The position numbers and the translations under genes were made by a program. The notes beneath the pieces were generated by a model. That model ran no database searches, was not told the DNA's origin, and saw only the letters and a program-made list of their open reading frames with translations. This document shows positions 1 through 56,479 of a stretch of 56,479 nt of DNA, in pieces; position 1 is the first letter of the stretch, and each line of letters begins with the position of its first letter. Source of the stretch: Desulfovibrio sp. (GTDB lineage: Bacteria > Desulfobacterota > Desulfovibrionia > Desulfovibrionales > Desulfovibrionaceae); NCBI GenBank assembly GCA_031276485.1, contig JAISMY010000099.1, positions 1-56,479 on the forward strand. The letters are read 5' to 3'.

Positions 1-48
1 ACTTACAACGACGGCAATATCGAATTCGTAGACGACTGGAAGGCGTGA
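1..48 (+). CDS. C-terminal tail of an Hcp-like (TssD) protein, partial
   Basis: The window opens inside a reading frame that ends at TGA 46-48. The visible tail is 15 residues and finishes with an acidic -DDW- motif followed by Lys-Ala. Type VI secretion tube proteins of the Hcp family often end in a similar way, and the next gene is clpV, so an Hcp-like protein is a reasonable guess. The fragment is far too short for a firm call. It could be any gene placed before the terminator at 77-105. Confidence 0.4.
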   Translation, partial: TYNDGNIEFVDDWKA

Positions 49-76
49 CGCCGCCCGGCAGTCCGCGCACACCATG

Positions 77-105
77 AAAAACGGGGAGTCATACTCCCCG
101 TTTTT
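77..105 (+). terminator. Rho-independent terminator before clpV
   Basis: A perfect stem (ACGGGGAGT / ACTCCCCGT with a short loop) is flanked by A5 on the left and T5 on the right. It lies 28 bp after the upstream stop codon. An ATG at 74 inside this structure opens the clpV frame, but the terminator and the good ribosome site after it show that translation starts at 122. Confidence 0.8.
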
Positions 106-121
106 ACGAAGGAGCGAAACC

Positions 122-3100
122 ATGACCGGCGTAGACGTCAAGAGCCTGCTTGAAAAATGCAATACTTTCTGCACGCGCGCATTGTACGATGCGGCCGGTC
201 TGGCCGTGGGAAGAACGCACTATGAAGTCGCAGCCGAGCATTTTCTGCTCAAGTGCCTGGAAAACAATGATGCGGACCTTGCCCTGCTGATCGGGCGCTA
301 CGGCGTAGACCGCGCAACGGTAATCAGGGACTTCACCCGCGCGCTGGACGCTTTCAGGAGCGGCAATTCCGCACGTCCGGGTTTTTCCCCGCCGCTGATC
401 GAGCTTCTGGAAGCGGCCTGGCTCATTGCTTCGGTGGACCTGAAGCAGAGCGGCATCCGTTCCGGCGCCGTGCTGCTCGCCTATGCCGGGCGACCCGGCT
501 ATTACGCGCAGAGCGCGCAGGCTCCGGCCTTTGCCGAGCTCAACCGCGATGAAGCGAGGCGCAACTTTTTTATGCTCACCGTGGACTCCTGCGAAAACGC
601 GCCGGACGCGGCGGAGAGCGCGGGGGACGAGGCAGGGGAAGCTGCCGCGGCGGGAGGGGCGGCCCAAGGTTTTATCGCCCGATACTGCGATGATTTCACG
701 GCCAAGGCGCGCGCCGGCAAGATAGACGAGGTGTTCGGACGCGATGCGGAACTTCGCAATATCCTGACCATCCTCGCACGGCGGCGCAAAAACAATCCCA
801 TTCTCGTCGGCGAGCCGGGCGTGGGCAAAACCGCGGTCATTGAGGGCCTTGCCAAGCGCATCGCGGAAGGGGACGTGCCGGAGAATCTGCGCGGCGTTTC
901 CCTGCAAGCTCTGGACATGGGGCTTCTTGAGGCCGGCGCGGGCATGAAGGGTGAATTTGAGCGCCGGCTCAAGGGCGTGATTGATGAAATCAAGGGCAGC
1001 GTGAAACCGATCATTTTATTTATCGACGAAGCGCACATGCTTGTGGGCGCGGGCGGACAGGCGGGCGGATCGGACGCGGCCAATCTGCTCAAGCCCGCCC
1101 TGGCGCGCGGCGAACTGCGCACCTGCGCCGCCACTACCTGGAAGGAATACAAAAAATATTTCGAAAAAGACGCCGCCCTGGCGCGCCGTTTCCAGCTCGT
1201 AGACATCGCAGAGCCGGACCTGCGCACCTGCGGGCTGATTTTGCGCGGCTTGTGCGCCGGCTATGAAAGCGCGCATTCGGTGCTCATCCGCGACGATGCC
1301 GTGACCGCCGCCGTGGAAATGTCGCATCGTTTCATTACCGGGCGCTTCCTGCCCGACAAGGCTGTAGACCTCATAGACACCGCCTGCGCCAAGGTTAAAA
1401 TGAGCCTCAGCGTCAAACCCGGTGTTCTTGAAGACACGGAACGCGCCGCGCAGGCGTGCGAACGCGAAGCGGCGGCGCTTGAACGCGACCGGGCCGACGC
1501 TGCTCCCGTGGACGAGGCAAAAATCCGGCGCCTGCGCGCGGAGATGGCTGAACTGCACGCGCGGGCCGCTGCCTTGACCGATCGCTGGAACACGGAACGC
1601 GCAGCGGCGGAAGCCCTCATCAAGGCGCGCGCGGCCTGTCACGCAATCCTCAAGGCGGCGGGCGCCGCCGCTCCAGTTGCGGCCGAGGCCGCCTCCCTGC
1701 AGGGAGAAGCACAGGCGGAACCCGTCGCTCCGGCAACCACGGATATGCCGGCGGCGCAAGCCGCGCCGGATGCGTCCGGGGCGGCACCGGCGGCAGGACC
1801 GGACGATGCTGTCGTGCAGGACGCGGCGGCGCTGAAGGCCGCCCTGGACGACGCGACGGACGCTTTGAAGGCGGCGCAGGGCAGCGACCCCCTGGTCGGC
1901 GTGGAGGTCACTCCCGATGTCGTGGCGCAGGTGGTGTCGGACTGGACGGGTATCCCCGCCGGCAAGGTGGCGCGCGAAGAAGCGGGTCTTATTGCGGACC
2001 TTGACGCGCAGTTGGAGAAGCGCATCAAGGGGCAGGACGAGTCCCTGGAGGCCATAAGCCGGGTCATCAAGGCCGGCAAGGCCGGGCTGGGCGACCCGGA
2101 AGCGCCTCTCGGGGTTTTCCTGCTTGTCGGGCCTTCCGGAGTGGGCAAGACGGAAACCGGTCTGGTTCTTGCGGACCTGCTGTTCGGCAACAAGGAGGAT
2201 GTCATCTCCATCAACCTGAGCGAGTTTCAGGAGCGGCATACGGTTTCCCGCCTTATCGGCTCTCCTCCGGGCTATGTGGGCTACGGCGAGGGGGGGCTGC
2301 TCACGGAGGCTGTGCGCCGCCGGCCTTACAGCGTCATTCTGCTGGATGAGGCGGAAAAGGCGCATCCCGACGTGCTGAATTTGTTTTATCAGGCGTTCGA
2401 CAAGGGCGTGATTACGGACGGGGAAGGCAAAAAAGCCTCTTTTTCCGAAACCGTGATCATACTGACCTCCAACGCGGCATCGGCGACGATTCTGGAAGCT
2501 GCGGGAGGGGAAACGCCCGTAAGCTGGGCGGACCTCACAAAGCTGATACGCCCCGAGCTTGCCGCGCATTTCAAGCCCGCCCTGCTGGCGCGTATGAACA
2601 TAGTGCCCTACAGAGGGCTGGATGCGGCGGCTTTGGAGAGCATTACGCGTATGAAGCTGGAAGCCCTGGGCGAGAAACTCCTGCTTCGCAACAAAATCAC
2701 CCTGCGTTGCTCCGACGCCGTGGTTGCAACGATAGTCGCGCGTTGCGGCGATGTGGATTCCGGCGCGCGCAATATTGAGCATATTCTGGCTGCCAACGTG
2801 CTTCCGCAGCTTGCGCAGAGCATCCTTGAAAAAATGTCCGGCGGGGGTGCCCTGCCGCCCGTATTGGAACTGACGGTAAACGAAAACGGCGGATTTTCCA
2901 TGCTGTTTACAGCGGACGGGGGCGAGGGGGCAGAGGCACCGCAGACTTCCCCGGCGACAGATTCAGGGCAAGGCGCGGACACTCCGGCAGGCGCGGGGCA
3001 CGGTGCGGATGCCCCGGCTGCGGATGCCCCGGCTGCGGATGCTGATGCAGCGGTCACAGACGGGAAGGCGGACTCCCGGCAGGCCCCCGCGGCCCGTTCC

Positions 3101-3127
3101 AGGCGGACGCGTAAAACAAAGCGCTGA
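122..3127 (+). CDS. clpV: Type VI secretion AAA+ ATPase ClpV (TssH)
   Basis: ClpV is a hexameric Clp/Hsp100 ATPase that disassembles the contracted type VI sheath (VipA/VipB) in the cytoplasm. The start at 122 has AAGGAG eight bases upstream. The order is an N domain, AAA1 with Walker A GEPGVGKT at residues 230-237 and Walker B Asp302-Glu303, a coiled middle domain with an Ala-rich insertion around 540-600, and AAA2 with GPSGVGKT at 670-677 and Asp742-Glu743. The 1001-residue length exceeds the usual 850-900. The excess is the middle insertion and an Ala/Asp-rich, finally basic, C-terminal tail with short repeats. ClpB is the alternative; the N domain and the adjacent Hcp-like tail favour ClpV. 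No other secretion gene is in the window. Confidence 0.85.
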
Positions 3128-3309
3128 CGCCGTCCACTGCATCAATGCCGACGGCGAAGTTTTTGATCATGCTGATGCGTCGACGCTATTTCTGTGTGCG
3201 CTGCGGAGTATGCCGCGGCTTTGCGTCAGCCCGCCGGGCAGGAAGGCGGAAATGATTTATCGCAGTCCCAACAAAAAATAATTTGCCGCACTGTGGCATT
3301 TTACGCTTG

Positions 3310-3460
3310 ATACCAAGTTGCTTTCAGCAGAAAGCAAATTGGTATGTTGGTATGGCGGAGGCGAAGCCGACGCCCGCAAGTTTTTGAAAAATCAGGCTTC
3401 GCCAGTTTTTCAAAAACTTTGGCGTCTTGCATTCAAACTCGTTTGAATGCAACTTGGTAT
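3310..3460 (+). repeat. Family A palindromic element, copy 1 (MITE-like)
   Basis: This 151-bp unit is bounded by perfect 12-bp inverted ends, ATACCAAGTTGC and GCAACTTGGTAT. Three hairpins lie inside: around TTTCAGCAGAAA, around the paired GTTTTTGAAAAA / TTTTTCAAAAAC arms, and around ATTCAAACTCGTTTGAAT. A nearly identical copy in reverse orientation lies at 36267-36409. There is no coding capacity. It could be a non-autonomous transposon or a REP/BIME-like unit. Confidence 0.85.
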
Positions 3461-3473
3461 GAGATGCGCATTC

Positions 3474-3546
3474 ACAGCAGGCAAAGCCCGCCTGCGCCTG
3501 TTGTGCGGCAAGGATTTGCGGAGCATTTCAGGTATGAAATGCTCTG
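3474..3546 (+). repeat. Family B element, truncated copy 1
   Basis: It carries the family B landmarks GGCAAGGATTTGCGGAGCA and the terminal palindrome CATTTCAGGTATGAAATG, as at 5071-5197, but lacks most of the other arm. It directly follows the family A element, so the two types are nested or neighbouring. Confidence 0.7.
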
Positions 3547-3563
3547 ACAAAAAATTGGTAAGC

Positions 3564-3580
3564 CCCCGGCTTTGCCGGGG
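3564..3580 (+). promoter_or_regulatory. GC hairpin upstream of the diguanylate cyclase gene
   Basis: CCCCGGC-TTT-GCCGGGG is a perfect 7-bp stem ending 11 bases before the ATG at 3592. The only G-rich stretch near the start codon is the right arm, so the hairpin may cover the ribosome site. It could equally be a remnant of the repeat cluster. Confidence 0.35.
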
Positions 3581-3591
3581 TACATGACTCT

Positions 3592-5028
3592 ATGAGTATA
3601 ACGATGCTGCACAAATTGCCTAAAGTGACACATTCTGTACGCACGAATAAATTTTTACAACCTTCGTTAAATTCAATTATTTCTTTTTTCATTACATTTA
3701 TATTCTGTATCCTAATTGTAGCTGTTATAATTATGAATAATAAAAATATTGAAACATTGACTATAGACAAGATTACAGCTGAGAAAATCAATAGTATACA
3801 AGAAACTATTTCCAGATTAGTGTATAATCTATATATGATTTCAGCTATTATCGATCATAACAAAGGAAATATAGATAATTTTGAACGTGTCGCCGCATCA
3901 ATTACCATAGAAAAGCATATCAAAAATGTTATTATTGCACCAGGAGGCGTAGTAGATAAAGTCTATCCCCTGTATGGGAATGGGGCGATAATGGGATTGA
4001 ATTTGTTTGCCGAAGAGGAATACAAGAGCGGAGCAGAGGCGGCAAAAGAAAAAGGCCGAATGGTGCTCGGCGGACCGTTTGTCTCGGCGCAGGGAAACGA
4101 AATCTTGGTCGGGTATTTACCTGTATATGACGATGTGGATGAAAATCAAAACAGGTTCTGGGGACTTGTGTGCATCACACTGAAGTATCATGCTATTTTA
4201 GAAGAATTTAATCTGGAATCGCTTGCGTTATACGGATTGACATACGAATTGTGGAAAATAAATCCCAAGGACGGCAAAAGACAAATTATCGCGAGTAATG
4301 GGCAAGCAGAAACAGATGGTGTTTCTTTTATAGAACGAAATATGCACCTATTTAATGCGGAATGGCATTTACGTATCAGTACTGATAAAAAATGGTATGA
4401 ATATCATGAAAATTTATTGATGATACTTGTAAGCGTACTTGTAAGTTTTTTAATAGCTTTTATTACGCAAAAAAGTTACGAGTTGCGTATAGTAAGTAAA
4501 GAACTTGAACGTCTTGCACATACCGATACATTGACAGGAACCTATAACAGACATTATTTTACAGAATTTGTATCTACACAAATTGAGAGGATAAAACGAA
4601 CGAAGGAAAAGGGATTTATCGTTTTATTTGACTTGGATTTTTTCAAAAAGGTCAATGATACCTACGGTCATACTGCGGGCGACGAAGTTTTGAAGGTCAC
4701 GGCATCGAGAATTAAATTGCAAATTCGCCCTTACGATGTGTTTGCACGCTATGGCGGTGAAGAATTTATTTTGTTTATTCAGCAGATTGATAAAGAAGGC
4801 GTATGTAATCTTGTGGAGCGTTGCCGGAAGTGCCTTGAGAGTACGCCTGTCGAGTACGAAGGGCACAGCATAATTGTTACAGCAAGTTTCGGTATAGCAG
4901 AGGTAATATCGGATGAGGGAATGAATATTGCGGTAACTCAGGCCGATGTAGCGTTGTATCGCGCAAAAAAAGAAGGGCGAAACAGGTATATACTGCATGA
5001 AACGCGTACCGTTGCAGATTTGATGTAG
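3592..5028 (+). CDS. Membrane diguanylate cyclase with extracytoplasmic sensor domain
   Basis: The product should make c-di-GMP from two GTP. A membrane segment at residues 28-48 is followed by an extracytoplasmic domain of about 225 residues resembling CHASE-type sensors, then a second membrane segment at 275-292. The GGDEF domain starts with DTLTGTYNR and carries GGEEF at 388-392. An inhibitory RxxD site (Arg379 to Asp382) lies five residues before GGEEF, so product inhibition is expected. The second ATG, four codons in, is an equal start candidate; neither has a clear Shine-Dalgarno. The gene is strongly AT-rich beside its neighbours and sits between repeat clusters, which suggests horizontal acquisition. 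Confidence 0.85.
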
Positions 5029-5070
5029 TGTCATGTCATACGCAGAATGCCGTGACACGGACACAGGGTT

Positions 5071-5197
5071 AGAGCACCTGGAGCAATTAACGCTTGAAAC
5101 AGTTCGCTTACGGCAGGCTTTGTCCGCCTGCTCCTGTTTCGCGGCAAGGATTTGCGCCGCAAATCCTTGCGGAGCATTTCAAGTATGAAATGCTCTG
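5071..5197 (-). repeat. Family B element, copy 2
   Basis: The full core is present: TTAACGCTTGAAACAGTTCG, then an inverted GCAGGC / GCCTGC hairpin, TGTTTCGCGGCAAGGATT, and the palindrome CATTTCAAGTATGAAATG. The same core occurs at 7691-7793 and 55986-56102 in the other orientation. The start reads TTAGAGC, the boundary shared with the other families. It fills most of the gap between the cyclase gene and punA. Confidence 0.8.
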
Positions 5198-5246
5198 AGC
5201 CGGGCGCTCCGCCGCGGGCTGCGTGAGCAAAGCAAAAACCGCGTTT

Positions 5247-6086
5247 TTATCCGGAAAGGGAACACCGCAGGCGCGGCAGCAGGGCGCGCAGCAGGGCGCA
5301 CAGGTCTGCGCCCGCTCTTTCCGCTGCGGCGATGACCTCCTCAACGGCGACAGGGACCATGCAGTCGGGCAAATTGCGGTTGGTCAGGCAGGAAATCCCC
5401 AGCACCCGCAAACCCGCCTGCACGGCTGCAATGACTTCGACAACCGTCGACATGCCGACGGCATCCCCCCCCATCATGCGGTAAAGGCGCGTTTCCGCTC
5501 TTGTTTCCCACTGCGGCCCGGCAACTCCGACATACACGCCCTTCTCAAGCCGCAACGCCAGACGCAGGGCCGCGTCCCCGGCCAGGCGGAGATATTCCGG
5601 ATCATAGGCGCGGCTCATGTCTGGAAAGCGCAGTCCGCCGGCGGGCGCCGGGCCGGTCAGCGGACTCGCCCCCGTGCAGTTGATGTGATCGTCTATCAGC
5701 ATCAATGTCCCGCATTCGAAACGGGGGTTCAAAGCGCCCGCCGCATTGGCGACGATCAGGCTCCCTGCCCCGCACAGCGCGGTGACGCGCACTCCTGCCG
5801 CGACCTCGGCGGCGGTGCGTCCTTCATACAGGTGGCAGCGCCCCTGCTGCACCAGGACCGGCACGCCGGATATCCGGCCCGCCACAAAACGGCCCTGATG
5901 CGACGGCGCGCCGGAAACAGGAAAATCCGGCAATTCGGTGTACGGAACGAAGCAGGGATCGTCAACAGCCTCAACAACGCCGCCGAGCCCCGTGCCCAGG
6001 ACAAGGCCGACGTCGGGCCTGAAAGCGCGGGGCAGCCTGCTTTGCAGGGTGCGGGCGCAGTTCTGGACTTTTTCGGCGTTTTGCAT
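5247..6086 (-). CDS. punA: Purine nucleoside phosphorylase (trimeric, PNP family)
   Basis: The enzyme splits purine (deoxy)nucleosides with phosphate into base and pentose-1-phosphate for salvage. The 279-residue length is typical. Visible motifs include the phosphate loop GTGLGG, the H-GR element in SHQGRF, GRCHLYEG, VANAAGALN, the purine-site GPQWETRAE, GMSTVVE in the ribose site and the base-contacting Asn in CLTNRN. The chosen ATG at 6086 has GGAAAGGA in good register; an upstream in-frame ATG would add 39 residues that overlap the divergent accC. The two start codons are about 55 bp apart and probably share a divergent promoter region. Confidence 0.9.
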   Translation of the reverse strand: MQNAEKVQNCARTLQSRLPRAFRPDVGLVLGTGLGGVVEAVDDPCFVPYTELPDFPVSGAPSHQGRFVAGRISGVPVLVQQGRCHLYEGRTAAEVAAGVRVTALCGAGSLIVANAAGALNPRFECGTLMLIDDHINCTGASPLTGPAPAGGLRFPDMSRAYDPEYLRLAGDAALRLALRLEKGVYVGVAGPQWETRAETRLYRMMGGDAVGMSTVVEVIAAVQAGLRVLGISCLTNRNLPDCMVPVAVEEVIAAAERAGADLCALLRALLPRLRCSLSG

Positions 6087-6141
6087 AATAGTCTGTCCTT
6101 TCCGGCAGCCTCGGCCGGGCAATGTCGACACGGATTCATCA

Positions 6142-7557
6142 TTGAGCGGCAAAGAACACAAAATACTCATCGCCAACAGGGGCGAAATAGCCGTGCGCAT
6201 CATCCGGGCCTGCCGGAAACTCGGCCTGGACTTCGTCTGCGTGTATACGGCCCCGGACGAGGAGTCCGGCCACGCGCGGGCGGCCGCCGAAGCCGGACCG
6301 GAAAAGCGCCTGTACCGCGTGTCCTCCTACCATGACGCCAACGAACTGCTGGCTGTGGCGGATGCCGCCGGGGCAACCGCCGTACACCCCGGCTACGGCT
6401 TTTTCGCCGAGGATTACCGCTTTGCCCGCCGCGTACGGCAACGCGGGCGCAGCCTGGATTTCATCGGCCCTTCCTGGGAAGTCATCCGCGCCCTGGGCGA
6501 CAAAATCAACACCAAACGCCTGGCCCGCAGCCTCGGCGTACCCACGGTGCCCGGCTCGGACAAGCCCATCTACGACGAACTGGAGGCGGAAAAATTCGCG
6601 CGCACCATTTACGAATTTCAACTGCAACAGGGCATAGAGCATCCCGTGGTGCTGGTCAAGGCCTCGGCCGGCGGCGGCGGCATGGGCATCGAAGAAGTGG
6701 ACGACATGGACCTCTTCCGCTCCGTGTTCCGCCGCATCCGCAACTACGCCTCAAGGCAGTTCAAGGATGAAGGCGTGCTGATCGAACAGCGCATCCACGA
6801 CTTCAACCACCTGGAAGTGCAGATCCTCGCCGAACGCGGGGGCGCGCAAATCGTACACTTCGGCACCCGCAACTGCTCCATCCAGAGCACGGGACTGCAG
6901 AAACGCCTTGAGGTGGCCCCCGGCTTCGATCCCTCCGCCGTGCGCTACCGCTTCGACGCCGCAAAACTTCTGACGGAGATTACCGAGCACTCCCTGACCA
7001 TGGCCCGCGAGGTCCGCTACGACAACATCGGCACCTGGGAATGGATAGTCTCCCGCGACGGAACCCCCTTTCTCATGGAAGTGAACACGCGCATCCAGGT
7101 GGAAAACGGCGTGTCCGCCGCCGTAAGCAGCATCCTGGGGAAAGACGGCACGGACCTTATCGCCGAACAAATCCGCGCCGCCCTCGGCGAACCTCTGGGC
7201 TACGCGCAGGACGACATCCGCATGGACGGCGTCGGCATCGAATACCGCATCATCGCCGAGGATCCGGACAGAAATTTCACTCCCTGGGTCGGGCGCATCG
7301 AGCGCTTCAGCGTTCCTGAACGGGACTGGCTCTCCGTGCATACCCACGTGCCCGACGACCGGCCCTACGATATTCCCACGGAATTCGACCCCAATCTGGC
7401 CCTGGCCGTCATCCGGGGCGGGACGCTTGAAGAAGCCGCCGCGCGCGGCCGCGAATTTTTGGATGTCCTGGTGCTGGAAGGCAAAGGCCCATCCGGAGAT
7501 CTCGTCTCCAACGTCGCGTTTTTGCGCCGCATGACCGAACATATGCTGATGTTTTAG
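6142..7557 (+). CDS. accC: Divergent biotin carboxylase-like subunit
   Basis: The family carboxylates biotin with ATP and bicarbonate, the first half-reaction of acetyl-CoA carboxylase. The N domain begins KILIANRGEIAVRIIR; the ATP-grasp loop KASAGGGGMG starts at Lys173; the active-site block EVNTRIQVE starts at Glu313. Departures from the E. coli enzyme are clear: the His after QVE is Asn322, and the His-Gln-Lys triplet of the bicarbonate/ATP site reads Leu-Gln-Lys (252-254). A short insertion follows the active-site block. No ATG fits, so a TTG start at 6142 is chosen, giving 471 residues. The TAG stop lies in the TAGAGC border of a repeat. Pyruvate carboxylase-like use is the alternative. 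Confidence 0.75.
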   Translation: MSGKEHKILIANRGEIAVRIIRACRKLGLDFVCVYTAPDEESGHARAAAEAGPEKRLYRVSSYHDANELLAVADAAGATAVHPGYGFFAEDYRFARRVRQRGRSLDFIGPSWEVIRALGDKINTKRLARSLGVPTVPGSDKPIYDELEAEKFARTIYEFQLQQGIEHPVVLVKASAGGGGMGIEEVDDMDLFRSVFRRIRNYASRQFKDEGVLIEQRIHDFNHLEVQILAERGGAQIVHFGTRNCSIQSTGLQKRLEVAPGFDPSAVRYRFDAAKLLTEITEHSLTMAREVRYDNIGTWEWIVSRDGTPFLMEVNTRIQVENGVSAAVSSILGKDGTDLIAEQIRAALGEPLGYAQDDIRMDGVGIEYRIIAEDPDRNFTPWVGRIERFSVPERDWLSVHTHVPDDRPYDIPTEFDPNLALAVIRGGTLEEAAARGREFLDVLVLEGKGPSGDLVSNVAFLRRMTEHMLMF

Positions 7558-7793
7558 AGCAGTTCACAAATGATACCGGGTTGGCGGCAATAGGCAGTTA
7601 TTTTATATAAATATACCAAATTTATCAGTATAATACGATGGATATTTCATCGAATTTACACGGCATTGATTGCAACTTGGTATGAAACGAGTGAACTGCT
7701 CTGCAGGGAGTTGCTTGCAAATCCCTGCCGCGAAACAGGAGCAGGCGGGCAAAGCCTGCCGTAAGCGAACTGTTTCAAGCGTTAACTGCTCTA
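7556..7793 (+). repeat. Family B composite element, copy 3
   Basis: The unit begins AGAGCAGTT one base inside the accC stop codon and ends AACTGCTCT, giving inverted ends. The left half is an AT-rich segment closed by a family A-type end (GCAACTTGGTATGAAACG). The right half is the family B core GCGAAACAGGAGCAGGCGGG through GAACTGTTTCAAGCGTTAA. It may be one element inserted within another. Confidence 0.75.
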
Positions 7794-7941
7794 GAGCAAT
7801 TTCGCATTGAGATTGCTTCGGCGGCCGCATGAGCGGACGCCCGCCGCGAAGGCGTAAGCGCAATTTATTTGCGCGGTTAAGCGACGAAGCCGGCGTAGTC
7901 TAAAGAGAACCTGATAGATACTCTCAAAGTTGAAACGCTCT
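7794..7941 (+). repeat. Family C element, copy 1, abutting the accAD start
   Basis: The last 115 bases or so match the reverse complement of 38134-38250, including GCGGACGCCCGCCGCGAAGG, GCGCAATTTATTTGCGCGG and the GGCGTAGTCT box. It ends three bases before the accAD ATG, so it occupies the place where the ribosome site should be. The outer border AGAGCA matches the other families. Confidence 0.8.
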
Positions 7942-7944
7942 GGT

Positions 7945-10215
7945 ATGGAAACGGAAAAACAGCTTCAACGCCTGAACGAACGTCTGGCGTACATGCGCGA
8001 CATCTTCGCGGACAAGGACAACGAGCAGGTCCGGCAGCTCGGGGCCGAGACTGCGGGATACGCCCTGCGTGCCCCCGATCTGGACGCGCGCGGGCGGCGC
8101 GATGCGCTCCTCACCCTGGAAGAACGCTTCGTTTCCGCAGAAGGAATCCTGGAAGCCGCCCTGACCCCCATGGACAAGGTGCGCATCGTGCGCCATCCCC
8201 AACGTTTCTGCCTGCGCGACATCCTGGAAAACGTCTACGACGGTTATACGGAAATCGGCAGCATGGACGAACACTCCATAGACCCCGCCATGGTCATCGC
8301 CCGCGGCTACATCACCCGCCGGCACGGCAAACGGGTCACCAACCAGTCGGTGATGATCGTCGGGCACGAAAAAGGACGCGGCGAAGAATTCCGCAACGGC
8401 GGCTCGGCCAAGCCCTGGGGCAACGCCAAGGCGCTGCATTACATGAAGGTCGCGGAAACGGAAAACATCCCCGTGCACGCCTTCGTCTTCACCCCCGGCT
8501 CCTACCCCATAGAGGACACGCCGGGCGCGGCGCAGCAGATAGCCGCCAACATTTACGGCATGGCCTCCCTGCGCGTCCCCGTGATCGCCGTGATTTCCGA
8601 AGGCGGATCCGGCGGCGCCGAGGCCGTGGCCCTGGCCGACCGCAGGCTCATGTTTTCCCACGGGTATTATTCGGTGATTTCCCCCGAAGGCGCGGCGGCC
8701 ATAGAAGGCAAACCCGGTCCCGACGGGCGGGTGTCCCACGCCCTTGTGGAACAATGCGCCCTGCGCATGAAAATAACCGCCGAAGACAACCTGCGCATGG
8801 GCTATGTAGACCAGATCATCATGGAACCGGACCTCGGCGCGCGACCCTACCATTACGATTTTTTCCGGAGCCTGCGCCAGGAACTGCTGCGCGTGACCGA
8901 CGAGGTGTCCATCAGCGTGCGCGGCCTGCCCCTGTTCCGCGCCCTGCGCCTGCGCAGCAGACACAAACGCGCCGCGCAGGGCCTGGATTTTGAAACGTCC
9001 TATGTGCGCTGGAACCTGCCTCCCTCGGCCCAGGTCCGCCTGGTGAACAGACGACACCGCAAATTCCGCGGGCTGTCTCTGCAAGCCGCGCGGGATCTCA
9101 CGCCTCTCTCCCGGCGTATCGCCGACATCCGCAGGGAAGCCGGCTGGATCGTCTATTCCCGCTTCAGGCACGACATGCTGCAAAAGCGGCGCCGGGATGT
9201 TTCGGAATATGTGGAAGAAGTCAAATCCGAGTGGACGCTCTTTTTTGAACGCGCCCTGGCCCCCCTGCACAAGCTGGCCGCCCTGTTCGGCCGCGCCTCC
9301 GGACGCCTGAGCGTGGAAACCGTCCGTGAACTTACCGAACTTTCCGAGTGGAACGACAATCAGGAGCAGCGCGGCCGCCGCTGGGCCTATATCAGTGCCG
9401 GCGCCGGCGAGGACAGGGCCGTTTCCTGCCCGAACTCCGGCATACACGGCTGCCTCGACCAGTGGGCGCCTGATCTCTACGGAGAATTTGCCGGCGTCTG
9501 CCCCAACTGCGGGCACCATTTCCCCATGGAATACCAATGGTATCTGCACAACGTGTTCGACGAAGGCTCCGTTGTCGAGTTCGCGGAGGACGTGGAGGCG
9601 TGCAACCCCCTGGACATGGAAGGCTTCTCGGCCAAAATTGCGGCAAGCAGGCAAAAGACGGGGCGAAAAAGCGCCTGCATGGTCTTCGAGGCCCGCATCA
9701 AGGACGTGCGCCTGATAACGGCCATGCTCACGGGGGATTTTCGCGGGGGCACCGTGGGCGCCGCGGAGGGAGAAAAATTCATCCGGGCGGCGGAACGGGC
9801 GGCGCGCATGCGCTTTCCCTTTTTCGCCTATGTACACGGCACGGCGGGCATCCGCATTCAGGAAGGCACCAACGGCCTGATTCAGATGCCGCGCTGCACC
9901 ATGGCCGTGCGCCGCTATATCGACGCCGGCGGGTTGTATATAGTCTGTTACGACACCAAATCCTACGCCGGGCCGGTTGCCAGTTTCCTGGGCTGCTCCC
10001 CCTACCAGTTCGGCATCCGCTCGGCCGACGTGGGATTCGCCGGTCCGGCGGTCATCACGGAAACCACCGGACTGCCCGTGCCGCCGCACTACCACAACGT
10101 CTACAAGGCCCTGGCCCGGGGGCATATTCAGGGTATCTGGGACCGGCGCGAACTGCGCTTCAACCTGAGCCGCGCCCTGTTGACCATGGGCGGCCGCAAT
10201 CTGTACTATCGCTAG
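7945..10215 (+). CDS. Fused acetyl-CoA carboxylase carboxyltransferase (AccA-AccD)
   Basis: This 756-residue protein joins both carboxyltransferase halves, which move the carboxyl group from biotin to acetyl-CoA. The alpha-like half comes first, with the oxyanion loop EGGSGGAEA at 219-227. The beta-like half starts with a zinc ribbon whose first pair is stretched: Cys495 and Cys503, then Cys519 and Cys522. It goes on to the crotonase-type glycine loops FRGGTVGAAEG and GTAGIRIQEGTNG. In E. coli these are separate genes; the fusion is my main Desulfovibrio cue. The ATG at 7945 is favoured over a TTG five codons upstream, but neither has a Shine-Dalgarno because a repeat element ends at 7941. 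The following biotinyl-like gene is 39 bp downstream. Confidence 0.85.
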   Translation: METEKQLQRLNERLAYMRDIFADKDNEQVRQLGAETAGYALRAPDLDARGRRDALLTLEERFVSAEGILEAALTPMDKVRIVRHPQRFCLRDILENVYDGYTEIGSMDEHSIDPAMVIARGYITRRHGKRVTNQSVMIVGHEKGRGEEFRNGGSAKPWGNAKALHYMKVAETENIPVHAFVFTPGSYPIEDTPGAAQQIAANIYGMASLRVPVIAVISEGGSGGAEAVALADRRLMFSHGYYSVISPEGAAAIEGKPGPDGRVSHALVEQCALRMKITAEDNLRMGYVDQIIMEPDLGARPYHYDFFRSLRQELLRVTDEVSISVRGLPLFRALRLRSRHKRAAQGLDFETSYVRWNLPPSAQVRLVNRRHRKFRGLSLQAARDLTPLSRRIADIRREAGWIVYSRFRHDMLQKRRRDVSEYVEEVKSEWTLFFERALAPLHKLAALFGRASGRLSVETVRELTELSEWNDNQEQRGRRWAYISAGAGEDRAVSCPNSGIHGCLDQWAPDLYGEFAGVCPNCGHHFPMEYQWYLHNVFDEGSVVEFAEDVEACNPLDMEGFSAKIAASRQKTGRKSACMVFEARIKDVRLITAMLTGDFRGGTVGAAEGEKFIRAAERAARMRFPFFAYVHGTAGIRIQEGTNGLIQMPRCTMAVRRYIDAGGLYIVCYDTKSYAGPVASFLGCSPYQFGIRSADVGFAGPAVITETTGLPVPPHYHNVYKALARGHIQGIWDRRELRFNLSRALLTMGGRNLYYR

Positions 10216-10254
10216 TATTGCGGTTATGTATTATGACATCAGACTTGAGGACAC

Positions 10255-10908
10255 ATGCTCGACATAAGCGCCCTGCTTGAAGAAATCAAGGCTTCGCCGT
10301 ATGAAGAGACAGTCGTCCGCGCCCCGCACTCGGGATCGGCGGCCTTTCCCGAGAACCTTGCGTCCGGAACACAGGTGAACGGCCCGTCCGGCGACTTCCG
10401 CGAACGGCCCGGCACCCTGCTGGCCTGCATTGAACGGGAACGCAACCTGCGCGCCGTGACCTGCCCGGAACGGGGCGAAATCGTCGCCGTACACAGGGAA
10501 CTGCACGGCAGTTTTGTCGAGGCCGGCACGGAGCTGGTGCGCTTGCGCCACTTCCTTTCGCGCGCCGAAGTGGAGGAACGCATCCTGAAAAAAGCGCTGC
10601 ATCTCTTCCTTGCGCCCGAGCGCGCCAGGTATTATTTTACCCCTGCGCAGGATATCAAGATCAAGACGGCAGGCCCGAAAAGCGTGTCCGTGCGCGACGG
10701 CGAGGAACTTTTCATCATGTCGCGGATGAAGCGCGAAACGCCCCTGCGCTACAGCGGTCCGGAGGGCGTGTTGTATGCCGTGTACTTCAGCCACGCCGCC
10801 GACGTGGACACGGGCCATCCCCTGATCGGGGTGTGTCCCCCCGGTCTTGTGGGTCAGGTGGAAGACGTTGTGGCGCGTGTGCGCACGGAATGGAAGGAAA
10901 CATCGTGA
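10255..10908 (+). CDS. Biotinyl/lipoyl-like domain protein lacking the acceptor lysine
   Basis: The 217-residue protein begins after a GAGG ribosome site. Residues 18-90 read like a barrel-sandwich biotinyl domain: an AP-SG turn, then [16 protein letters not shown] followed by [13 protein letters not shown], which parallels the G-x-V-xx-G-xx-L ending of BCCP. Where BCCP has Glu-Ala-Met-Lys-Met, this protein has Ile59-Glu-Arg-Glu-Arg-Asn64, so no lysine is available for biotin. The last 120 residues are not recognised. It is adjacent to accAD, so a structural or regulatory role in the carboxylase is the likely job. A true BCCP must be encoded elsewhere. Confidence 0.55.
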
Positions 10909-10909
10909 C

Positions 10910-10929
10910 GCGGCGGGTTTCTCCGCCGC
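10910..10929. terminator. GC hairpin between the carboxylase genes and ssb
   Basis: GCGGCGG-GTTTCT-CCGCCGC is a perfect 7-bp stem that begins just after the stop codon of the preceding gene. A second GC-rich inverted repeat (GGGGGCCGCGCCCCCC) follows at about 10943. Neither has a T tract, so termination is possible but unproven. Confidence 0.35.
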
Positions 10930-11020
10930 AGAGCATGCACAACCGGGGGCCGCGCCCCCCGCAGTCCATCGGGACGCCCCGCGCACAGCCGGGGAGCTTC
11001 CCTGGAGCAGGAGAACCCTC

Positions 11021-11512
11021 ATGGTCAACAAGGTCATTCTCATCGGCCGCCTGGGCCGGGATCCGGAACTGCGCTATACAAGTAACGGATTGCCCATAGC
11101 CAATCTGCGCATCGCCACGGACGAATCCTACACGGACCGCGAAGGCAACCGGGTGGAAAAAACGGAGTGGCACACGGTCGTCGTGTTCCAGCGCGAAGCG
11201 GAAAACTGCGCCAACTACTTGTCCAAGGGCAGACTCGTGTACGTGGAAGGCAGCCTGCAGACGCGCAAATGGCAGGACCAGCAGGGCCAGGACCGCTACA
11301 GCACAGAGGTCAAAGCCATGCGTGTGCGCTTTCTGGAACGCAAAAGCAGCCGGGAAGAAGGCGAGGACGGCACGCAGCGCAAGGATGAAGGCTCGTATCG
11401 TAAGGAAACCCCGCGTCCGCGGGAACAGGAGCGCAACGACGGCAACCGGCAGGAAGATTTCGGGCCGGCCTTCCCCTCCGAAGCCGGCGGCATGGACGAT
11501 GTGCCCTTTTAG
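11021..11512 (+). CDS. ssb: Single-stranded DNA-binding protein
   Basis: SSB coats single-stranded DNA during replication, repair and recombination. The 163-residue protein opens [19 protein letters not shown] and has the OB-fold landmarks [24 protein letters not shown] and the LQTRKWQDQ strand. A charged, unstructured linker leads to the acidic tip MDDVPF, which recruits partner proteins. Earlier in-frame starts are rejected because the OB fold begins here and GGAGCAGGAG lies upstream. It is the first gene of a tight run with cheX, topA and smpB. Confidence 0.95.
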
Positions 11513-11514
11513 CA

Positions 11515-11976
11515 ATGAACGAAGACATTGAAACAGCAAAGGATTTCATCAGGGCCACCCTTGACGTCCTGAAGACCATGGCGTTTTTGGAGGCCAAGGC
11601 GGGCACACCTTACGTCAAGAAGGACCGCACGGCTGAGGGTGATGTGTCGGCGATCATCGGCGTGACCGGAGACCGGACCGGCACCATTTCCGTATCTTTC
11701 AGCCGGGCCTGCGCCCTGGCCCTGGTCAGGGGCATGCTCGGCGATTCCGTTGAGGATATCGTCCAAGACACCCGGGATGCCGTGGGCGAGTTGGCCAACA
11801 TGGTCTCGGGGCAGGCCCGCGCTTCGTTGGCGGCCAGGGGCATAGTCATGCAGGGGTCCACCCCGTCCGTAATCATGGGCGTAGGGCATCACATCAGCCA
11901 TCAGTCCGGCAGGCCGGTCATGGCCATTCCTTTCAGCGCGGAATCCGGCGAGTTCACCGTCGAATTCTGTTTTTAG
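11515..11976 (+). CDS. cheX: CheX-like CheY-P phosphatase
   Basis: CheX/CheC/FliY proteins dephosphorylate the chemotaxis response regulator CheY. The 153-residue length fits a single-domain CheX. The signature helix reads DAVGELANMVSGQAR: the Glu and the Asn two residues after it form the E-xx-N active site. Only one such site is present, as in CheX rather than CheC. The ATG is two bases after the ssb stop, so translation is probably coupled. No other chemotaxis gene is close by. A general CheX-like phosphatase for another response regulator is the alternative. Confidence 0.8.
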   Translation: MNEDIETAKDFIRATLDVLKTMAFLEAKAGTPYVKKDRTAEGDVSAIIGVTGDRTGTISVSFSRACALALVRGMLGDSVEDIVQDTRDAVGELANMVSGQARASLAARGIVMQGSTPSVIMGVGHHISHQSGRPVMAIPFSAESGEFTVEFCF

Positions 11977-11985
11977 GCGGTTCTG

Positions 11986-14244
11986 ATGGCAAAAAATCTC
12001 ATCATCGTGGAGTCTCCGGCCAAGGTCAAAACCATAGGCAAATTTCTGGGCAAGGACTACAAGGTGCAGGCCAGCGTCGGACACATTCTCGACCTGCCCA
12101 AAAAATCCCTGGCCGTCGACGAGCAGAACGGGTTTGCCGCGCACTACGAAATTATCCCCGGCAAGGAAAAGGTCGTCGAAGACCTGAAAAAGGCGGCGGC
12201 CAAAGCCGACAACATTTTTCTGGCCCCCGACCCGGACCGCGAAGGCGAGGCCATTGCCTGGCATGTGGCCACAGTCATCGCGCCGGAAAGCTGCGGCAAG
12301 ACGATCCAGCGCATCAGCTTCAACGAGATTACGCGCAGGGCCGTGGAAGAAGCCCTGCGCCGGCCCGCGCCCCTGAACGAAGACCTCTACGATGCCCAGC
12401 AGGCGCGCCGCATACTGGACCGCCTGGTCGGCTACAAAATTTCTCCCCTGCTCTGGAAAAAAGTCAAGCGCGGCATCTCCGCCGGGCGTGTGCAGAGCGT
12501 CGCGCTGCGCCTGCTTGTCGAACGTGATGCCGAAAGAAAAGCCTTCGTGCCGGAAGAATTCTGGCAGTTCAGGGCCTTCCTGCGCGGAAAAGAGGGGCCG
12601 GCATTCCGGGCGGACCTGCACAAAGTGCAGGGCAAAAAACCCCGCATCCCCGATGCAGCCGCCGCGGACGCACTGGAAAAAAACATCCTCGGCGGGGACA
12701 AATCCCCCCTCTTCACCGTGGACGGCGTCGAGGTCAAAACGCGGGAAAAAAACCCGCCGCCCCCGTTTACCACCTCCACCATGCAGCAGGCCGCCCATCA
12801 GCGTCTCGGTTTCACGGCTAAAAAAACCATGAGCGTCGCGCAACGCCTCTATGAAGGAGTGGACGTCGGAGAGGAAGGGAGTAAAGCCCTCATCACCTAC
12901 ATGCGTACGGACTCCGTACGCGTTTCCGAAGAAGCGCGCGCCGCTGCCGAAGAGTACATCGTCCGCACTTTCGGCGCGGAATATTATCCCGCCAAAGCGC
13001 GACGCTATAAAACACGCGCTGCCGCCCAGGATGCGCACGAGGCCGTGCGTCCCGTGGACGTGAACGTTGTCCCCGAATCCCTGAAAGGCGTGCTGCCCTC
13101 GGACCAATACCGGCTGTACAGCCTGATCTGGGCGCGGTTCACGGCATCGCAGGCCGCCGCGGCCAAGGTGGAGGACACTGTTGTCCTTGCCTCGCGCAAC
13201 GGGGCGCAGTTCCGCGCCCGCGGGGAACGCGTGCTTTTCCCCGGTTTTTACGTCTTTACACCCCAGAAAAGCGACGATGCCGTCGATCTGCCCCAGCTCG
13301 CCCCCGGCGCGCCCCTGACCCTGGAAAAACTGGAAAAGGAACAGAAGTTCACCCAACCCCCGCCCGCCTACAACGAAGCCTCCCTGGTGCGGGAACTGGA
13401 AGAAAAGGGCATAGGCCGGCCATCTACCTACGCGAGCATCATCGCCACCCTGCAGGATCGCGGCTATGCCTGCATCGCGGACAAGCATTTCGGCGTCACC
13501 GACCTCGGATGCGTGGTCTGCGGACTGCTGACGGACAACTTCACCGAACTCATGGATGTCGGCTTTACCGCCCAAATGGAGGAGAAGCTGGACAAGGTGG
13601 CTGAAGGCAAGGAAAAGCGGGCGGCCCTGCTCGACGAGTTCAGCAAACATTTCAACCCGGTGCTGGAACAGGCCGCCAGGGCCATGAATTCCGTGAAAGG
13701 CGGCGTGCCGTCCGGACTGTCCTGCCCGGACTGCGGTAAGCCTTTACAGATCAGGTTCGGCAAAAGCGGGACCTTCATGGCCTGCTCCGGCTACCCCGAG
13801 TGCCGCTTCACCAGCGACTTCAACCGCGACGATAAGGGGGCTGCGACGCTTGTCGCGCGCGAAAAGGAAGAACGTGAAGTTGTCGGCAAGTGCCCGGAAT
13901 GCGGCGCGGACCTGCTTGTCAAACGTTCCCGCACAGGCAGCCGCTTCGTCGCCTGCTCCGGCTACCCGGCCTGCCGCCATGCCGAACCGTACAGCATGGG
14001 CGTACCCTGCCCCGTGTGCGGGCAAGGCGAACTGGCGGAGAAAAGTTCGCGGCGCGGAAAAATATTTTACAGTTGCAGCCGTTACCCTGCCTGCGATTTC
14101 GCCATGTGGGATCAGCCGCTCAACGAATCGTGCCCGAAGTGCGGCTTCGGCGCGCTCGGCCTGAAAAAGGCACGCGGCACCACCTCTGTCGTTTGCCCGA
14201 ACAAGAGCTGCAGCTTCAAGCGAAACGCGGGTGAAAGCGAATGA
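11986..14244 (+). CDS. topA: DNA topoisomerase I
   Basis: TopA relaxes negative supercoils by passing strands through a transient 5'-phosphotyrosine break. The N-terminal Toprim domain has VESPAK near residue 9 and the metal-binding DPDREGE at 82-88. The nucleophile is Tyr305 in TYMRTDS. The C-terminal third has a series of CxxC zinc fingers: CPDCGK, CPECGA, CPVCGQ and CPKCGF with their partner cysteines. The 752-residue length is normal for the zinc-finger type. It begins nine bases after cheX and overlaps the proposed smpB start, so all four genes form one unit. Confidence 0.95.
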   Translation: MAKNLIIVESPAKVKTIGKFLGKDYKVQASVGHILDLPKKSLAVDEQNGFAAHYEIIPGKEKVVEDLKKAAAKADNIFLAPDPDREGEAIAWHVATVIAPESCGKTIQRISFNEITRRAVEEALRRPAPLNEDLYDAQQARRILDRLVGYKISPLLWKKVKRGISAGRVQSVALRLLVERDAERKAFVPEEFWQFRAFLRGKEGPAFRADLHKVQGKKPRIPDAAAADALEKNILGGDKSPLFTVDGVEVKTREKNPPPPFTTSTMQQAAHQRLGFTAKKTMSVAQRLYEGVDVGEEGSKALITYMRTDSVRVSEEARAAAEEYIVRTFGAEYYPAKARRYKTRAAAQDAHEAVRPVDVNVVPESLKGVLPSDQYRLYSLIWARFTASQAAAAKVEDTVVLASRNGAQFRARGERVLFPGFYVFTPQKSDDAVDLPQLAPGAPLTLEKLEKEQKFTQPPPAYNEASLVRELEEKGIGRPSTYASIIATLQDRGYACIADKHFGVTDLGCVVCGLLTDNFTELMDVGFTAQMEEKLDKVAEGKEKRAALLDEFSKHFNPVLEQAARAMNSVKGGVPSGLSCPDCGKPLQIRFGKSGTFMACSGYPECRFTSDFNRDDKGAATLVAREKEEREVVGKCPECGADLLVKRSRTGSRFVACSGYPACRHAEPYSMGVPCPVCGQGELAEKSSRRGKIFYSCSRYPACDFAMWDQPLNESCPKCGFGALGLKKARGTTSVVCPNKSCSFKRNAGESE

Positions 14245-14719
14245 TGTTCCGGTGAGCGGGAAAAAAGAACAACCGGGCCTGATTGCCGAAAACAGGAAAG
14301 CGCGACATTTTTTTGAATTCCTGGAGTTCTTCGAGGCGGGGATCGCCCTTACGGGCCCGGAAATCAAGAGCATACGCGCCGGCGGCGCCAACTTTCACGA
14401 TGCCTTTGTCCGCTTTCGAGGGCGTGAAGCCTTTGCAGTCGGCCTGCATGTCGCCCCTTACAAACATGCCGGCTTCGCGGAGCAGGAGCCGGACAGGGAA
14501 CGCAAGCTTCTGCTGCACGCGCGGGAGTTACGCGTCCTGTCTGCGGCTGTTGCGCAGCAGGGGCTGGCTTTGGTGCTCGCCAACCTGCATTTCCGCGCCG
14601 GGCGGGTCAAGGTCGAACTGGCTCTGGCCAGAGGCCGCAAACTGGGCGACAGGCGGGAACATCTCAGGCAGACGGCGGCGCGGCGCGACGCTGAACGCGA
14701 CATGGCGGGGCGGATCTGA
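14231..14719 (+). CDS. smpB: SsrA-binding protein SmpB
   Basis: SmpB carries tmRNA to stalled ribosomes for trans-translation. Recognisable blocks are LIAENRKARHFF, the EAGIALTGPEIKSIRAG strand, DAFVRFRGREAF, RKLLLHARELRVL and the ELALARGRKLGDRRE tail with its basic end. The frame opens with GTG at 14231, which overlaps topA by 14 bases and gives 162 residues. A second GTG at 14252 would give 155 residues and a more typical N terminus; neither has a clear ribosome site. No ssrA gene was seen in the window. Confidence 0.9.
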   Translation: MKANDVPVSGKKEQPGLIAENRKARHFFEFLEFFEAGIALTGPEIKSIRAGGANFHDAFVRFRGREAFAVGLHVAPYKHAGFAEQEPDRERKLLLHARELRVLSAAVAQQGLALVLANLHFRAGRVKVELALARGRKLGDRREHLRQTAARRDAERDMAGRI

Positions 14720-14886
14720 AGCGCGGCGTCGGCATCCTCTTTGCTCAAATCATAAAGGAAATTTTGATTCTTCAGACTTTCTTGTGGGTCATCTCATCGT
14801 AAGCGATCACGTGGTAAAGTGCATGAAATAATTGAACATGCTTAAAAGCGTATCATATTTTTCTCCACAGCTTACAAATTAATAGT

Positions 14887-15177
14887 ATGATATTTCAGTA
14901 TGTTCACATAAAAAGCGATTTTGCTGTCCAAATTTTGATGCAACATCAGTTCAATAGTGAACTTGACTTGAATTGCTTGCCTTCCGGTAAATTTGCGGTG
15001 AATGAGCTGATTTTTCAACTTGGAATGTTTGTGATTTACATGTTGCGAGTAATAGGTCAGACTCTTCTTGATCCGAGTATACAGAATATGAAGGATGCTA
15101 CGCGACATCGTTTGCGTACGGTAATACGGAATCTGATGTATCTGAGCGGAAAAATAGTGCGACACGCGCGTAGATAA
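14887..15177 (+). pseudogene. IS1380-type transposase C-terminal remnant
   Basis: The 96-codon frame carries a block typical of the C-terminal part of IS1380-family DDE transposases as I remember them: SELDLNCLPSGKFAVNEL, then RVIGQTLL, then RHRLRTVIRNL and a final VRHARR. The catalytic part is missing and the sequence is AT-rich. The proper C-terminal extension is cut by a stop at 15175. No inverted ends were identified, so this is a decayed insertion sequence. It sits beside the PLD nuclease gene and marks the area as a site of past insertion. Confidence 0.6.
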
Positions 15178-15599
15178 GTGTTGAGAGTTGTTCGATATAA
15201 TGGGAGCGGTTTTATTTTTTGCGGTCTACCGTAAGCTTATGATGATATAGTTTATATATAAATTGTAAATTACACATATAGGTAAATTGCATCAAAAATT
15301 CGGAATAACTGTAAAAATATAATGTACGATAGAAATAATTTGAGGTAAGAAATGAATACGTCATAAGTTCGCGCCTAATGTTCTTATTTTCGTTATAAAC
15401 TATGCCATTATAGCGCTATAGTAGGTCGTTTGCAACTGTGATTACCGATTCAGGAATATCCTTACTGACTGCAGACAGCATCACGCGCGAATATCACGCT
15501 CGGCTATTTTTATTGCAACATTGTGAAAGTATTGGGCAAATGAGAGGATTTACCGGTGATAACTCAAGGCCACATGACGATTATACCTCTTCTGCAAAT
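15178..15599. other. AT-rich gene-free stretch
   Basis: No open frame of credible length, no hairpin with a T tract and no match to the repeat families was noticed. Base composition matches the neighbouring remnant and nuclease gene, so the whole 14720-16440 block looks like foreign or decayed DNA. Confidence 0.6.
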
Positions 15600-16385
15600 T
15601 CATATCCAGAGTTTTAAGTATTTACCTGGAGAAATAAATCGAATAAGTCCAATATCTCTAAGGCGTTGAAGAACTTGTCTAATCTTTGCAGCTCTATTAT
15701 GGTTGTTAGGATATTGATTTTTCAATTTATCAGCAAGATATGATACAGTTTCTGAAGAAAAAAATAATTTATCAATCGAATTAAGTTCAATAAACACATT
15801 TTTTTGCCAACCAGTAAGATTGTCAAGAATAGCTTTCTTATCATTATCATATATATCATCCACCATATGTAAGTTTATATTTGGAAACTTAAGAAATTGC
15901 ATTTTTGGTATTGATTTAAGGATATTCTTTATACGATTAACAGAATATATAGAAATTTTCCCTGTCAATTCATCAGTAGTTAATAATTTATAATCTTCCA
16001 AAGCTTTATTAATTAAGCATTCATTATTTGTTATAATACCATATTCAAAATTACGCTTGAGTCCTGATTTTGTAAGATTAGCTGAAGTTATTATACATGT
16101 ACGTCTATCAAAAATATAAAATTTAGCATGTAAATCAGATCTATTATATACGGTATTACGCAGGACAAGTTTTTTAATTGCGGATATATCTGATGCCTGA
16201 TTATAAAAATTTTTCAAGTTAATATTTGTAATAAGCTTTATATTAACTTCATCTTTTTTTACTAATAGAATATCATCTACAATTTCTTCTTTGATGAAGG
16301 GTGAACATAAATAAATCTCTGCATTTGCAGACTGACATAAGGATAAAAATTTTTTGTGGAGTGGCGTATTTATTATTTCTATCAT
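15600..16385 (-). CDS. PLD-family nuclease with DpnI-like winged-helix tail
   Basis: The 261-residue protein has one phospholipase-D/nuclease HKD motif: His86, Lys88 and Asp93 in HAKFYIFD, followed by TSAN ending at Asn103. A single motif implies an active site built by dimerisation, as in Nuc or BfiI. Residues 191-261 resemble the winged helix at the end of DpnI and Dam-replacing proteins (KIRQVLQRLRDIGLIRF, then GKYLKL). The combination suggests a sequence-reading DNA cutter: a restriction enzyme or an orphan defence nuclease. No methyltransferase gene lies next to it. The gene is very AT-rich and sits by an IS remnant, so it was probably acquired. The ribosome site is weak. Confidence 0.7.
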   Translation of the reverse strand: MIEIINTPLHKKFLSLCQSANAEIYLCSPFIKEEIVDDILLVKKDEVNIKLITNINLKNFYNQASDISAIKKLVLRNTVYNRSDLHAKFYIFDRRTCIITSANLTKSGLKRNFEYGIITNNECLINKALEDYKLLTTDELTGKISIYSVNRIKNILKSIPKMQFLKFPNINLHMVDDIYDNDKKAILDNLTGWQKNVFIELNSIDKLFFSSETVSYLADKLKNQYPNNHNRAAKIRQVLQRLRDIGLIRFISPGKYLKLWI

Positions 16386-16809
16386 TTTATTAACCTAAAC
16401 ATTACCGGGAGCATTATTTGTTAAACACATATTTATAGACAGCATTCCTTCAATGTGGAGAAAATTTGAAGGCTATATTCAACAATTCGGCTGCAGGGAC
16501 TGCGCGGCATCTTTCCTTTCGCCCATAACGCTGAATATATCCTTACTATGGCCGGCAGGTTAATCTTGTTCTCAAGGTAATGTCAAGAGAGCCGAATACA
16601 GCCCTTGACGCCGGGGCGAGAAAGGACGAAATTCGCCGAACCGGTTACAGCAATGTAAACCTGTTTGTACCGGCAGGCGCGGTCTGCGGGCACGCGGGTC
16701 AAGGTGGCCGCGCCCCCTTGCGGGGAGCGGGGCAGAGCCCAGCGTAAAATGTTGTGCATCAAGAATGGAGCGGACCCCGGCAAAAAATAACCGGTTAAGG
16801 ATACTTGCC
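16386..16809. other. Gene-free stretch between the nuclease gene and rdgC
   Basis: The left part is AT-rich and should hold the promoter of the minus-strand nuclease gene, though no clear -35/-10 pair was found. The right part is GC-rich with runs such as GGTGGCCGCGCCCCCTTGC that can form hairpins. No gene is seen. Confidence 0.5.
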
Positions 16810-17436
16810 ATGTCATTTCTCAAGAGCAGCGTCGGGTTTACGCGTTTCCGCATCAGCGAGGACGTGCCGCGGGCGCTTTGGCCGGAGATAACGGATTTGT
16901 TGCGCCGCAACAGTTTCACCGATATTGACGAGTTGCCGGAAGAGCGGTCGGTGGGCTGGACGGCGTACGGCGACATTTTGGACACGAGTTTCAGCACAGC
17001 GCCGGTAGAGAAGGGGCCGTATATTGTTTTTTCCCTGCGCCTGGATACGCGGCGGGTGCCGCCGGGGGTAATCAAGAAGCATTTGGCGTTGGCCGTTAAA
17101 AAAGAAGAAGCGCAGAACCGGGAAATGGGGCGCAAATTCATTTCGCGCGAGCGCCGCAAGGAACTCAAAGAGCAGGTGCTGCACAAGCTGCGCATGCGTT
17201 TTCTGCCTGTGCCCGCAGAATTCGAGGTCGTGTGGAACACGACGGACTCGGTTGTATTTTTTGCTTCGACGCGCGCGCAGATGACGGATCTTTTTGAGGA
17301 AATGTTCGTGCGTACGTTCAATCTGCACTTGACGCCTTTGACTCCGTATGAACTGGCAACCTCGTTGTCCGGCGATGCGACGTTGCCGGAAGCGTTGGAA
17401 GCCACGGAATTCAATCGGGCGGGAGGTCATGCGTGA
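16810..17436 (+). CDS. RdgC-like recombination-associated protein, N-terminal half
   Basis: RdgC is a ring-forming double-stranded-DNA-binding protein that limits RecA action. This 208-residue product matches the first part of the family: a WTAYGD stretch, then KGPYIVFSLRLD, VIKKHLA, and a basic helix RERRKELKEQVLHKL that corresponds to the SLKDEVLHSLL helix in E. coli. It is shorter than the roughly 300-residue E. coli protein because the C-terminal part is encoded by the next, overlapping gene. AAGGA lies nine bases before ATG 16810. Confidence 0.75.
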   Translation: MSFLKSSVGFTRFRISEDVPRALWPEITDLLRRNSFTDIDELPEERSVGWTAYGDILDTSFSTAPVEKGPYIVFSLRLDTRRVPPGVIKKHLALAVKKEEAQNREMGRKFISRERRKELKEQVLHKLRMRFLPVPAEFEVVWNTTDSVVFFASTRAQMTDLFEEMFVRTFNLHLTPLTPYELATSLSGDATLPEALEATEFNRAGGHA

Positions 17437-17960
17437 GCGATGCACCTTACCTCGGGCGGACGGCGGACCTTGTGCTGGGGCAGGAATTTCTGACCTGGCT
17501 CTGGTTTCGCAGCGCCACGGGAAAAATTTTCAATGACGGGAAAGGTCTGCCGTTTACGGTAAATGTGGAGCAGCGTGTTGTCGTGCAGGGCGGCGAGGGC
17601 GATCATCTTGAGACGGCCAGCGTTTCCGGCGTGGAATCAGAATTGCGTGAGGCGCGGCTGGGCTTGGTGACGGGCAAGAAAGTAAGCCGGGCGTTGTTGA
17701 GGCTTGAGCGCGGCGTCGACGATTGGCGTCTGACGTTGCGCGCCGTCGATTTTTCGTTGTCCGGGCTGAAGACGCCGAAGGTGGAACAGTCGGGTCGCGA
17801 GGGGGAGGATCCCGATGCGTTGTTTCTGGAGAAGATGTTCCTCGTAGAAAGCTGTTTGGAGCTTATGGACGCAGTATACGCTGATTTTTTGCGCGTACGC
17901 CTGGACGCGGCGGCCTGGTCGGAGGAGACGGAGCAGCTTTCCCGGTGGATGCGGGCATGA
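17433..17960 (+). CDS. RdgC-like C-terminal half encoded separately
   Basis: The frame starts at GTG 17433 inside a GTGA overlap with the previous stop codon, so the two are translationally coupled. The 175-residue product begins with [10 protein letters not shown]. Later it has [11 protein letters not shown] followed by a long helix, the same layout as the last third of E. coli RdgC (GKVVTKLALDW onward). I infer the two genes make one functional RdgC, either as two subunits or by ribosomal frameshifting. The sequence does not show whether the split is ancestral in this lineage or new. Confidence 0.55.
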
Positions 17961-17967
17961 GGCGAGG

Positions 17968-19083
17968 ATGTTTTTCTGGTTCGGCCTTGCGCTGCTGCTG
18001 ATCGCGCTTTGCGCCGGTCTTTACCTGTTGCTGCCTGTAGGCCGGCGGCCGGCGGCGGGCACGGCCCTGGCCGGCAGGCTACTGCGCAAGGGCGCGTGGG
18101 TTTTTGCCGTGTTCATGGGCATAACCCTGGTTTGTTTCCTGGTCATTCATTTGGCGCCGGGTTCTCCGACGGATATGCAGACGACCCTGAACCCCCTAGC
18201 GGACGCGGACGCGCAGCAGCGCCTCGCGCAGTTCTACGGCCTTGACAAACCGCTTTACGAGCAATACGGCCTATGGCTCAAACGACTGGCCAGGCTTGAC
18301 TTCGGAATTTCCATGAGCAGCGACTCGCGGCCGGTCATGGACAAAATCCTTGAACGCCTGCCGCTGACCCTCGGATTGAACGTAACGACCCTGCTGCTGA
18401 CCCTGCTCCTGTCCGTCCCCATAGGCGTTCTTGCCGCGCGCAAGCGCGGGGGGATGTTCGACAAGGCCACGACACTGTTCGTATTTCTGGGTTTTGCCGT
18501 GCCCGGGTTCTGGCTGGCGCTGCTGCTCATGGTGACCTTTTCCATTGATCTGCGCTGGTTGCCGTTGTCCGGCCTGACCTCGGTGGACTACGCCTCACTC
18601 TCCCCTTCGGGCAAAGTTCTTGACGTTATGAGCCATCTGGCCTTGCCGGTTTTCGTGTCCACCTTCGGCAGTCTTGCCGGAATGTCGCGTTTCATGCGCG
18701 CTTCCATGCTGGATGTCCTGCAGCGGGACTTCATACTCACGGCAAGGGCCAAGGGGCTGCCGGAACGCCGGGTGCTTTTCCGCCATGCCCTGTCCAACGC
18801 GCTGCTGCCGATGATAACCATTCTGGGGCTGTCCGTGCCGGGGCTTATCGGGGGAAGCGTGATTCTGGAGTACATCTTCGCGTTGCCCGGCATGGGACAG
18901 TTGTTTTACAACGCGGTCATGGCCAGAGATTACCCGTTGATTATGGGCAACCTGGTGCTTGGGGCTGTGTTGACCCTGGCCGGCAACCTCCTGGCCGACG
19001 TCGCTTACGGGTTGGCGGACCCGCGTATCCGGGCGGGACTGCGCGCGGGCGGCGCCGGGTTGCGGGACGAGGAGGATATGTGA
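17968..19083 (+). CDS. Oligopeptide/nickel-type ABC permease, DppB/OppB family
   Basis: One of two inner-membrane permeases of a peptide, opine or nickel importer. Six or seven hydrophobic segments are visible, starting with an extra N-terminal one at residues 2-23. The typical post-TM1 loop is present ([13 protein letters not shown], then [12 protein letters not shown]), as is the ATPase-contacting EAA loop ([23 protein letters not shown]). It starts seven bases after rdgC and overlaps the next permease by one base (TGATG). No binding protein or ATPase gene is in the window, so the substrate cannot be told. Confidence 0.85.
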
Positions 19084-19919
19084 TGCGGGGCTCCGAGTTG
19101 CTGTATGTCGTGAAAAGCCGCGCACTGCTTGTCCTGGGGGCCGCTCTGGTCGGGGTGATGACGGCGGCGGCCCTGGCCGCGCCGTGGGCGGCGCCTTTCG
19201 ATCCCTTGGCCATTGACCCCGACGCCGTGCTGCTGGAGCCGTCCTCCCTGCATCTTTTCGGCACGGACGCGTTGGGACGCGACGTCTTCGCGCGCATGCT
19301 TTACGGGGCCGGGGTATCGTTGCGGGTAGGGCTTATTTCCGTCGGTATTTCCGTGAGCATAGGTACGACGGTAGGCTTGATCGCGGGCTGGTTTCGCGGG
19401 CTGATCGATGAATGCCTGATGCGTTTTGTGGACGTGATGCTCTGTTTCCCGACCTTTTTCCTTATTTTGGCGGTTATTGCCTTTCTGGAGCCGAGTCTGA
19501 CCAACATCATGATCGTCATCGGGCTGACCTCGTGGATGGGGGCGGCGCGGTTGGTGCGGGCGGAGACGCTTTCCCTGCGCGAGCTGGAATTCGTGCAGGC
19601 GGCCAGGTTGGCCGGGGCGGGGACGGCGCGCATCCTGCTCCGGCATATTTTGCCGAACGCTGCGGCGCCCTTGCTCGTGTCGGCCACCCTGGGCGTGGCC
19701 GGGGCCATACTCACCGAATCCGGCCTGTCCTTTTTGGGCATAGGGGTGCAGTATCCTTTTCCGAGTTGGGGCAACATCCTGATTGAAGGCAAGGAGACCC
19801 TGGGCGTGGCCTGGTGGCTTTCGCTTTTCCCCGGACTGGCGATACTGCTGACGGTGCTGGGCTACAATCTTCTGGGCGAGGGGCTGCGCGACCTGCTGGA
19901 TAACCGCGCGGGCCGGTGA
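19083..19919 (+). CDS. Oligopeptide/nickel-type ABC permease, DppC/OppC family
   Basis: Partner permease of the preceding gene. It shows the family sequence LFGTDALGRDVFARMLYG before the core, five or six membrane segments, and the EAA loop QAARLAGAGTARILLRHILPN. The ending SGLSFLGIGVQYPFPSWGN is diagnostic. The start at ATG 19083 is chosen over a GTG three bases earlier because GGAGG sits at the better distance. The length of 278 residues is normal. Confidence 0.85.
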   Translation: MRGSELLYVVKSRALLVLGAALVGVMTAAALAAPWAAPFDPLAIDPDAVLLEPSSLHLFGTDALGRDVFARMLYGAGVSLRVGLISVGISVSIGTTVGLIAGWFRGLIDECLMRFVDVMLCFPTFFLILAVIAFLEPSLTNIMIVIGLTSWMGAARLVRAETLSLRELEFVQAARLAGAGTARILLRHILPNAAAPLLVSATLGVAGAILTESGLSFLGIGVQYPFPSWGNILIEGKETLGVAWWLSLFPGLAILLTVLGYNLLGEGLRDLLDNRAGR

Positions 19920-20147
19920 AGGACGCCGCGGCGCAGGGGCGCGCGGTTCCCCCTGTCTGCCGGTTGCCGTCACCCAACGTGCAATCCCGGACCGCCGCCG
20001 AAAGTTCCCGCCGAAGGCCCGGCGGGTTGCCTCTTTTCAACATCCGCCTGAAGACGGCGGTACGGCTCATACCCCTCTGGACAGGCGGGCCGGAACGGCT
20101 GTACAGTACCTCATCACTCAGTTGAGTCACTCAGTTGAGGCCAAGCC

Positions 20148-22670
20148 GTGATTGATTACGAACGTGACCTGAACGAGGCCCAGTACGATGCCGTAACCAG
20201 CGTCGACGGTCCCCTGCTGGTCGTCGCGGGCGCGGGCAGCGGCAAAACCCGCACCATCGTCTACCGCCTCGCCTATCTTGTGGATATCGGCATCCCCGCC
20301 TCCGCCATTCTGCTCCTGACCTTCACCCGCAAGGCCGCCGCCGAGATGCTGGAACGCGCCCGCAGGCTCGTCGCACAGGATGCCGACCTGCCCGACCTTG
20401 CCGCATACGGCAATAAGCTCCCCGTCAACGCTCCCGAGCGCCTCCGCCCCCCGGAAACACCCGCCGACCGTTACGCCCAAGGCCCGCACCCACCCTCGCC
20501 CCGCCCTCTCGCCGCCGTGCAGGGTGGAACTTTTCATTCCTACGCCTATTCCATACTCCGTCTCTTCCACCCGCCGGGCTGCAACGGCAACCTGACGGTC
20601 ATGGACAGCCACGACATGCTCGCCGCCCTGCAACACTGCCGCGAAGAACTGAAGATCAGCGACCGCTCCTTTCCAAAAAATCAGACCGTTGTCGCCCTCC
20701 TGAGCAAAAGCCGGAACAAGGAAACTTCGCTCGAAGACATCCTCAGACGCAATGCCGCACACCTGTTCGCGCACCATGCGGCCATGGAAGACATGGCCGC
20801 CGCCTACGCCCGCTATAAAAGGGAAAAATTCCTTCTGGATTACGACGACCTGCTCTTTTCCCTGGAAGAAACCCTGGCGACCCGCCCCGAAGCCCTCGCC
20901 TACTGCCGCGAACGCCACAAATACATCATGGTGGACGAATACCAGGACACAAACCCCGTCCAGGCCCGCATCGCGGGCCTTATTGCAGGGCTGGACCCGC
21001 CGGGGCCGAACGCGGCGGACAGCGCCGAAACCTTCAAAGCGCGCCCGGACCAGCCGGGGCCGAGCGCGGCCGACAACCCCGAAACCTTCAAAGGCAACAT
21101 CATGGCCGTCGGCGACGACGCCCAGTCGATTTACGCCTTCCGCGGCGCGGATATCCGCAACATCCTTAACTTTCCGGAAATTTTCAAGGGCGCCAAAATT
21201 ATCCGCCTGGAAGAAAACTACCGTTCCACCCAACACCTGCTGAACCTCTCCAACGCCGTGCTGGAGAACGCCGCCGAAGGCTACGCCAAGAACCTGTTCA
21301 CACGGCGCGGCGACGGCATCATGCCGAACGTCGTCAGGCCCATGTCCGATAAAAGCCAGGCGGCGCACGCCGCCGCGCGCATCACCGAACTCATGCGCAC
21401 CTTCGGGCCGGGCGGTACCGCCGTGCTCTTCCGCTCCGGCTTCCATTCCTTTCCTCTGGAAGTAACTCTGAACAAGCTCGGCATAGCTTTCAAAAAATAC
21501 GGCGGCGTCCGCTACACCGAAGCCGCGCACGTCAGAGACGTGCTGAGTTTTCTGCGCCTGATCCTGAATCCCATGGATTATACGGCCTTCACCCGCATGG
21601 CCGAACTGTCCAAAGGCGTAGGCGCCAAAACCTGTCTGAAAATCTACCAAATTGCGTCCTCCGGCAACAAGGAGAAACTGGACGAGGCGACGGCCCGCCT
21701 GCCCGACCTCGCCGCCGATCTGGCCTTTCTCGAAAAAGCGCGGCACGGCGACCGCACCCCCGTGCAACTGCTTACGGATATCATTGAGCATTATACCCCG
21801 CGCCTGCAGCAGCGCTTTCCCGACGACTACCCCAGGCGCATGCAGGGACTGGAACAACTCGTGCAAATCGCCTCCGCATACAACGACGCCGACCTGCTTG
21901 CCGCCGACCTCTCCCTGGAAGATCCGGAAAAACGCGACAACGGCGCGGCCGGCCTGACCCTGTCCACCATTCACTCGGCCAAGGGGCTGGAATGGGACGC
22001 GGTCCTTGTTCTGGATCTCGTGGAGGACCGCTTTCCCTCGCGCCACGCCCTGGTCCGTCCCGAAGACTACGAGGAAGAACGCCGGCTGATGTACGTGGCC
22101 TGCACGCGCGCCCGCTCTTTCCTTGAACTGTACGTTCCGGCCGGATTGTACGACCGCTCGGGCGGCGGAGCCGTTGCGGCTTCGCCCAGCCCTTTCGTGC
22201 GCGAACTGCATCCGTCCCTGTACCGTGAACTGCAGGAAGGCTGGGACGGCAGGCTGGTCGAAAAACGCCGCAACGCCGGCAAAACGGCCCCAGGCCCGCG
22301 CCTTGCGCGCGCCGCAGGCGCGGAGAACGTCCGCGCGCCGGCGCCGGACGCCCCGCTGCGTTTCAACGCGACAGGCGGGTACGGCATTGCGGGCAAGGCG
22401 GGGCGAAATGCGGAGCTTGTCCCGCAGGGGGCGCTTTCGTACCTCGCCGGACCTCGTGTCGGCCCGGACCATGCCGGGCACGACGACGGCGAAGCATGGG
22501 CCGCGGCCGAAAGCCCCCTGCTCGGCTCCGGCGACTGCGGCTTCTGCCGGCACCGCATTTTCGGACGCGGCAAAATCGTCCAGCACCTGCCCCCGGACAA
22601 GGTCAGAGTCAACTTCCCCGGCTTCGGCCTGAAAGTGATCATGTCCTCGTACCTGAGCATGGAAGACTGA
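20148..22670 (+). CDS. uvrD: UvrD/PcrA-type superfamily 1 helicase
   Basis: A 3'-5' DNA helicase of the UvrD/Rep/PcrA group, used in repair and replication restart. Motif I AGAGSGKT is at 27-34, motif II has Asp263-Glu264 in VDEYQDTN, and GDDAQSIYAFRGAD, LEENYRST and STIHSAKGLEWD follow. The C-terminal Tudor-like end carries GKIVQHLPPDKVRVNFPG. Two unusual insertions stand out: a Pro-rich one at about residues 95-125 and a tandem-repeat one at about 281-315, between motifs II and III. The start is GTG with TTGAGG upstream, next to a 12-bp direct repeat at 20115-20139. The 3' end is duplicated at the thiL junction. Confidence 0.85.
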   Translation: MIDYERDLNEAQYDAVTSVDGPLLVVAGAGSGKTRTIVYRLAYLVDIGIPASAILLLTFTRKAAAEMLERARRLVAQDADLPDLAAYGNKLPVNAPERLRPPETPADRYAQGPHPPSPRPLAAVQGGTFHSYAYSILRLFHPPGCNGNLTVMDSHDMLAALQHCREELKISDRSFPKNQTVVALLSKSRNKETSLEDILRRNAAHLFAHHAAMEDMAAAYARYKREKFLLDYDDLLFSLEETLATRPEALAYCRERHKYIMVDEYQDTNPVQARIAGLIAGLDPPGPNAADSAETFKARPDQPGPSAADNPETFKGNIMAVGDDAQSIYAFRGADIRNILNFPEIFKGAKIIRLEENYRSTQHLLNLSNAVLENAAEGYAKNLFTRRGDGIMPNVVRPMSDKSQAAHAAARITELMRTFGPGGTAVLFRSGFHSFPLEVTLNKLGIAFKKYGGVRYTEAAHVRDVLSFLRLILNPMDYTAFTRMAELSKGVGAKTCLKIYQIASSGNKEKLDEATARLPDLAADLAFLEKARHGDRTPVQLLTDIIEHYTPRLQQRFPDDYPRRMQGLEQLVQIASAYNDADLLAADLSLEDPEKRDNGAAGLTLSTIHSAKGLEWDAVLVLDLVEDRFPSRHALVRPEDYEEERRLMYVACTRARSFLELYVPAGLYDRSGGGAVAASPSPFVRELHPSLYRELQEGWDGRLVEKRRNAGKTAPGPRLARAAGAENVRAPAPDAPLRFNATGGYGIAGKAGRNAELVPQGALSYLAGPRVGPDHAGHDDGEAWAAAESPLLGSGDCGFCRHRIFGRGKIVQHLPPDKVRVNFPGFGLKVIMSSYLSMED
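20992..21091 (+). repeat. In-frame tandem repeat inside uvrD
   Basis: Two copies of a 45-bp unit (ending GCCGAAACCTTCAAA and CCCGAAACCTTCAAA) are separated by 9 bp. They encode two versions of a Pro-Gly-Pro ... Ala-Asp ... Glu-Thr-Phe-Lys peptide. The repeat keeps the helicase frame and falls in the surface loop between motifs II and III. Confidence 0.75.
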
Positions 22671-22721
22671 TGCCTCCCGGAGTGATCATGTCCTCGTACC
22701 TGAGCATGGAAGACTGATGCC
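22634..22721 (+). repeat. 47-bp tandem duplication at the uvrD/thiL junction
   Basis: A 41-base sequence from AGTGATCATG to GACTGATGCC occurs at 22634-22674 and again at 22681-22721, with TCCCGG between. It spans the last codons of uvrD, its stop and the overlapping ATG. The two copies look identical, which implies a recent event. Confidence 0.9.
22670..22717 (+). CDS. Micro-ORF created by the junction duplication
   Basis: The first copy's TGATG starts a 15-codon frame, MPPGVIMSSYLSMED, which ends in the second copy's TGATG, where thiL starts. Both ends therefore have one-base stop/start overlaps. Most of the peptide repeats the C terminus of UvrD. It has no independent function in sight, but ribosomes coupling from uvrD to thiL would have to translate it. 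Confidence 0.5.
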   Translation: MPPGVIMSSYLSMED

Positions 22722-23871
22722 CGCCGGACCGCACGGAAACGCCGAACCGGCCTGCCCCGACCCCTGGCGCGATGCCGGGCCGCGCCCGGCGTCGGAAGAC
22801 GAAATACTGGCGCTTGTCGATGCGGCATTTCCCTCCCGTTCCCCGCATGTGCCTTTCGGCCGGGGGCACGACTGCGCGGAACTCGTCGCCCTTGCCCGCG
22901 ACGGTACGGGGTGTCCCGCTCCGGTTTCGCATTCTCTTCTTCAGGATTCAAATCCTGTTTTTCAGGATGCCGGACGGTCGGCGCTGTCCGCGGACCTTTT
23001 TCTTCAGGACGTGCATTTCCGCACCGGCTACTTTCTGCCTGAGGAAGCGGGAGGCAAGGCGCTGTCGGCGGCGGTCGGCGACCTTGCGGCGGCGGGGGCC
23101 GTTCCTCTGGGCTTTGCCCTGGGGTTGATGCTCCCTCCCGGCACGAGTTCCTCCACGCTCGCCCGCATCTTTTCCGGCATGGCCGGCAGGGCGCGGGACT
23201 ACGGGATTGTTCTGGCCGGAGGGGATTTATGCGCCGCGCCGCTGTTCGGTTTTTCCGTAACCGTGTGGGGGGCTCCGGCCGGGCCGGGCGCGCCCTTCCT
23301 GCGTCGGGGTTGTGCCGGGGCGGACGATGTTGTCTTCGTCATCGGCCCCTGCGGTCTTGCCCGCGCCGGGCTGTGGGCGCTGGAACGCAGCGGGCGCAAG
23401 GCCGCGGAGCTGCTGCCGGCCTGCTGCCGGGCGCATCTTGAGCCCCGCCCCCTGCTGCGCGAAGGCCGGGCGCTGGCCCTGACCGCCCAAAAAAAAGGCG
23501 CGCAGGGGCGCGTGTCGCTCATGGACGTGTCAGACGGCCCGGCGCGCGACCTGCCGCGCCTCCTGGGCGGTCTGGGCGCGGACCTCGCCGTCGGGCCGGA
23601 ACTGCTCCATCCGGAACTTGCGGAGGCGGCCGGACAGATGGGCGCAAGCCCGGACGCGCTGTTCCTGCTCGGAGGCGAGGACTACGCCCTTTTGGGGACC
23701 TGCCCCGAAGCGCTGTGGCCGGACGTGCAGGCCGCTGCGCCGGGCGCGGCCCGCCTGGGCCGGGTTCGTCGGGAAGCGGGTTTGCTGCTGCGCGGACGCC
23801 CGTTCACCGCGCGCGGGTTCGACCATTTTACAGATGCCGCGGCCCGGACGCCGGAGGAAAGCCGCCTATGA
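22717..23871 (+). CDS. thiL: Thiamine-monophosphate kinase
   Basis: ThiL phosphorylates thiamine monophosphate to the active diphosphate with ATP. Family landmarks in order are GHDCAELV (variant of GDDAA), the metal site LSADLFLQDVHF, GGKALSAAVGDLAAAGA, VLAGGDLCAAP, SLMDVSDGPARDL and LLGGEDYALL. The 384-residue length is above the usual 320-340. Part of the excess is an insertion before LSADLF, where the DNA holds a palindrome (CAGGATTCAAATCCTG). The N-terminal 25 residues are not typical. The start overlaps the micro-ORF stop, and the end overlaps the next gene by ATGA. Confidence 0.8.
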   Translation: MPAGPHGNAEPACPDPWRDAGPRPASEDEILALVDAAFPSRSPHVPFGRGHDCAELVALARDGTGCPAPVSHSLLQDSNPVFQDAGRSALSADLFLQDVHFRTGYFLPEEAGGKALSAAVGDLAAAGAVPLGFALGLMLPPGTSSSTLARIFSGMAGRARDYGIVLAGGDLCAAPLFGFSVTVWGAPAGPGAPFLRRGCAGADDVVFVIGPCGLARAGLWALERSGRKAAELLPACCRAHLEPRPLLREGRALALTAQKKGAQGRVSLMDVSDGPARDLPRLLGGLGADLAVGPELLHPELAEAAGQMGASPDALFLLGGEDYALLGTCPEALWPDVQAAAPGAARLGRVRREAGLLLRGRPFTARGFDHFTDAAARTPEESRL

Positions 23872-24554
23872 CCACGACGCCCCGGCCCGGCTGTACGGGC
23901 GGGGAAGCGGACGCCGCGACGCCGCCCTGCGTCCGGTGCGCCGCCGCGGGCACCTGCTGCTGCCGCTCCGACCCGGCTCTGGCGCATCTCATCTTTCCTC
24001 TTTCCCCGGCGGAACGGCAACGCCTTGCCGCGCATCGCGGCAAAGCCGTATTCGGATTTCGCCCGGCGCAGGCCGGAACGGCCTTGTCCGGACTGTGCCC
24101 GGAGCGCGCCGGGAAAGCGCGGGAGCAAAGCGGCGGCCCGGCCGCGGATGCGCCCGCTGCCTGCGAAACACCCTGGGCGGCCCGTCCCAACTCGCCGGAG
24201 TTGCTGCGCGCCGTGCGCTCCTTGTTTCCTCGGGATAAAACGCGTATAGACGAGTTGTTCCCGGCGGACGGGGAACATTGGTCGTTGCGCCTGCGCCCGG
24301 ACGGCGCGTGCGTTTTTCTGGACGGCGGGACCGGCTGCAGGCTGCCGCGCGCCGCGCGGCCCGGATACTGCCTGCTGTTTCCTGTCTGGATGGTGAACGG
24401 AACGTTGACCCTGTTTGTATCTCAGGATTGCCTTCTTGTCCGGACGACGGACAGTCCGGCCCGCTGCGCCGGGCTGATGGGCACGGACAGGGCCGCGCTC
24501 TCCCTGATCTATGCGCGTCTGCGCCGCGAATGGGGCCTGGACGCGGCGCGCTGA
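23868..24554 (+). CDS. YkgJ-type cysteine-cluster (zinc/iron-chelating) protein
   Basis: The 228-residue protein begins at ATG 23868, inside an ATGA overlap with thiL and after a strong GGAGGAAAG. Near the N terminus are CVRCAAAGTCCC, and later CVFLDGGTGC, GYCLLFPVW and DCLL. These spaced cysteines match the YkgJ/UPF0153 pattern (CxxC-x-GxCC ... C ... GC ... C), which is thought to bind zinc or iron. The role is unknown in the family. It has no signal peptide and should be cytoplasmic. Confidence 0.65.
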   Translation: MTTTPRPGCTGGEADAATPPCVRCAAAGTCCCRSDPALAHLIFPLSPAERQRLAAHRGKAVFGFRPAQAGTALSGLCPERAGKAREQSGGPAADAPAACETPWAARPNSPELLRAVRSLFPRDKTRIDELFPADGEHWSLRLRPDGACVFLDGGTGCRLPRAARPGYCLLFPVWMVNGTLTLFVSQDCLLVRTTDSPARCAGLMGTDRAALSLIYARLRREWGLDAAR

Positions 24555-24574
24555 ACCGCCCCGGATAGACAGCT

Positions 24575-27022
24575 ATGTTCAGACGCATTTTCGTTTATTG
24601 CCTTATCGCGGGCACGACGTTGGGCATCGCCGGCGCCGGCGCCGCGCTCGCCTTGTATCTGTGGGCGGCCCACGATCTGGTCAGCATCACCAGGGTCGGC
24701 GACTACCGTCCCGCGCAGGTGACCACCGTGTACGCCCGCGACAAGAGCATCATGGGCTACCTGTTCCGGGAAAAACGCTTCCCGGTCAACCTGGAGGCCA
24801 TGCCGCCCCACCTGCCCAAAGCCTTTCTGGCCGCCGAAGACGCGCGTTTCTTCGAGCATGTGGGGGTGGATTTGCAGGCCATACTCCGGGCTTTCATCAA
24901 CAACATGCTTGAAAACGAGCGGCTCCAGGGCGGAAGCACCATTACCCAGCAGCTTGTGAAACGCCTGCTCCTGACCCCGGAAAAGAGCTTTGAGCGCAAA
25001 ATCAAGGAAGCCCTTCTGGCCTACCGCCTGGAAGACTATCTGACGAAAGAACAGATCCTGTATCTGTATCTGAACCATATTTACCTCGGCAACAGTTCCT
25101 ACGGCGTGGAAGCCGCGGCCCGCACCTACTTCGCCAAACACGTCGGCGAACTTACCCTTGCCGAGTCGGCCGTTCTGGCCGGGTTGCCCAAGGCGCCCTC
25201 CACGAACAATCCCTATACAAAGCCGGAAAACACCAGGGAACGGCAACTCTGGGTTCTCAACCGCATGCGCCAGGTCGGCTTTATTACCGACGCCGAGTAC
25301 GATGCGGCCGCTGCGCAGCCGCTGGCGTACAAACCGATGCCCGACCCTTCCTGGACCGTGGGCTCATGGTATCTGGAAGAAGTGCGCCGGCAGCTCATCG
25401 CCTTTTTCGATGAGGCCAACGTCCGGCGGCTGGGCATTGCCCTGGACGTTTACGGAGAAGAAGCCGTCTACGAAGGAGGGCTGCATGTGTATACCGCCAT
25501 GGACCCCGCGCATCAGCGCGCCGCCGAGCAGGCTTTGCGCGCCGGGCTGCACGAGGCCGACCACCGCCGGGGCTGGCGCGGTCCTCTGGAGCAACCGCAG
25601 GGCGCGGAGCGGGACAAGTTTCTGAAAAACAGCGCCTTTACCCCCGCGGCCCTGGACAACAGCGGCTGGGTCAAGGCGCTGGTGACCGCCGTCGGCAAAA
25701 ACGGCGCGGAGGTCGCCCTGGGCAACGGCTACCGGGGGTACATCTCCGTCCGGACCATGGGCTGGTGCCGCACGCCCAACCCCAGGATCGCCGCGGCCGG
25801 CGCCGCGAAAATACAGGATGCGGCCAGGGTGCTGAATCCCGGCGACCTTGTTTTCGTTTCCGCTTACGGCGCGACGGGCACAGCCAATCCTGTGACGGAG
25901 CCGGCCGACCCGGACAACAGAAAAAATCCCGTCCCGGCCTACGTCCCGGGCGATATAAGCCCGGATACGGTCATACCGCTCTGCCTGGAACAGGTCCCGG
26001 ACCTGCAGGGCGCGCTGGCGTCCATCGAAGTGGATACCGGCGACCTGGTAGCCGTTGCCGGCGGTTATCATTTTTCGCCGGAAAGCCAGTTCAACAGGGC
26101 GACCCAGGCCCACCGCCAGCCGGGGTCCTCGTTCAAGCCCATTGTCTACTCGGCCGCTCTGGACCAGGGCTTCACGCCCGGCACCATCGTGTACGACACG
26201 CCCTTTGTCCTGCCGGACCGTTATACCAAGCGGATCTGGACCCCCGGCAACGCGGACGGGAAATTTCTCGGTCCCATTCCCGTAAGCCGGGCCATCGCGG
26301 CGTCGCGCAACGTCAGCACCGTGCGCGTGGCCCAGCAGATAGGCATGGAAGCGGTGGTGCAGCGGGCCCGCGACCTCGGCATTCAGGGCGACATTCCGGC
26401 TGTTCTGGCGGTCAGCCTGGGCAGCTACGAGGCCACGCCCCAGACCATGGCCGAGGCCTACTCCGCCTTCGCCAACGCGGGCAAGCGCATCAAGCCGCGC
26501 ATCATCACGGCTGTCGAGAACTGCTGGCGGGAACCCCTGGTGACTTTTGAGGCCGACGTCCGGGAAGCTGTAACCCCGCAGAACGCATACGTCATGGATT
26601 ACCTGCTCAAGGGCGTGATCACCGGGGGAACGGGAAGCGCGGCCCGCGTGCTGGGCAGGCCCATGGGCGGCAAAACCGGCACGTCCAACGACGAGCGCGA
26701 CGCATGGTTCATCGGCTTTACACCGCACCTTGTGACCAGCGTCTGGATCGGCTACGACAACAACATGCCGATGGGGCGCTCCGAATACGGCGGCAAAGCC
26801 GCCCTGCCCGTCTTCATCAAGTACCGCAGGGAAGTGGAAGCTTTCTACCCGCCGGATGATTTTCCAGTGCCTCCGGGCATAGTCTGGTCCTCGGGCCGGG
26901 AGGAAGCGGACGGGCAGAAAGGCGTGGGATTCCCCATGATCAGCGGCATCCCTCCCCGCTATGATTCCGCCGGCGGCGACGACTTGGGAGAACAGCTCAT
27001 GAAAGAGGAAATGTTTTTTTGA
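24575..27022 (+). CDS. mrcA: Bifunctional penicillin-binding protein 1A
   Basis: A class A PBP that polymerises and cross-links peptidoglycan at the outer face of the inner membrane. One membrane anchor spans residues 8-32. The glycosyltransferase domain has catalytic Glu88 in AEDARFFEH, and GGSTITQQLVKRLLL and RKIKEALLAYRLE. The transpeptidase has SSFK with nucleophile Ser518, SRN at 577-579 and KTG at 700-702. An OB-like insertion lies between them. The 815-residue length is typical. It follows the YkgJ gene by 20 bp. The AT-rich FkbM gene begins 49 bp after the stop, the boundary of a foreign insert. Confidence 0.9.
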   Translation: MFRRIFVYCLIAGTTLGIAGAGAALALYLWAAHDLVSITRVGDYRPAQVTTVYARDKSIMGYLFREKRFPVNLEAMPPHLPKAFLAAEDARFFEHVGVDLQAILRAFINNMLENERLQGGSTITQQLVKRLLLTPEKSFERKIKEALLAYRLEDYLTKEQILYLYLNHIYLGNSSYGVEAAARTYFAKHVGELTLAESAVLAGLPKAPSTNNPYTKPENTRERQLWVLNRMRQVGFITDAEYDAAAAQPLAYKPMPDPSWTVGSWYLEEVRRQLIAFFDEANVRRLGIALDVYGEEAVYEGGLHVYTAMDPAHQRAAEQALRAGLHEADHRRGWRGPLEQPQGAERDKFLKNSAFTPAALDNSGWVKALVTAVGKNGAEVALGNGYRGYISVRTMGWCRTPNPRIAAAGAAKIQDAARVLNPGDLVFVSAYGATGTANPVTEPADPDNRKNPVPAYVPGDISPDTVIPLCLEQVPDLQGALASIEVDTGDLVAVAGGYHFSPESQFNRATQAHRQPGSSFKPIVYSAALDQGFTPGTIVYDTPFVLPDRYTKRIWTPGNADGKFLGPIPVSRAIAASRNVSTVRVAQQIGMEAVVQRARDLGIQGDIPAVLAVSLGSYEATPQTMAEAYSAFANAGKRIKPRIITAVENCWREPLVTFEADVREAVTPQNAYVMDYLLKGVITGGTGSAARVLGRPMGGKTGTSNDERDAWFIGFTPHLVTSVWIGYDNNMPMGRSEYGGKAALPVFIKYRREVEAFYPPDDFPVPPGIVWSSGREEADGQKGVGFPMISGIPPRYDSAGGDDLGEQLMKEEMFF

Positions 27023-27058
27023 CGGATTATTTTTATTATATCAGTAAATCCATTATAT

Positions 27059-27064
27059 AGGAGG
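27059..27064 (+). promoter_or_regulatory. Consensus ribosome site of the phase-variable FkbM gene
   Basis: AGGAGG, seven bases before ATG 27072. It fixes the real start of the FkbM gene upstream of the G tract rather than at the first ATG of the long open frame (27397). Confidence 0.8.
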
Positions 27065-27071
27065 TTCTCTC

Positions 27072-28308
27072 ATGATAAATTATAAGGGGGGGGGGGGGGG
27101 GTATATACACTCAAACACTCCATAATATCCTCAGGGTAAGTGATTTTATATCAAAGTATCCTTGGGATAAATATATAAAAGAATATGATTTCTTTTTCTA
27201 TCTCAATAATCTTGATAAATTTGACAATGCAAGAGAATTTTTTTATGGTCACGATGAAACATCACTAGCTATATTTGACTATGTAATACAATATAGAGCA
27301 TGCACTTCTTTTTTTGGATTTCCTCTTCCTTTCGACATAGAAAATGCGCCGTTCACAAAAGCAGAATGGCAGCAACTTACAGAACGTGCGGAATCTATGA
27401 TTGATGGCTTTGCAGAGAATGATGTTATTTCGGATAGAATTGATACTTGGTTGCTGGAAAGTTATTCGTTACACAATATATGTGAAGTTGAAGAAGGTGA
27501 TATTGTTCTTGATTGCGGAACTTACAGCGGCAATACAACATTATATTTCGCAAATAAAGCAGGCAACACAGGCCATGTTTACGGATTTGAGGCTCACCCG
27601 AAAACATTTAAAAATCTTCGCAAAAATGTTGCACATCTTCAAAATTGTACGCCAATACGGGCGGCTGTAGCCACAGCCACAGGGATGGTTTGCTTTGACG
27701 AGAATGCGACTACAGCAAGCAGCATTCAAAAAAAAGGTATCCAAGTGCCGGCATTGAGTTTAAATGATTTTATAAATAGTCACAAAATTATAAATGTTGA
27801 TTTCATCAAGATGGATATTGAGGGTTGTGAAGCGGATGCTCTGCGCGGCGCAGACCGCATAATAAGTATGTTTCATCCTAAAATGGCCATATCTGTTTAT
27901 CATAAACTTGAAGATTTATATTTCTTACCACAACTTATACATAGCATTAACCGTGACTATATTTTCTATTTACGTCATTATTCAGACAATAAATACGAAA
28001 CAGTTCTTTTTTGTGTTCCAACCGAAACCGCTCACTCCGAGGATCTTTGTATAGCTGAAACCTTTCAGAAATCAGATATCTACAAACTCACTACATTACT
28101 ACATGCTATTTATACCGGATATCATGATATCTATTCCCCATGGATCTCAGAATACAAAAAACTATTGCGTGAATATCAAAATGCATCTGAATATTTACAT
28201 AAATCAATCAAGATATCGGAATGTTATGCAGAAAAAATAAAACAAATAGAAGCAGAAAATCATAGATTAAAATCGATTGTGACAAAATTTAGTGCGCAGA
28301 TAAAATAA
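27072..28308 (+). CDS. Phase-variable FkbM-family methyltransferase, currently out of frame
   Basis: Translation from ATG 27072 reads Met-Ile-Asn-Tyr-Lys, then Gly codons, and with 16 G's runs into a stop at 27123. The frame that starts at 27100 is open without a stop through the methyltransferase to 28308. With 15 or 18 G's the product would be one protein of about 411 residues. It has an unrecognised N-terminal region of about 110 residues, then an FkbM SAM domain (VLDCGTYSGNTTLYF, GFEAHPKTF, VDFIKMDIEGCEADAL) and a C-terminal coiled coil. FkbM enzymes O-methylate sugars and other small groups, so a surface-glycan target is likely. The gene is very AT-rich and looks imported. Confidence 0.75.
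27086..27101 (+). repeat. Poly-G tract of 16 bases in the FkbM gene
   Basis: Sixteen consecutive G's lie four codons after the start, in otherwise AT-rich DNA. Such tracts change length by slipped-strand replication. The count needed for the long frame is a multiple of three; the sequenced allele is one over. Homopolymer sequencing error could also alter the count. Confidence 0.9.
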
Positions 28309-28385
28309 CAAAGTAGAAACGCTCATAGCAGAGGTTAGGTGAGTGTTCAGAAACGTGGATACTAATTTAACAAAAGAAGACAGCA

Positions 28386-28452
28386 TGAGCCTTCAGGCCC
28401 ATGTGTCTTGCGCTTGGGTTGGGTCGAGCTGACCGTCCTGAAGGCCGGTGCT
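28386..28452 (+). promoter_or_regulatory. Structured leader upstream of hisS
   Basis: GCCTTCAGG (28389-28397) pairs with CCTGAAGGC (28437-28445), and GAGC / GCTC can extend the stem past a bulge. The structure ends about 22 bases before the hisS start. It could be an attenuator or another leader control of histidyl-tRNA synthetase. No T-box or histidine-codon leader was recognised. Confidence 0.35.
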
Positions 28453-28474
28453 CAAACCATAAAAGGACGCTGTG

Positions 28475-29791
28475 ATGAATACCCCGCGGACGGTCAAGGG
28501 ATTTTACGACATTTTCCACCCGCAGAGCGCCCTGTACACCTTTATGGAAAACACGGCGCGCCGCGTGTTCGGCGCTTACGGTTTTGAGGAACTGCGCCTG
28601 CCGGTGCTGGAGTTCACGGAACTGTTCCGGCGCGGCATAGGCGGGGATACGGACATCGTGCAAAAGGAGATGTACACCTTCGCGGACCGCAAGGGGCGCT
28701 CCCTGACCCTGCGCCCGGAGGCCACGGCCGGCGTTGTGCGCGCCTATCTCGAAAGCGGCAGGCACGGCCGCGACGCCGTGTGCAGGCTGTTCGTCTGCGG
28801 CCCCATGTTCCGCTATGAACGCCCGCAGGCCGGGAGGACACGGCAGTTTCACCAGCTCAACTGTGAATGCCTGGGCGCCGCCAACGCCCAGGCCGATGCG
28901 GAAATCCTGCTCATGCTCGACGCCTTTCTGCGCGAACTGGGCCTGACCGGCCTGCGCACCGAACTGAATACCCTGGGCTGCCGCGCATGCCGTCCCGGCT
29001 ACATGGAAAAACTCTCCGCTTTCCTGCGCGCCCTGAACCCGGAAACACTCTGTCCCGACTGCCGCAGACGCCTGGAAAGCAACCCCCTGCGCATTCTGGA
29101 CTGCAAGGTGCCTGCCTGCAGAGAACAGACCGCGCAAGTGCCCGCCGTGCGCGACCATGTCTGTGCGGAATGCGCCGCGCATTTTGAAACCGTCCTCGGC
29201 ATCCTGGGCAGGGAAAAGGTGAGCGTGGTTCTCAACCCGCGTCTGGTGCGCGGATTGGACTACTATATGCGCACAACCTTTGAAATCGTATCCGAAGCCA
29301 TAGGCGCCCAGGGATCCGTCGCCGGAGGCGGGCGCTACGACGGCCTGACCACCCTGCTCGGCGGCCCGGCCGTTCCCGGCATAGGCTTTGCCTGCGGCAT
29401 GGAGCGCCTGGCCCTGGCCCTCGACGGGCAGGGGAAAGGCCGTTTCGCTCCCCGGCCGGATTTCTATTTCGCCGTGCTGGACCGCGAATGCGCGGACAAG
29501 GCGCTGCACGCCGCGCAAATCCTGCGCGCGGCCGCGTTGTCCGGCACCGTGGACTTCAGGGACGGCAAACTCGGCGCCAAACTGCGCCGGGCCGCGCAGG
29601 CCGACGCGGAATACTGCCTCATCTTCGGCGCGGCCGAGTTCGCCGAAGACAAGGTGATCGTCAAAAACATGGACGACGGCGCCCAGGTCTCCCTTCCCCT
29701 GTCCACCCTCGGAGACTGGGCGGAGATACGCTTTGAAAACAAAAAGGAAGCATCCCGCAAGGGCCGCTTGCCGCTCTTTCAGGCCACATAA
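28475..29791 (+). CDS. hisS: Histidyl-tRNA synthetase
   Basis: A class II synthetase that charges tRNA-His. Motif 2 is seen as GPMFRYERPQAGRTRQFHQ, the histidine-A block as RGLDYYMRTTFE and the second as AGGGRYDGL. Motif 3 follows as GFACGMERLAL. The C-terminal anticodon domain is present. The 438-residue length favours HisS over the shorter HisZ paralogue. A run of cysteines at residues 168-228 (CRAC, CPDC, CAEC) forms an unusual insertion with possible zinc sites. AAAAGGA lies before the ATG at 28475, and a GTG just upstream is the alternative. Confidence 0.9.
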   Translation: MNTPRTVKGFYDIFHPQSALYTFMENTARRVFGAYGFEELRLPVLEFTELFRRGIGGDTDIVQKEMYTFADRKGRSLTLRPEATAGVVRAYLESGRHGRDAVCRLFVCGPMFRYERPQAGRTRQFHQLNCECLGAANAQADAEILLMLDAFLRELGLTGLRTELNTLGCRACRPGYMEKLSAFLRALNPETLCPDCRRRLESNPLRILDCKVPACREQTAQVPAVRDHVCAECAAHFETVLGILGREKVSVVLNPRLVRGLDYYMRTTFEIVSEAIGAQGSVAGGGRYDGLTTLLGGPAVPGIGFACGMERLALALDGQGKGRFAPRPDFYFAVLDRECADKALHAAQILRAAALSGTVDFRDGKLGAKLRRAAQADAEYCLIFGAAEFAEDKVIVKNMDDGAQVSLPLSTLGDWAEIRFENKKEASRKGRLPLFQAT

Positions 29792-29807
29792 CAGGCGTGA
29801 CGTCTCA

Positions 29808-29970
29808 ATGGAGCTTACCTGCAAAAGTACGCCGGGAGAGCTTATGCAAGAATCTGCGGACACGCGGGCCGTGAAGCGGCACGGCGGCACCTTGGCCGGG
29901 CGGGAAAAACGTCTGCTGAATTTGGGATGCGGCAGGACATTTCATCCCGCCTGGTTCAATGTGGATTTTA
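29808..29970 (+). pseudogene. Truncated class I methyltransferase gene start
   Basis: From ATG 29808 the frame encodes about 53 sensible residues ending in KRLLNLGCGRTFHPAWFNVDF, the usual SAM-binding start of small methyltransferases linked to glycan clusters. After this the sequence turns AT-rich and the similarity to any protein stops; the frame ends at 30110. I read it as a gene whose remainder was lost by deletion or replacement. It begins 16 bases after hisS. Confidence 0.55.
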
Positions 29971-30136
29971 GAGAGTGTACATCAACGGATAGATTTTCTA
30001 CGCAAAAATATTATAAAATCAGCATGTTGTCAGGATGTTTCTCAACACCTCGACACAGCTCGGAAAAACTTGTAATTTTAGGATGTTACCATGATTATAC
30101 CTATCTATAGGTAAGAACTCTCGAAAAAATTACCAT
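29971..30136. other. AT-rich spacer before the M24 peptidase gene
   Basis: No gene was recognised. The change in base composition at about 29970 and back at about 30136 marks the scar of the truncated methyltransferase gene. Confidence 0.5.
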
Positions 30137-31207
30137 ATGGACAACACCGTTTTTGCCGGCCGCCGCGAGCGCCTGCGGCCGTTCCTGCGCGAAGGAGGGC
30201 CGTCGGCCCTGCTTGTGACCCTGGACGCCGACCGTTTTTATCTGAGCGGCTTTGAACTGCACGACGCGCAGATCAACGAAAGTTCCGGCTGCCTGCTGAT
30301 TACGGCGGACGGCCGCGACCTGCTCTGCACCGACCGTCGCTTTGCCGATGCCGCCGCGCGTCTGTGGGATGAAAACGACATTGTCGTTTACCGGGGCGAC
30401 GGGCTGAAAGATATCAACGCCCTGCTCAAAGACCGCGTGTCCGGCGAGGTCGGCTTTACCCCCTCGGCACTGAGCGTGGAAGCCTTTGAAGTCATCGGCG
30501 CCGGCGTGCGCATGCGCGACGCGGGCAACCCGGTAGCGGATCTGCGCATCATCAAGGACGACGACGAGATCGGCAAGCTGGAAAACGCCTGCCGCCTCAA
30601 CCGGGAACTTATGCGCAAGCTGCCCGCCCTGGCCCGCCCCGGCCTGACGGAGGCCGCCCTGGCTTGGGAAATAGAACGCTTCTGGCGCGAGCGGGGGGCG
30701 GAGGAACTGGCCTTTCCGTCCATCGTCGCCGTGGACGGCAATGCCGCCCTGCCGCATGCCGTGCCCGGACACACCGAAATTACCGACGCCTGTTGTCTGC
30801 TCGTGGACGCCGGCTGCCGGCTCGACGGCTATTGCTCGGACCAGACCCGCACCCTGTGGATCGGGGACAAGCCCGACGCCCTCTTTACTTCGGACCTGCA
30901 ACTGGTCCGCGAAGCGCAGGAGCGGGCCTTGCGCGGTATCCGTCCGGGTATGACGGCCCGCGAAGTTTACGGAATCGCCGCTTCCTTTCTGGAGGCTGCG
31001 GGCGTGCTGAACCTGTTCACGCATGCCCTCGGCCACGGGATCGGCCTCCAGACGCACGAAGCCCCGTCTCTGAACGAAAGCTCGGAAGTCATCCTGCGGC
31101 CGGGCATGGTCCTGACCGTCGAACCCGGCCTGTACCGGCGGGGCCGCTACGGCATCCGCTGGGAACACATGGCGCTGGTGACCGAAGACGGCGCGCGGAT
31201 CCTGTAA
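30137..31207 (+). CDS. M24 metallopeptidase, Xaa-Pro aminopeptidase type
   Basis: Cleaves N-terminal residues before proline, or prolidase-type dipeptides, using two metal ions in a pita-bread fold. The N-terminal creatinase-like domain is followed by the catalytic domain. All five metal ligands are visible: Asp224 in LVDAGC, Asp235 in CSDQTRT, His300 in ALGHGIG, Glu329 in TVEPGLY and Glu343 in IRWEHMAL. The 356-residue length fits short bacterial pepP/pepQ homologues. No clear Shine-Dalgarno precedes the ATG, which lies just after the AT-rich scar. Confidence 0.85.
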   Translation: MDNTVFAGRRERLRPFLREGGPSALLVTLDADRFYLSGFELHDAQINESSGCLLITADGRDLLCTDRRFADAAARLWDENDIVVYRGDGLKDINALLKDRVSGEVGFTPSALSVEAFEVIGAGVRMRDAGNPVADLRIIKDDDEIGKLENACRLNRELMRKLPALARPGLTEAALAWEIERFWRERGAEELAFPSIVAVDGNAALPHAVPGHTEITDACCLLVDAGCRLDGYCSDQTRTLWIGDKPDALFTSDLQLVREAQERALRGIRPGMTAREVYGIAASFLEAAGVLNLFTHALGHGIGLQTHEAPSLNESSEVILRPGMVLTVEPGLYRRGRYGIRWEHMALVTEDGARIL

Positions 31208-31278
31208 TAAAGGAATCTCAGATAAAAACTTCAGGCGAGGCAAATTCCCGCTCTGAACTTCGTCGCCTGCGCCTGACT

Positions 31279-34101
31279 GTGCGAGGCCAGGTCCAGGGGG
31301 TGGGTTTTCGTCCCTTCGTGTTTCTTCTTGCGGAACGCTGCGCGCTTACCGGTTTTGTGCGTAACGGACCGGAGGGAGTGCTCATTGAAGTTCAGGGGGG
31401 GGAAAAGGCGCTGCGCGTCTTCGCTTCGGGACTGGAACGGGATTTGCCGCCGCTGGCCCGCATTACCGGCATAGACCGCGAAGACCTGCCCCTCAAGCCG
31501 GGGGAAACGGTCTTCGCCATAGCGGGCAGCGGCGACGGACGCAGCCGGTCCGTGCTGGTCAGCCCGGATGTCGGCATCTGTCCGCAATGTCTGGCCGAAA
31601 TACGCGACGGCGCGAACCGGCGCTTCGGGCATCCTTTTGCCAACTGCACGGACTGCGGCCCGCGCTACAGCCTCACCCGCAGCATCCCCTACGACCGTTC
31701 CGGCACCAGCATGGCCTGTTTTCCCATGTGTCCGGAATGCCGCGCCGAATATGAAAACCCGCGCGACAGGCGTTTCCACGCCCAGCCCAACGCCTGCCCG
31801 AACTGCGGACCGGCGCTGCGCCTGGAACTTCCCGGCGCGACGGGAGAACGTGTTTCAATCCGCATCGACGGGGAACGCGCCCTGCCCGCCCTCGCGCGTT
31901 TTCTGTTTGCCGGCGGCATAGCCGCGGTCAAGGGCGTAGGAGGGTTTCATCTGGCCTGTGACGCGCGCAACGACCGGGCGGTTGCCGAATTGCGCCGGCG
32001 TAAGCGGCGTCCGCGCCGCGCCCTGGCGGTGACGGTCGCCGGCCTCGCCGACGCCCGGCGCATCGCGGCCCTGGGTCCCGCGGAGGAAGCCGCGCTCCTG
32101 TCCCCGGAACGGCCCATAGTCATCTGCCCCTTGCGCCCGCAGGCTGTGTTTCAGAAAAGCGGGGCGGCGGGCACGCGTTCCGCGACCGCGGCGACGGCCG
32201 GATTTCCCGCGGACGGGCGGACGGGCGGGATTGCCGCCGGCGTCTCCGCTCTTGTCGCTCCGGACACGCGCAGCATCGGCGTCATGTTGCCGTACAGCCC
32301 GCTGCATGTTCTCCTGATGGACGAATTTGCCGCCCTGGCGCGGCGGGAAGGGAGGAAGGGCCCGGCCGTCCTCGTGATGACTTCCGGCAACAGGCGCGGG
32401 GAACCCATCTGTCTCGGCAACCGCGAGGCGCGCGCCGCGCTGGCCGGCATTGCCGACGCCTTTCTTTTTCACAACCGGGACATTCTTGTCCGCGTGGACG
32501 ATTCCGTAGTGCGCCCGCGCCCGGCGCGGGACGGGCGGCAACCCGGCCTGCTCTTTTTCCGCCGCGCGCGCGGTTTTGTACCCCGGCCCGTCAGTTTCGC
32601 CGCTTCACTGCAGACCGGGGAGGAGACGCGCTTCCCGCAGTCCGCCCCGGCCGGCGCCGGGCAAAATACGGACGCTGCATTGAACCCCGCAAGGGAACGC
32701 CTGCGGACGCCCGACGGACGCTTCTCCCCGCGCAACCCCACGCGCGGCGGCGGGCAAAGCCCGGACAACCTCCCGGCCTTGACCGCGGGGCCTTCGCGCA
32801 AGCTCCCGAGCGGCAGCGCGCAAAGCCCGGATACATCCCCCCGGCTGGATGATTCCCTGCCCTGCGTGTTCGGGGCGGGGGCAGAACTCAAAAATGCCCT
32901 GTGCCTGACCAGAGGTACGGAAGCCTTTGTCGGCCAGCACGCAGGCGATATGGAAGATCCGGGCGCCGCCGCCTTTCATGAGGAAGTGCGCGGGCATTTG
33001 GCGCGTCTTCTGCACGTCGAGCCGGATATCGTCGTGCGCGACGCGCATCCCGATGCCCTCAGCGGCCGTCTTGCCGAAGAATATGCCGGGCGCTTCGGCC
33101 TGCCCGTCCTGCGGCTTCAGCATCATTTCGCCCATGCGCACGCGGTCCTGGCCGAGAACGGCCATGCCGGCAAAGCCCTGGTTCTCGTGCTGGACGGGTC
33201 GGGTTACGGGTCTGACGGGACGTTGTGGGGCGGTGAACTTCTCTTTGTCGAACCTTGTCCGGCCGGAGGCGGGCCGCCGGCGCATGAACGAACGGCCCGC
33301 CTGGCTCCGCTGGATTTACCGGGAGGCGATGCCGCCGTGCGCGAACCCTGGCGCATCGCCCACGCCCTGTTGCTGCGCCTCGGGTTGATCGACGGGCGCG
33401 GATTCGCGCCTTTCCCCCTTCCCTGGCTTCCGGGGAAAGCCTTTGCGGCGGATATGCTGCCGCGGATGCTGGAGGCAGGGCTGAACACGCCGCGCGCAAG
33501 CGGCTGCGGCCGCCTTTTCGACGCTGTTTCCGCCCTGCTCGGGCTTTGCCTGGAAGCCGGCTACGAGGGACAGGCGGCAATATGCCTGGAAGAAGCGCAG
33601 AGGCTTCCTCCTTTTTACCCGGAAGCTTTTCCTCCGGATTCGGTGTTGTACCCCTGCCCGCTGCTGCCCGACCCGGATTCCGGTCCCGCCGTCCGCTCCG
33701 CTCAAGCAGGAAACGGGCTGTTTTTTTTGGACACCCGCGCGCTGTTTCGCGCCCTGTGCGAAGACCTTGCCTGCGGTACGCCGTCCCCGCTTATCGCGCG
33801 GCGTTTTCACCGCAGCCTTGCCGCCGGGCTTGTGGATGCCGCGGTTTTTGCGGCGGCTGCGCGCGGCGTGAACACTGTGGGTCTGTCCGGCGGCTGCATG
33901 CTGAACATGACCTTGAGCGGGCTTTTGCGCCGGGGGCTGGAAGAAAAAGGACTGGCGGTACTGGAACATGTTCTGCTCCCGCCCGGAGACGGATGCATCG
34001 GCTTCGGGCAGGCTGTTTACGGAGTTCTCGCGTCCCGCTGCGCGTCGGAATCCGCCTGCCCGTCTGCCCCTCCGACTGTCGTGAACGGCATGCGCCTGTA
34101 A
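31279..34101 (+). CDS. hypF: Carbamoyltransferase HypF (NiFe-hydrogenase maturation)
   Basis: HypF makes the thiocarbamate precursor of the CN ligands of NiFe hydrogenase from carbamoyl phosphate. Domains in order are acylphosphatase (VQGVGFRPF), paired zinc fingers (CPQC ... CTDC and CPEC ... CPNC), a YrdC-like domain, and a Kae1-like domain with HHFAHAHAVL and LSGGCMLN. Start choice is odd: GTG 31279 is the only legal start near the domain but removes part of the first strand. A good AAGGA (31210-31214) precedes an ATA at 31222 where an ATG would be expected. About 75 extra residues rich in Pro, Arg and Ser (32605-32865) lie between the YrdC and Kae1 parts. Confidence 0.85.
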   Translation: MRGQVQGVGFRPFVFLLAERCALTGFVRNGPEGVLIEVQGGEKALRVFASGLERDLPPLARITGIDREDLPLKPGETVFAIAGSGDGRSRSVLVSPDVGICPQCLAEIRDGANRRFGHPFANCTDCGPRYSLTRSIPYDRSGTSMACFPMCPECRAEYENPRDRRFHAQPNACPNCGPALRLELPGATGERVSIRIDGERALPALARFLFAGGIAAVKGVGGFHLACDARNDRAVAELRRRKRRPRRALAVTVAGLADARRIAALGPAEEAALLSPERPIVICPLRPQAVFQKSGAAGTRSATAATAGFPADGRTGGIAAGVSALVAPDTRSIGVMLPYSPLHVLLMDEFAALARREGRKGPAVLVMTSGNRRGEPICLGNREARAALAGIADAFLFHNRDILVRVDDSVVRPRPARDGRQPGLLFFRRARGFVPRPVSFAASLQTGEETRFPQSAPAGAGQNTDAALNPARERLRTPDGRFSPRNPTRGGGQSPDNLPALTAGPSRKLPSGSAQSPDTSPRLDDSLPCVFGAGAELKNALCLTRGTEAFVGQHAGDMEDPGAAAFHEEVRGHLARLLHVEPDIVVRDAHPDALSGRLAEEYAGRFGLPVLRLQHHFAHAHAVLAENGHAGKALVLVLDGSGYGSDGTLWGGELLFVEPCPAGGGPPAHERTARLAPLDLPGGDAAVREPWRIAHALLLRLGLIDGRGFAPFPLPWLPGKAFAADMLPRMLEAGLNTPRASGCGRLFDAVSALLGLCLEAGYEGQAAICLEEAQRLPPFYPEAFPPDSVLYPCPLLPDPDSGPAVRSAQAGNGLFFLDTRALFRALCEDLACGTPSPLIARRFHRSLAAGLVDAAVFAAAARGVNTVGLSGGCMLNMTLSGLLRRGLEEKGLAVLEHVLLPPGDGCIGFGQAVYGVLASRCASESACPSAPPTVVNGMRL

Positions 34102-34145
34102 GGCCTTACCTGTTCACCCTCTTTACGCTTCATCAGAAGATATCG

Positions 34146-34168
34146 TTCACCTAAAGATATACATCATT
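34146..34168. repeat. Family E 23-bp repeat, copy 1
   Basis: TTCACCTAAAGATATACATC plus ATT is repeated exactly at 42437-42459 in the same orientation. Here it lies between the converging hypF and rluD-coaE genes. Too short to classify; possibly the end of a lost mobile element. Confidence 0.6.
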
Positions 34169-34227
34169 ATCATGTCTCGACAAGATGCAGTTTGTTTGAC
34201 GCTTACGGGGCTTTTCGCTGAAAGCTC

Positions 34228-36204
34228 CTACCGGCCGTCCCAAAACGCCGCGAACGTGCGGGCAAGCTCCGCATCGCGCGCGGCGCGCGCATCCTTCAAA
34301 AAAACCGCAAGGCGCCGCACTTCCTTCGCGAGATCCTCCAGGCTGCCGCTGTTGTCCACCACAACGTCGCAGGCCGCCGTTTTCTTGTCCTCCGGCCATT
34401 GCCGGGATTCCATACCCGCGATCACCTCGTCGGTCCATCCGCGCAGACGCGTCAGACGTTCGCGCCGGATCGGAAAGGGACAATGTACCCCGACGGTAAC
34501 GACATCCTCCTTGTCGCGTTTTCCGCCGGTTTCGAAATACAAGGGGATCTCGGCCACGGCAAAAGGCAGGCCCGCAGCATCGCATTCCGCCTGAAATGCC
34601 GCCAGCGCATGGTAGACCATGGGATGCACCAGAGCTTCCACCTCCCGGTGCAGCGCGGCATCCGCGCGCATGGCGTCCCCCAGAATCTTTTTGTCCACAG
34701 CCGCGCCGGCACAGGGCACAAAACGGTCTCCATAACGCGCCCGCAGCAGATGCGCGGCATCGCCGCCCGCGGCATACAGTTCGGCAACCGTCCGATCGGC
34801 GCTGAATACGGGCATCTCTTCAGCCGACAAGGCCAGCACGGACGACTTGCCGCAGCCCGGCGCCCCTGTCAGCACGACGCGCAACGCGCGCCTGCCGAGG
34901 GATAGGGCGCAGTCCGTAAAATCCTCAGGGGGAGGACAGACAAAAAACAGTTCCGGCTCTCCGGCCTCAAGGCGCAGCTCCGCGCCTGCGGCGGCCAAGG
35001 CAACGGCCGGCGCCGCCGCAGGCCGGGGGGATATGCGGCAGGCCGCACCGGTATCAGCTTCGACGCCCGCAGCGACAAACGGCGCCGGCCGGCATGCCGC
35101 GCGGCGGAACGCGCCCGCATCTTTGCCGTCACCCGCGCCCGCAGCGGAAAGCGCCTGCCCGCCCAGGGCGGCAAGATTCAATGCTTCAGGAAAAGGATGG
35201 ACGAAGGCGAGCTTGTGAGCGTGCAGCATCTGTCGTCCAGGCATAAAAGGATAGGGCAGTTTGCGGTCGCTTGCCGGATGCGGCGGGCACTTCCCGGCGG
35301 CCGTCAGGCGCGGGTCCGTGTACAGGGCGTCGCCGATCAACGGATGTCCGATGCTGTGCATATGTACCCGCACCTGATGCGTGCGTCCGGTGAAAATGCG
35401 CACGGCCGTCAAGGCAAAGCGCCCCGCCGGGTCGGCGTACAGAACCCGGTAGGCGCTTGCGGCCGGTCTGCCTGAAGCCGTGACGGCCATACGGGTCTTG
35501 TGCGCGGGGTCCCGGCCTACGGGCGCGTTGATGCGGCCGTTCGGAGGCCGCGGCACACCGTGCACGAGCGCCAGGTATTCCTTGAAAATTTTGCGCTCCG
35601 CAAAGCGTTGCGCCAGCGCCTGACGACACGCTTCGTCCAGGGCGATGAGCATCAGGCCGCTTGTGTCCTTGTCCAGCCGGTGCACTATGCCGGGGCGCGA
35701 ACCTCCGGCGGCGGCGAGTTCCGGGAAATGCGCCGGCAATCTGTGCGCCAGCGTGCCCTCGGGGCGGCCCGGGGCGGGATGCGTCGTCAGCCCGGCTTCC
35801 TTGTCGATGACGGACAGAACCGCATCACGGTAAAGTATTTTCAGGGGGCCTGCTTCCGGCGTCAGCAGAGAGGGCGGATCGGGCACGACGAGTTCTATCT
35901 CCGCCCCGGCAGGCACGGGGGCTTTGGGAGACAGGACGATTGTTCCGTTGACCCGGACCTTGCCGGCGCGGATCAGCCTCTTGATTGTTTCCCTGGAAAG
36001 AGCCCCGTCCCGCAGAAGGGCGGGACCGCGTTCCGCGCCTGCTTTCGCGGAGTTCCCGTGAATGTCGGGGCAAAACCCGGAAACGGTCCCGCCCGGCGCG
36101 CGCCGGGCGAGGAAGGCGTCCAGACGGGCGGCCCCTTCTTCGGCGTTGAAGCGCAGAAGCTTGCTCACTGCGCCGGGCAGCGTAGTTGCGGACTGAACTG
36201 TCAT
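34228..36204 (-). CDS. RluD-type pseudouridine synthase fused to dephospho-CoA kinase
   Basis: A two-part 658-residue protein. Residues 20-345 form an RluA/RluD synthase: an S4 RNA-binding start (interrupted by about 33 extra residues at 38-70), then HRLDKDTSG with catalytic Asp178, and RTHQVRVHMHSIGHPL. After an Ala-rich linker, residues 440-658 are CoaE, which phosphorylates dephospho-CoA in the last step of CoA synthesis; the Walker A is GAPGCGKS at 447-454. The two activities have no obvious metabolic link. I recall the same fusion in Desulfovibrio genomes. It converges on hypF with 126 bp between them. Confidence 0.85.
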   Translation of the reverse strand: MTVQSATTLPGAVSKLLRFNAEEGAARLDAFLARRAPGGTVSGFCPDIHGNSAKAGAERGPALLRDGALSRETIKRLIRAGKVRVNGTIVLSPKAPVPAGAEIELVVPDPPSLLTPEAGPLKILYRDAVLSVIDKEAGLTTHPAPGRPEGTLAHRLPAHFPELAAAGGSRPGIVHRLDKDTSGLMLIALDEACRQALAQRFAERKIFKEYLALVHGVPRPPNGRINAPVGRDPAHKTRMAVTASGRPAASAYRVLYADPAGRFALTAVRIFTGRTHQVRVHMHSIGHPLIGDALYTDPRLTAAGKCPPHPASDRKLPYPFMPGRQMLHAHKLAFVHPFPEALNLAALGGQALSAAGAGDGKDAGAFRRAACRPAPFVAAGVEADTGAACRISPRPAAAPAVALAAAGAELRLEAGEPELFFVCPPPEDFTDCALSLGRRALRVVLTGAPGCGKSSVLALSAEEMPVFSADRTVAELYAAGGDAAHLLRARYGDRFVPCAGAAVDKKILGDAMRADAALHREVEALVHPMVYHALAAFQAECDAAGLPFAVAEIPLYFETGGKRDKEDVVTVGVHCPFPIRRERLTRLRGWTDEVIAGMESRQWPEDKKTAACDVVVDNSGSLEDLAKEVRRLAVFLKDARAARDAELARTFAAFWDGR

Positions 36205-36266
36205 TTATCGTTGCGCGGTACGAAGGCCGGGGCCGAATAGAGAAAACCCGGACCTCCGATTGATTT

Positions 36267-36409
36267 ATACCAAGTTGCATTCAAACGAGTTTGAATGCAA
36301 GACGTCAAAGTTTTTGAAAAACAGGCGAAGCCTGATTTTTCAAAAACTTGCGGGCGTTAGCTTCGCCTCCGCCATACCAATTTGCTTTCTGCTGAAAGCA
36401 ACTTGGTAT
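36267..36409 (-). repeat. Family A palindromic element, copy 2
   Basis: This is the reverse complement of 3310-3460 with a few changes and one short deletion. It has the same ATACCAAGTTGC / GCAACTTGGTAT ends and the same three hairpins. It sits 62 bp upstream of the rluD-coaE start codon, so it may affect that gene's expression. Confidence 0.85.
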
Positions 36410-36569
36410 TACATATGCCTCCGGCGGTCGGGGCGCTGCCCCGGTTCCCGCCGGGGGGAATGATCTCCCCCTGACCCCCCTCATCCGGCGCATATACTTG
36501 CAACATTAAGGAAACACAGAAAATAGCTCTATCTTTCAGTTTTTCCGGGAGGCCCAAGGTAATCAGTTC

Positions 36570-36624
36570 TTGAGATTCCGGCAGGAAGAGTATAGCATAA
36601 GCGCATGATCGACAATGATCATCA
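36570..36624 (+). promoter_or_regulatory. Candidate promoter and operator of the small membrane protein gene
   Basis: TTGAGA (36570-36575), a 17-base spacer and TAGCAT (36593-36598) resemble a sigma-70 promoter. Directly after it, three GATC-centred repeats (GCATGATCG, ATGATCAT, GCGATCATAAG) could be an operator or methylation sites. Confidence 0.35.
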
Positions 36625-36663
36625 GCGATCATAAGCGGTTTTTCGTCGGGAGGAGGTCCCTTT

Positions 36664-36900
36664 ATGACGACTTTTCTGATCCTTGCGGGTATACTTGCCG
36701 TCGGCATTGCCGCCATGCGCATTGCCAAGCCCGAGTACTATTCCCCCAAATGCTGCATGGGCCTGGCCTATCGGATCATCAAGGACCACGAAGCAGCCGG
36801 GGCGCGCGCAACGGAAACCGAGGCCGGTAAAGCACGCTGCGAGGCGACGGAAGCTGCCGGACCCGCGCCCGCGAACGCCGGAAACCACGCAGCCCGGTGA
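36664..36900 (+). CDS. Small single-pass membrane protein, unknown function
   Basis: The 78-residue product has one N-terminal membrane helix (residues 3-20, very hydrophobic) and then a short cytoplasmic or periplasmic part with a Cys-Cys pair. The rest is an Ala/Glu-rich tail that looks unstructured. A near-perfect GGAGGAGGT lies upstream of the ATG, so it is very likely translated. It has its own promoter candidate and no operon partner. I do not recognise the family. Confidence 0.6.
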   Translation: MTTFLILAGILAVGIAAMRIAKPEYYSPKCCMGLAYRIIKDHEAAGARATETEAGKARCEATEAAGPAPANAGNHAAR

Positions 36901-36962
36901 CGCGACAAAGCCGGGGCAATTTCTACGTGAACTTGCTCCGGGGAAGCACTGATTTATTCTTT

Positions 36963-37294
36963 CCTGATTACGTACTATGTTCAGCTACTTTCGAGCCGGC
37001 GCACAGGGAAAGGTCATTCCGAGCAAAGCGAAGAAGCCGGCTTTATGCCTTTCGAAGCCGGGAAGATAGATTCTCGCTTCGCTCAGAATGACGGAGAGGG
37101 GTGTAGGCTCACTCATCTCTCCCTGAAATTGAACAGATTTTCGAGGTGTTCAGAACTAAAAATTCCTGAAAAACCAAGTCCCGCAAGGCCCTGAAATTGA
37201 ACAGATTTTCGATGTGTTCAGAAGTCTTTGGTTTCAAAAAGAATATCTGTTTTTCAGAGCGGGGAAGAGGGGCTGAACATGGTCCGCAATCAGG
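36963..37294 (+). repeat. Family D element, copy 1 (about 330 bp, MITE-like)
   Basis: The ends are CCTGATTACGTACTATGTTC and GAACATGGTCCGCAATCAGG, imperfect inverted repeats. Inside are the palindrome CATTCCGAGC ... GCTCAGAATG around CCGGCTTTATGCCTTTCGAA, and two direct copies of CTGAAATTGAACAGATTTTC. A reverse-oriented copy lies at 44457-44785. It has no coding capacity and ends about 20 bp beyond the queC stop. Confidence 0.85.
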
Positions 37295-37314
37295 AAAATC
37301 AATACGGAACCGCT

Positions 37315-38079
37315 CTAATCAGCGTTTCCCTGACCCTGTAACAGCGGGTCAATCACGCCGTTGGCGGCAAAGGCCTCCTCTCTGGCCCGGCAGGTCGGGC
37401 AGACGCGGCAGGGAGCGTTGCCTCCCGCGTAGCAGGATTTGGTCAACGCGTAAGGTACGCCCAGTTCCAGGCCGAGGCGCACCACTTCAGCCTTGCTCAT
37501 GCCCGCGAAAGGCGCCAGCAGCTCTACTTTTCCCTGTGAAGACAGATGAATGGTCCGACGCATCGCCTCAATGAACTCAGGCCGGCAGTCCGGATAGACG
37601 GCGTGATCTCCGCCGTGAACGCCGATCGCCACATAATTTTTGCCGCCTTCCGCCGATTCGGCGCGCGCCGCCAGAACGGCCAGGAATACCGCGTTGCGTC
37701 CCGGCACGACGGTTTGTCCGAGGTTCTCCTCGCTGTATTCACCTTCCGGCAAAGGGGGGCCGCCGCGCAACAGGCTCGAACGCAAGCCGCTGAACACTTC
37801 GGAAAGGTCCACCTGCACGGGCGGCATATTCCGGTTCTCTTCCGCGCCGGCCGGGAGAACCTCCGTGCCGCGCCGCGCCGCGCCCCCGCAATACGCGCCC
37901 GCGTTCCCGCAATAACGGGCGGCCACCCTCTCGGCGGACGCCCGTTCCATGTCGTTGTGCCTGGAAGGATAACGGAAAAATACAGGTGTAACGACGGCTT
38001 TCTGCGCCGTCAGGAAAGCGTAAAGTGTCGTCGAATCCACCCCTCCCGACAGGGAGAGAAATACGCGCCTGCCTTCCAC
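37315..38079 (-). CDS. queC: 7-cyano-7-deazaguanine synthase
   Basis: QueC converts 7-carboxy-7-deazaguanine to preQ0 with ATP and ammonia, for queuosine in tRNA or 7-deazaguanine in DNA. The PP-loop SGGVDSTT starts at Ser11. Further blocks are VPGRNAVFLAVLAARAE, AIGVHGGDHAVYPDCRPEF, MSKAEVVRLGLELGV and the zinc ligands in CYAGGNAPCRVCPTC. An insertion at about residues 58-85 lengthens it to 254. No other queuosine gene is in the window. The TAG stop lies within a TAGAGC sequence like the repeat borders. Confidence 0.9.
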   Translation of the reverse strand: MEGRRVFLSLSGGVDSTTLYAFLTAQKAVVTPVFFRYPSRHNDMERASAERVAARYCGNAGAYCGGAARRGTEVLPAGAEENRNMPPVQVDLSEVFSGLRSSLLRGGPPLPEGEYSEENLGQTVVPGRNAVFLAVLAARAESAEGGKNYVAIGVHGGDHAVYPDCRPEFIEAMRRTIHLSSQGKVELLAPFAGMSKAEVVRLGLELGVPYALTKSCYAGGNAPCRVCPTCRAREEAFAANGVIDPLLQGQGNAD

Positions 38080-38133
38080 CGGCTGCCCTTCCGTACTGCG
38101 GAGATGTCGCGCCTGTACCGCCGTAACAGGCGT

Positions 38134-38250
38134 TAGAGCATTTCAACCTTGAAATTACCCGTCAAGTTCTCTTCAGACTACGCCTGTTTCGGCGCTTAAC
38201 CGCGCAAATAAATTGCGCTTGCGCCTTCGCGGCGGGCGTCCGCGTCATGA
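38134..38250 (-). repeat. Family C element, copy 2
   Basis: Reverse complement match to 7794-7941 over about 115 bases, starting TTAGAGCATTTCAACCTTG. It lies between the dnaK stop and the queC start. Both genes are read leftward, so it separates them and could end dnaK transcripts or affect queC. Confidence 0.8.
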
Positions 38251-38271
38251 CCTTCGCGGAATGTCGCGACG

Positions 38272-40185
38272 CTACTTCACTTCGGTGAAATCCGCGTCCA
38301 CCACGTCGTCTTCGCCCTTGCCGGCCCCGGAAGCTCCCGCCCCGGCGGTCCCGCCGGGCTGTCCGGCGGCTCCGCCGTCCCCGGCTTTCTGTGCGTAAAG
38401 TTGCTCCGCCAGCTTGTGCGAAGCCTTGGAAAGGGTATCCATGGCACTCTTGATCGCTTCGACCGAATTGCCTTCCACGGCCTTTCTCAGGGTGGCTATG
38501 CCGGTTTCTATGTCCGCTTTCAAGGCCGCATCCACTTTTGATCCCAGGTCGTTCAACGACTTCTCGGTGGCGTAGATCAAGGAATCAGCCTGGTTACGCA
38601 CCTCAATGAGTTCCAGTTTTTTCTTGTCGTCCTCGGCATGCGCTTCGGCTTCCTTGATCAGCCGCTGGATTTCGCCTTCGGAAAGTCCTGAAGAAGCGGT
38701 GATGCGGATGGTCTGTTCCTTGCCGGTGCCCATGTCTTTGGCGGAAACGTTGACGATGCCGTTGGCGTCTATGTCGAAGGAAACCTCAATTTGCGGCAAT
38801 CCGCGGGGGGCCGGGGGAATGCCGGTCAACTCGAAGCGCCCCAGCGTCATGTTGTCCGCGGCCATGTTGCGTTCACCCTGCAAAACATGGATGGACACCG
38901 ACGGCTGGTTGTCCGCGGCCGTAGTGAAGATCTGGCCCTTGCGCGTGGGTATGGTGGTGTTGCGTTCTATGAGGCGGGTCATGACGCCGCCGAGCGTTTC
39001 AATGCCCAGCGAAAGCGGCGTGACGTCCAGAAGCAGCACGTCTTTGACGTCCCCGGCCAGGATGCCGCCCTGTATGGCCGCGCCCATGGCCACGACTTCG
39101 TCCGGATTGACGGAGCGGTTCGGCTCCTTGCCGAAAAAATCCTGCACGGTTTTCTGTACCAGGGGCATCCTGGTCATGCCGCCGACCAGCACCACTTCGT
39201 TGATTTCCGAAGCGGACACGCCCGCATCGGCCATGGCTTTTTTGCAGGGTTCCACCGTACGCTGAACAAGATCCTGCACCATGGACTCCAGCTTGGCGCG
39301 GGAGAGTTTCATAAGCAGATGTTTGGGGCCTGTCTGGTCTGCCGTGATGAAAGGCAGGTTTATTTCCGTCTCCATGCTCGTGGAGAGGTCCTTCTTGGCC
39401 TTTTCGGCGGATTCTTTCAGGCGTTGCAGGGCCAGGCGATCCTTAGAGAGGTCCACGCCGCTTTCTTTCCTGAATTCATCCACCAGCCAGTTGATGATCC
39501 GCTGGTCGAAGTCCTCGCCGCCGAGAAAGGTGTCGCCGTTGGTGGCGCGCACTTCCACCACTCCGTCGCCCACTTCAAGGACGGATATGTCGAAGGTGCC
39601 GCCGCCCAGGTCGAAAACGGCGATTTTCTCGTTGGCCTTGCGGTCCGAACCGTAGGCCAGGGAGGCGGCTGTCGGCTCATTGATGATGCGCTTGACGTCC
39701 AGACCGGCGATGCGTCCGGCGTCTTTGGTCGCCTGACGCTGGGAATCGTTGAAATAGGCGGGCACGGTGATGACCGCCTCGCTCACGGTTTCGCCCAGGT
39801 AAGTTTCGGCGTCGGCTTTCAGTTTGCCCAGGATCATGGCGGAAATTTCCGCCGCGGTATACGTACGGCCTTCGATTTCAACGGCTGCGTCGCCGTTTTT
39901 GTCGGCCGTAATACGGTACGGGCTGTGTTTTTTCCATTCCCGGATTTCCGGGGCGTCGGCTTTGCGGCCCATAAGACGCTTGATGCCGAAGACGGTGCGC
40001 GCCGGATTGGTCACGGCCTGCCGCTTGGCAATATCGCCGACCAGCCGTTCCTTGTCCGTGAAACCGACTATGGAGGGCGTGGTGCGCCCCCCTTCAGGGT
40101 TGGTTATGCATTTGGCCTCCTTGCCTTCCATGACGAAGACACAGGAGTTGGTGGTTCCCAGATCTATCCCGATTATTTTGCCCAT
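38272..40185 (-). CDS. dnaK: Molecular chaperone DnaK (Hsp70)
   Basis: DnaK binds exposed hydrophobic segments in an ATP-controlled cycle with DnaJ and GrpE. The 637-residue protein opens [20 protein letters not shown], and has [30 protein letters not shown], the interdomain linker [18 protein letters not shown] and a C-terminal lid ending in acidic residues. The start is set by GAGGAGGC before ATG 40185. Neither dnaJ nor grpE lies next to it, and no CIRCE element was seen upstream, though the 180-bp gap should hold the promoter. Confidence 0.95.
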
Positions 40186-40363
40186 AGTGCCTCCTCGCAT
40201 AGATTACAGGGAAACGCGCCGCGCCGCCCCGTTCTTTATCTTCGTTCCCGGCAGAAATAAGAATTTTTTTTCGCCCGTCCAGAGGCAAAAAGAGGAAAAA
40301 TCGTAAAAAGCTGATATACGGTTCACCCCTCCCGCAGGCGGAACGGCGCGGCGCCTTGTCCGT

Positions 40364-41731
40364 TCAGCGCGGCGCCGGGGGCAAAAGCGCCCTGCCGCCC
40401 TTCACGGTCAGCCGGCAAAGGGGGATATCCTGAAAATACAGGCCGATTTCCTTGAGGCGCGGGTCCACCCGCAAACCCTGACCGGACGCCAGAGCAGTCA
40501 AAGGACCGACCTCGTCCGTAGCCAGGTACGGCACACCCGCCCGCGCAAGGTCGCCCGGAGAAGGCATAAGGGCGCGCAGGCGCGGGTTGAGCCGCGTTTC
40601 TCCCCCGGTCCCGACTCTCCCCAGAGGAAAACCGCGCAGTCCGGGCGGCAGCCCGCCTTGAAACAGCGCTTCCCCGGACGAGGGGAGAAAATAAAGTTCC
40701 CGCTCCGCCGGCAGGATCTGCCCCGGAGGCAGCAACGACGGATCGACGTACGGCCCGGCAAGCTGTTCACGCGGGACAGCCCGCGTACCCGGCGGGAACG
40801 CCCCGCCGAACCGGGAGGCAGGCGCAGACGCCGGAGTTGAACTCCGGCCGCCGGCGCACGGGATCGTTTCGGGGCGCGGAGCTTGCGCGCGTCCGTCGCG
40901 TTTTCCGAAACAGGCCGTGAAAAAACCCTGTCCACCGAGACCCGCGTCCCCGGCCTGCGGGGCGCGCACCTTCCATACTCCGGCAAAACGGGGCAGTTCC
41001 GGCTCCTCCAGAGCGAAACCCGGCGGGCAAGGACAGGACGGCAGGAAGTCAAGGCCCAGTTCGTCGCATGCAAAGCTGAGTTGTTCCTCGTTTTCCTCCC
41101 TGTTGGTGGTGCAGGTGGAATACACAAGGCGTCCGCCGGGAGAAAGCAGTTCCGCGGCGCGGGTCAGGAGCCTGCGCTGCAGGGCGAGCAGGGGCCGGAT
41201 TTTGTCGCCGCGCCAAAGCATCGTGATGCCGTGGTGCTTTTGCTCCGTGCCCCACCCGCTGCACGGAGGGTCCAGAAGAATACGGGCTATGCCGCCCGCG
41301 GGTATGGGGAAGCGCTCGCCGGGGCAGGAGACGGTCGCGCAGCCCAGCAGGTTTTGCGCGCTCAGGTTGGCGCGCAGAACGGCCAAGCGCCCGGGAGCGG
41401 GTTCGTTGGCCGCAACAAAACCCGTGCTGCCTGCCGCAAGCGCGAGCATGCCGCTTTTTCCGCCCGGGCCGGCGCACATGTCCAGAACGCGGTCCCCGTG
41501 TTCCGGAGCCAGGGCGAGAGGCGGCAGCATGGAAGAGCGGTCCTGCAGGTAGATGAAACCGAAACGGGCGGCGAGGCTTGCGCCGGGGGCAAAGGGGGAG
41601 CGTCGGAAGACGCGGGCGGCGGCGTGTACGGGATCGTCGTCGAAAACGAATCCTTGGGCGCGCAAAAGCGCTTCCACGGCGGGCGTCTGCGCGGGTGTGC
41701 AGGTCAGGCGGAAAAAACGGGAGAATTTCAC
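40364..41731 (-). CDS. RsmB/RsmF-like rRNA cytosine-C5 methyltransferase (NOL1/NOP2/sun)
   Basis: A SAM-dependent enzyme that places m5C in RNA. Its 455 residues show FIYLQDRSSMLPPLAL, the SAM loop DMCAGPGGKSGMLA, the first catalytic-type Cys in LDPPCSGWGTEQ, and the nucleophile Cys in STCTTNREENE. The C-terminal part has an irregular Pro/Gly-rich insertion (about residues 295-355) before a domain like the end of RsmF/YebU. It starts at GTG 41731 inside a GTGA overlap with the gene upstream, so the two are coupled. The exact rRNA target cannot be read from sequence. Confidence 0.75.
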   Translation of the reverse strand: MKFSRFFRLTCTPAQTPAVEALLRAQGFVFDDDPVHAAARVFRRSPFAPGASLAARFGFIYLQDRSSMLPPLALAPEHGDRVLDMCAGPGGKSGMLALAAGSTGFVAANEPAPGRLAVLRANLSAQNLLGCATVSCPGERFPIPAGGIARILLDPPCSGWGTEQKHHGITMLWRGDKIRPLLALQRRLLTRAAELLSPGGRLVYSTCTTNREENEEQLSFACDELGLDFLPSCPCPPGFALEEPELPRFAGVWKVRAPQAGDAGLGGQGFFTACFGKRDGRAQAPRPETIPCAGGRSSTPASAPASRFGGAFPPGTRAVPREQLAGPYVDPSLLPPGQILPAERELYFLPSSGEALFQGGLPPGLRGFPLGRVGTGGETRLNPRLRALMPSPGDLARAGVPYLATDEVGPLTALASGQGLRVDPRLKEIGLYFQDIPLCRLTVKGGRALLPPAPR

Positions 41732-42348
41732 GGCATACCCGGAAAAATAAGAAACCAGGGGGGGAGTTCGCCGTAATCGGGCGCGGGCGCACAGCCTGCC
41801 GTGAATATATCCGCAACCGTCGGCGTTGACGGCATCGCCGTCTTGTCCGCCGATTCTTCTCCCCTTGCCGGAAACGCCGCGCACTCTTCGGCAAAGAGTG
41901 CCTGCTCCGGTTGCAGGGACGCAAGCAGGTCGGCGGCATGCAAGGTCTCAACGGGCAGGACCGCCTGTTCCCAGGTAGGTGCGGATTCCGCGGACAGCGT
42001 CGGCGGCTCCCCGCCAAACGCGGCCCGCGCAGGCGGGACCGGCGCTTCCTCCGTATGAAAATCCGCTACGGGAAAGGCCAGCGACTCCGCCGTGTCCTTG
42101 CCTGATATCTGTACTCCGTCCGGAAGCCGGAGCGTAAAATCTCCCGTACCGGCGGCAGTCATAAAATCTTTCAGGGACAGCACGGCGCCGTTGCCGAAAT
42201 TTAGATACAAATCCGCCCCGTCTAGGGTGAATTCCGCCGCATACGGTTCAAAATCAAGTACATAAGACTGCCCGGGCCGCATGGCGACTTGTAGCGATTT
42301 CCCTGCCGGCGGCCGGAAAAGTTCGATTTCAGTCTTGTATTCGCCCAT
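41728..42348 (-). CDS. Unknown protein with adhesin-prefix-like N terminus
   Basis: The 206-residue product is not recognised as a whole. Residues 25-65 (YVLDFEPYAAEF, then DLYLNFGNGAVLSLKDF) resemble the short strand-rich module at the N terminus of giant RTX or Bap-like adhesins. The rest is Ala/Pro/Glu-rich and probably disordered. No signal peptide is seen, which fits such adhesins. GGGAAG lies before the ATG. It overlaps the methyltransferase gene by four bases. It may be the stub of a lost large adhesin gene or an independent small protein. Confidence 0.5.
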   Translation of the reverse strand: MGEYKTEIELFRPPAGKSLQVAMRPGQSYVLDFEPYAAEFTLDGADLYLNFGNGAVLSLKDFMTAAGTGDFTLRLPDGVQISGKDTAESLAFPVADFHTEEAPVPPARAAFGGEPPTLSAESAPTWEQAVLPVETLHAADLLASLQPEQALFAEECAAFPARGEESADKTAMPSTPTVADIFTAGCAPAPDYGELPPWFLIFPGMP

Positions 42349-42436
42349 GCCGCTTCCCGGAGTTGCAAGCGTGTTTCAATCCACAGCCGGCTCCATCCGC
42401 CGACTGATGCCGAGTTGCATTCAAACAGGGAGAGTA

Positions 42437-42459
42437 TTCACCTAAAGATATACATCATT
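42437..42459. repeat. Family E 23-bp repeat, copy 2
   Basis: Exact match to 34146-34168. It follows the partial family A end, so both may be borders of the same degraded insert. Confidence 0.6.
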
Positions 42460-42669
42460 TGTGATTGCCGCAGCCTGAAGATTTCAGGTTTCGTTAAAGC
42501 GCACCAAAGCCGAATAGACAGGTAGACCATGACCGGACCCTTGGAAACGATCCTCGCGCGGCTTACAAAGTTACGGGAACCTCTAAAAACTAAATTTATG
42601 TCACATGCCGACCTGACGAAGACTGGATTTACAACGCACAATTCCGTCTGGAAAGGAGTTTTCAGAGGT

Positions 42670-42780
42670 TCACTTATATCCGCACTCCTTACACTTGCAG
42701 CGTTGTTTTCCTCGAACCTTGCCGCTCTTTACCACATTTTCAGACTTACAGTTTTTACACTCGGGTATAATTGGGCCTCC
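42670..42780 (-). pseudogene. Zinc-ribbon remnant of an insertion-sequence protein
   Basis: On the minus strand, after a GGGAGG, a frame without a normal start reads PECKNCKSENVVKSG and then KQRCKCKECGYK before TGA. The CxxC ... CxxC spacing and the VVKSGKVRGKQR core match the N-terminal zinc ribbon of IS1-type InsA and similar transposases. About 35 residues remain, so it is a remnant. Confidence 0.5.
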
Positions 42781-42901
42781 CTTGTTTCCGGTAGGGCAAT
42801 TATGCCGTAAATATATCTGTATGTCAACACTCTCAAGAAATTTGCCCGGCAGCCGATAAGCCTGATATAACGAATGTAGCTATTCCGTTACGGGGAACGC
42901 A

Positions 42902-43147
42902 ATGTCACAGGACAGCTCCGATACCCAGGCCCGCCTGCTGCGCGCGCGTTTACTTACAGATGCGCCTGTCTACATACAGGAACGTACCTATTTCGACATC
43001 ATCACCAAAACGCTGGAGGCCGTCAACAGCGTTCAGCCTGCATCGCATTCGGCGTCCCAGATCGAAAAGGCCTTGGGCGGCAAGTTCGACATGTCCAGGT
43101 ACGCCGGTTTTGACAGCAAAGGCTTCATCATTGACGATGAAGGCTGA
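42902..43147 (+). CDS. Small protein of unknown function (81 residues)
   Basis: The frame starts at ATG 42902 after GGGGAACG and ends at 43147. The product is hydrophilic, with no membrane segment or signal peptide. A central QERTYFDIITKTLEAV helix is followed by an Asp/Gly-rich acidic end. Codon use is like the host's, so it may be real. It converges on the aminotransferase gene, whose stop is 22 bases away. I do not recognise it. Confidence 0.45.
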   Translation: MSQDSSDTQARLLRARLLTDAPVYIQERTYFDIITKTLEAVNSVQPASHSASQIEKALGGKFDMSRYAGFDSKGFIIDDEG

Positions 43148-43168
43148 GGATCTGTTTTTTCAATTATA

Positions 43169-44401
43169 TTAACAGATATATGGTTGTAGATGACGATCTT
43201 TCGCCTTTGCCGAGGCCGTTTCGGCAAAAGCCTTTTTAAGCGCCGGGGCGGCCCGCTCAATCACTTTTTCGTCCACGCAGTACGCAAGGCGGAAGAAACC
43301 GGGACCCGCAAACCCCGAACCCGGCACCCCCAGCACCAGATGCGAACGCAGCCGCTCCACAAAGGCCGCGTCGTCCCCGCCGGGCGCTTCGGGAAAGAAA
43401 TAAAACGCTCCGCGCGGCATCAAAAACTTATAGCCCGCATCGGTAAGCACAGCCGCCATTGCATCCCTGCGCCGCCTGTATACCCCGATGTCCACGGAAA
43501 CCCCGAGCGCCGCCGCAGCGAGCCTCTGCCCCACGACCGGGGCGTTTACGAAGCCGAGAATGCGGCTGCACAGCGCAAGACCGTCCATGAGCTGCTTCCT
43601 GCGTTCCATAAGAGGCGAAAGCGCCAGGTACCCTATGCGTTCGCCCGGCAAAGACAAGCTCTTGGAAAAGGAAGAGACCAGCACGGCATAGGGGTAGAGG
43701 GGCAGGAGCGGCGGCACTTCCGCGCCGTCGTAGACCAGAAAGCGGTACGGCTCGTCCGAGGCCAGGTACAGGGGCCTGCCGAAGCGCTCCGATTTTTCCC
43801 GCAGCAGGGCGCACAAGGCGGTCAGTTCTTCCCGCCCGTAGACCTGCCCTGTCGGGTTGTTGGGTGAGTTGATGATCATGACTCTTGTCCGGGCGGTCAC
43901 CGCCGCGTCGACGGCGTCGATGTCCAGAGCGAAGGTGCCCGGCCGGGTATGCACGGTGCGGAACCGGGCGCCGCAGTTTGCGGCATAAAAGCCGTATTCG
44001 ACAAAACAGGGAGCGGGCGCCAGCACTTCGTCTCCGGGGTTGAGCACCGCGCGCAGCAAGACGTTCAACCCGCCTGACGCGCCGCAGGTGAGCAGTACGT
44101 CCTCCCCGGCAAGGGCTACGCCCTGTTCGACGGACAGGTGCCGCGCCAGAGCCTCCCGGACCTCGGGGAGTCCGGCGTTGGGCATGTAACCCAGCGCAAA
44201 AGGCTCACCCGCCCGGCCGGCGACCCCGATCAAGGTCTGAGCCACTATGTCCGGAGGAGGCAGATCCGGATTGCCCAGGCTGAAATCGCAGACGGCTTCC
44301 TCGCCGTGCCGCTTTTTCAAAATCGCCCCGGCCTCGAACATGGCGCGGATCATAGACCCGCGCCCGACATTTTCCGCTACGTCATCCGCAAGCATGCTCA
44401 T
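43169..44401 (-). CDS. PLP-dependent aminotransferase, class I/II
   Basis: Fold-type I aminotransferase of 410 residues. Landmarks are FSLGNPDLPPP near the N terminus, CGASGGLNVLLRA, the NSPNNPTGQVY substrate-site block with its Asn, LASDEPYRFLVYD with the Asp that contacts the pyridine nitrogen, and the Schiff-base Lys in SSFSKSLSLPGERIGYL. The Arg that binds the alpha-carboxylate follows in the GFFRLAYC block. GGAGGAGG lies before ATG 44401; an upstream ATG is rejected. Substrate is not determined: aspartate, alanine and aromatic amino acids are all possible. Confidence 0.85.
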   Translation of the reverse strand: MSMLADDVAENVGRGSMIRAMFEAGAILKKRHGEEAVCDFSLGNPDLPPPDIVAQTLIGVAGRAGEPFALGYMPNAGLPEVREALARHLSVEQGVALAGEDVLLTCGASGGLNVLLRAVLNPGDEVLAPAPCFVEYGFYAANCGARFRTVHTRPGTFALDIDAVDAAVTARTRVMIINSPNNPTGQVYGREELTALCALLREKSERFGRPLYLASDEPYRFLVYDGAEVPPLLPLYPYAVLVSSFSKSLSLPGERIGYLALSPLMERRKQLMDGLALCSRILGFVNAPVVGQRLAAAALGVSVDIGVYRRRRDAMAAVLTDAGYKFLMPRGAFYFFPEAPGGDDAAFVERLRSHLVLGVPGSGFAGPGFFRLAYCVDEKVIERAAPALKKAFAETASAKAKDRHLQPYIC

Positions 44402-44456
44402 CGCGTTTACCTCCTCCCTTGTCGCTTTTTCGTATAGACGCGCTTCCATATTGTTA

Positions 44457-44785
44457 CCTGATTACGTACCATGTTCAGCCACTCTTCCCCGATCTGAAAA
44501 ACAGATATTCTTTTTGAAACCAAAGAGTTCTGAACACATCGAAAACCTGCTCAATTTCAGGGGATTTTATGCCGCATCCCGCGCGAAACCCTGCGTTCTG
44601 AACACCTCGAAAACATGTTCAATTTCAGTGATATATGAGTGAGCCTGCACCCCTCCGTCATTCTGAGCGAAGCGGAGAATCTGTCTTCCCGGCTTCGAAA
44701 GGCATAAAGCCGGCTTCTTCGCTTCGCTCAGAATGACCTTTCCCTGTGCGCCGGCTCGAAAGTAGCGGAACATGGTACGCAATGG
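44457..44785 (-). repeat. Family D element, copy 2
   Basis: Reverse complement of 36963-37294 with scattered changes. It shows the ends CCTGATTACGTACCATGTTC and GGAACATGGTACGCAATGG, the same GAGCGAAGCG / CGCTTCGCTC palindrome and the same two GTTCTGAACAC-type direct repeats. It fills the gap between the ettA stop and the aminotransferase start. Confidence 0.85.
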
Positions 44786-44823
44786 AGATTCGCTGTCTTC
44801 CGCGCCTTGAACGGCAACGCGCC

Positions 44824-46509
44824 TCAAGCGCGCGTCAGCTTCCTGAACCTGGTCCGGCGCGGTTGATCCGCTTCCTTGCCCAGACGCTTTTTGCGGTCCT
44901 GCTCGTATTCGCTGTAGTTGCCGTCGAAGAACACGGCCGACGAGTCCCCTTCAAAGGCCAAAATGTGCGTGGCGATGCGGTCCAGAAACCAGCGGTCGTG
45001 GCTGATGACCAGCACCGAGCCGGCAAAGTTTTCCAGGGCATCCTCCAGCGCGCGCATGGTGTTGACGTCCAGGTCGTTGGTAGGTTCGTCCAGAAGGAGC
45101 AGATTGGCGCCGGCCTTGAGAACCAGTGCCAGATGCACCCGGTTTCTTTCTCCGCCGGAAAGCGCGCTTACCTTCTTTTGCTGGTCTTGCCCGCTGAAGT
45201 TGAAGCGGGAACAGTAGGCGCGCGCGTTTATTTCCCGGTTGCCCAGGGTGACGATGTCGCGGCCTTCGCTGACGATTTCATAGACGCTCTTGCCGGGGGT
45301 GAGGGCTTCGCGGCTCTGGTCCGCCCAGGCAGTTTTCACACTGTCGCCGATACGCAAGGCGCCGGAATCGGGTTTTTCGCTGCCGGCGATCATGCGGAAC
45401 AGGGTGGTCTTGCCTGCGCCGTTGGGGCCGATGATGCCGACTACGGCGCCCGGCGGCACGGAGAAATTCAGGTTTTCGACCAGAAGTTTGTCACCGGCGC
45501 GTTTTGTCACGTTTTCGGCTTCGACGACCAGCTTGCCCAAACGAGGCCCCGGCGGGATATAAATTTCAAGGTCCGGGGCGCGGCGTTCGGCTTCATGGGA
45601 GAGCAGGGACTCGTAGGCATGGATGCGGGCCTTGCTTTTGGCATGACGCCCCTTGGGCGCCATGCGTATCCAGTCCAGTTCGCGCTGCAGGGTTTTGGCG
45701 CGATCGGAAGCTGTTTTTTCCTCATCCGACAGACGTTTCTGTTTCTGTTCGAGCCAGGATGAATAGTTGCCTTTCCAGGGAATGCCGCGCCCGCGGTCGA
45801 GTTCAAGGATCCAGCCGGCCACGTTGTCCAGAAAATAACGGTCGTGGGTCACGGCGATGACGGTCCCGGGGAAGTTCTGCAGGTAACGCTCAAGCCAGGC
45901 TACGGATTCGGCGTCAAGGTGGTTCGTGGGTTCGTCCAGAAGCAAAATGTCCGGGGCGGCCAGAAGCAGGCGGCAGAGGGCAACGCGCCGGCGTTCTCCA
46001 CCGGAAACAACCGCGACGGGCGTGTCGGACGGCGGACAGCGCAGGGCGTCCATGGCCATCTCCAGGCGCGCATCCAGATCCCAGATGTTTTTATTATCCA
46101 TTTCCTCCTGAATTTCCGCCTGACGAGCCAGAAGATCGCCCATTTCGTCCGGCTCAAGCGGCTCGGCAAACTTGGCGTTGACGGCGTCGAACGCGTTGCG
46201 GACGGCAATGAGCTCCGCGACGCCTTCTTCCACGATTTCGCGGACCGTGCGTCGTTCATTGACCAGGGGTTCCTGCTCCAGAAAGCCGATACTCAGATTC
46301 GGGGCAAGGACGATTTTTCCTTCGAAATCGTTGTCTACTCTCGCCAGAATGCGGAGCAGCGAACTTTTGCCGGAGCCGTTCAGACCCAGGACGCCGATTT
46401 TGGCTCCGTAAAAATAGGAGAGCGAAATATCCTTGAGAACGTCTTTTTGACCGTGCCTCTTGGACACGCGGATCATGGAACAGATTATTTTGTCCGGTTC
46501 GTTGCTCAC
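44824..46509 (-). CDS. ettA: ABC-F ATPase EttA (translational throttle)
   Basis: ABC-F proteins bind the ribosomal E site; EttA gates early elongation according to energy state. Two ABC domains are present: GLNGSGKSSLLRIL with LSIGFLEQEP and VSGGERRRVALCRLLL, and GPNGAGKTTLFRMI with LSGGERNRVHLALVL, each followed by LLLDEPTN. The linker carries the basic arm KGRHAKSKARI. GTG 46509 is chosen because AAGGA lies seven bases upstream, giving 561 residues; the family average is about 555. No transmembrane part exists. Confidence 0.9.
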   Translation of the reverse strand: MSNEPDKIICSMIRVSKRHGQKDVLKDISLSYFYGAKIGVLGLNGSGKSSLLRILARVDNDFEGKIVLAPNLSIGFLEQEPLVNERRTVREIVEEGVAELIAVRNAFDAVNAKFAEPLEPDEMGDLLARQAEIQEEMDNKNIWDLDARLEMAMDALRCPPSDTPVAVVSGGERRRVALCRLLLAAPDILLLDEPTNHLDAESVAWLERYLQNFPGTVIAVTHDRYFLDNVAGWILELDRGRGIPWKGNYSSWLEQKQKRLSDEEKTASDRAKTLQRELDWIRMAPKGRHAKSKARIHAYESLLSHEAERRAPDLEIYIPPGPRLGKLVVEAENVTKRAGDKLLVENLNFSVPPGAVVGIIGPNGAGKTTLFRMIAGSEKPDSGALRIGDSVKTAWADQSREALTPGKSVYEIVSEGRDIVTLGNREINARAYCSRFNFSGQDQQKKVSALSGGERNRVHLALVLKAGANLLLLDEPTNDLDVNTMRALEDALENFAGSVLVISHDRWFLDRIATHILAFEGDSSAVFFDGNYSEYEQDRKKRLGKEADQPRRTRFRKLTRA

Positions 46510-46708
46510 TTGGGTATCCTTCACGGTTGCGCGGGCCGGCGATGGAGCCGGCATGAGGGTAAGGGAGAAATCATCAGGCCGTTTTTATGAGGGGGGGGCC
46601 GGAAGAAAGCGTTCCGCCCGGCCGCAGGAGGCATATTCAAACACCGTTGAAATACTTTGAAAGCGGTGCGCCGGCACGCCGTTCCCCGCAACGGAGCCGG
46701 CCGGGACG

Positions 46709-47854
46709 TCAGGCCGGGATGCCGAGTACCATGCGGGGATCTACGCCGGAAGTTTCGGGAGGCAGGCAACGGGCTATGCCCGCAACGCCGTCCTTGGCCA
46801 GATCGCATTCGTGCAGGCACATGGAGTGTCCGTCCGGGTCGAGGGCCAAGGTGACGACAGGCAGTATGGGATTGGCGTAATTGCTGCCGGTGACCACGCC
46901 CCTGTACCCGTCCTGCAGCTCCACCACGCTGCCGACCGGATAAATGCCCACCAGGCGGACAAATTGCTCCAGAATGACCGGGTGGAATTGCTTTTTTCGC
47001 ATCTGGTACATCACACCCAGAGTGCGGTGGGGGTACAGCGCGTCTTTGTACGGCCGGCGGCTGGACAGCGCGTCATAGGTGTCGGCTATGCCCGTGATGT
47101 GCCCTATTTCGGATATTGATTCACCCGAAAGACCCCTGGGATAGCCGGAACCGTTGTAGCGTTCGTGATGTTCAAGGGCGGCTTTGACGGTTTCGTCATA
47201 GGCGTTTCCCCCGGCGGACATGATTTCGCAACCGAGCATGGGGTGGCGTTTCACCAAGGCATTTTCGGTATCGCTGAGCTTGCGTTTCGCGGTGAGCAGG
47301 GCTACGGGCAGCAGGGCCATGCCCAGGTCGTGCAAAAGACCGGCCAAGGCACCGGCGATTGCCTGTTTTTCGTCCCCTCCGGAGCGCAATGCAAATGCCG
47401 CCAGCAGGACGGAAACATTGACGCAGTGGGTATGGATATAATTGTCTCGCCTGCGTATGCGCGGGATGCAGAGCAGGGCGTCGGGATTGCGTTCCAGACT
47501 TTGGATAGCTCCGCTAACGGCGTCGTCCACATTGTCCATGCGCAGTTTGCCCGTTCCGGCGGAATCCATGACGCCGCGCACGGCGGACAGCATGCTGTCG
47601 TAAACCCGCACGGCTAAGGGTATTTCATCCCTGATGCCGTGCGCTGTAGAACCTGGAACCTGCTCTGAGGTAAAAAAATGTCGCCTGCTTTCGCCGAACT
47701 GCGGCAAATCTTCAGAGGAGACTTGTTTCGAAAGCTTGCTGCGCATGCCGTCAATGCCGGTATGGAGGATATCCACGTAGGCTGCCCGGTTCGCACGCGG
47801 GAATAATTTCTCGTCGTTTGTCGCAATGCCCGCGGCGGCGGCATCATGTTGCAT
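46709..47854 (-). CDS. HD-GYP domain c-di-GMP phosphodiesterase-like protein
   Basis: HD-GYP proteins hydrolyse c-di-GMP. The core has THCVNVSVLLAAFA, the metal His175-Asp176 in LLHDLGM, KRHPMLGCEIM, EHHERYNGSGYP with Gly237-Tyr238-Pro239, and GIADTYDALSSRRPY. All catalytic positions look intact. The N-terminal 110 residues are not recognised and contain no membrane helix; the last 70 resemble the beta-rich tail common in this group. ATG 47854 with AGAGG upstream is preferred to starts further out. It lies downstream of the hybrid kinase and the papain-like gene, with 480 bp between. Confidence 0.8.
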   Translation of the reverse strand: MQHDAAAAGIATNDEKLFPRANRAAYVDILHTGIDGMRSKLSKQVSSEDLPQFGESRRHFFTSEQVPGSTAHGIRDEIPLAVRVYDSMLSAVRGVMDSAGTGKLRMDNVDDAVSGAIQSLERNPDALLCIPRIRRRDNYIHTHCVNVSVLLAAFALRSGGDEKQAIAGALAGLLHDLGMALLPVALLTAKRKLSDTENALVKRHPMLGCEIMSAGGNAYDETVKAALEHHERYNGSGYPRGLSGESISEIGHITGIADTYDALSSRRPYKDALYPHRTLGVMYQMRKKQFHPVILEQFVRLVGIYPVGSVVELQDGYRGVVTGSNYANPILPVVTLALDPDGHSMCLHECDLAKDGVAGIARCLPPETSGVDPRMVLGIPA

Positions 47855-48334
47855 TGTCGCCTCTGCATCACGGAGGGACAGGCTCTCCGGACAAGTAGCT
47901 GTGTGCGCGGCGTATCTGAACATATCCGTAAACCGGCAACAAAAAATATGCTGCGGCGTAACCGGCCTCTCCGGTGCCCGGCCCCGGCACCTGAGCCATC
48001 TGCCCCGCGGCCGCCAAGCCTCGGGGTCGGTGGCAACGGCTGGACGCAAAGAAATTACATTACGTCACGTCTACTCGTCTACTTTTCTTTTACGCCGCCG
48101 TTGAAGTCACGCTAACCTATTTTTATTTCAATATCCATAAAAACTTTAGAGTCAAAGAAAATTTTTTGTACGCGGTTATGGCTCCTTGTAGACAGTAATC
48201 ATCTGATAATAATGGATATACTACTGCCGTTTTTGCCGTGTCGGACGAAACGACAAAAAACGCAGGCCGCCGGTCCGCGTTTCGGACGGAGCGGCGAGCG
48301 CCGCTCCGCCGGCGCATCGAAAAAAAACAGACGT
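47855..48334. other. Gene-free stretch between HD-GYP and papain-like genes
   Basis: A GGTGCCGGGG / CCCCGGCACC-type inverted repeat lies near 47980 and an AT-rich block at 48100-48180 may hold the HD-GYP promoter. No gene is seen. A GACGCAAAG on the plus strand was considered as a riboswitch and rejected. Confidence 0.5.
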
Positions 48335-49042
48335 TCAATTCCGCACCCGGAGGCCGGACGCAGCGTTGCCGGAAGCGGGGGCGAGCAGGTAGAGCGATTC
48401 CGGCACAATGCGCAGTTTCGGCAGTCCGGCGCCGGGCAACAGGTCATCGTAGCCGATGCAATGCACGGCATCTTTTTCGGAGCTGGAGTCTTTCAGGTAC
48501 AAGGTCGCGCTGTCGGCCGAACGAATGCATGTCCAGTGCGACACCAAGGGAGATGCGACGCCGGGCAAAAAGCTGTGAAAACGCGCCAGAACGGCCCTGC
48601 CTGGAGTTATCCCGTTTTGCAGCGCCCCCTGCAACGCATCGCGGACAGCCTCGGCTTCGCGGCGCGCGGTGTCTGAAAGGCGTCCGGGCGGACTTTCCGG
48701 GCCGCGCGGGGGCAGGCGCTCCGGCAGGTAGACGGAGGAGGCGTCCGGTTCCGCGTCGGCATCGGAGACCGGGCAGGCAAAGCCGCCGGGACGGAAAACC
48801 GCCTGCGGGCGGGGGGGCATCAGGCACCAGCGCTGCAGCATGTAGCGGATTACCCAGTAATGGTCCGTATTGTTGCCGATGAAGGCCGACCACAGCAACG
48901 GCCGGGCCGCGAAGGCGTCCAGCGTCGCGCTGAAGATGCCGCGCGCCTCCTGCAGCCGAAGGTCGCGGACACAGCCGACGGCGTTGATGACGGCGTATAC
49001 GGCGCAGGTAAAGTCCAGCGTGCCTTGCAGGTATCTGCGCAT
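48335..49042 (-). CDS. Papain/C39-like cysteine-peptidase-fold protein, unknown role
   Basis: The 235-residue protein begins at ATG 49042 (GGAG seven bases upstream). The N terminus reads LQGTLDFTCAVYAVINA, matching the Gln ... Cys ... Asn start of papain/C39-like proteins with a candidate oxyanion Gln6 and nucleophile Cys13. Near the C terminus SHWTCI offers His169 and YLKDSSS offers Asp185, giving a full triad in the normal order. A variable Pro-rich region lies between. There is no signal peptide. It follows the hybrid kinase gene by 103 bp on the same strand. I do not know the family's substrate. Confidence 0.5.
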   Translation of the reverse strand: MRRYLQGTLDFTCAVYAVINAVGCVRDLRLQEARGIFSATLDAFAARPLLWSAFIGNNTDHYWVIRYMLQRWCLMPPRPQAVFRPGGFACPVSDADAEPDASSVYLPERLPPRGPESPPGRLSDTARREAEAVRDALQGALQNGITPGRAVLARFHSFLPGVASPLVSHWTCIRSADSATLYLKDSSSEKDAVHCIGYDDLLPGAGLPKLRIVPESLYLLAPASGNAASGLRVRN

Positions 49043-49145
49043 TGTGTCGCTCCGGCCGGACAGTTGCATACGGCATGAAAGGGGTTATGAGGACGACATA
49101 CGCAAGACGCGCGAATAAATCAGGCAAAAACCCGATGCAGTTTTA

Positions 49146-51947
49146 TCACGCTTCCGGTTGGAGCAGCTTACTTATTGCCTCAGCCGCTTTTTGGAATTCG
49201 GCTTCGAGCATCAGCTCCGCCGTTTCAAATACGATGCCGCGCATTGTTGCGGACAGCGGGAGGGTTTGCAGGCGCGTCAGCGCCGCATCCGCGGCCTCGA
49301 TGTCCAAGGCTTCCAGCGCGTCGCGCAGTTGCGTCTGTAAGGCGCGAATTTCCGCATCCGGGGGCGCGGCGCCGTCTCCGGGTTCTCCGGCGTCCGATGT
49401 TTGCCGTACGACATCGTCTATCTGCGCGGCAAGGGCGGCGAGTTGTTCCCGGAAGGGGGCAAGATGCCTGCTGATTGCGCCCGTGTCGGCCTCCCGTCCC
49501 GCCTTTTCCAGCAAGGCGGCAAGCAGCGAAAGTCTGCCTGCCCCAACGGAAGCCAGGGCGCTTTTCAGGGCGTGTACCTGCGTGGTGAAGGCCCCCAGCG
49601 ACGACAGCTCCGGCTCCGCGGCAAGCAGCACCAGGGCGGCTTGCGCATCCATGCGGAACACCTTCAGCAAATTCATATAAAGGTGCAGCGAACCGCCGAT
49701 GCGGGCAAGCCCGGCGGCAACGTCGACTCCGGCAATTTCGGGTAAGTCGGTTTCAGGCGGCGCTGCCGTTTTCCGGATCCGGCCGTTGTCGGGATCTCCT
49801 TCCCGGCGTCTTTCGGCCGGTATCCATTTTTTCAACAGCGCGTCCAGCTTGGGCACTTCAATGGGCTTGGCAAGAAAATCGTTGAAACCGTTCGCCAGAA
49901 ACATCTCCCGCATGCCGGACACGGCGTTGGCCGTGAGCGCGACAACGGGCATTGTCCGAAACCGTTCCCCCGGCATGGCCCTGACGGCGCGGGTTGTCTC
50001 CACTCCGTCCATTCCCGGCATCATGTGGTCCATGAGCACAAGGTCGTAGGAGTCGGCTTCAAGTCGGGCCAGAGCGTCCTCACCGCTTCGGCAGGTTGTT
50101 GTTTTCATCCCGTAAGGCGCGAGCAGACCTTCAGCCACGGCCAGGTTGGTTTCCAGGTCGTCCACAATGAGGACGCGGAAATCCGGAGCGGTAAAGCAAA
50201 TATTCCGCTGCGGGGCAATGCCGGCGATGCTTTTGCCCAGCGCTCCCATAGGCGCGGCGTCGCCGATGCCCTGCGTCAGGGTCGCCGTAAAGGTCGAACC
50301 GACGCCGTACTCGCTTTCCACGCCGATATCGCCGTCCATAGCGCGACACAGGCTGCGCGTGATGGCGAGGCCCAGGCCGGTGCCCTCAATCGTCCTGTTG
50401 TAATTTTCCTCAATGCGTATGAAGTCGCCGAACAGGCGCGGCAGGTTCGCGCTTTTGATGCCGATGCCGCTGTCGGCGACCGTAAAAGTCAGCCGGGCCG
50501 TATCCGGCCCGGCAAGCTCGCAACGGGCCGAAAATCTGATAAACCCCTTTTTTGTGTATTTTACGGCATTGGAGAGCAGATTGAGCAGCACCTGGCGCAC
50601 CCGCTGCTCGTCGCCGACAAGCACAGCCGGGAGGGATTCATCCAGGTCGACGTCGAATTGCAGCGGCGACTCCCTCAGGCGGACTTTGGTAATCATCAGC
50701 ACGTCGTTCAGCAGGGAGGCGGTTTGATAGGGCGTCCTGCTTATCTCCAGCCGGCCGGATTCAATTTTGGAAAAATCCAGAATATCGTTGATGATGGACA
50801 TCAGGTTCGCGCCTGCCTGCTTGATGCCCGCAAGATATTCCATGCACTGTTCGTTGTCGCAGTGCGCGGCTGCCAATTCGCTCAGTCCGACGACGGCGTT
50901 CAGGGGAGTACGTATTTCATGGCTTGTGCGGGCCAGGAAAAGACTTTTGGCGCGGGAGCCGGCAACGGCTTCCTCCCCGGCGCGGATCAGGCTGTTCCGG
51001 GCCTTGTGCAGCTTGCCTATATATATAGCCGCCAGCAGCGAGGCCCCAAGTGCCGTGACCATGACCCCGGCCAGCGCCAGCATCAGATTGTCGAGGGGGT
51101 GCATGAGCTTTTCGGTATTTATGACGATGGCCAGCCGCCAGCCGCTTTTTTCGGATATTTCCCTGCTGAACAAGGTATAGGTGCGGCCGTCGGGGCGCTG
51201 GAACGTACCGCTGTATTCTTTGCGGCTGAGTATTGCCCCGGCAAGCTCGGACAACCCCCGGTAGCCGGCGTCTTCATCGGCCCGTTGAATATTGAGTTTC
51301 ATCTCCAGTTCCGGAAGCTGCGCGGCAAAAATCATGCCGCTTTTATCCGTAACCCAGGCGTTGGCAGTCATCACCTGACCCGTGCTGATTTCATGTATTG
51401 CCGCAGTGATACGGTCAAACCACATCTCAATGCCGAGCAGCATTCGAATGTCGCCTTTGCGGTTTTTTACGGCGCACACCATGATCAGCGCAGGCCGTCC
51501 TGTCAGGCGGGAAAAAAGAGGTTTGCTGATGTTGTTGTCCTTCTCTCCGGAAAAGACAGACAAGACATAGTCACGGTCGGAAATGTCGATGTATTGCTCC
51601 GGCGTGGGGGTAGACGCTCTTCCGTCCGGCCACACGACAAACACGCTGCGGATCTCGTCGCCCGCCTTTCCCACCTGGGCACGGGCGTAGGCTTCCGCCT
51701 GCTCCCGTGTGCCGTAGAGGAGAATCTCCTGCCGGGCCATGTGGTCCAGCAGTTTTTCATACGCATTGATGATTTCGTTTATTGTTTCTGCTTTGGATTC
51801 CAGAACCTTAAAGGAGGAGCTTGTAACAAGATTCTCCAGGTTGCTCCTTACCTGAATCGCAATTATAAAGAAGACACCGGTCAAAACACTTAGAACCAGC
51901 AGTTCCATACAGGCGAAAAAAGTAAAACTGAGGGGTTTTCTTGTCAT
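49146..51947 (-). CDS. Hybrid sensor histidine kinase with Cache, REC and HPt domains
   Basis: A complete phosphorelay chain in 933 residues. Order: membrane helix 12-32; periplasmic Cache-type sensor about 35-280; second helix 287-310; HisKA with His343 in ARTSHEIRTPLN; HATPase with N460, DSGIGI and GTGLGLAI; receiver with Asp640 in LVLMDHMMPGMDG; and an HPt module with His792 in VHALKSALASVGAGRLS. The signal should pass His343-Asp640-His792 to a separate response regulator, not found here. GGAGGGA sits in front of ATG 51947. The Cache domain suggests sensing of a small molecule outside the membrane. Confidence 0.9.
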   Translation of the reverse strand: MTRKPLSFTFFACMELLVLSVLTGVFFIIAIQVRSNLENLVTSSSFKVLESKAETINEIINAYEKLLDHMARQEILLYGTREQAEAYARAQVGKAGDEIRSVFVVWPDGRASTPTPEQYIDISDRDYVLSVFSGEKDNNISKPLFSRLTGRPALIMVCAVKNRKGDIRMLLGIEMWFDRITAAIHEISTGQVMTANAWVTDKSGMIFAAQLPELEMKLNIQRADEDAGYRGLSELAGAILSRKEYSGTFQRPDGRTYTLFSREISEKSGWRLAIVINTEKLMHPLDNLMLALAGVMVTALGASLLAAIYIGKLHKARNSLIRAGEEAVAGSRAKSLFLARTSHEIRTPLNAVVGLSELAAAHCDNEQCMEYLAGIKQAGANLMSIINDILDFSKIESGRLEISRTPYQTASLLNDVLMITKVRLRESPLQFDVDLDESLPAVLVGDEQRVRQVLLNLLSNAVKYTKKGFIRFSARCELAGPDTARLTFTVADSGIGIKSANLPRLFGDFIRIEENYNRTIEGTGLGLAITRSLCRAMDGDIGVESEYGVGSTFTATLTQGIGDAAPMGALGKSIAGIAPQRNICFTAPDFRVLIVDDLETNLAVAEGLLAPYGMKTTTCRSGEDALARLEADSYDLVLMDHMMPGMDGVETTRAVRAMPGERFRTMPVVALTANAVSGMREMFLANGFNDFLAKPIEVPKLDALLKKWIPAERRREGDPDNGRIRKTAAPPETDLPEIAGVDVAAGLARIGGSLHLYMNLLKVFRMDAQAALVLLAAEPELSSLGAFTTQVHALKSALASVGAGRLSLLAALLEKAGREADTGAISRHLAPFREQLAALAAQIDDVVRQTSDAGEPGDGAAPPDAEIRALQTQLRDALEALDIEAADAALTRLQTLPLSATMRGIVFETAELMLEAEFQKAAEAISKLLQPEA

Positions 51948-52083
51948 GCCGTCCCTCCGGATAAACATAAAACACAAAGAACCGCACACCAAGTATAAAA
52001 TTTCAACCTTGCCGGTTTGAAAAATAGGCTTTTTCAAGGGGGTTGACAAGAGACTTCCCAATTGGTCTTTTTTTTGAAAACCC

Positions 52084-52112
52084 TTGACATACGAGCAGGC
52101 AGCGGCTATACA
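52084..52112 (+). promoter_or_regulatory. Sigma-70-type promoter
   Basis: TTGACA (52084-52089), exactly 17 bases, then TATACA (52107-52112): close to the consensus on the plus strand. Transcription should begin at about 52119, some 280 bases before truB. Confidence 0.75.
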
Positions 52113-52118
52113 GACAAG

Positions 52119-52217
52119 CAATCCGCCAAAGCGTATCCTGCCGGGGCGAAGTTTGGGTTTGTCCGATGCTTACGTTGACGTGTAAAAAAGGCTCTCGCCC
52201 CGGCTTTCGACTTTTTC
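52119..52217 (+). ncRNA. Candidate structured RNA or truB leader
   Basis: GCCGGGGCGA (52140-52149) and TCGCCCCGGC (52195-52204) form a perfect 10-bp stem closing a 45-base loop that holds a smaller ACG/CGT hairpin. The stem is followed by a T-rich run (TTTCGACTTTTT). With the promoter just upstream, this looks like a short RNA of about 100 bases that ends in its own terminator, or a control element of truB. No known RNA family was recognised. Confidence 0.5.
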
Positions 52218-52401
52218 TGAACAGAAGCATCAAGCCGACTTTGTGAATCATCCGGATTCAGCGCGATTTACGCATCGCGCAAAGATGGTTTCAAAATCAG
52301 AAGAAAGCAGTTGAATTTACGTTGCGGCTTCGGCAAGCTTTATCGAATCCGCAAATTTTCGAAAAAAAATGCAGGCGGCGGCATTATCTATCTATCTATA
52401 A

Positions 52402-53355
52402 ATGAAAACGCGCATGGATAAAATAGCCGGCATGCCGCCGCAACAGGACGGCGTACTGGTACTCAACAAGATGCGGGGACCGAGTTCGGCGGATTGCCTG
52501 AGAAAGATCAAACGAGGGCTCGGCCGGCAAAAAATCGGCCACGCCGGCACCCTGGATCCCATGGCCGAGGGTGTGCTGCTCGTCTTGTTCGGGCAGGCCG
52601 CAAAAATTTCCGGGCCGCTTCTGGAAGCAGGCGAAAAGGTATACAGCGGCATCATCCTGCTCGGTACAGTGACCGACACCTGGGACGCCGAAGGCAGGGA
52701 AGTGGAGCGGCATCCTGTAAAAGATGTTGACGATGCGCGCGTAAAAAGCGAATGTGCAGCCCTTGTCGGCTCCTACGAGCAGGAAGTTCCCGCCTATTCC
52801 GCCGCCAAACATCACGGCAGACCCCTGTATGAATTGGCGCGCAAAGGCCTTGAAACGCCTGCCAGGACAAAGCCGATAAGCGTTTACCGTTGCCGGGCCG
52901 AGCTGGTCGGCCCTGAACGGATAGCCTTCCGGGTGACGTGCAGCTCAGGCACCTATATACGTTCCCTGGCCCACAGCTTGGGGAAACGCTTAGGGTGCGG
53001 GGGCACGCTGGAACAACTGACCCGGGAATACAGCCGGCCCTTCGGGCTTTCCCAGGCGCATACTCTTGAAAATGTGCTTGAACATCCCGAAGATCTGCCG
53101 TCCAAACTGAAGAGCATCGCCGATGCCCTGCCGGATTGCCCGCATGTTCGCCTGTCGCGCGAAGATGCGCGGATCGCGCGCAGCGGGGGAAAGGTGTTGT
53201 GCCCCGTTGCCGCCGCTCCCTACCCGGCGGCGGGCCGGCGCGTTCTGATGCTTGATGCGGACGGAAAGGCCCTGGCGTTGAGCGTCGCCGAACCCGGCAT
53301 AGGGACGGAAACGCCGCCGCTGCTGCGCGTTACGCGCGGGCTGTGGAATCCCTAA
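52402..53355 (+). CDS. truB: tRNA pseudouridine-55 synthase
   Basis: TruB makes pseudouridine 55 in the T loop of tRNAs. The catalytic Asp52 is in GHAGTLDPMAEGVL. Other marks are DGVLVLNKMRGPSS at the start, KVYSGIILLGTVTDTWDAEG, QEVPAYSAAKHHGRPLYELAR and CSSGTYIRSLAHSLGKRLG, and a PUA-like end. Start codons at 52402, 52417 and 52432 are all in frame and none has a clear ribosome site; a (TATC)3 run sits just before the first. It precedes rpsO and pnp, the usual bacterial order. Confidence 0.9.
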   Translation: MKTRMDKIAGMPPQQDGVLVLNKMRGPSSADCLRKIKRGLGRQKIGHAGTLDPMAEGVLLVLFGQAAKISGPLLEAGEKVYSGIILLGTVTDTWDAEGREVERHPVKDVDDARVKSECAALVGSYEQEVPAYSAAKHHGRPLYELARKGLETPARTKPISVYRCRAELVGPERIAFRVTCSSGTYIRSLAHSLGKRLGCGGTLEQLTREYSRPFGLSQAHTLENVLEHPEDLPSKLKSIADALPDCPHVRLSREDARIARSGGKVLCPVAAAPYPAAGRRVLMLDADGKALALSVAEPGIGTETPPLLRVTRGLWNP

Positions 53356-53358
53356 CAA

Positions 53359-53380
53359 CCCGCTTCAGGCGGGAGGAGGA
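53359..53380 (+). promoter_or_regulatory. Hairpin beside the rpsO ribosome site
   Basis: CCCGC-TTCAG-GCGGG (53359-53373) runs directly into AGGAGGA (53374-53380), 5 bases before GTG 53386. S15 controls its own translation in several bacteria through leader structures, so this hairpin is a candidate binding site. It could also be incidental. Confidence 0.35.
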
Positions 53381-53385
53381 CGGCT

Positions 53386-53655
53386 GTGGTACTGGATGCC
53401 GTACAAAAAAAAGCGGTAATTGACGAACATGCCAAACACGACGGCGATACCGGGTCCCCGGAGGTGCAGATTGCCCTGCTCACTGCGCGCATTCAGGATC
53501 TGACGGGACATTTCCGGCAACACAAGAAAGACTTTCACTCCCGCCAAGGTCTGCTGAAACTGGTGGGAAGACGGCGCAACTTATTAAATTATCTTAGAAA
53601 AACCGATGTTCAGCGGTATCGTGCCGTTCTGGACAAACTCGGCTTGCGTAAATAG
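53386..53655 (+). CDS. rpsO: 30S ribosomal protein S15
   Basis: S15 is a primary binder of 16S rRNA and contacts the 23S bridge. The 89-residue length is exact for the family. Typical blocks are [38 protein letters not shown] and [12 protein letters not shown]. The start is GTG with a strong AGGAGGA. It lies 30 bp after truB and 101 bp before pnp. Confidence 0.95.
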
Positions 53656-53756
53656 TCCCCTCTTTTACGACAAAACCACGGGCGCGCGCAGGACATACGG
53701 CGTATACCGGGCGTCGCCTGCAATCCTTTTTTACTGAAGGCCAAGGACAACATATT

Positions 53757-55988
53757 ATGGGTGTATTTGAAAGCAAACGCGTCGACGTAGTCGTCGGCGG
53801 CCGGGAAATTATCCTCGAAACCGGGCGGCTGGCCGCGCAGGCGGACGGGGCCGTATGGATCCAGTGCGGCGATACCGTTGTACTGGTCACAGCCTGTTCG
53901 CAACCACTGGCTTTCGACAAGGGATTCTTTCCCCTGACTGTGGATTATTCAGAAAAAATGTACGCTGCCGGGCGCATCCCCGGCAGTTTTTTCAGGCGCG
54001 AGATAGGCCGGCCCTCGGAACGCGAAACCCTGGTTTCACGGCTCATAGACCGCCCTATGCGGCCACTTTTCCCCAAAGGGTTCAACGATGAAGTGCAGGT
54101 TCTGGCCAACGTGATTTCCGCCGACCCGGAGAACGATTCCGATGTCCTGGCCTTGACGGGGGCCTCGGCCGCGCTCTGTATCTCTTCCATTCCCTTTGCC
54201 GGGCCGGTGGCCGGGGCGCGGATCGGGCGCATCGACGGCCGTTTCGTCCTCAACCCGACTATCCCGCAACTGAAAGACAGTGAGCTGAACTTCATTTTTG
54301 CCGCTTCCAGGGAGGCGGTGGTCATGGTTGAAGGGGACGCCCACTTCGTGCCCGAAGCAACCGTGGCCGAAGCCCTGGAATGGGCGCACAAGGAAATCCG
54401 GCCGCTCATCGATGCCCAGGAAGAACTGATCCGGCTTGCCGGCAAAGAAAAGCGGATGTTGAAAGAGCAGGCTGACCTCAGCGGTATCGCCGCGTTCCTG
54501 AAAGAGCGCGTGGAGGCCGACCTGGCCCGGGCCTTGACCGTTCCGGAAAAAATGCGCCGGCGAGAGGCAAAAAAAACAGTCCGGGACAAGGCCGTCGCCC
54601 TGGCGTCAGCCCCCGGTTCGCCGTTTGCCGAAGACTCCGTCGCTTTGGCGGCTGTTTCCTCCATACTGGGCGACATGGAGAAGAAGATTGTGCGTGACCG
54701 CATCCGCAGCGAAGGCGTGCGTATCGACGGGCGCGACACCCGGACGGTCCGTCCCGTAACCATTGAAACAGGCGTACTGCCCAGAGCGCACGGATCGGCG
54801 CTTTTTGCGCGCGGCGAGACGAAATCGCTGGTCGTAACCACCCTCGGCAGTTCAACGGATGAACAGCGCATGGATTCCCTGGTCGGGGACGCGACCAAAA
54901 AATTCATGCTGCATTACAATTTCCCGCCCTATTGCGTCGGCGAGGTCAAACCGGTGCGCGTCTCCAGACGCGAAATCGGGCACGGCGCGCTTGCCGAAAA
55001 GGCTTTGCGCCACATCCTTCCGCCGGACGAAACCTTTCCCTTCACCTTGCGCATTGTGGCCGAAACCATGGAATCCAACGGCTCCTCAAGCATGGCCGCG
55101 GTCTGCGGCGGGTGCCTTTCCCTTATGGATGCCGGGGTGCCCGTTGCCGCCCCGGTAGCCGGAATAGCCATGGGACTTATCAAAGAAGGCGATGAATTTA
55201 TTGTGTTGACGGATATTCTCGGCGACGAGGACGCTCTCGGCGATATGGACTTCAAAATCGCCGGCACGGCAGACGGCGTCACCGCCGTGCAGATGGACAT
55301 CAAAGTGACGGGTATTTCAACCGAAATTATGGCCAGAGCGCTGACCCAGGCCAAAGAAGCCCGCCTGCACATTCTCTCCGAAATGGCCAAAGTACTCCCG
55401 GCGCCGCGGCATTCCCTGTCAAGGTATGCCCCCCAGCACACGGAGGTTGAAGTCAGCCCCGAGGTCATCCGCCTGATTATCGGGCCCGGCGGCAAGAACA
55501 TCAAGGCCATAACCGCGGAGACCGGAGCGTCCATCGACATAGACGACTCGGGGAAGGTCGCCGTTTTCGCGCCTACACAGGAAGCTATGGAACAGGCGGT
55601 GCAAAAGGTGCTGGCCTACGACCGCAAAGCCGAACTGGGCAAAAACTACGACGCCGTCGTCGTCAAGGTTCTTGAAGTAGGCTGCATCGTCGAATTGTTG
55701 CCGAACCTGGAAGCCCTGGTTCATGTCTCCCAGCTTGATCTCGGCCGCGTGGAAAACGTGTCCGATTTTGTCAAGCCCGGCGATTCCATGACTGTCAAGG
55801 TCATCGAAATCAGCGGCGACAGGGTACGCGCGTCAAGGAAAGTCGTCCTGCAGGAAGCGCGCGGCATGGTCTGGAACCCGGAAGACACTGCCCGCCCGCC
55901 GCGTCGGGGACGCGAAGAGCGCGGCGGACGCGATGACCGGGGAGGACGAGGTGAACGCGGCGGACGCCAGGGAAGAGACCGCCGTTAG
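53757..55988 (+). CDS. pnp: Polyribonucleotide nucleotidyltransferase (PNPase)
   Basis: PNPase degrades RNA from the 3' end with phosphate and is part of the RNA degradosome. Two RNase PH folds are visible, the first with GRIPGSFFRREIGRPSERE and the second with TLGSSTDEQRMDS and MESNGSSSMAAVCGG. The KH domain has the IIGPGGKNIK loop and the S1 domain follows (VVKVLEVGCIVEL). The last 30 residues are an Arg/Gly-rich tail with RGG-type repeats that probably binds RNA. AAGGA lies ten bases before the ATG. The stop TAG is the first base triplet of a repeat element. Confidence 0.95.
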   Translation: MGVFESKRVDVVVGGREIILETGRLAAQADGAVWIQCGDTVVLVTACSQPLAFDKGFFPLTVDYSEKMYAAGRIPGSFFRREIGRPSERETLVSRLIDRPMRPLFPKGFNDEVQVLANVISADPENDSDVLALTGASAALCISSIPFAGPVAGARIGRIDGRFVLNPTIPQLKDSELNFIFAASREAVVMVEGDAHFVPEATVAEALEWAHKEIRPLIDAQEELIRLAGKEKRMLKEQADLSGIAAFLKERVEADLARALTVPEKMRRREAKKTVRDKAVALASAPGSPFAEDSVALAAVSSILGDMEKKIVRDRIRSEGVRIDGRDTRTVRPVTIETGVLPRAHGSALFARGETKSLVVTTLGSSTDEQRMDSLVGDATKKFMLHYNFPPYCVGEVKPVRVSRREIGHGALAEKALRHILPPDETFPFTLRIVAETMESNGSSSMAAVCGGCLSLMDAGVPVAAPVAGIAMGLIKEGDEFIVLTDILGDEDALGDMDFKIAGTADGVTAVQMDIKVTGISTEIMARALTQAKEARLHILSEMAKVLPAPRHSLSRYAPQHTEVEVSPEVIRLIIGPGGKNIKAITAETGASIDIDDSGKVAVFAPTQEAMEQAVQKVLAYDRKAELGKNYDAVVVKVLEVGCIVELLPNLEALVHVSQLDLGRVENVSDFVKPGDSMTVKVIEISGDRVRASRKVVLQEARGMVWNPEDTARPPRRGREERGGRDDRGGRGERGGRQGRDRR

Positions 55989-56102
55989 AGCATTTCAATG
56001 AAATGCGCGGCAAGGATTTGCGGCGCAAATCCTTGCCGCGAAACAGGAGCAGGCGGGCAAAGCCTGCCGTAAGCGAACTGTTTCAAGCGTTAAATGCTAT
56101 AG
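55986..56102 (+). repeat. Family B element, copy 4, starting at the pnp stop codon
   Basis: Begins TAGAGCATTT and ends AAATGCTATA as inverted ends. It contains GCGGCAAGGATTTGCGGC, the palindromic TTGCGGCGCAA region, GCGAAACAGGAGCAGGCGGG and GAACTGTTTCAAGCGTTAA. It begins exactly at the pnp TAG and may act as the operon's end structure. Confidence 0.85.
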
Positions 56103-56324
56103 TCCGGTTCTGCCCGCCTCGCCGGGGCTCTGCGCCGTACGCTTTGCATCGCAGAGGAGTTTGAGGAGGCGAAGCCTCCGCAAACTCCCCCCCGCCGGGG
56201 CGTCCTGTCGCGGTAGTGTCCAGAGTTTTTCGCACTTTCGGTAGCAGCAAGTCAGTGAGGCTTGGCACTAGTGACTTGCGTCATCTAAAAAATTGATATA
56301 ATAGGCTCATCTCCCAAAAAAAAG
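56103..56324. other. GC-rich spacer before the IS630-type fragment
   Basis: The left part has runs that pair (GGAGGCGAAGCCTCC near 56164). The right part is AT-rich. No gene is seen. Confidence 0.5.
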
Positions 56325-56479
56325 GATGGGTCGAAAATGAGAACGAAAAAATATGTCATACCGAAGGACGGACGCGATGGACATTGCGGTTGCTGGAGAA
56401 GAAGACAGTTGAGTTGGGGATCGTGGAGGCGATATCGGATAACACGATCGGTCGCCTTTTAAAAAAACACTGCTTAAGC
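56325..56479 (+). pseudogene. IS630-type transposase fragment at the window edge
   Basis: In one plus-strand frame the last 100 bases read TRWTLRLLEKKTVELGIVEA and then TIGRLLKKH, matching the conserved RWTLRLLADKLVELGIVE ... RLLKK helices of IS630-family transposases. The frame has no proper start; an ATG at 56337 is in a different frame, so a frameshift or truncation is likely. The sequence runs off the window, so the rest may be intact beyond it. Confidence 0.55.

Follow-up and report, generated by a model that had tools for sequence, protein, structure and literature searches.

Arrangement of the poly-G locus

An FkbM-family methyltransferase gene of a gut-type, sulfate-reducing Desulfovibrio sp. 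is very probably a translational contingency (phase-variable) locus, in which a poly-G tract between the start codon and the gene body sets the reading frame. The gene lies on the forward strand of the DNA analysed here (the window, 56,479 nucleotides), which is one whole contig of an assembly with 116 contigs and a completeness of 86.9. Direct reading placed an AGGAGG ribosome-binding site at 27059-27064, with a spacing of 7 nt to an ATG at 27072. This start codon is followed by a short leader (ATA AAT TAT AAG) and, opening with the G of AAG, by a run of exactly 16 G (27086-27101) and then TATATACACTC. The homopolymer, which lies in the 5' end of the coding region and has 16 G as its consensus length in the assembly, is the proposed switch. 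At this length, the leader reading frame (27072-27125) continues for seven codons past the run to its first stop, a TAA at 27123-27125, and ATG 27072 is out of register with the methyltransferase frame (27100-28308). An earlier, sequence-only reading of this DNA had described the AGGAGG, ATG 27072, the four codons, the G16 and the stop at 27123, all of which were confirmed. Its arithmetic, by which the full protein needs a tract length that is a multiple of three, is right, and the assembled (consensus) length indeed breaks the register, as had been claimed for this allele.

The tract is the only run of more than 8 G or C in the window. Markov models (orders 2, 3 and 5) whose fit excluded the tract predicted between 5e-6 and 1.4e-5 runs of at least 16 G per window, and the count of G9 words was matched in 1 of 100 dinucleotide shuffles. 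The length of the G16 tract is far beyond chance.

The methyltransferase frame and its start codon

The different frame noted previously, open from 27100 for 403 codons, comprises 402 residues and a stop codon (27100-28308, + strand), with no further stop or frameshift in its 402 codons. Its translation matched profiles above the curated cut-offs in both Pfam (PF05050, E=8e-22, 78.6 bits, cut-off 22.7) and NCBIfam (TIGR01444, E=5e-24, 85.3 bits, cut-off 37.7), and the motifs DCGTYSGNT and KMDIEG were intact in a multiple alignment. The best match by sequence profile was PDB 2py6 (E 2.8e-26), an FkbM methyltransferase from Methylobacillus flagellatus, which was also the first Foldseek match of the AlphaFold2 model (E 5.6e-14). 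The two proteins are thus alike in profile and fold, but they share only 21% identity, with a TM of 0.47-0.50. The best matches among congeners were 33-38% identical, and the closest homologue, in the genome G124 (L063 178-1300, G124:C174), is a truncated fragment with 68% identity. The sequences beside this homologue resemble parts of an IS200/IS605-type element.

The first ATG, GTG or TTG of the methyltransferase frame is the ATG at 27397, corresponding to residue 100. CTG and ATT are also absent from the frame between 27100 and 27397, and just seven ATA or ATC codons occur there. Being the first ATG in frame, 27397 might be the real start, in which case the tract would be irrelevant. This explanation is extremely improbable. 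No ribosome-binding site precedes ATG 27397 (GCAACTTACAGAACGTGCGGAATCT), and the residues ahead of it are conserved. Specifically, local matches to homologues start at post-tract residues 5 (L066, 44% identity), 14 (L065, 41%), 28 (L064, 45%) and 40 (L067, 44%), and TQTLHNIL of the window's frame aligned with SKTLHNIL of L066 in the multiple alignment. Compared with the G124 homologue, dN/dS was 0.13 before ATG 27397 (codons 31-99) and 0.23 from there on (codons 100-230), each value being an average over both lineages that cannot date a loss. Additionally, the AlphaFold2 model (mean pLDDT 81.7, from 17 sequences) contains helices at residues 28-36, 38-49, 53-72 and 87-98, which a start at residue 100 would cut off; pLDDT ranged from 67 to 95 across the ten-residue blocks of residues 31-100 and was 57-59 in the first 30 residues.

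Because of these homologue matches, the low dN/dS and the modelled helices, the frame upstream of ATG 27397 is judged to be real protein under purifying selection. The same three lines of evidence agree with the sequence-only reading, which had seen sensible sequence well before this ATG and had named a native start at 27397 as a finding that would refute its proposal; conservation and selection argue against such a start. Since the coding sequence upstream of 27397 is conserved and no other good start exists, the only good start of the enzyme is ATG 27072, with translation passing through the tract, and the full enzyme can therefore come only from this codon. Judging from the register of the assembled sequence, the full enzyme would not be made at 16 G.

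In the mechanism that we favour, the ribosome would start at ATG 27072 and continue across the G's into the methyltransferase. The number of G's would change by slipped-strand mispairing in replication, and only one length class in three would join the start codon to the enzyme. The consensus of 16 G would be the OFF allele, whose leader stops at 27123, and would be one slippage step from ON. We infer that the tract at 27086-27101 varies in length and that the change is reversible. FkbM-family enzymes O-methylate a hydroxyl group of a sugar or a macrolide. The enzyme would most likely O-methylate a sugar of a surface polysaccharide or glycoprotein, and switching would give a mixed population with methylated and unmethylated surfaces. 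The family, together with the company that such tracts keep, points to a surface glycan as the probable target.

Genomic setting and probable import of the gene

The gene is located between a pbp1A-type gene encoding a penicillin-binding protein (24575-27022) and hisS (28472-29791). Alignment of the DNA to relatives breaks off at 27020-27024, where the pbp gene finishes, and starts again at 28452-28490, ahead of hisS, which leaves an AT-rich stretch (27024-28455) without counterpart in the relatives compared. The G+C content of the fkbM gene is 34.6% vs 59.5% for the window. Both sides of the tract are AT-rich (29% G+C in the 49 bases before the start and 35% in the gene downstream), a composition that a single imported unit would be expected to have. 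No fkbM was found beyond the pbp gene in nine congeners that have 954-1,500 bases there; two more loci end within 2 bases of the match. Neither the adjacency of pbp and hisS nor the order pbp-fkbM-hisS was seen in the relatives examined, and the insertion point therefore cannot be checked against an intact neighbour pair. The gene had earlier been called AT-rich and imported. The first description holds by its G+C content, and the second is supported by this composition together with the lack of fkbM at the same spot in the nine congeners; the import was probably recent.

An imported gene may also be dead, that is, a pseudogene in which drift has brought the tract to a length that breaks the frame. 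Two observations fit this explanation, namely the consensus being out of register and the truncation of the 68% identical relative in G124. However, the 402 codons contain no other stop or frameshift, the two motifs DCGTYSGNT and KMDIEG are intact, and both parts of the protein show purifying selection, with the reservation that dN/dS, as a mean of the two lineages, does not tell when a loss took place. Moreover, the sole lesion is at a tract of a hypermutable kind. We consider a dead import quite improbable, and a live switch remains our preferred reading.

Loss of mismatch repair was considered as a cause and rejected: the window's genome has both mutS and mutL, which means that mismatch repair is not simply absent. 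Campylobacter and Helicobacter are not known to keep these two genes, and their presence here counts against a contingency locus.

Two other AT-rich segments were observed in the window. One, at 15600-16385 (- strand), is an island of 29-33% G+C encoding a PLD-like nuclease with a DpnI_C-type HTH domain, similar to a restriction enzyme. The other, at 3592-5028 (+ strand), is a CHASE-GGDEF diguanylate cyclase gene of 36-40% G+C.

Poly-G tracts in the genome, genus and family

The window's genome contains 13 runs of at least 10 G or C. Two of these concern the 3' ends of genes: a G12 lies near that of a family 2 glycosyltransferase (GT2) gene, and a G10 at that of a gene for a TylF-type methyltransferase. 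In the genus, 139 runs of at least 10 were counted in 15 genomes, and 110 were found by script in the stretches examined, a set that leaves out runs near contig starts, most of those in G009 and a few in G007. Interior tracts, defined as those more than 300 bases from a contig end, made up 70 of the 110.

The other 40 runs lie within 300 bases of a contig end, where sequencing artefacts may collect. This distribution bears on the possibility that the tract in the window is itself an assembly or sequencing artefact, either a poly-G error of two-colour chemistry or a misjoin at the tract, and the order pbp-fkbM-hisS, absent from the relatives examined, could be read in the same way. Nevertheless, the tract lies 27 kb inside a 56-kb contig, and a read-end error would be expected to place G's and C's on opposite sides rather than a single G run that links two sequences. 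Both flanks are AT-rich (29% and 35% G+C) in a window of 59%, a Shine-Dalgarno sequence and an ATG are correctly placed before the tract, and homology starts just after it. An artefact is therefore very unlikely, and we treat the G16 as a genuine part of the gene.

The 16 interior tracts of at least 12 in the genus, from which a junk-like cluster (G009:C33) had been dropped beforehand, were compared with a Pfam scan that covered the longer frames touching a tract and had G000:C83 outside its range. Six of the 16, counting the window's own, lie within or next to genes for glycans or the outer membrane, a proportion that has no matched gene-class control. These genes encode FkbM proteins (in the window and in G002), GT61 (G004), GT2, the plug of a TonB receptor (G005) and a TPP enzyme/NeuB (G002). 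Five tracts touch or adjoin genes of a housekeeping kind, for apolipoprotein N-acyltransferase, a FecR-domain protein, YbbR, an SRP54-type GTPase and FliL. For four more, the frames scanned matched no Pfam family, and the remaining tract was outside the scan. Thus, poly-G in the genus is not confined to surface genes.

Specifically, the C12 of G002 lies at the 3' end of its FkbM gene, and a G15 is located towards the 3' side within the GT61 gene of G004. In G005, a C20 (coding strand; L222 678-697, G005:C149) directly follows the signal-peptide-like start of a TonB-dependent receptor gene, whose register is broken in the assembly. A G10 lies in register inside a further FkbM-like gene of G012 (28% match to the window's protein); the part of this gene before the G10 had no Pfam match on its own. 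The second G002 tract is located between the TPP-enzyme gene and neuB, and neuB was rejected as a case of a 5' tract, as a GTG preceded by GAGGA follows the run. When the flanks of the 70 interior tracts were compared all against all, no tract was common to one gene in two species of the genus, so that none of the relatives is known to carry this switch; the matches obtained were short ones away from the tracts, a close pair in one G010 contig and the G009:C33 cluster.

Several minor observations concern the same genomes. A G12 in G004 (around L210 1499; G004:C153 19857) splits an apolipoprotein N-acyltransferase gene into two frames, which may be a real frame break in this envelope gene or a homopolymer assembly error. 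In G005, a ten-base G/C run (L221 1501-1510; G005:C48 1942-1951) is located inside a mutS match (442-3090) that contains no stop, and a slippery tract in this mismatch-repair gene could be a mutator switch. No mutS1 match over the curated cut-off was found in G012, an assembly of 93% completeness with many poly-G runs, or in G014. Such a match is present in the window's genome and in each of the eight other congeners tested.

Across the family, runs of G12 or more occurred in 141 of 288 genomes and 33 of 44 genera. Many of these runs are at contig ends or in junk-like clusters, and the count was set aside as proof of switching for this reason. In the one-contig genome G268, for example, G runs of up to 164 with short T-containing spacers (L268; G268:C1 2091922-2092388) represent a repeat or assembly junk. 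Beside an fkbM gene in another family genome, a glycosyltransferase-like gene (L069 519-1286, - strand) encodes a protein ending in RERERERE, which suggests another simple-sequence repeat.

Comparison with known poly-G systems

G-tract phase variation is textbook knowledge for Campylobacter, Helicobacter and Neisseria. Passages of the PhasomeIt study list several poly-G SAM-methyltransferases in Campylobacter (PMC6321876), and parts of the H. canadensis genome report describe (G)11 and (G)13 methyltransferases with length ranges, as well as 3'-end tracts that give C-terminal switching (PMC2823697). As far as these passages go, the contingency genes of both groups resemble the window's locus in carrying G tracts of 7-16 inside or before methyltransferase and other genes (PMC6321876, PMC2823697). 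The window differs in belonging to Desulfovibrionaceae, in its 59% G+C, in the presence of mutS and mutL and in having its tract in an AT-rich gene.

The FkbM genes of Helicobacter aurati (L121; PF05050 E 4e-23) and H. didelphidarum (L123; E 8e-24) each have a G12 upstream of the domain, with a broken register. Over the methyltransferase domain, their products are 39% and 36% identical to the window's protein, respectively. A long frame of at least 60 codons lies ahead of the tract in both species, whereas the leader in the window has five codons.

Tract lengths in Lawsonia intracellularis

Within Desulfovibrionaceae, the plasmids of Lawsonia intracellularis PHE/MN1-00 have poly-G/C tracts in four genes, three for SAM-dependent methyltransferases and one for an autotransporter. 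Five runs of at least 12 were seen in Lawsonia, and four of them, all except a chromosomal one, were compared among strains PHE/MN1-00, N343 and PPE-GX01-2022 (plasmids L315-L317, L286/L318/L319 and L287/L320/L321). The run lengths, in this order of strains, were 13/13/14, 12/11/13, 13/13/13 and 12/10/9. Three of the four tracts, in two methyltransferase genes and the autotransporter gene, therefore differ among strains, and one has a single length in all three. In the 12/11/13 tract, which belongs to a methyltransferase gene, the bases beside the run are equal in all three strains. In the 12/10/9 tract of the autotransporter gene, they are equal in PHE/MN1-00 and N343, and PPE-GX01-2022 differs. 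The 13/13/14 difference is no pure gain in run length, PPE-GX01-2022 having lost an interrupting base. At all four tracts, the flanks were 100% identical between PHE/MN1-00 and N343 over 2 x 1,000 bases, and they were 99.6-100% identical to those of PPE-GX01-2022. The three differing genes are annotated as long in some strains and as short or split in others.

These comparisons indicate that, within Desulfovibrionaceae, methyltransferase genes have G tracts whose length changes; homopolymer sequencing error could contribute to the differences. The sequence-only reading had invoked known poly-G switching as an analogue, and the analogy gains from length variation in the same family and from FkbM tracts in two Helicobacter species. 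Lawsonia resembles the window in its family and in having tracts (9-14 in length) in SAM-methyltransferase genes, besides the autotransporter gene. Two of its methyltransferase tracts lie in a cluster on a plasmid, together with genes for glycosyltransferase, GHMP kinase and radical SAM proteins. Unlike the window's enzyme, the Lawsonia methyltransferases match Pfam Methyltransf_12/25/31 and their tracts are internal; the DNA around them is AT-rich (27-38% G+C) vs the 59% G+C of the window.

Slippage at a long G run can take place at several levels. If it occurred in transcription (or at the ribosome) on the G16, a fraction of the product would be in register at a fixed DNA length, and the gene would always be partly on. 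Slippage-dependent pilus expression in Bifidobacterium breve lends some plausibility to this alternative, although the slippage described there, in the portions of the report that bear on it, occurs in replication (PMC9187656). According to the same portions, expression of the pilus in this gut commensal depends on replication slippage at an intragenic G tract, a kind of tract that the window's gene shares, and the genes affected are sortase pilus genes, which sets that system apart (PMC9187656). The Lawsonia differences are differences in DNA length between strains with identical flanks and need DNA slippage. We thus regard transcript slippage as an unlikely sole explanation, and DNA and transcript slippage may act together; slippage in replication remains the mechanism that we prefer for the window's tract.

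Novelty and implications

Among the matches listed from open-licence literature (titles and beginnings of abstracts), none reported G-tract phase variation in sulfate reducers, and the sole match listed for Desulfovibrio with homopolymeric phase variation concerns Campylobacter genomes. A general survey has no mention of Desulf- in its main text (PMC2831843), and no paper that combines FkbM, phase variation and poly-G was found in the open-licence literature. The mechanism is already known, as are FkbM genes with such tracts in deposited Helicobacter genomes. Among the matches listed, the occurrence in sulfate reducers and the polymorphism between Lawsonia strains are new.

We lean slightly towards a broader view, in which Desulfovibrionaceae, from the Desulfovibrio relatives in insect and animal guts to Lawsonia, have a so far unreported poly-G 'phasome', by which methyltransferases, glycosyltransferases and outer-membrane proteins are switched, and in which the present locus is an imported methyltransferase that brought its switch into a genome with MutS and MutL. 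From their isolate codes, we take the congeners of the window's genome to be of termite origin. Sulfate reducers are a common group in guts, including those of insects. If the tracts are hypervariable, heterogeneity of surface methylation could be tested from existing reads of gut Desulfovibrionaceae and would be relevant to encounters with phages and hosts. Annotation may also call such genes truncated: in the window, an ORF finder starts fkbM at 27397, with a quarter of the protein missing.
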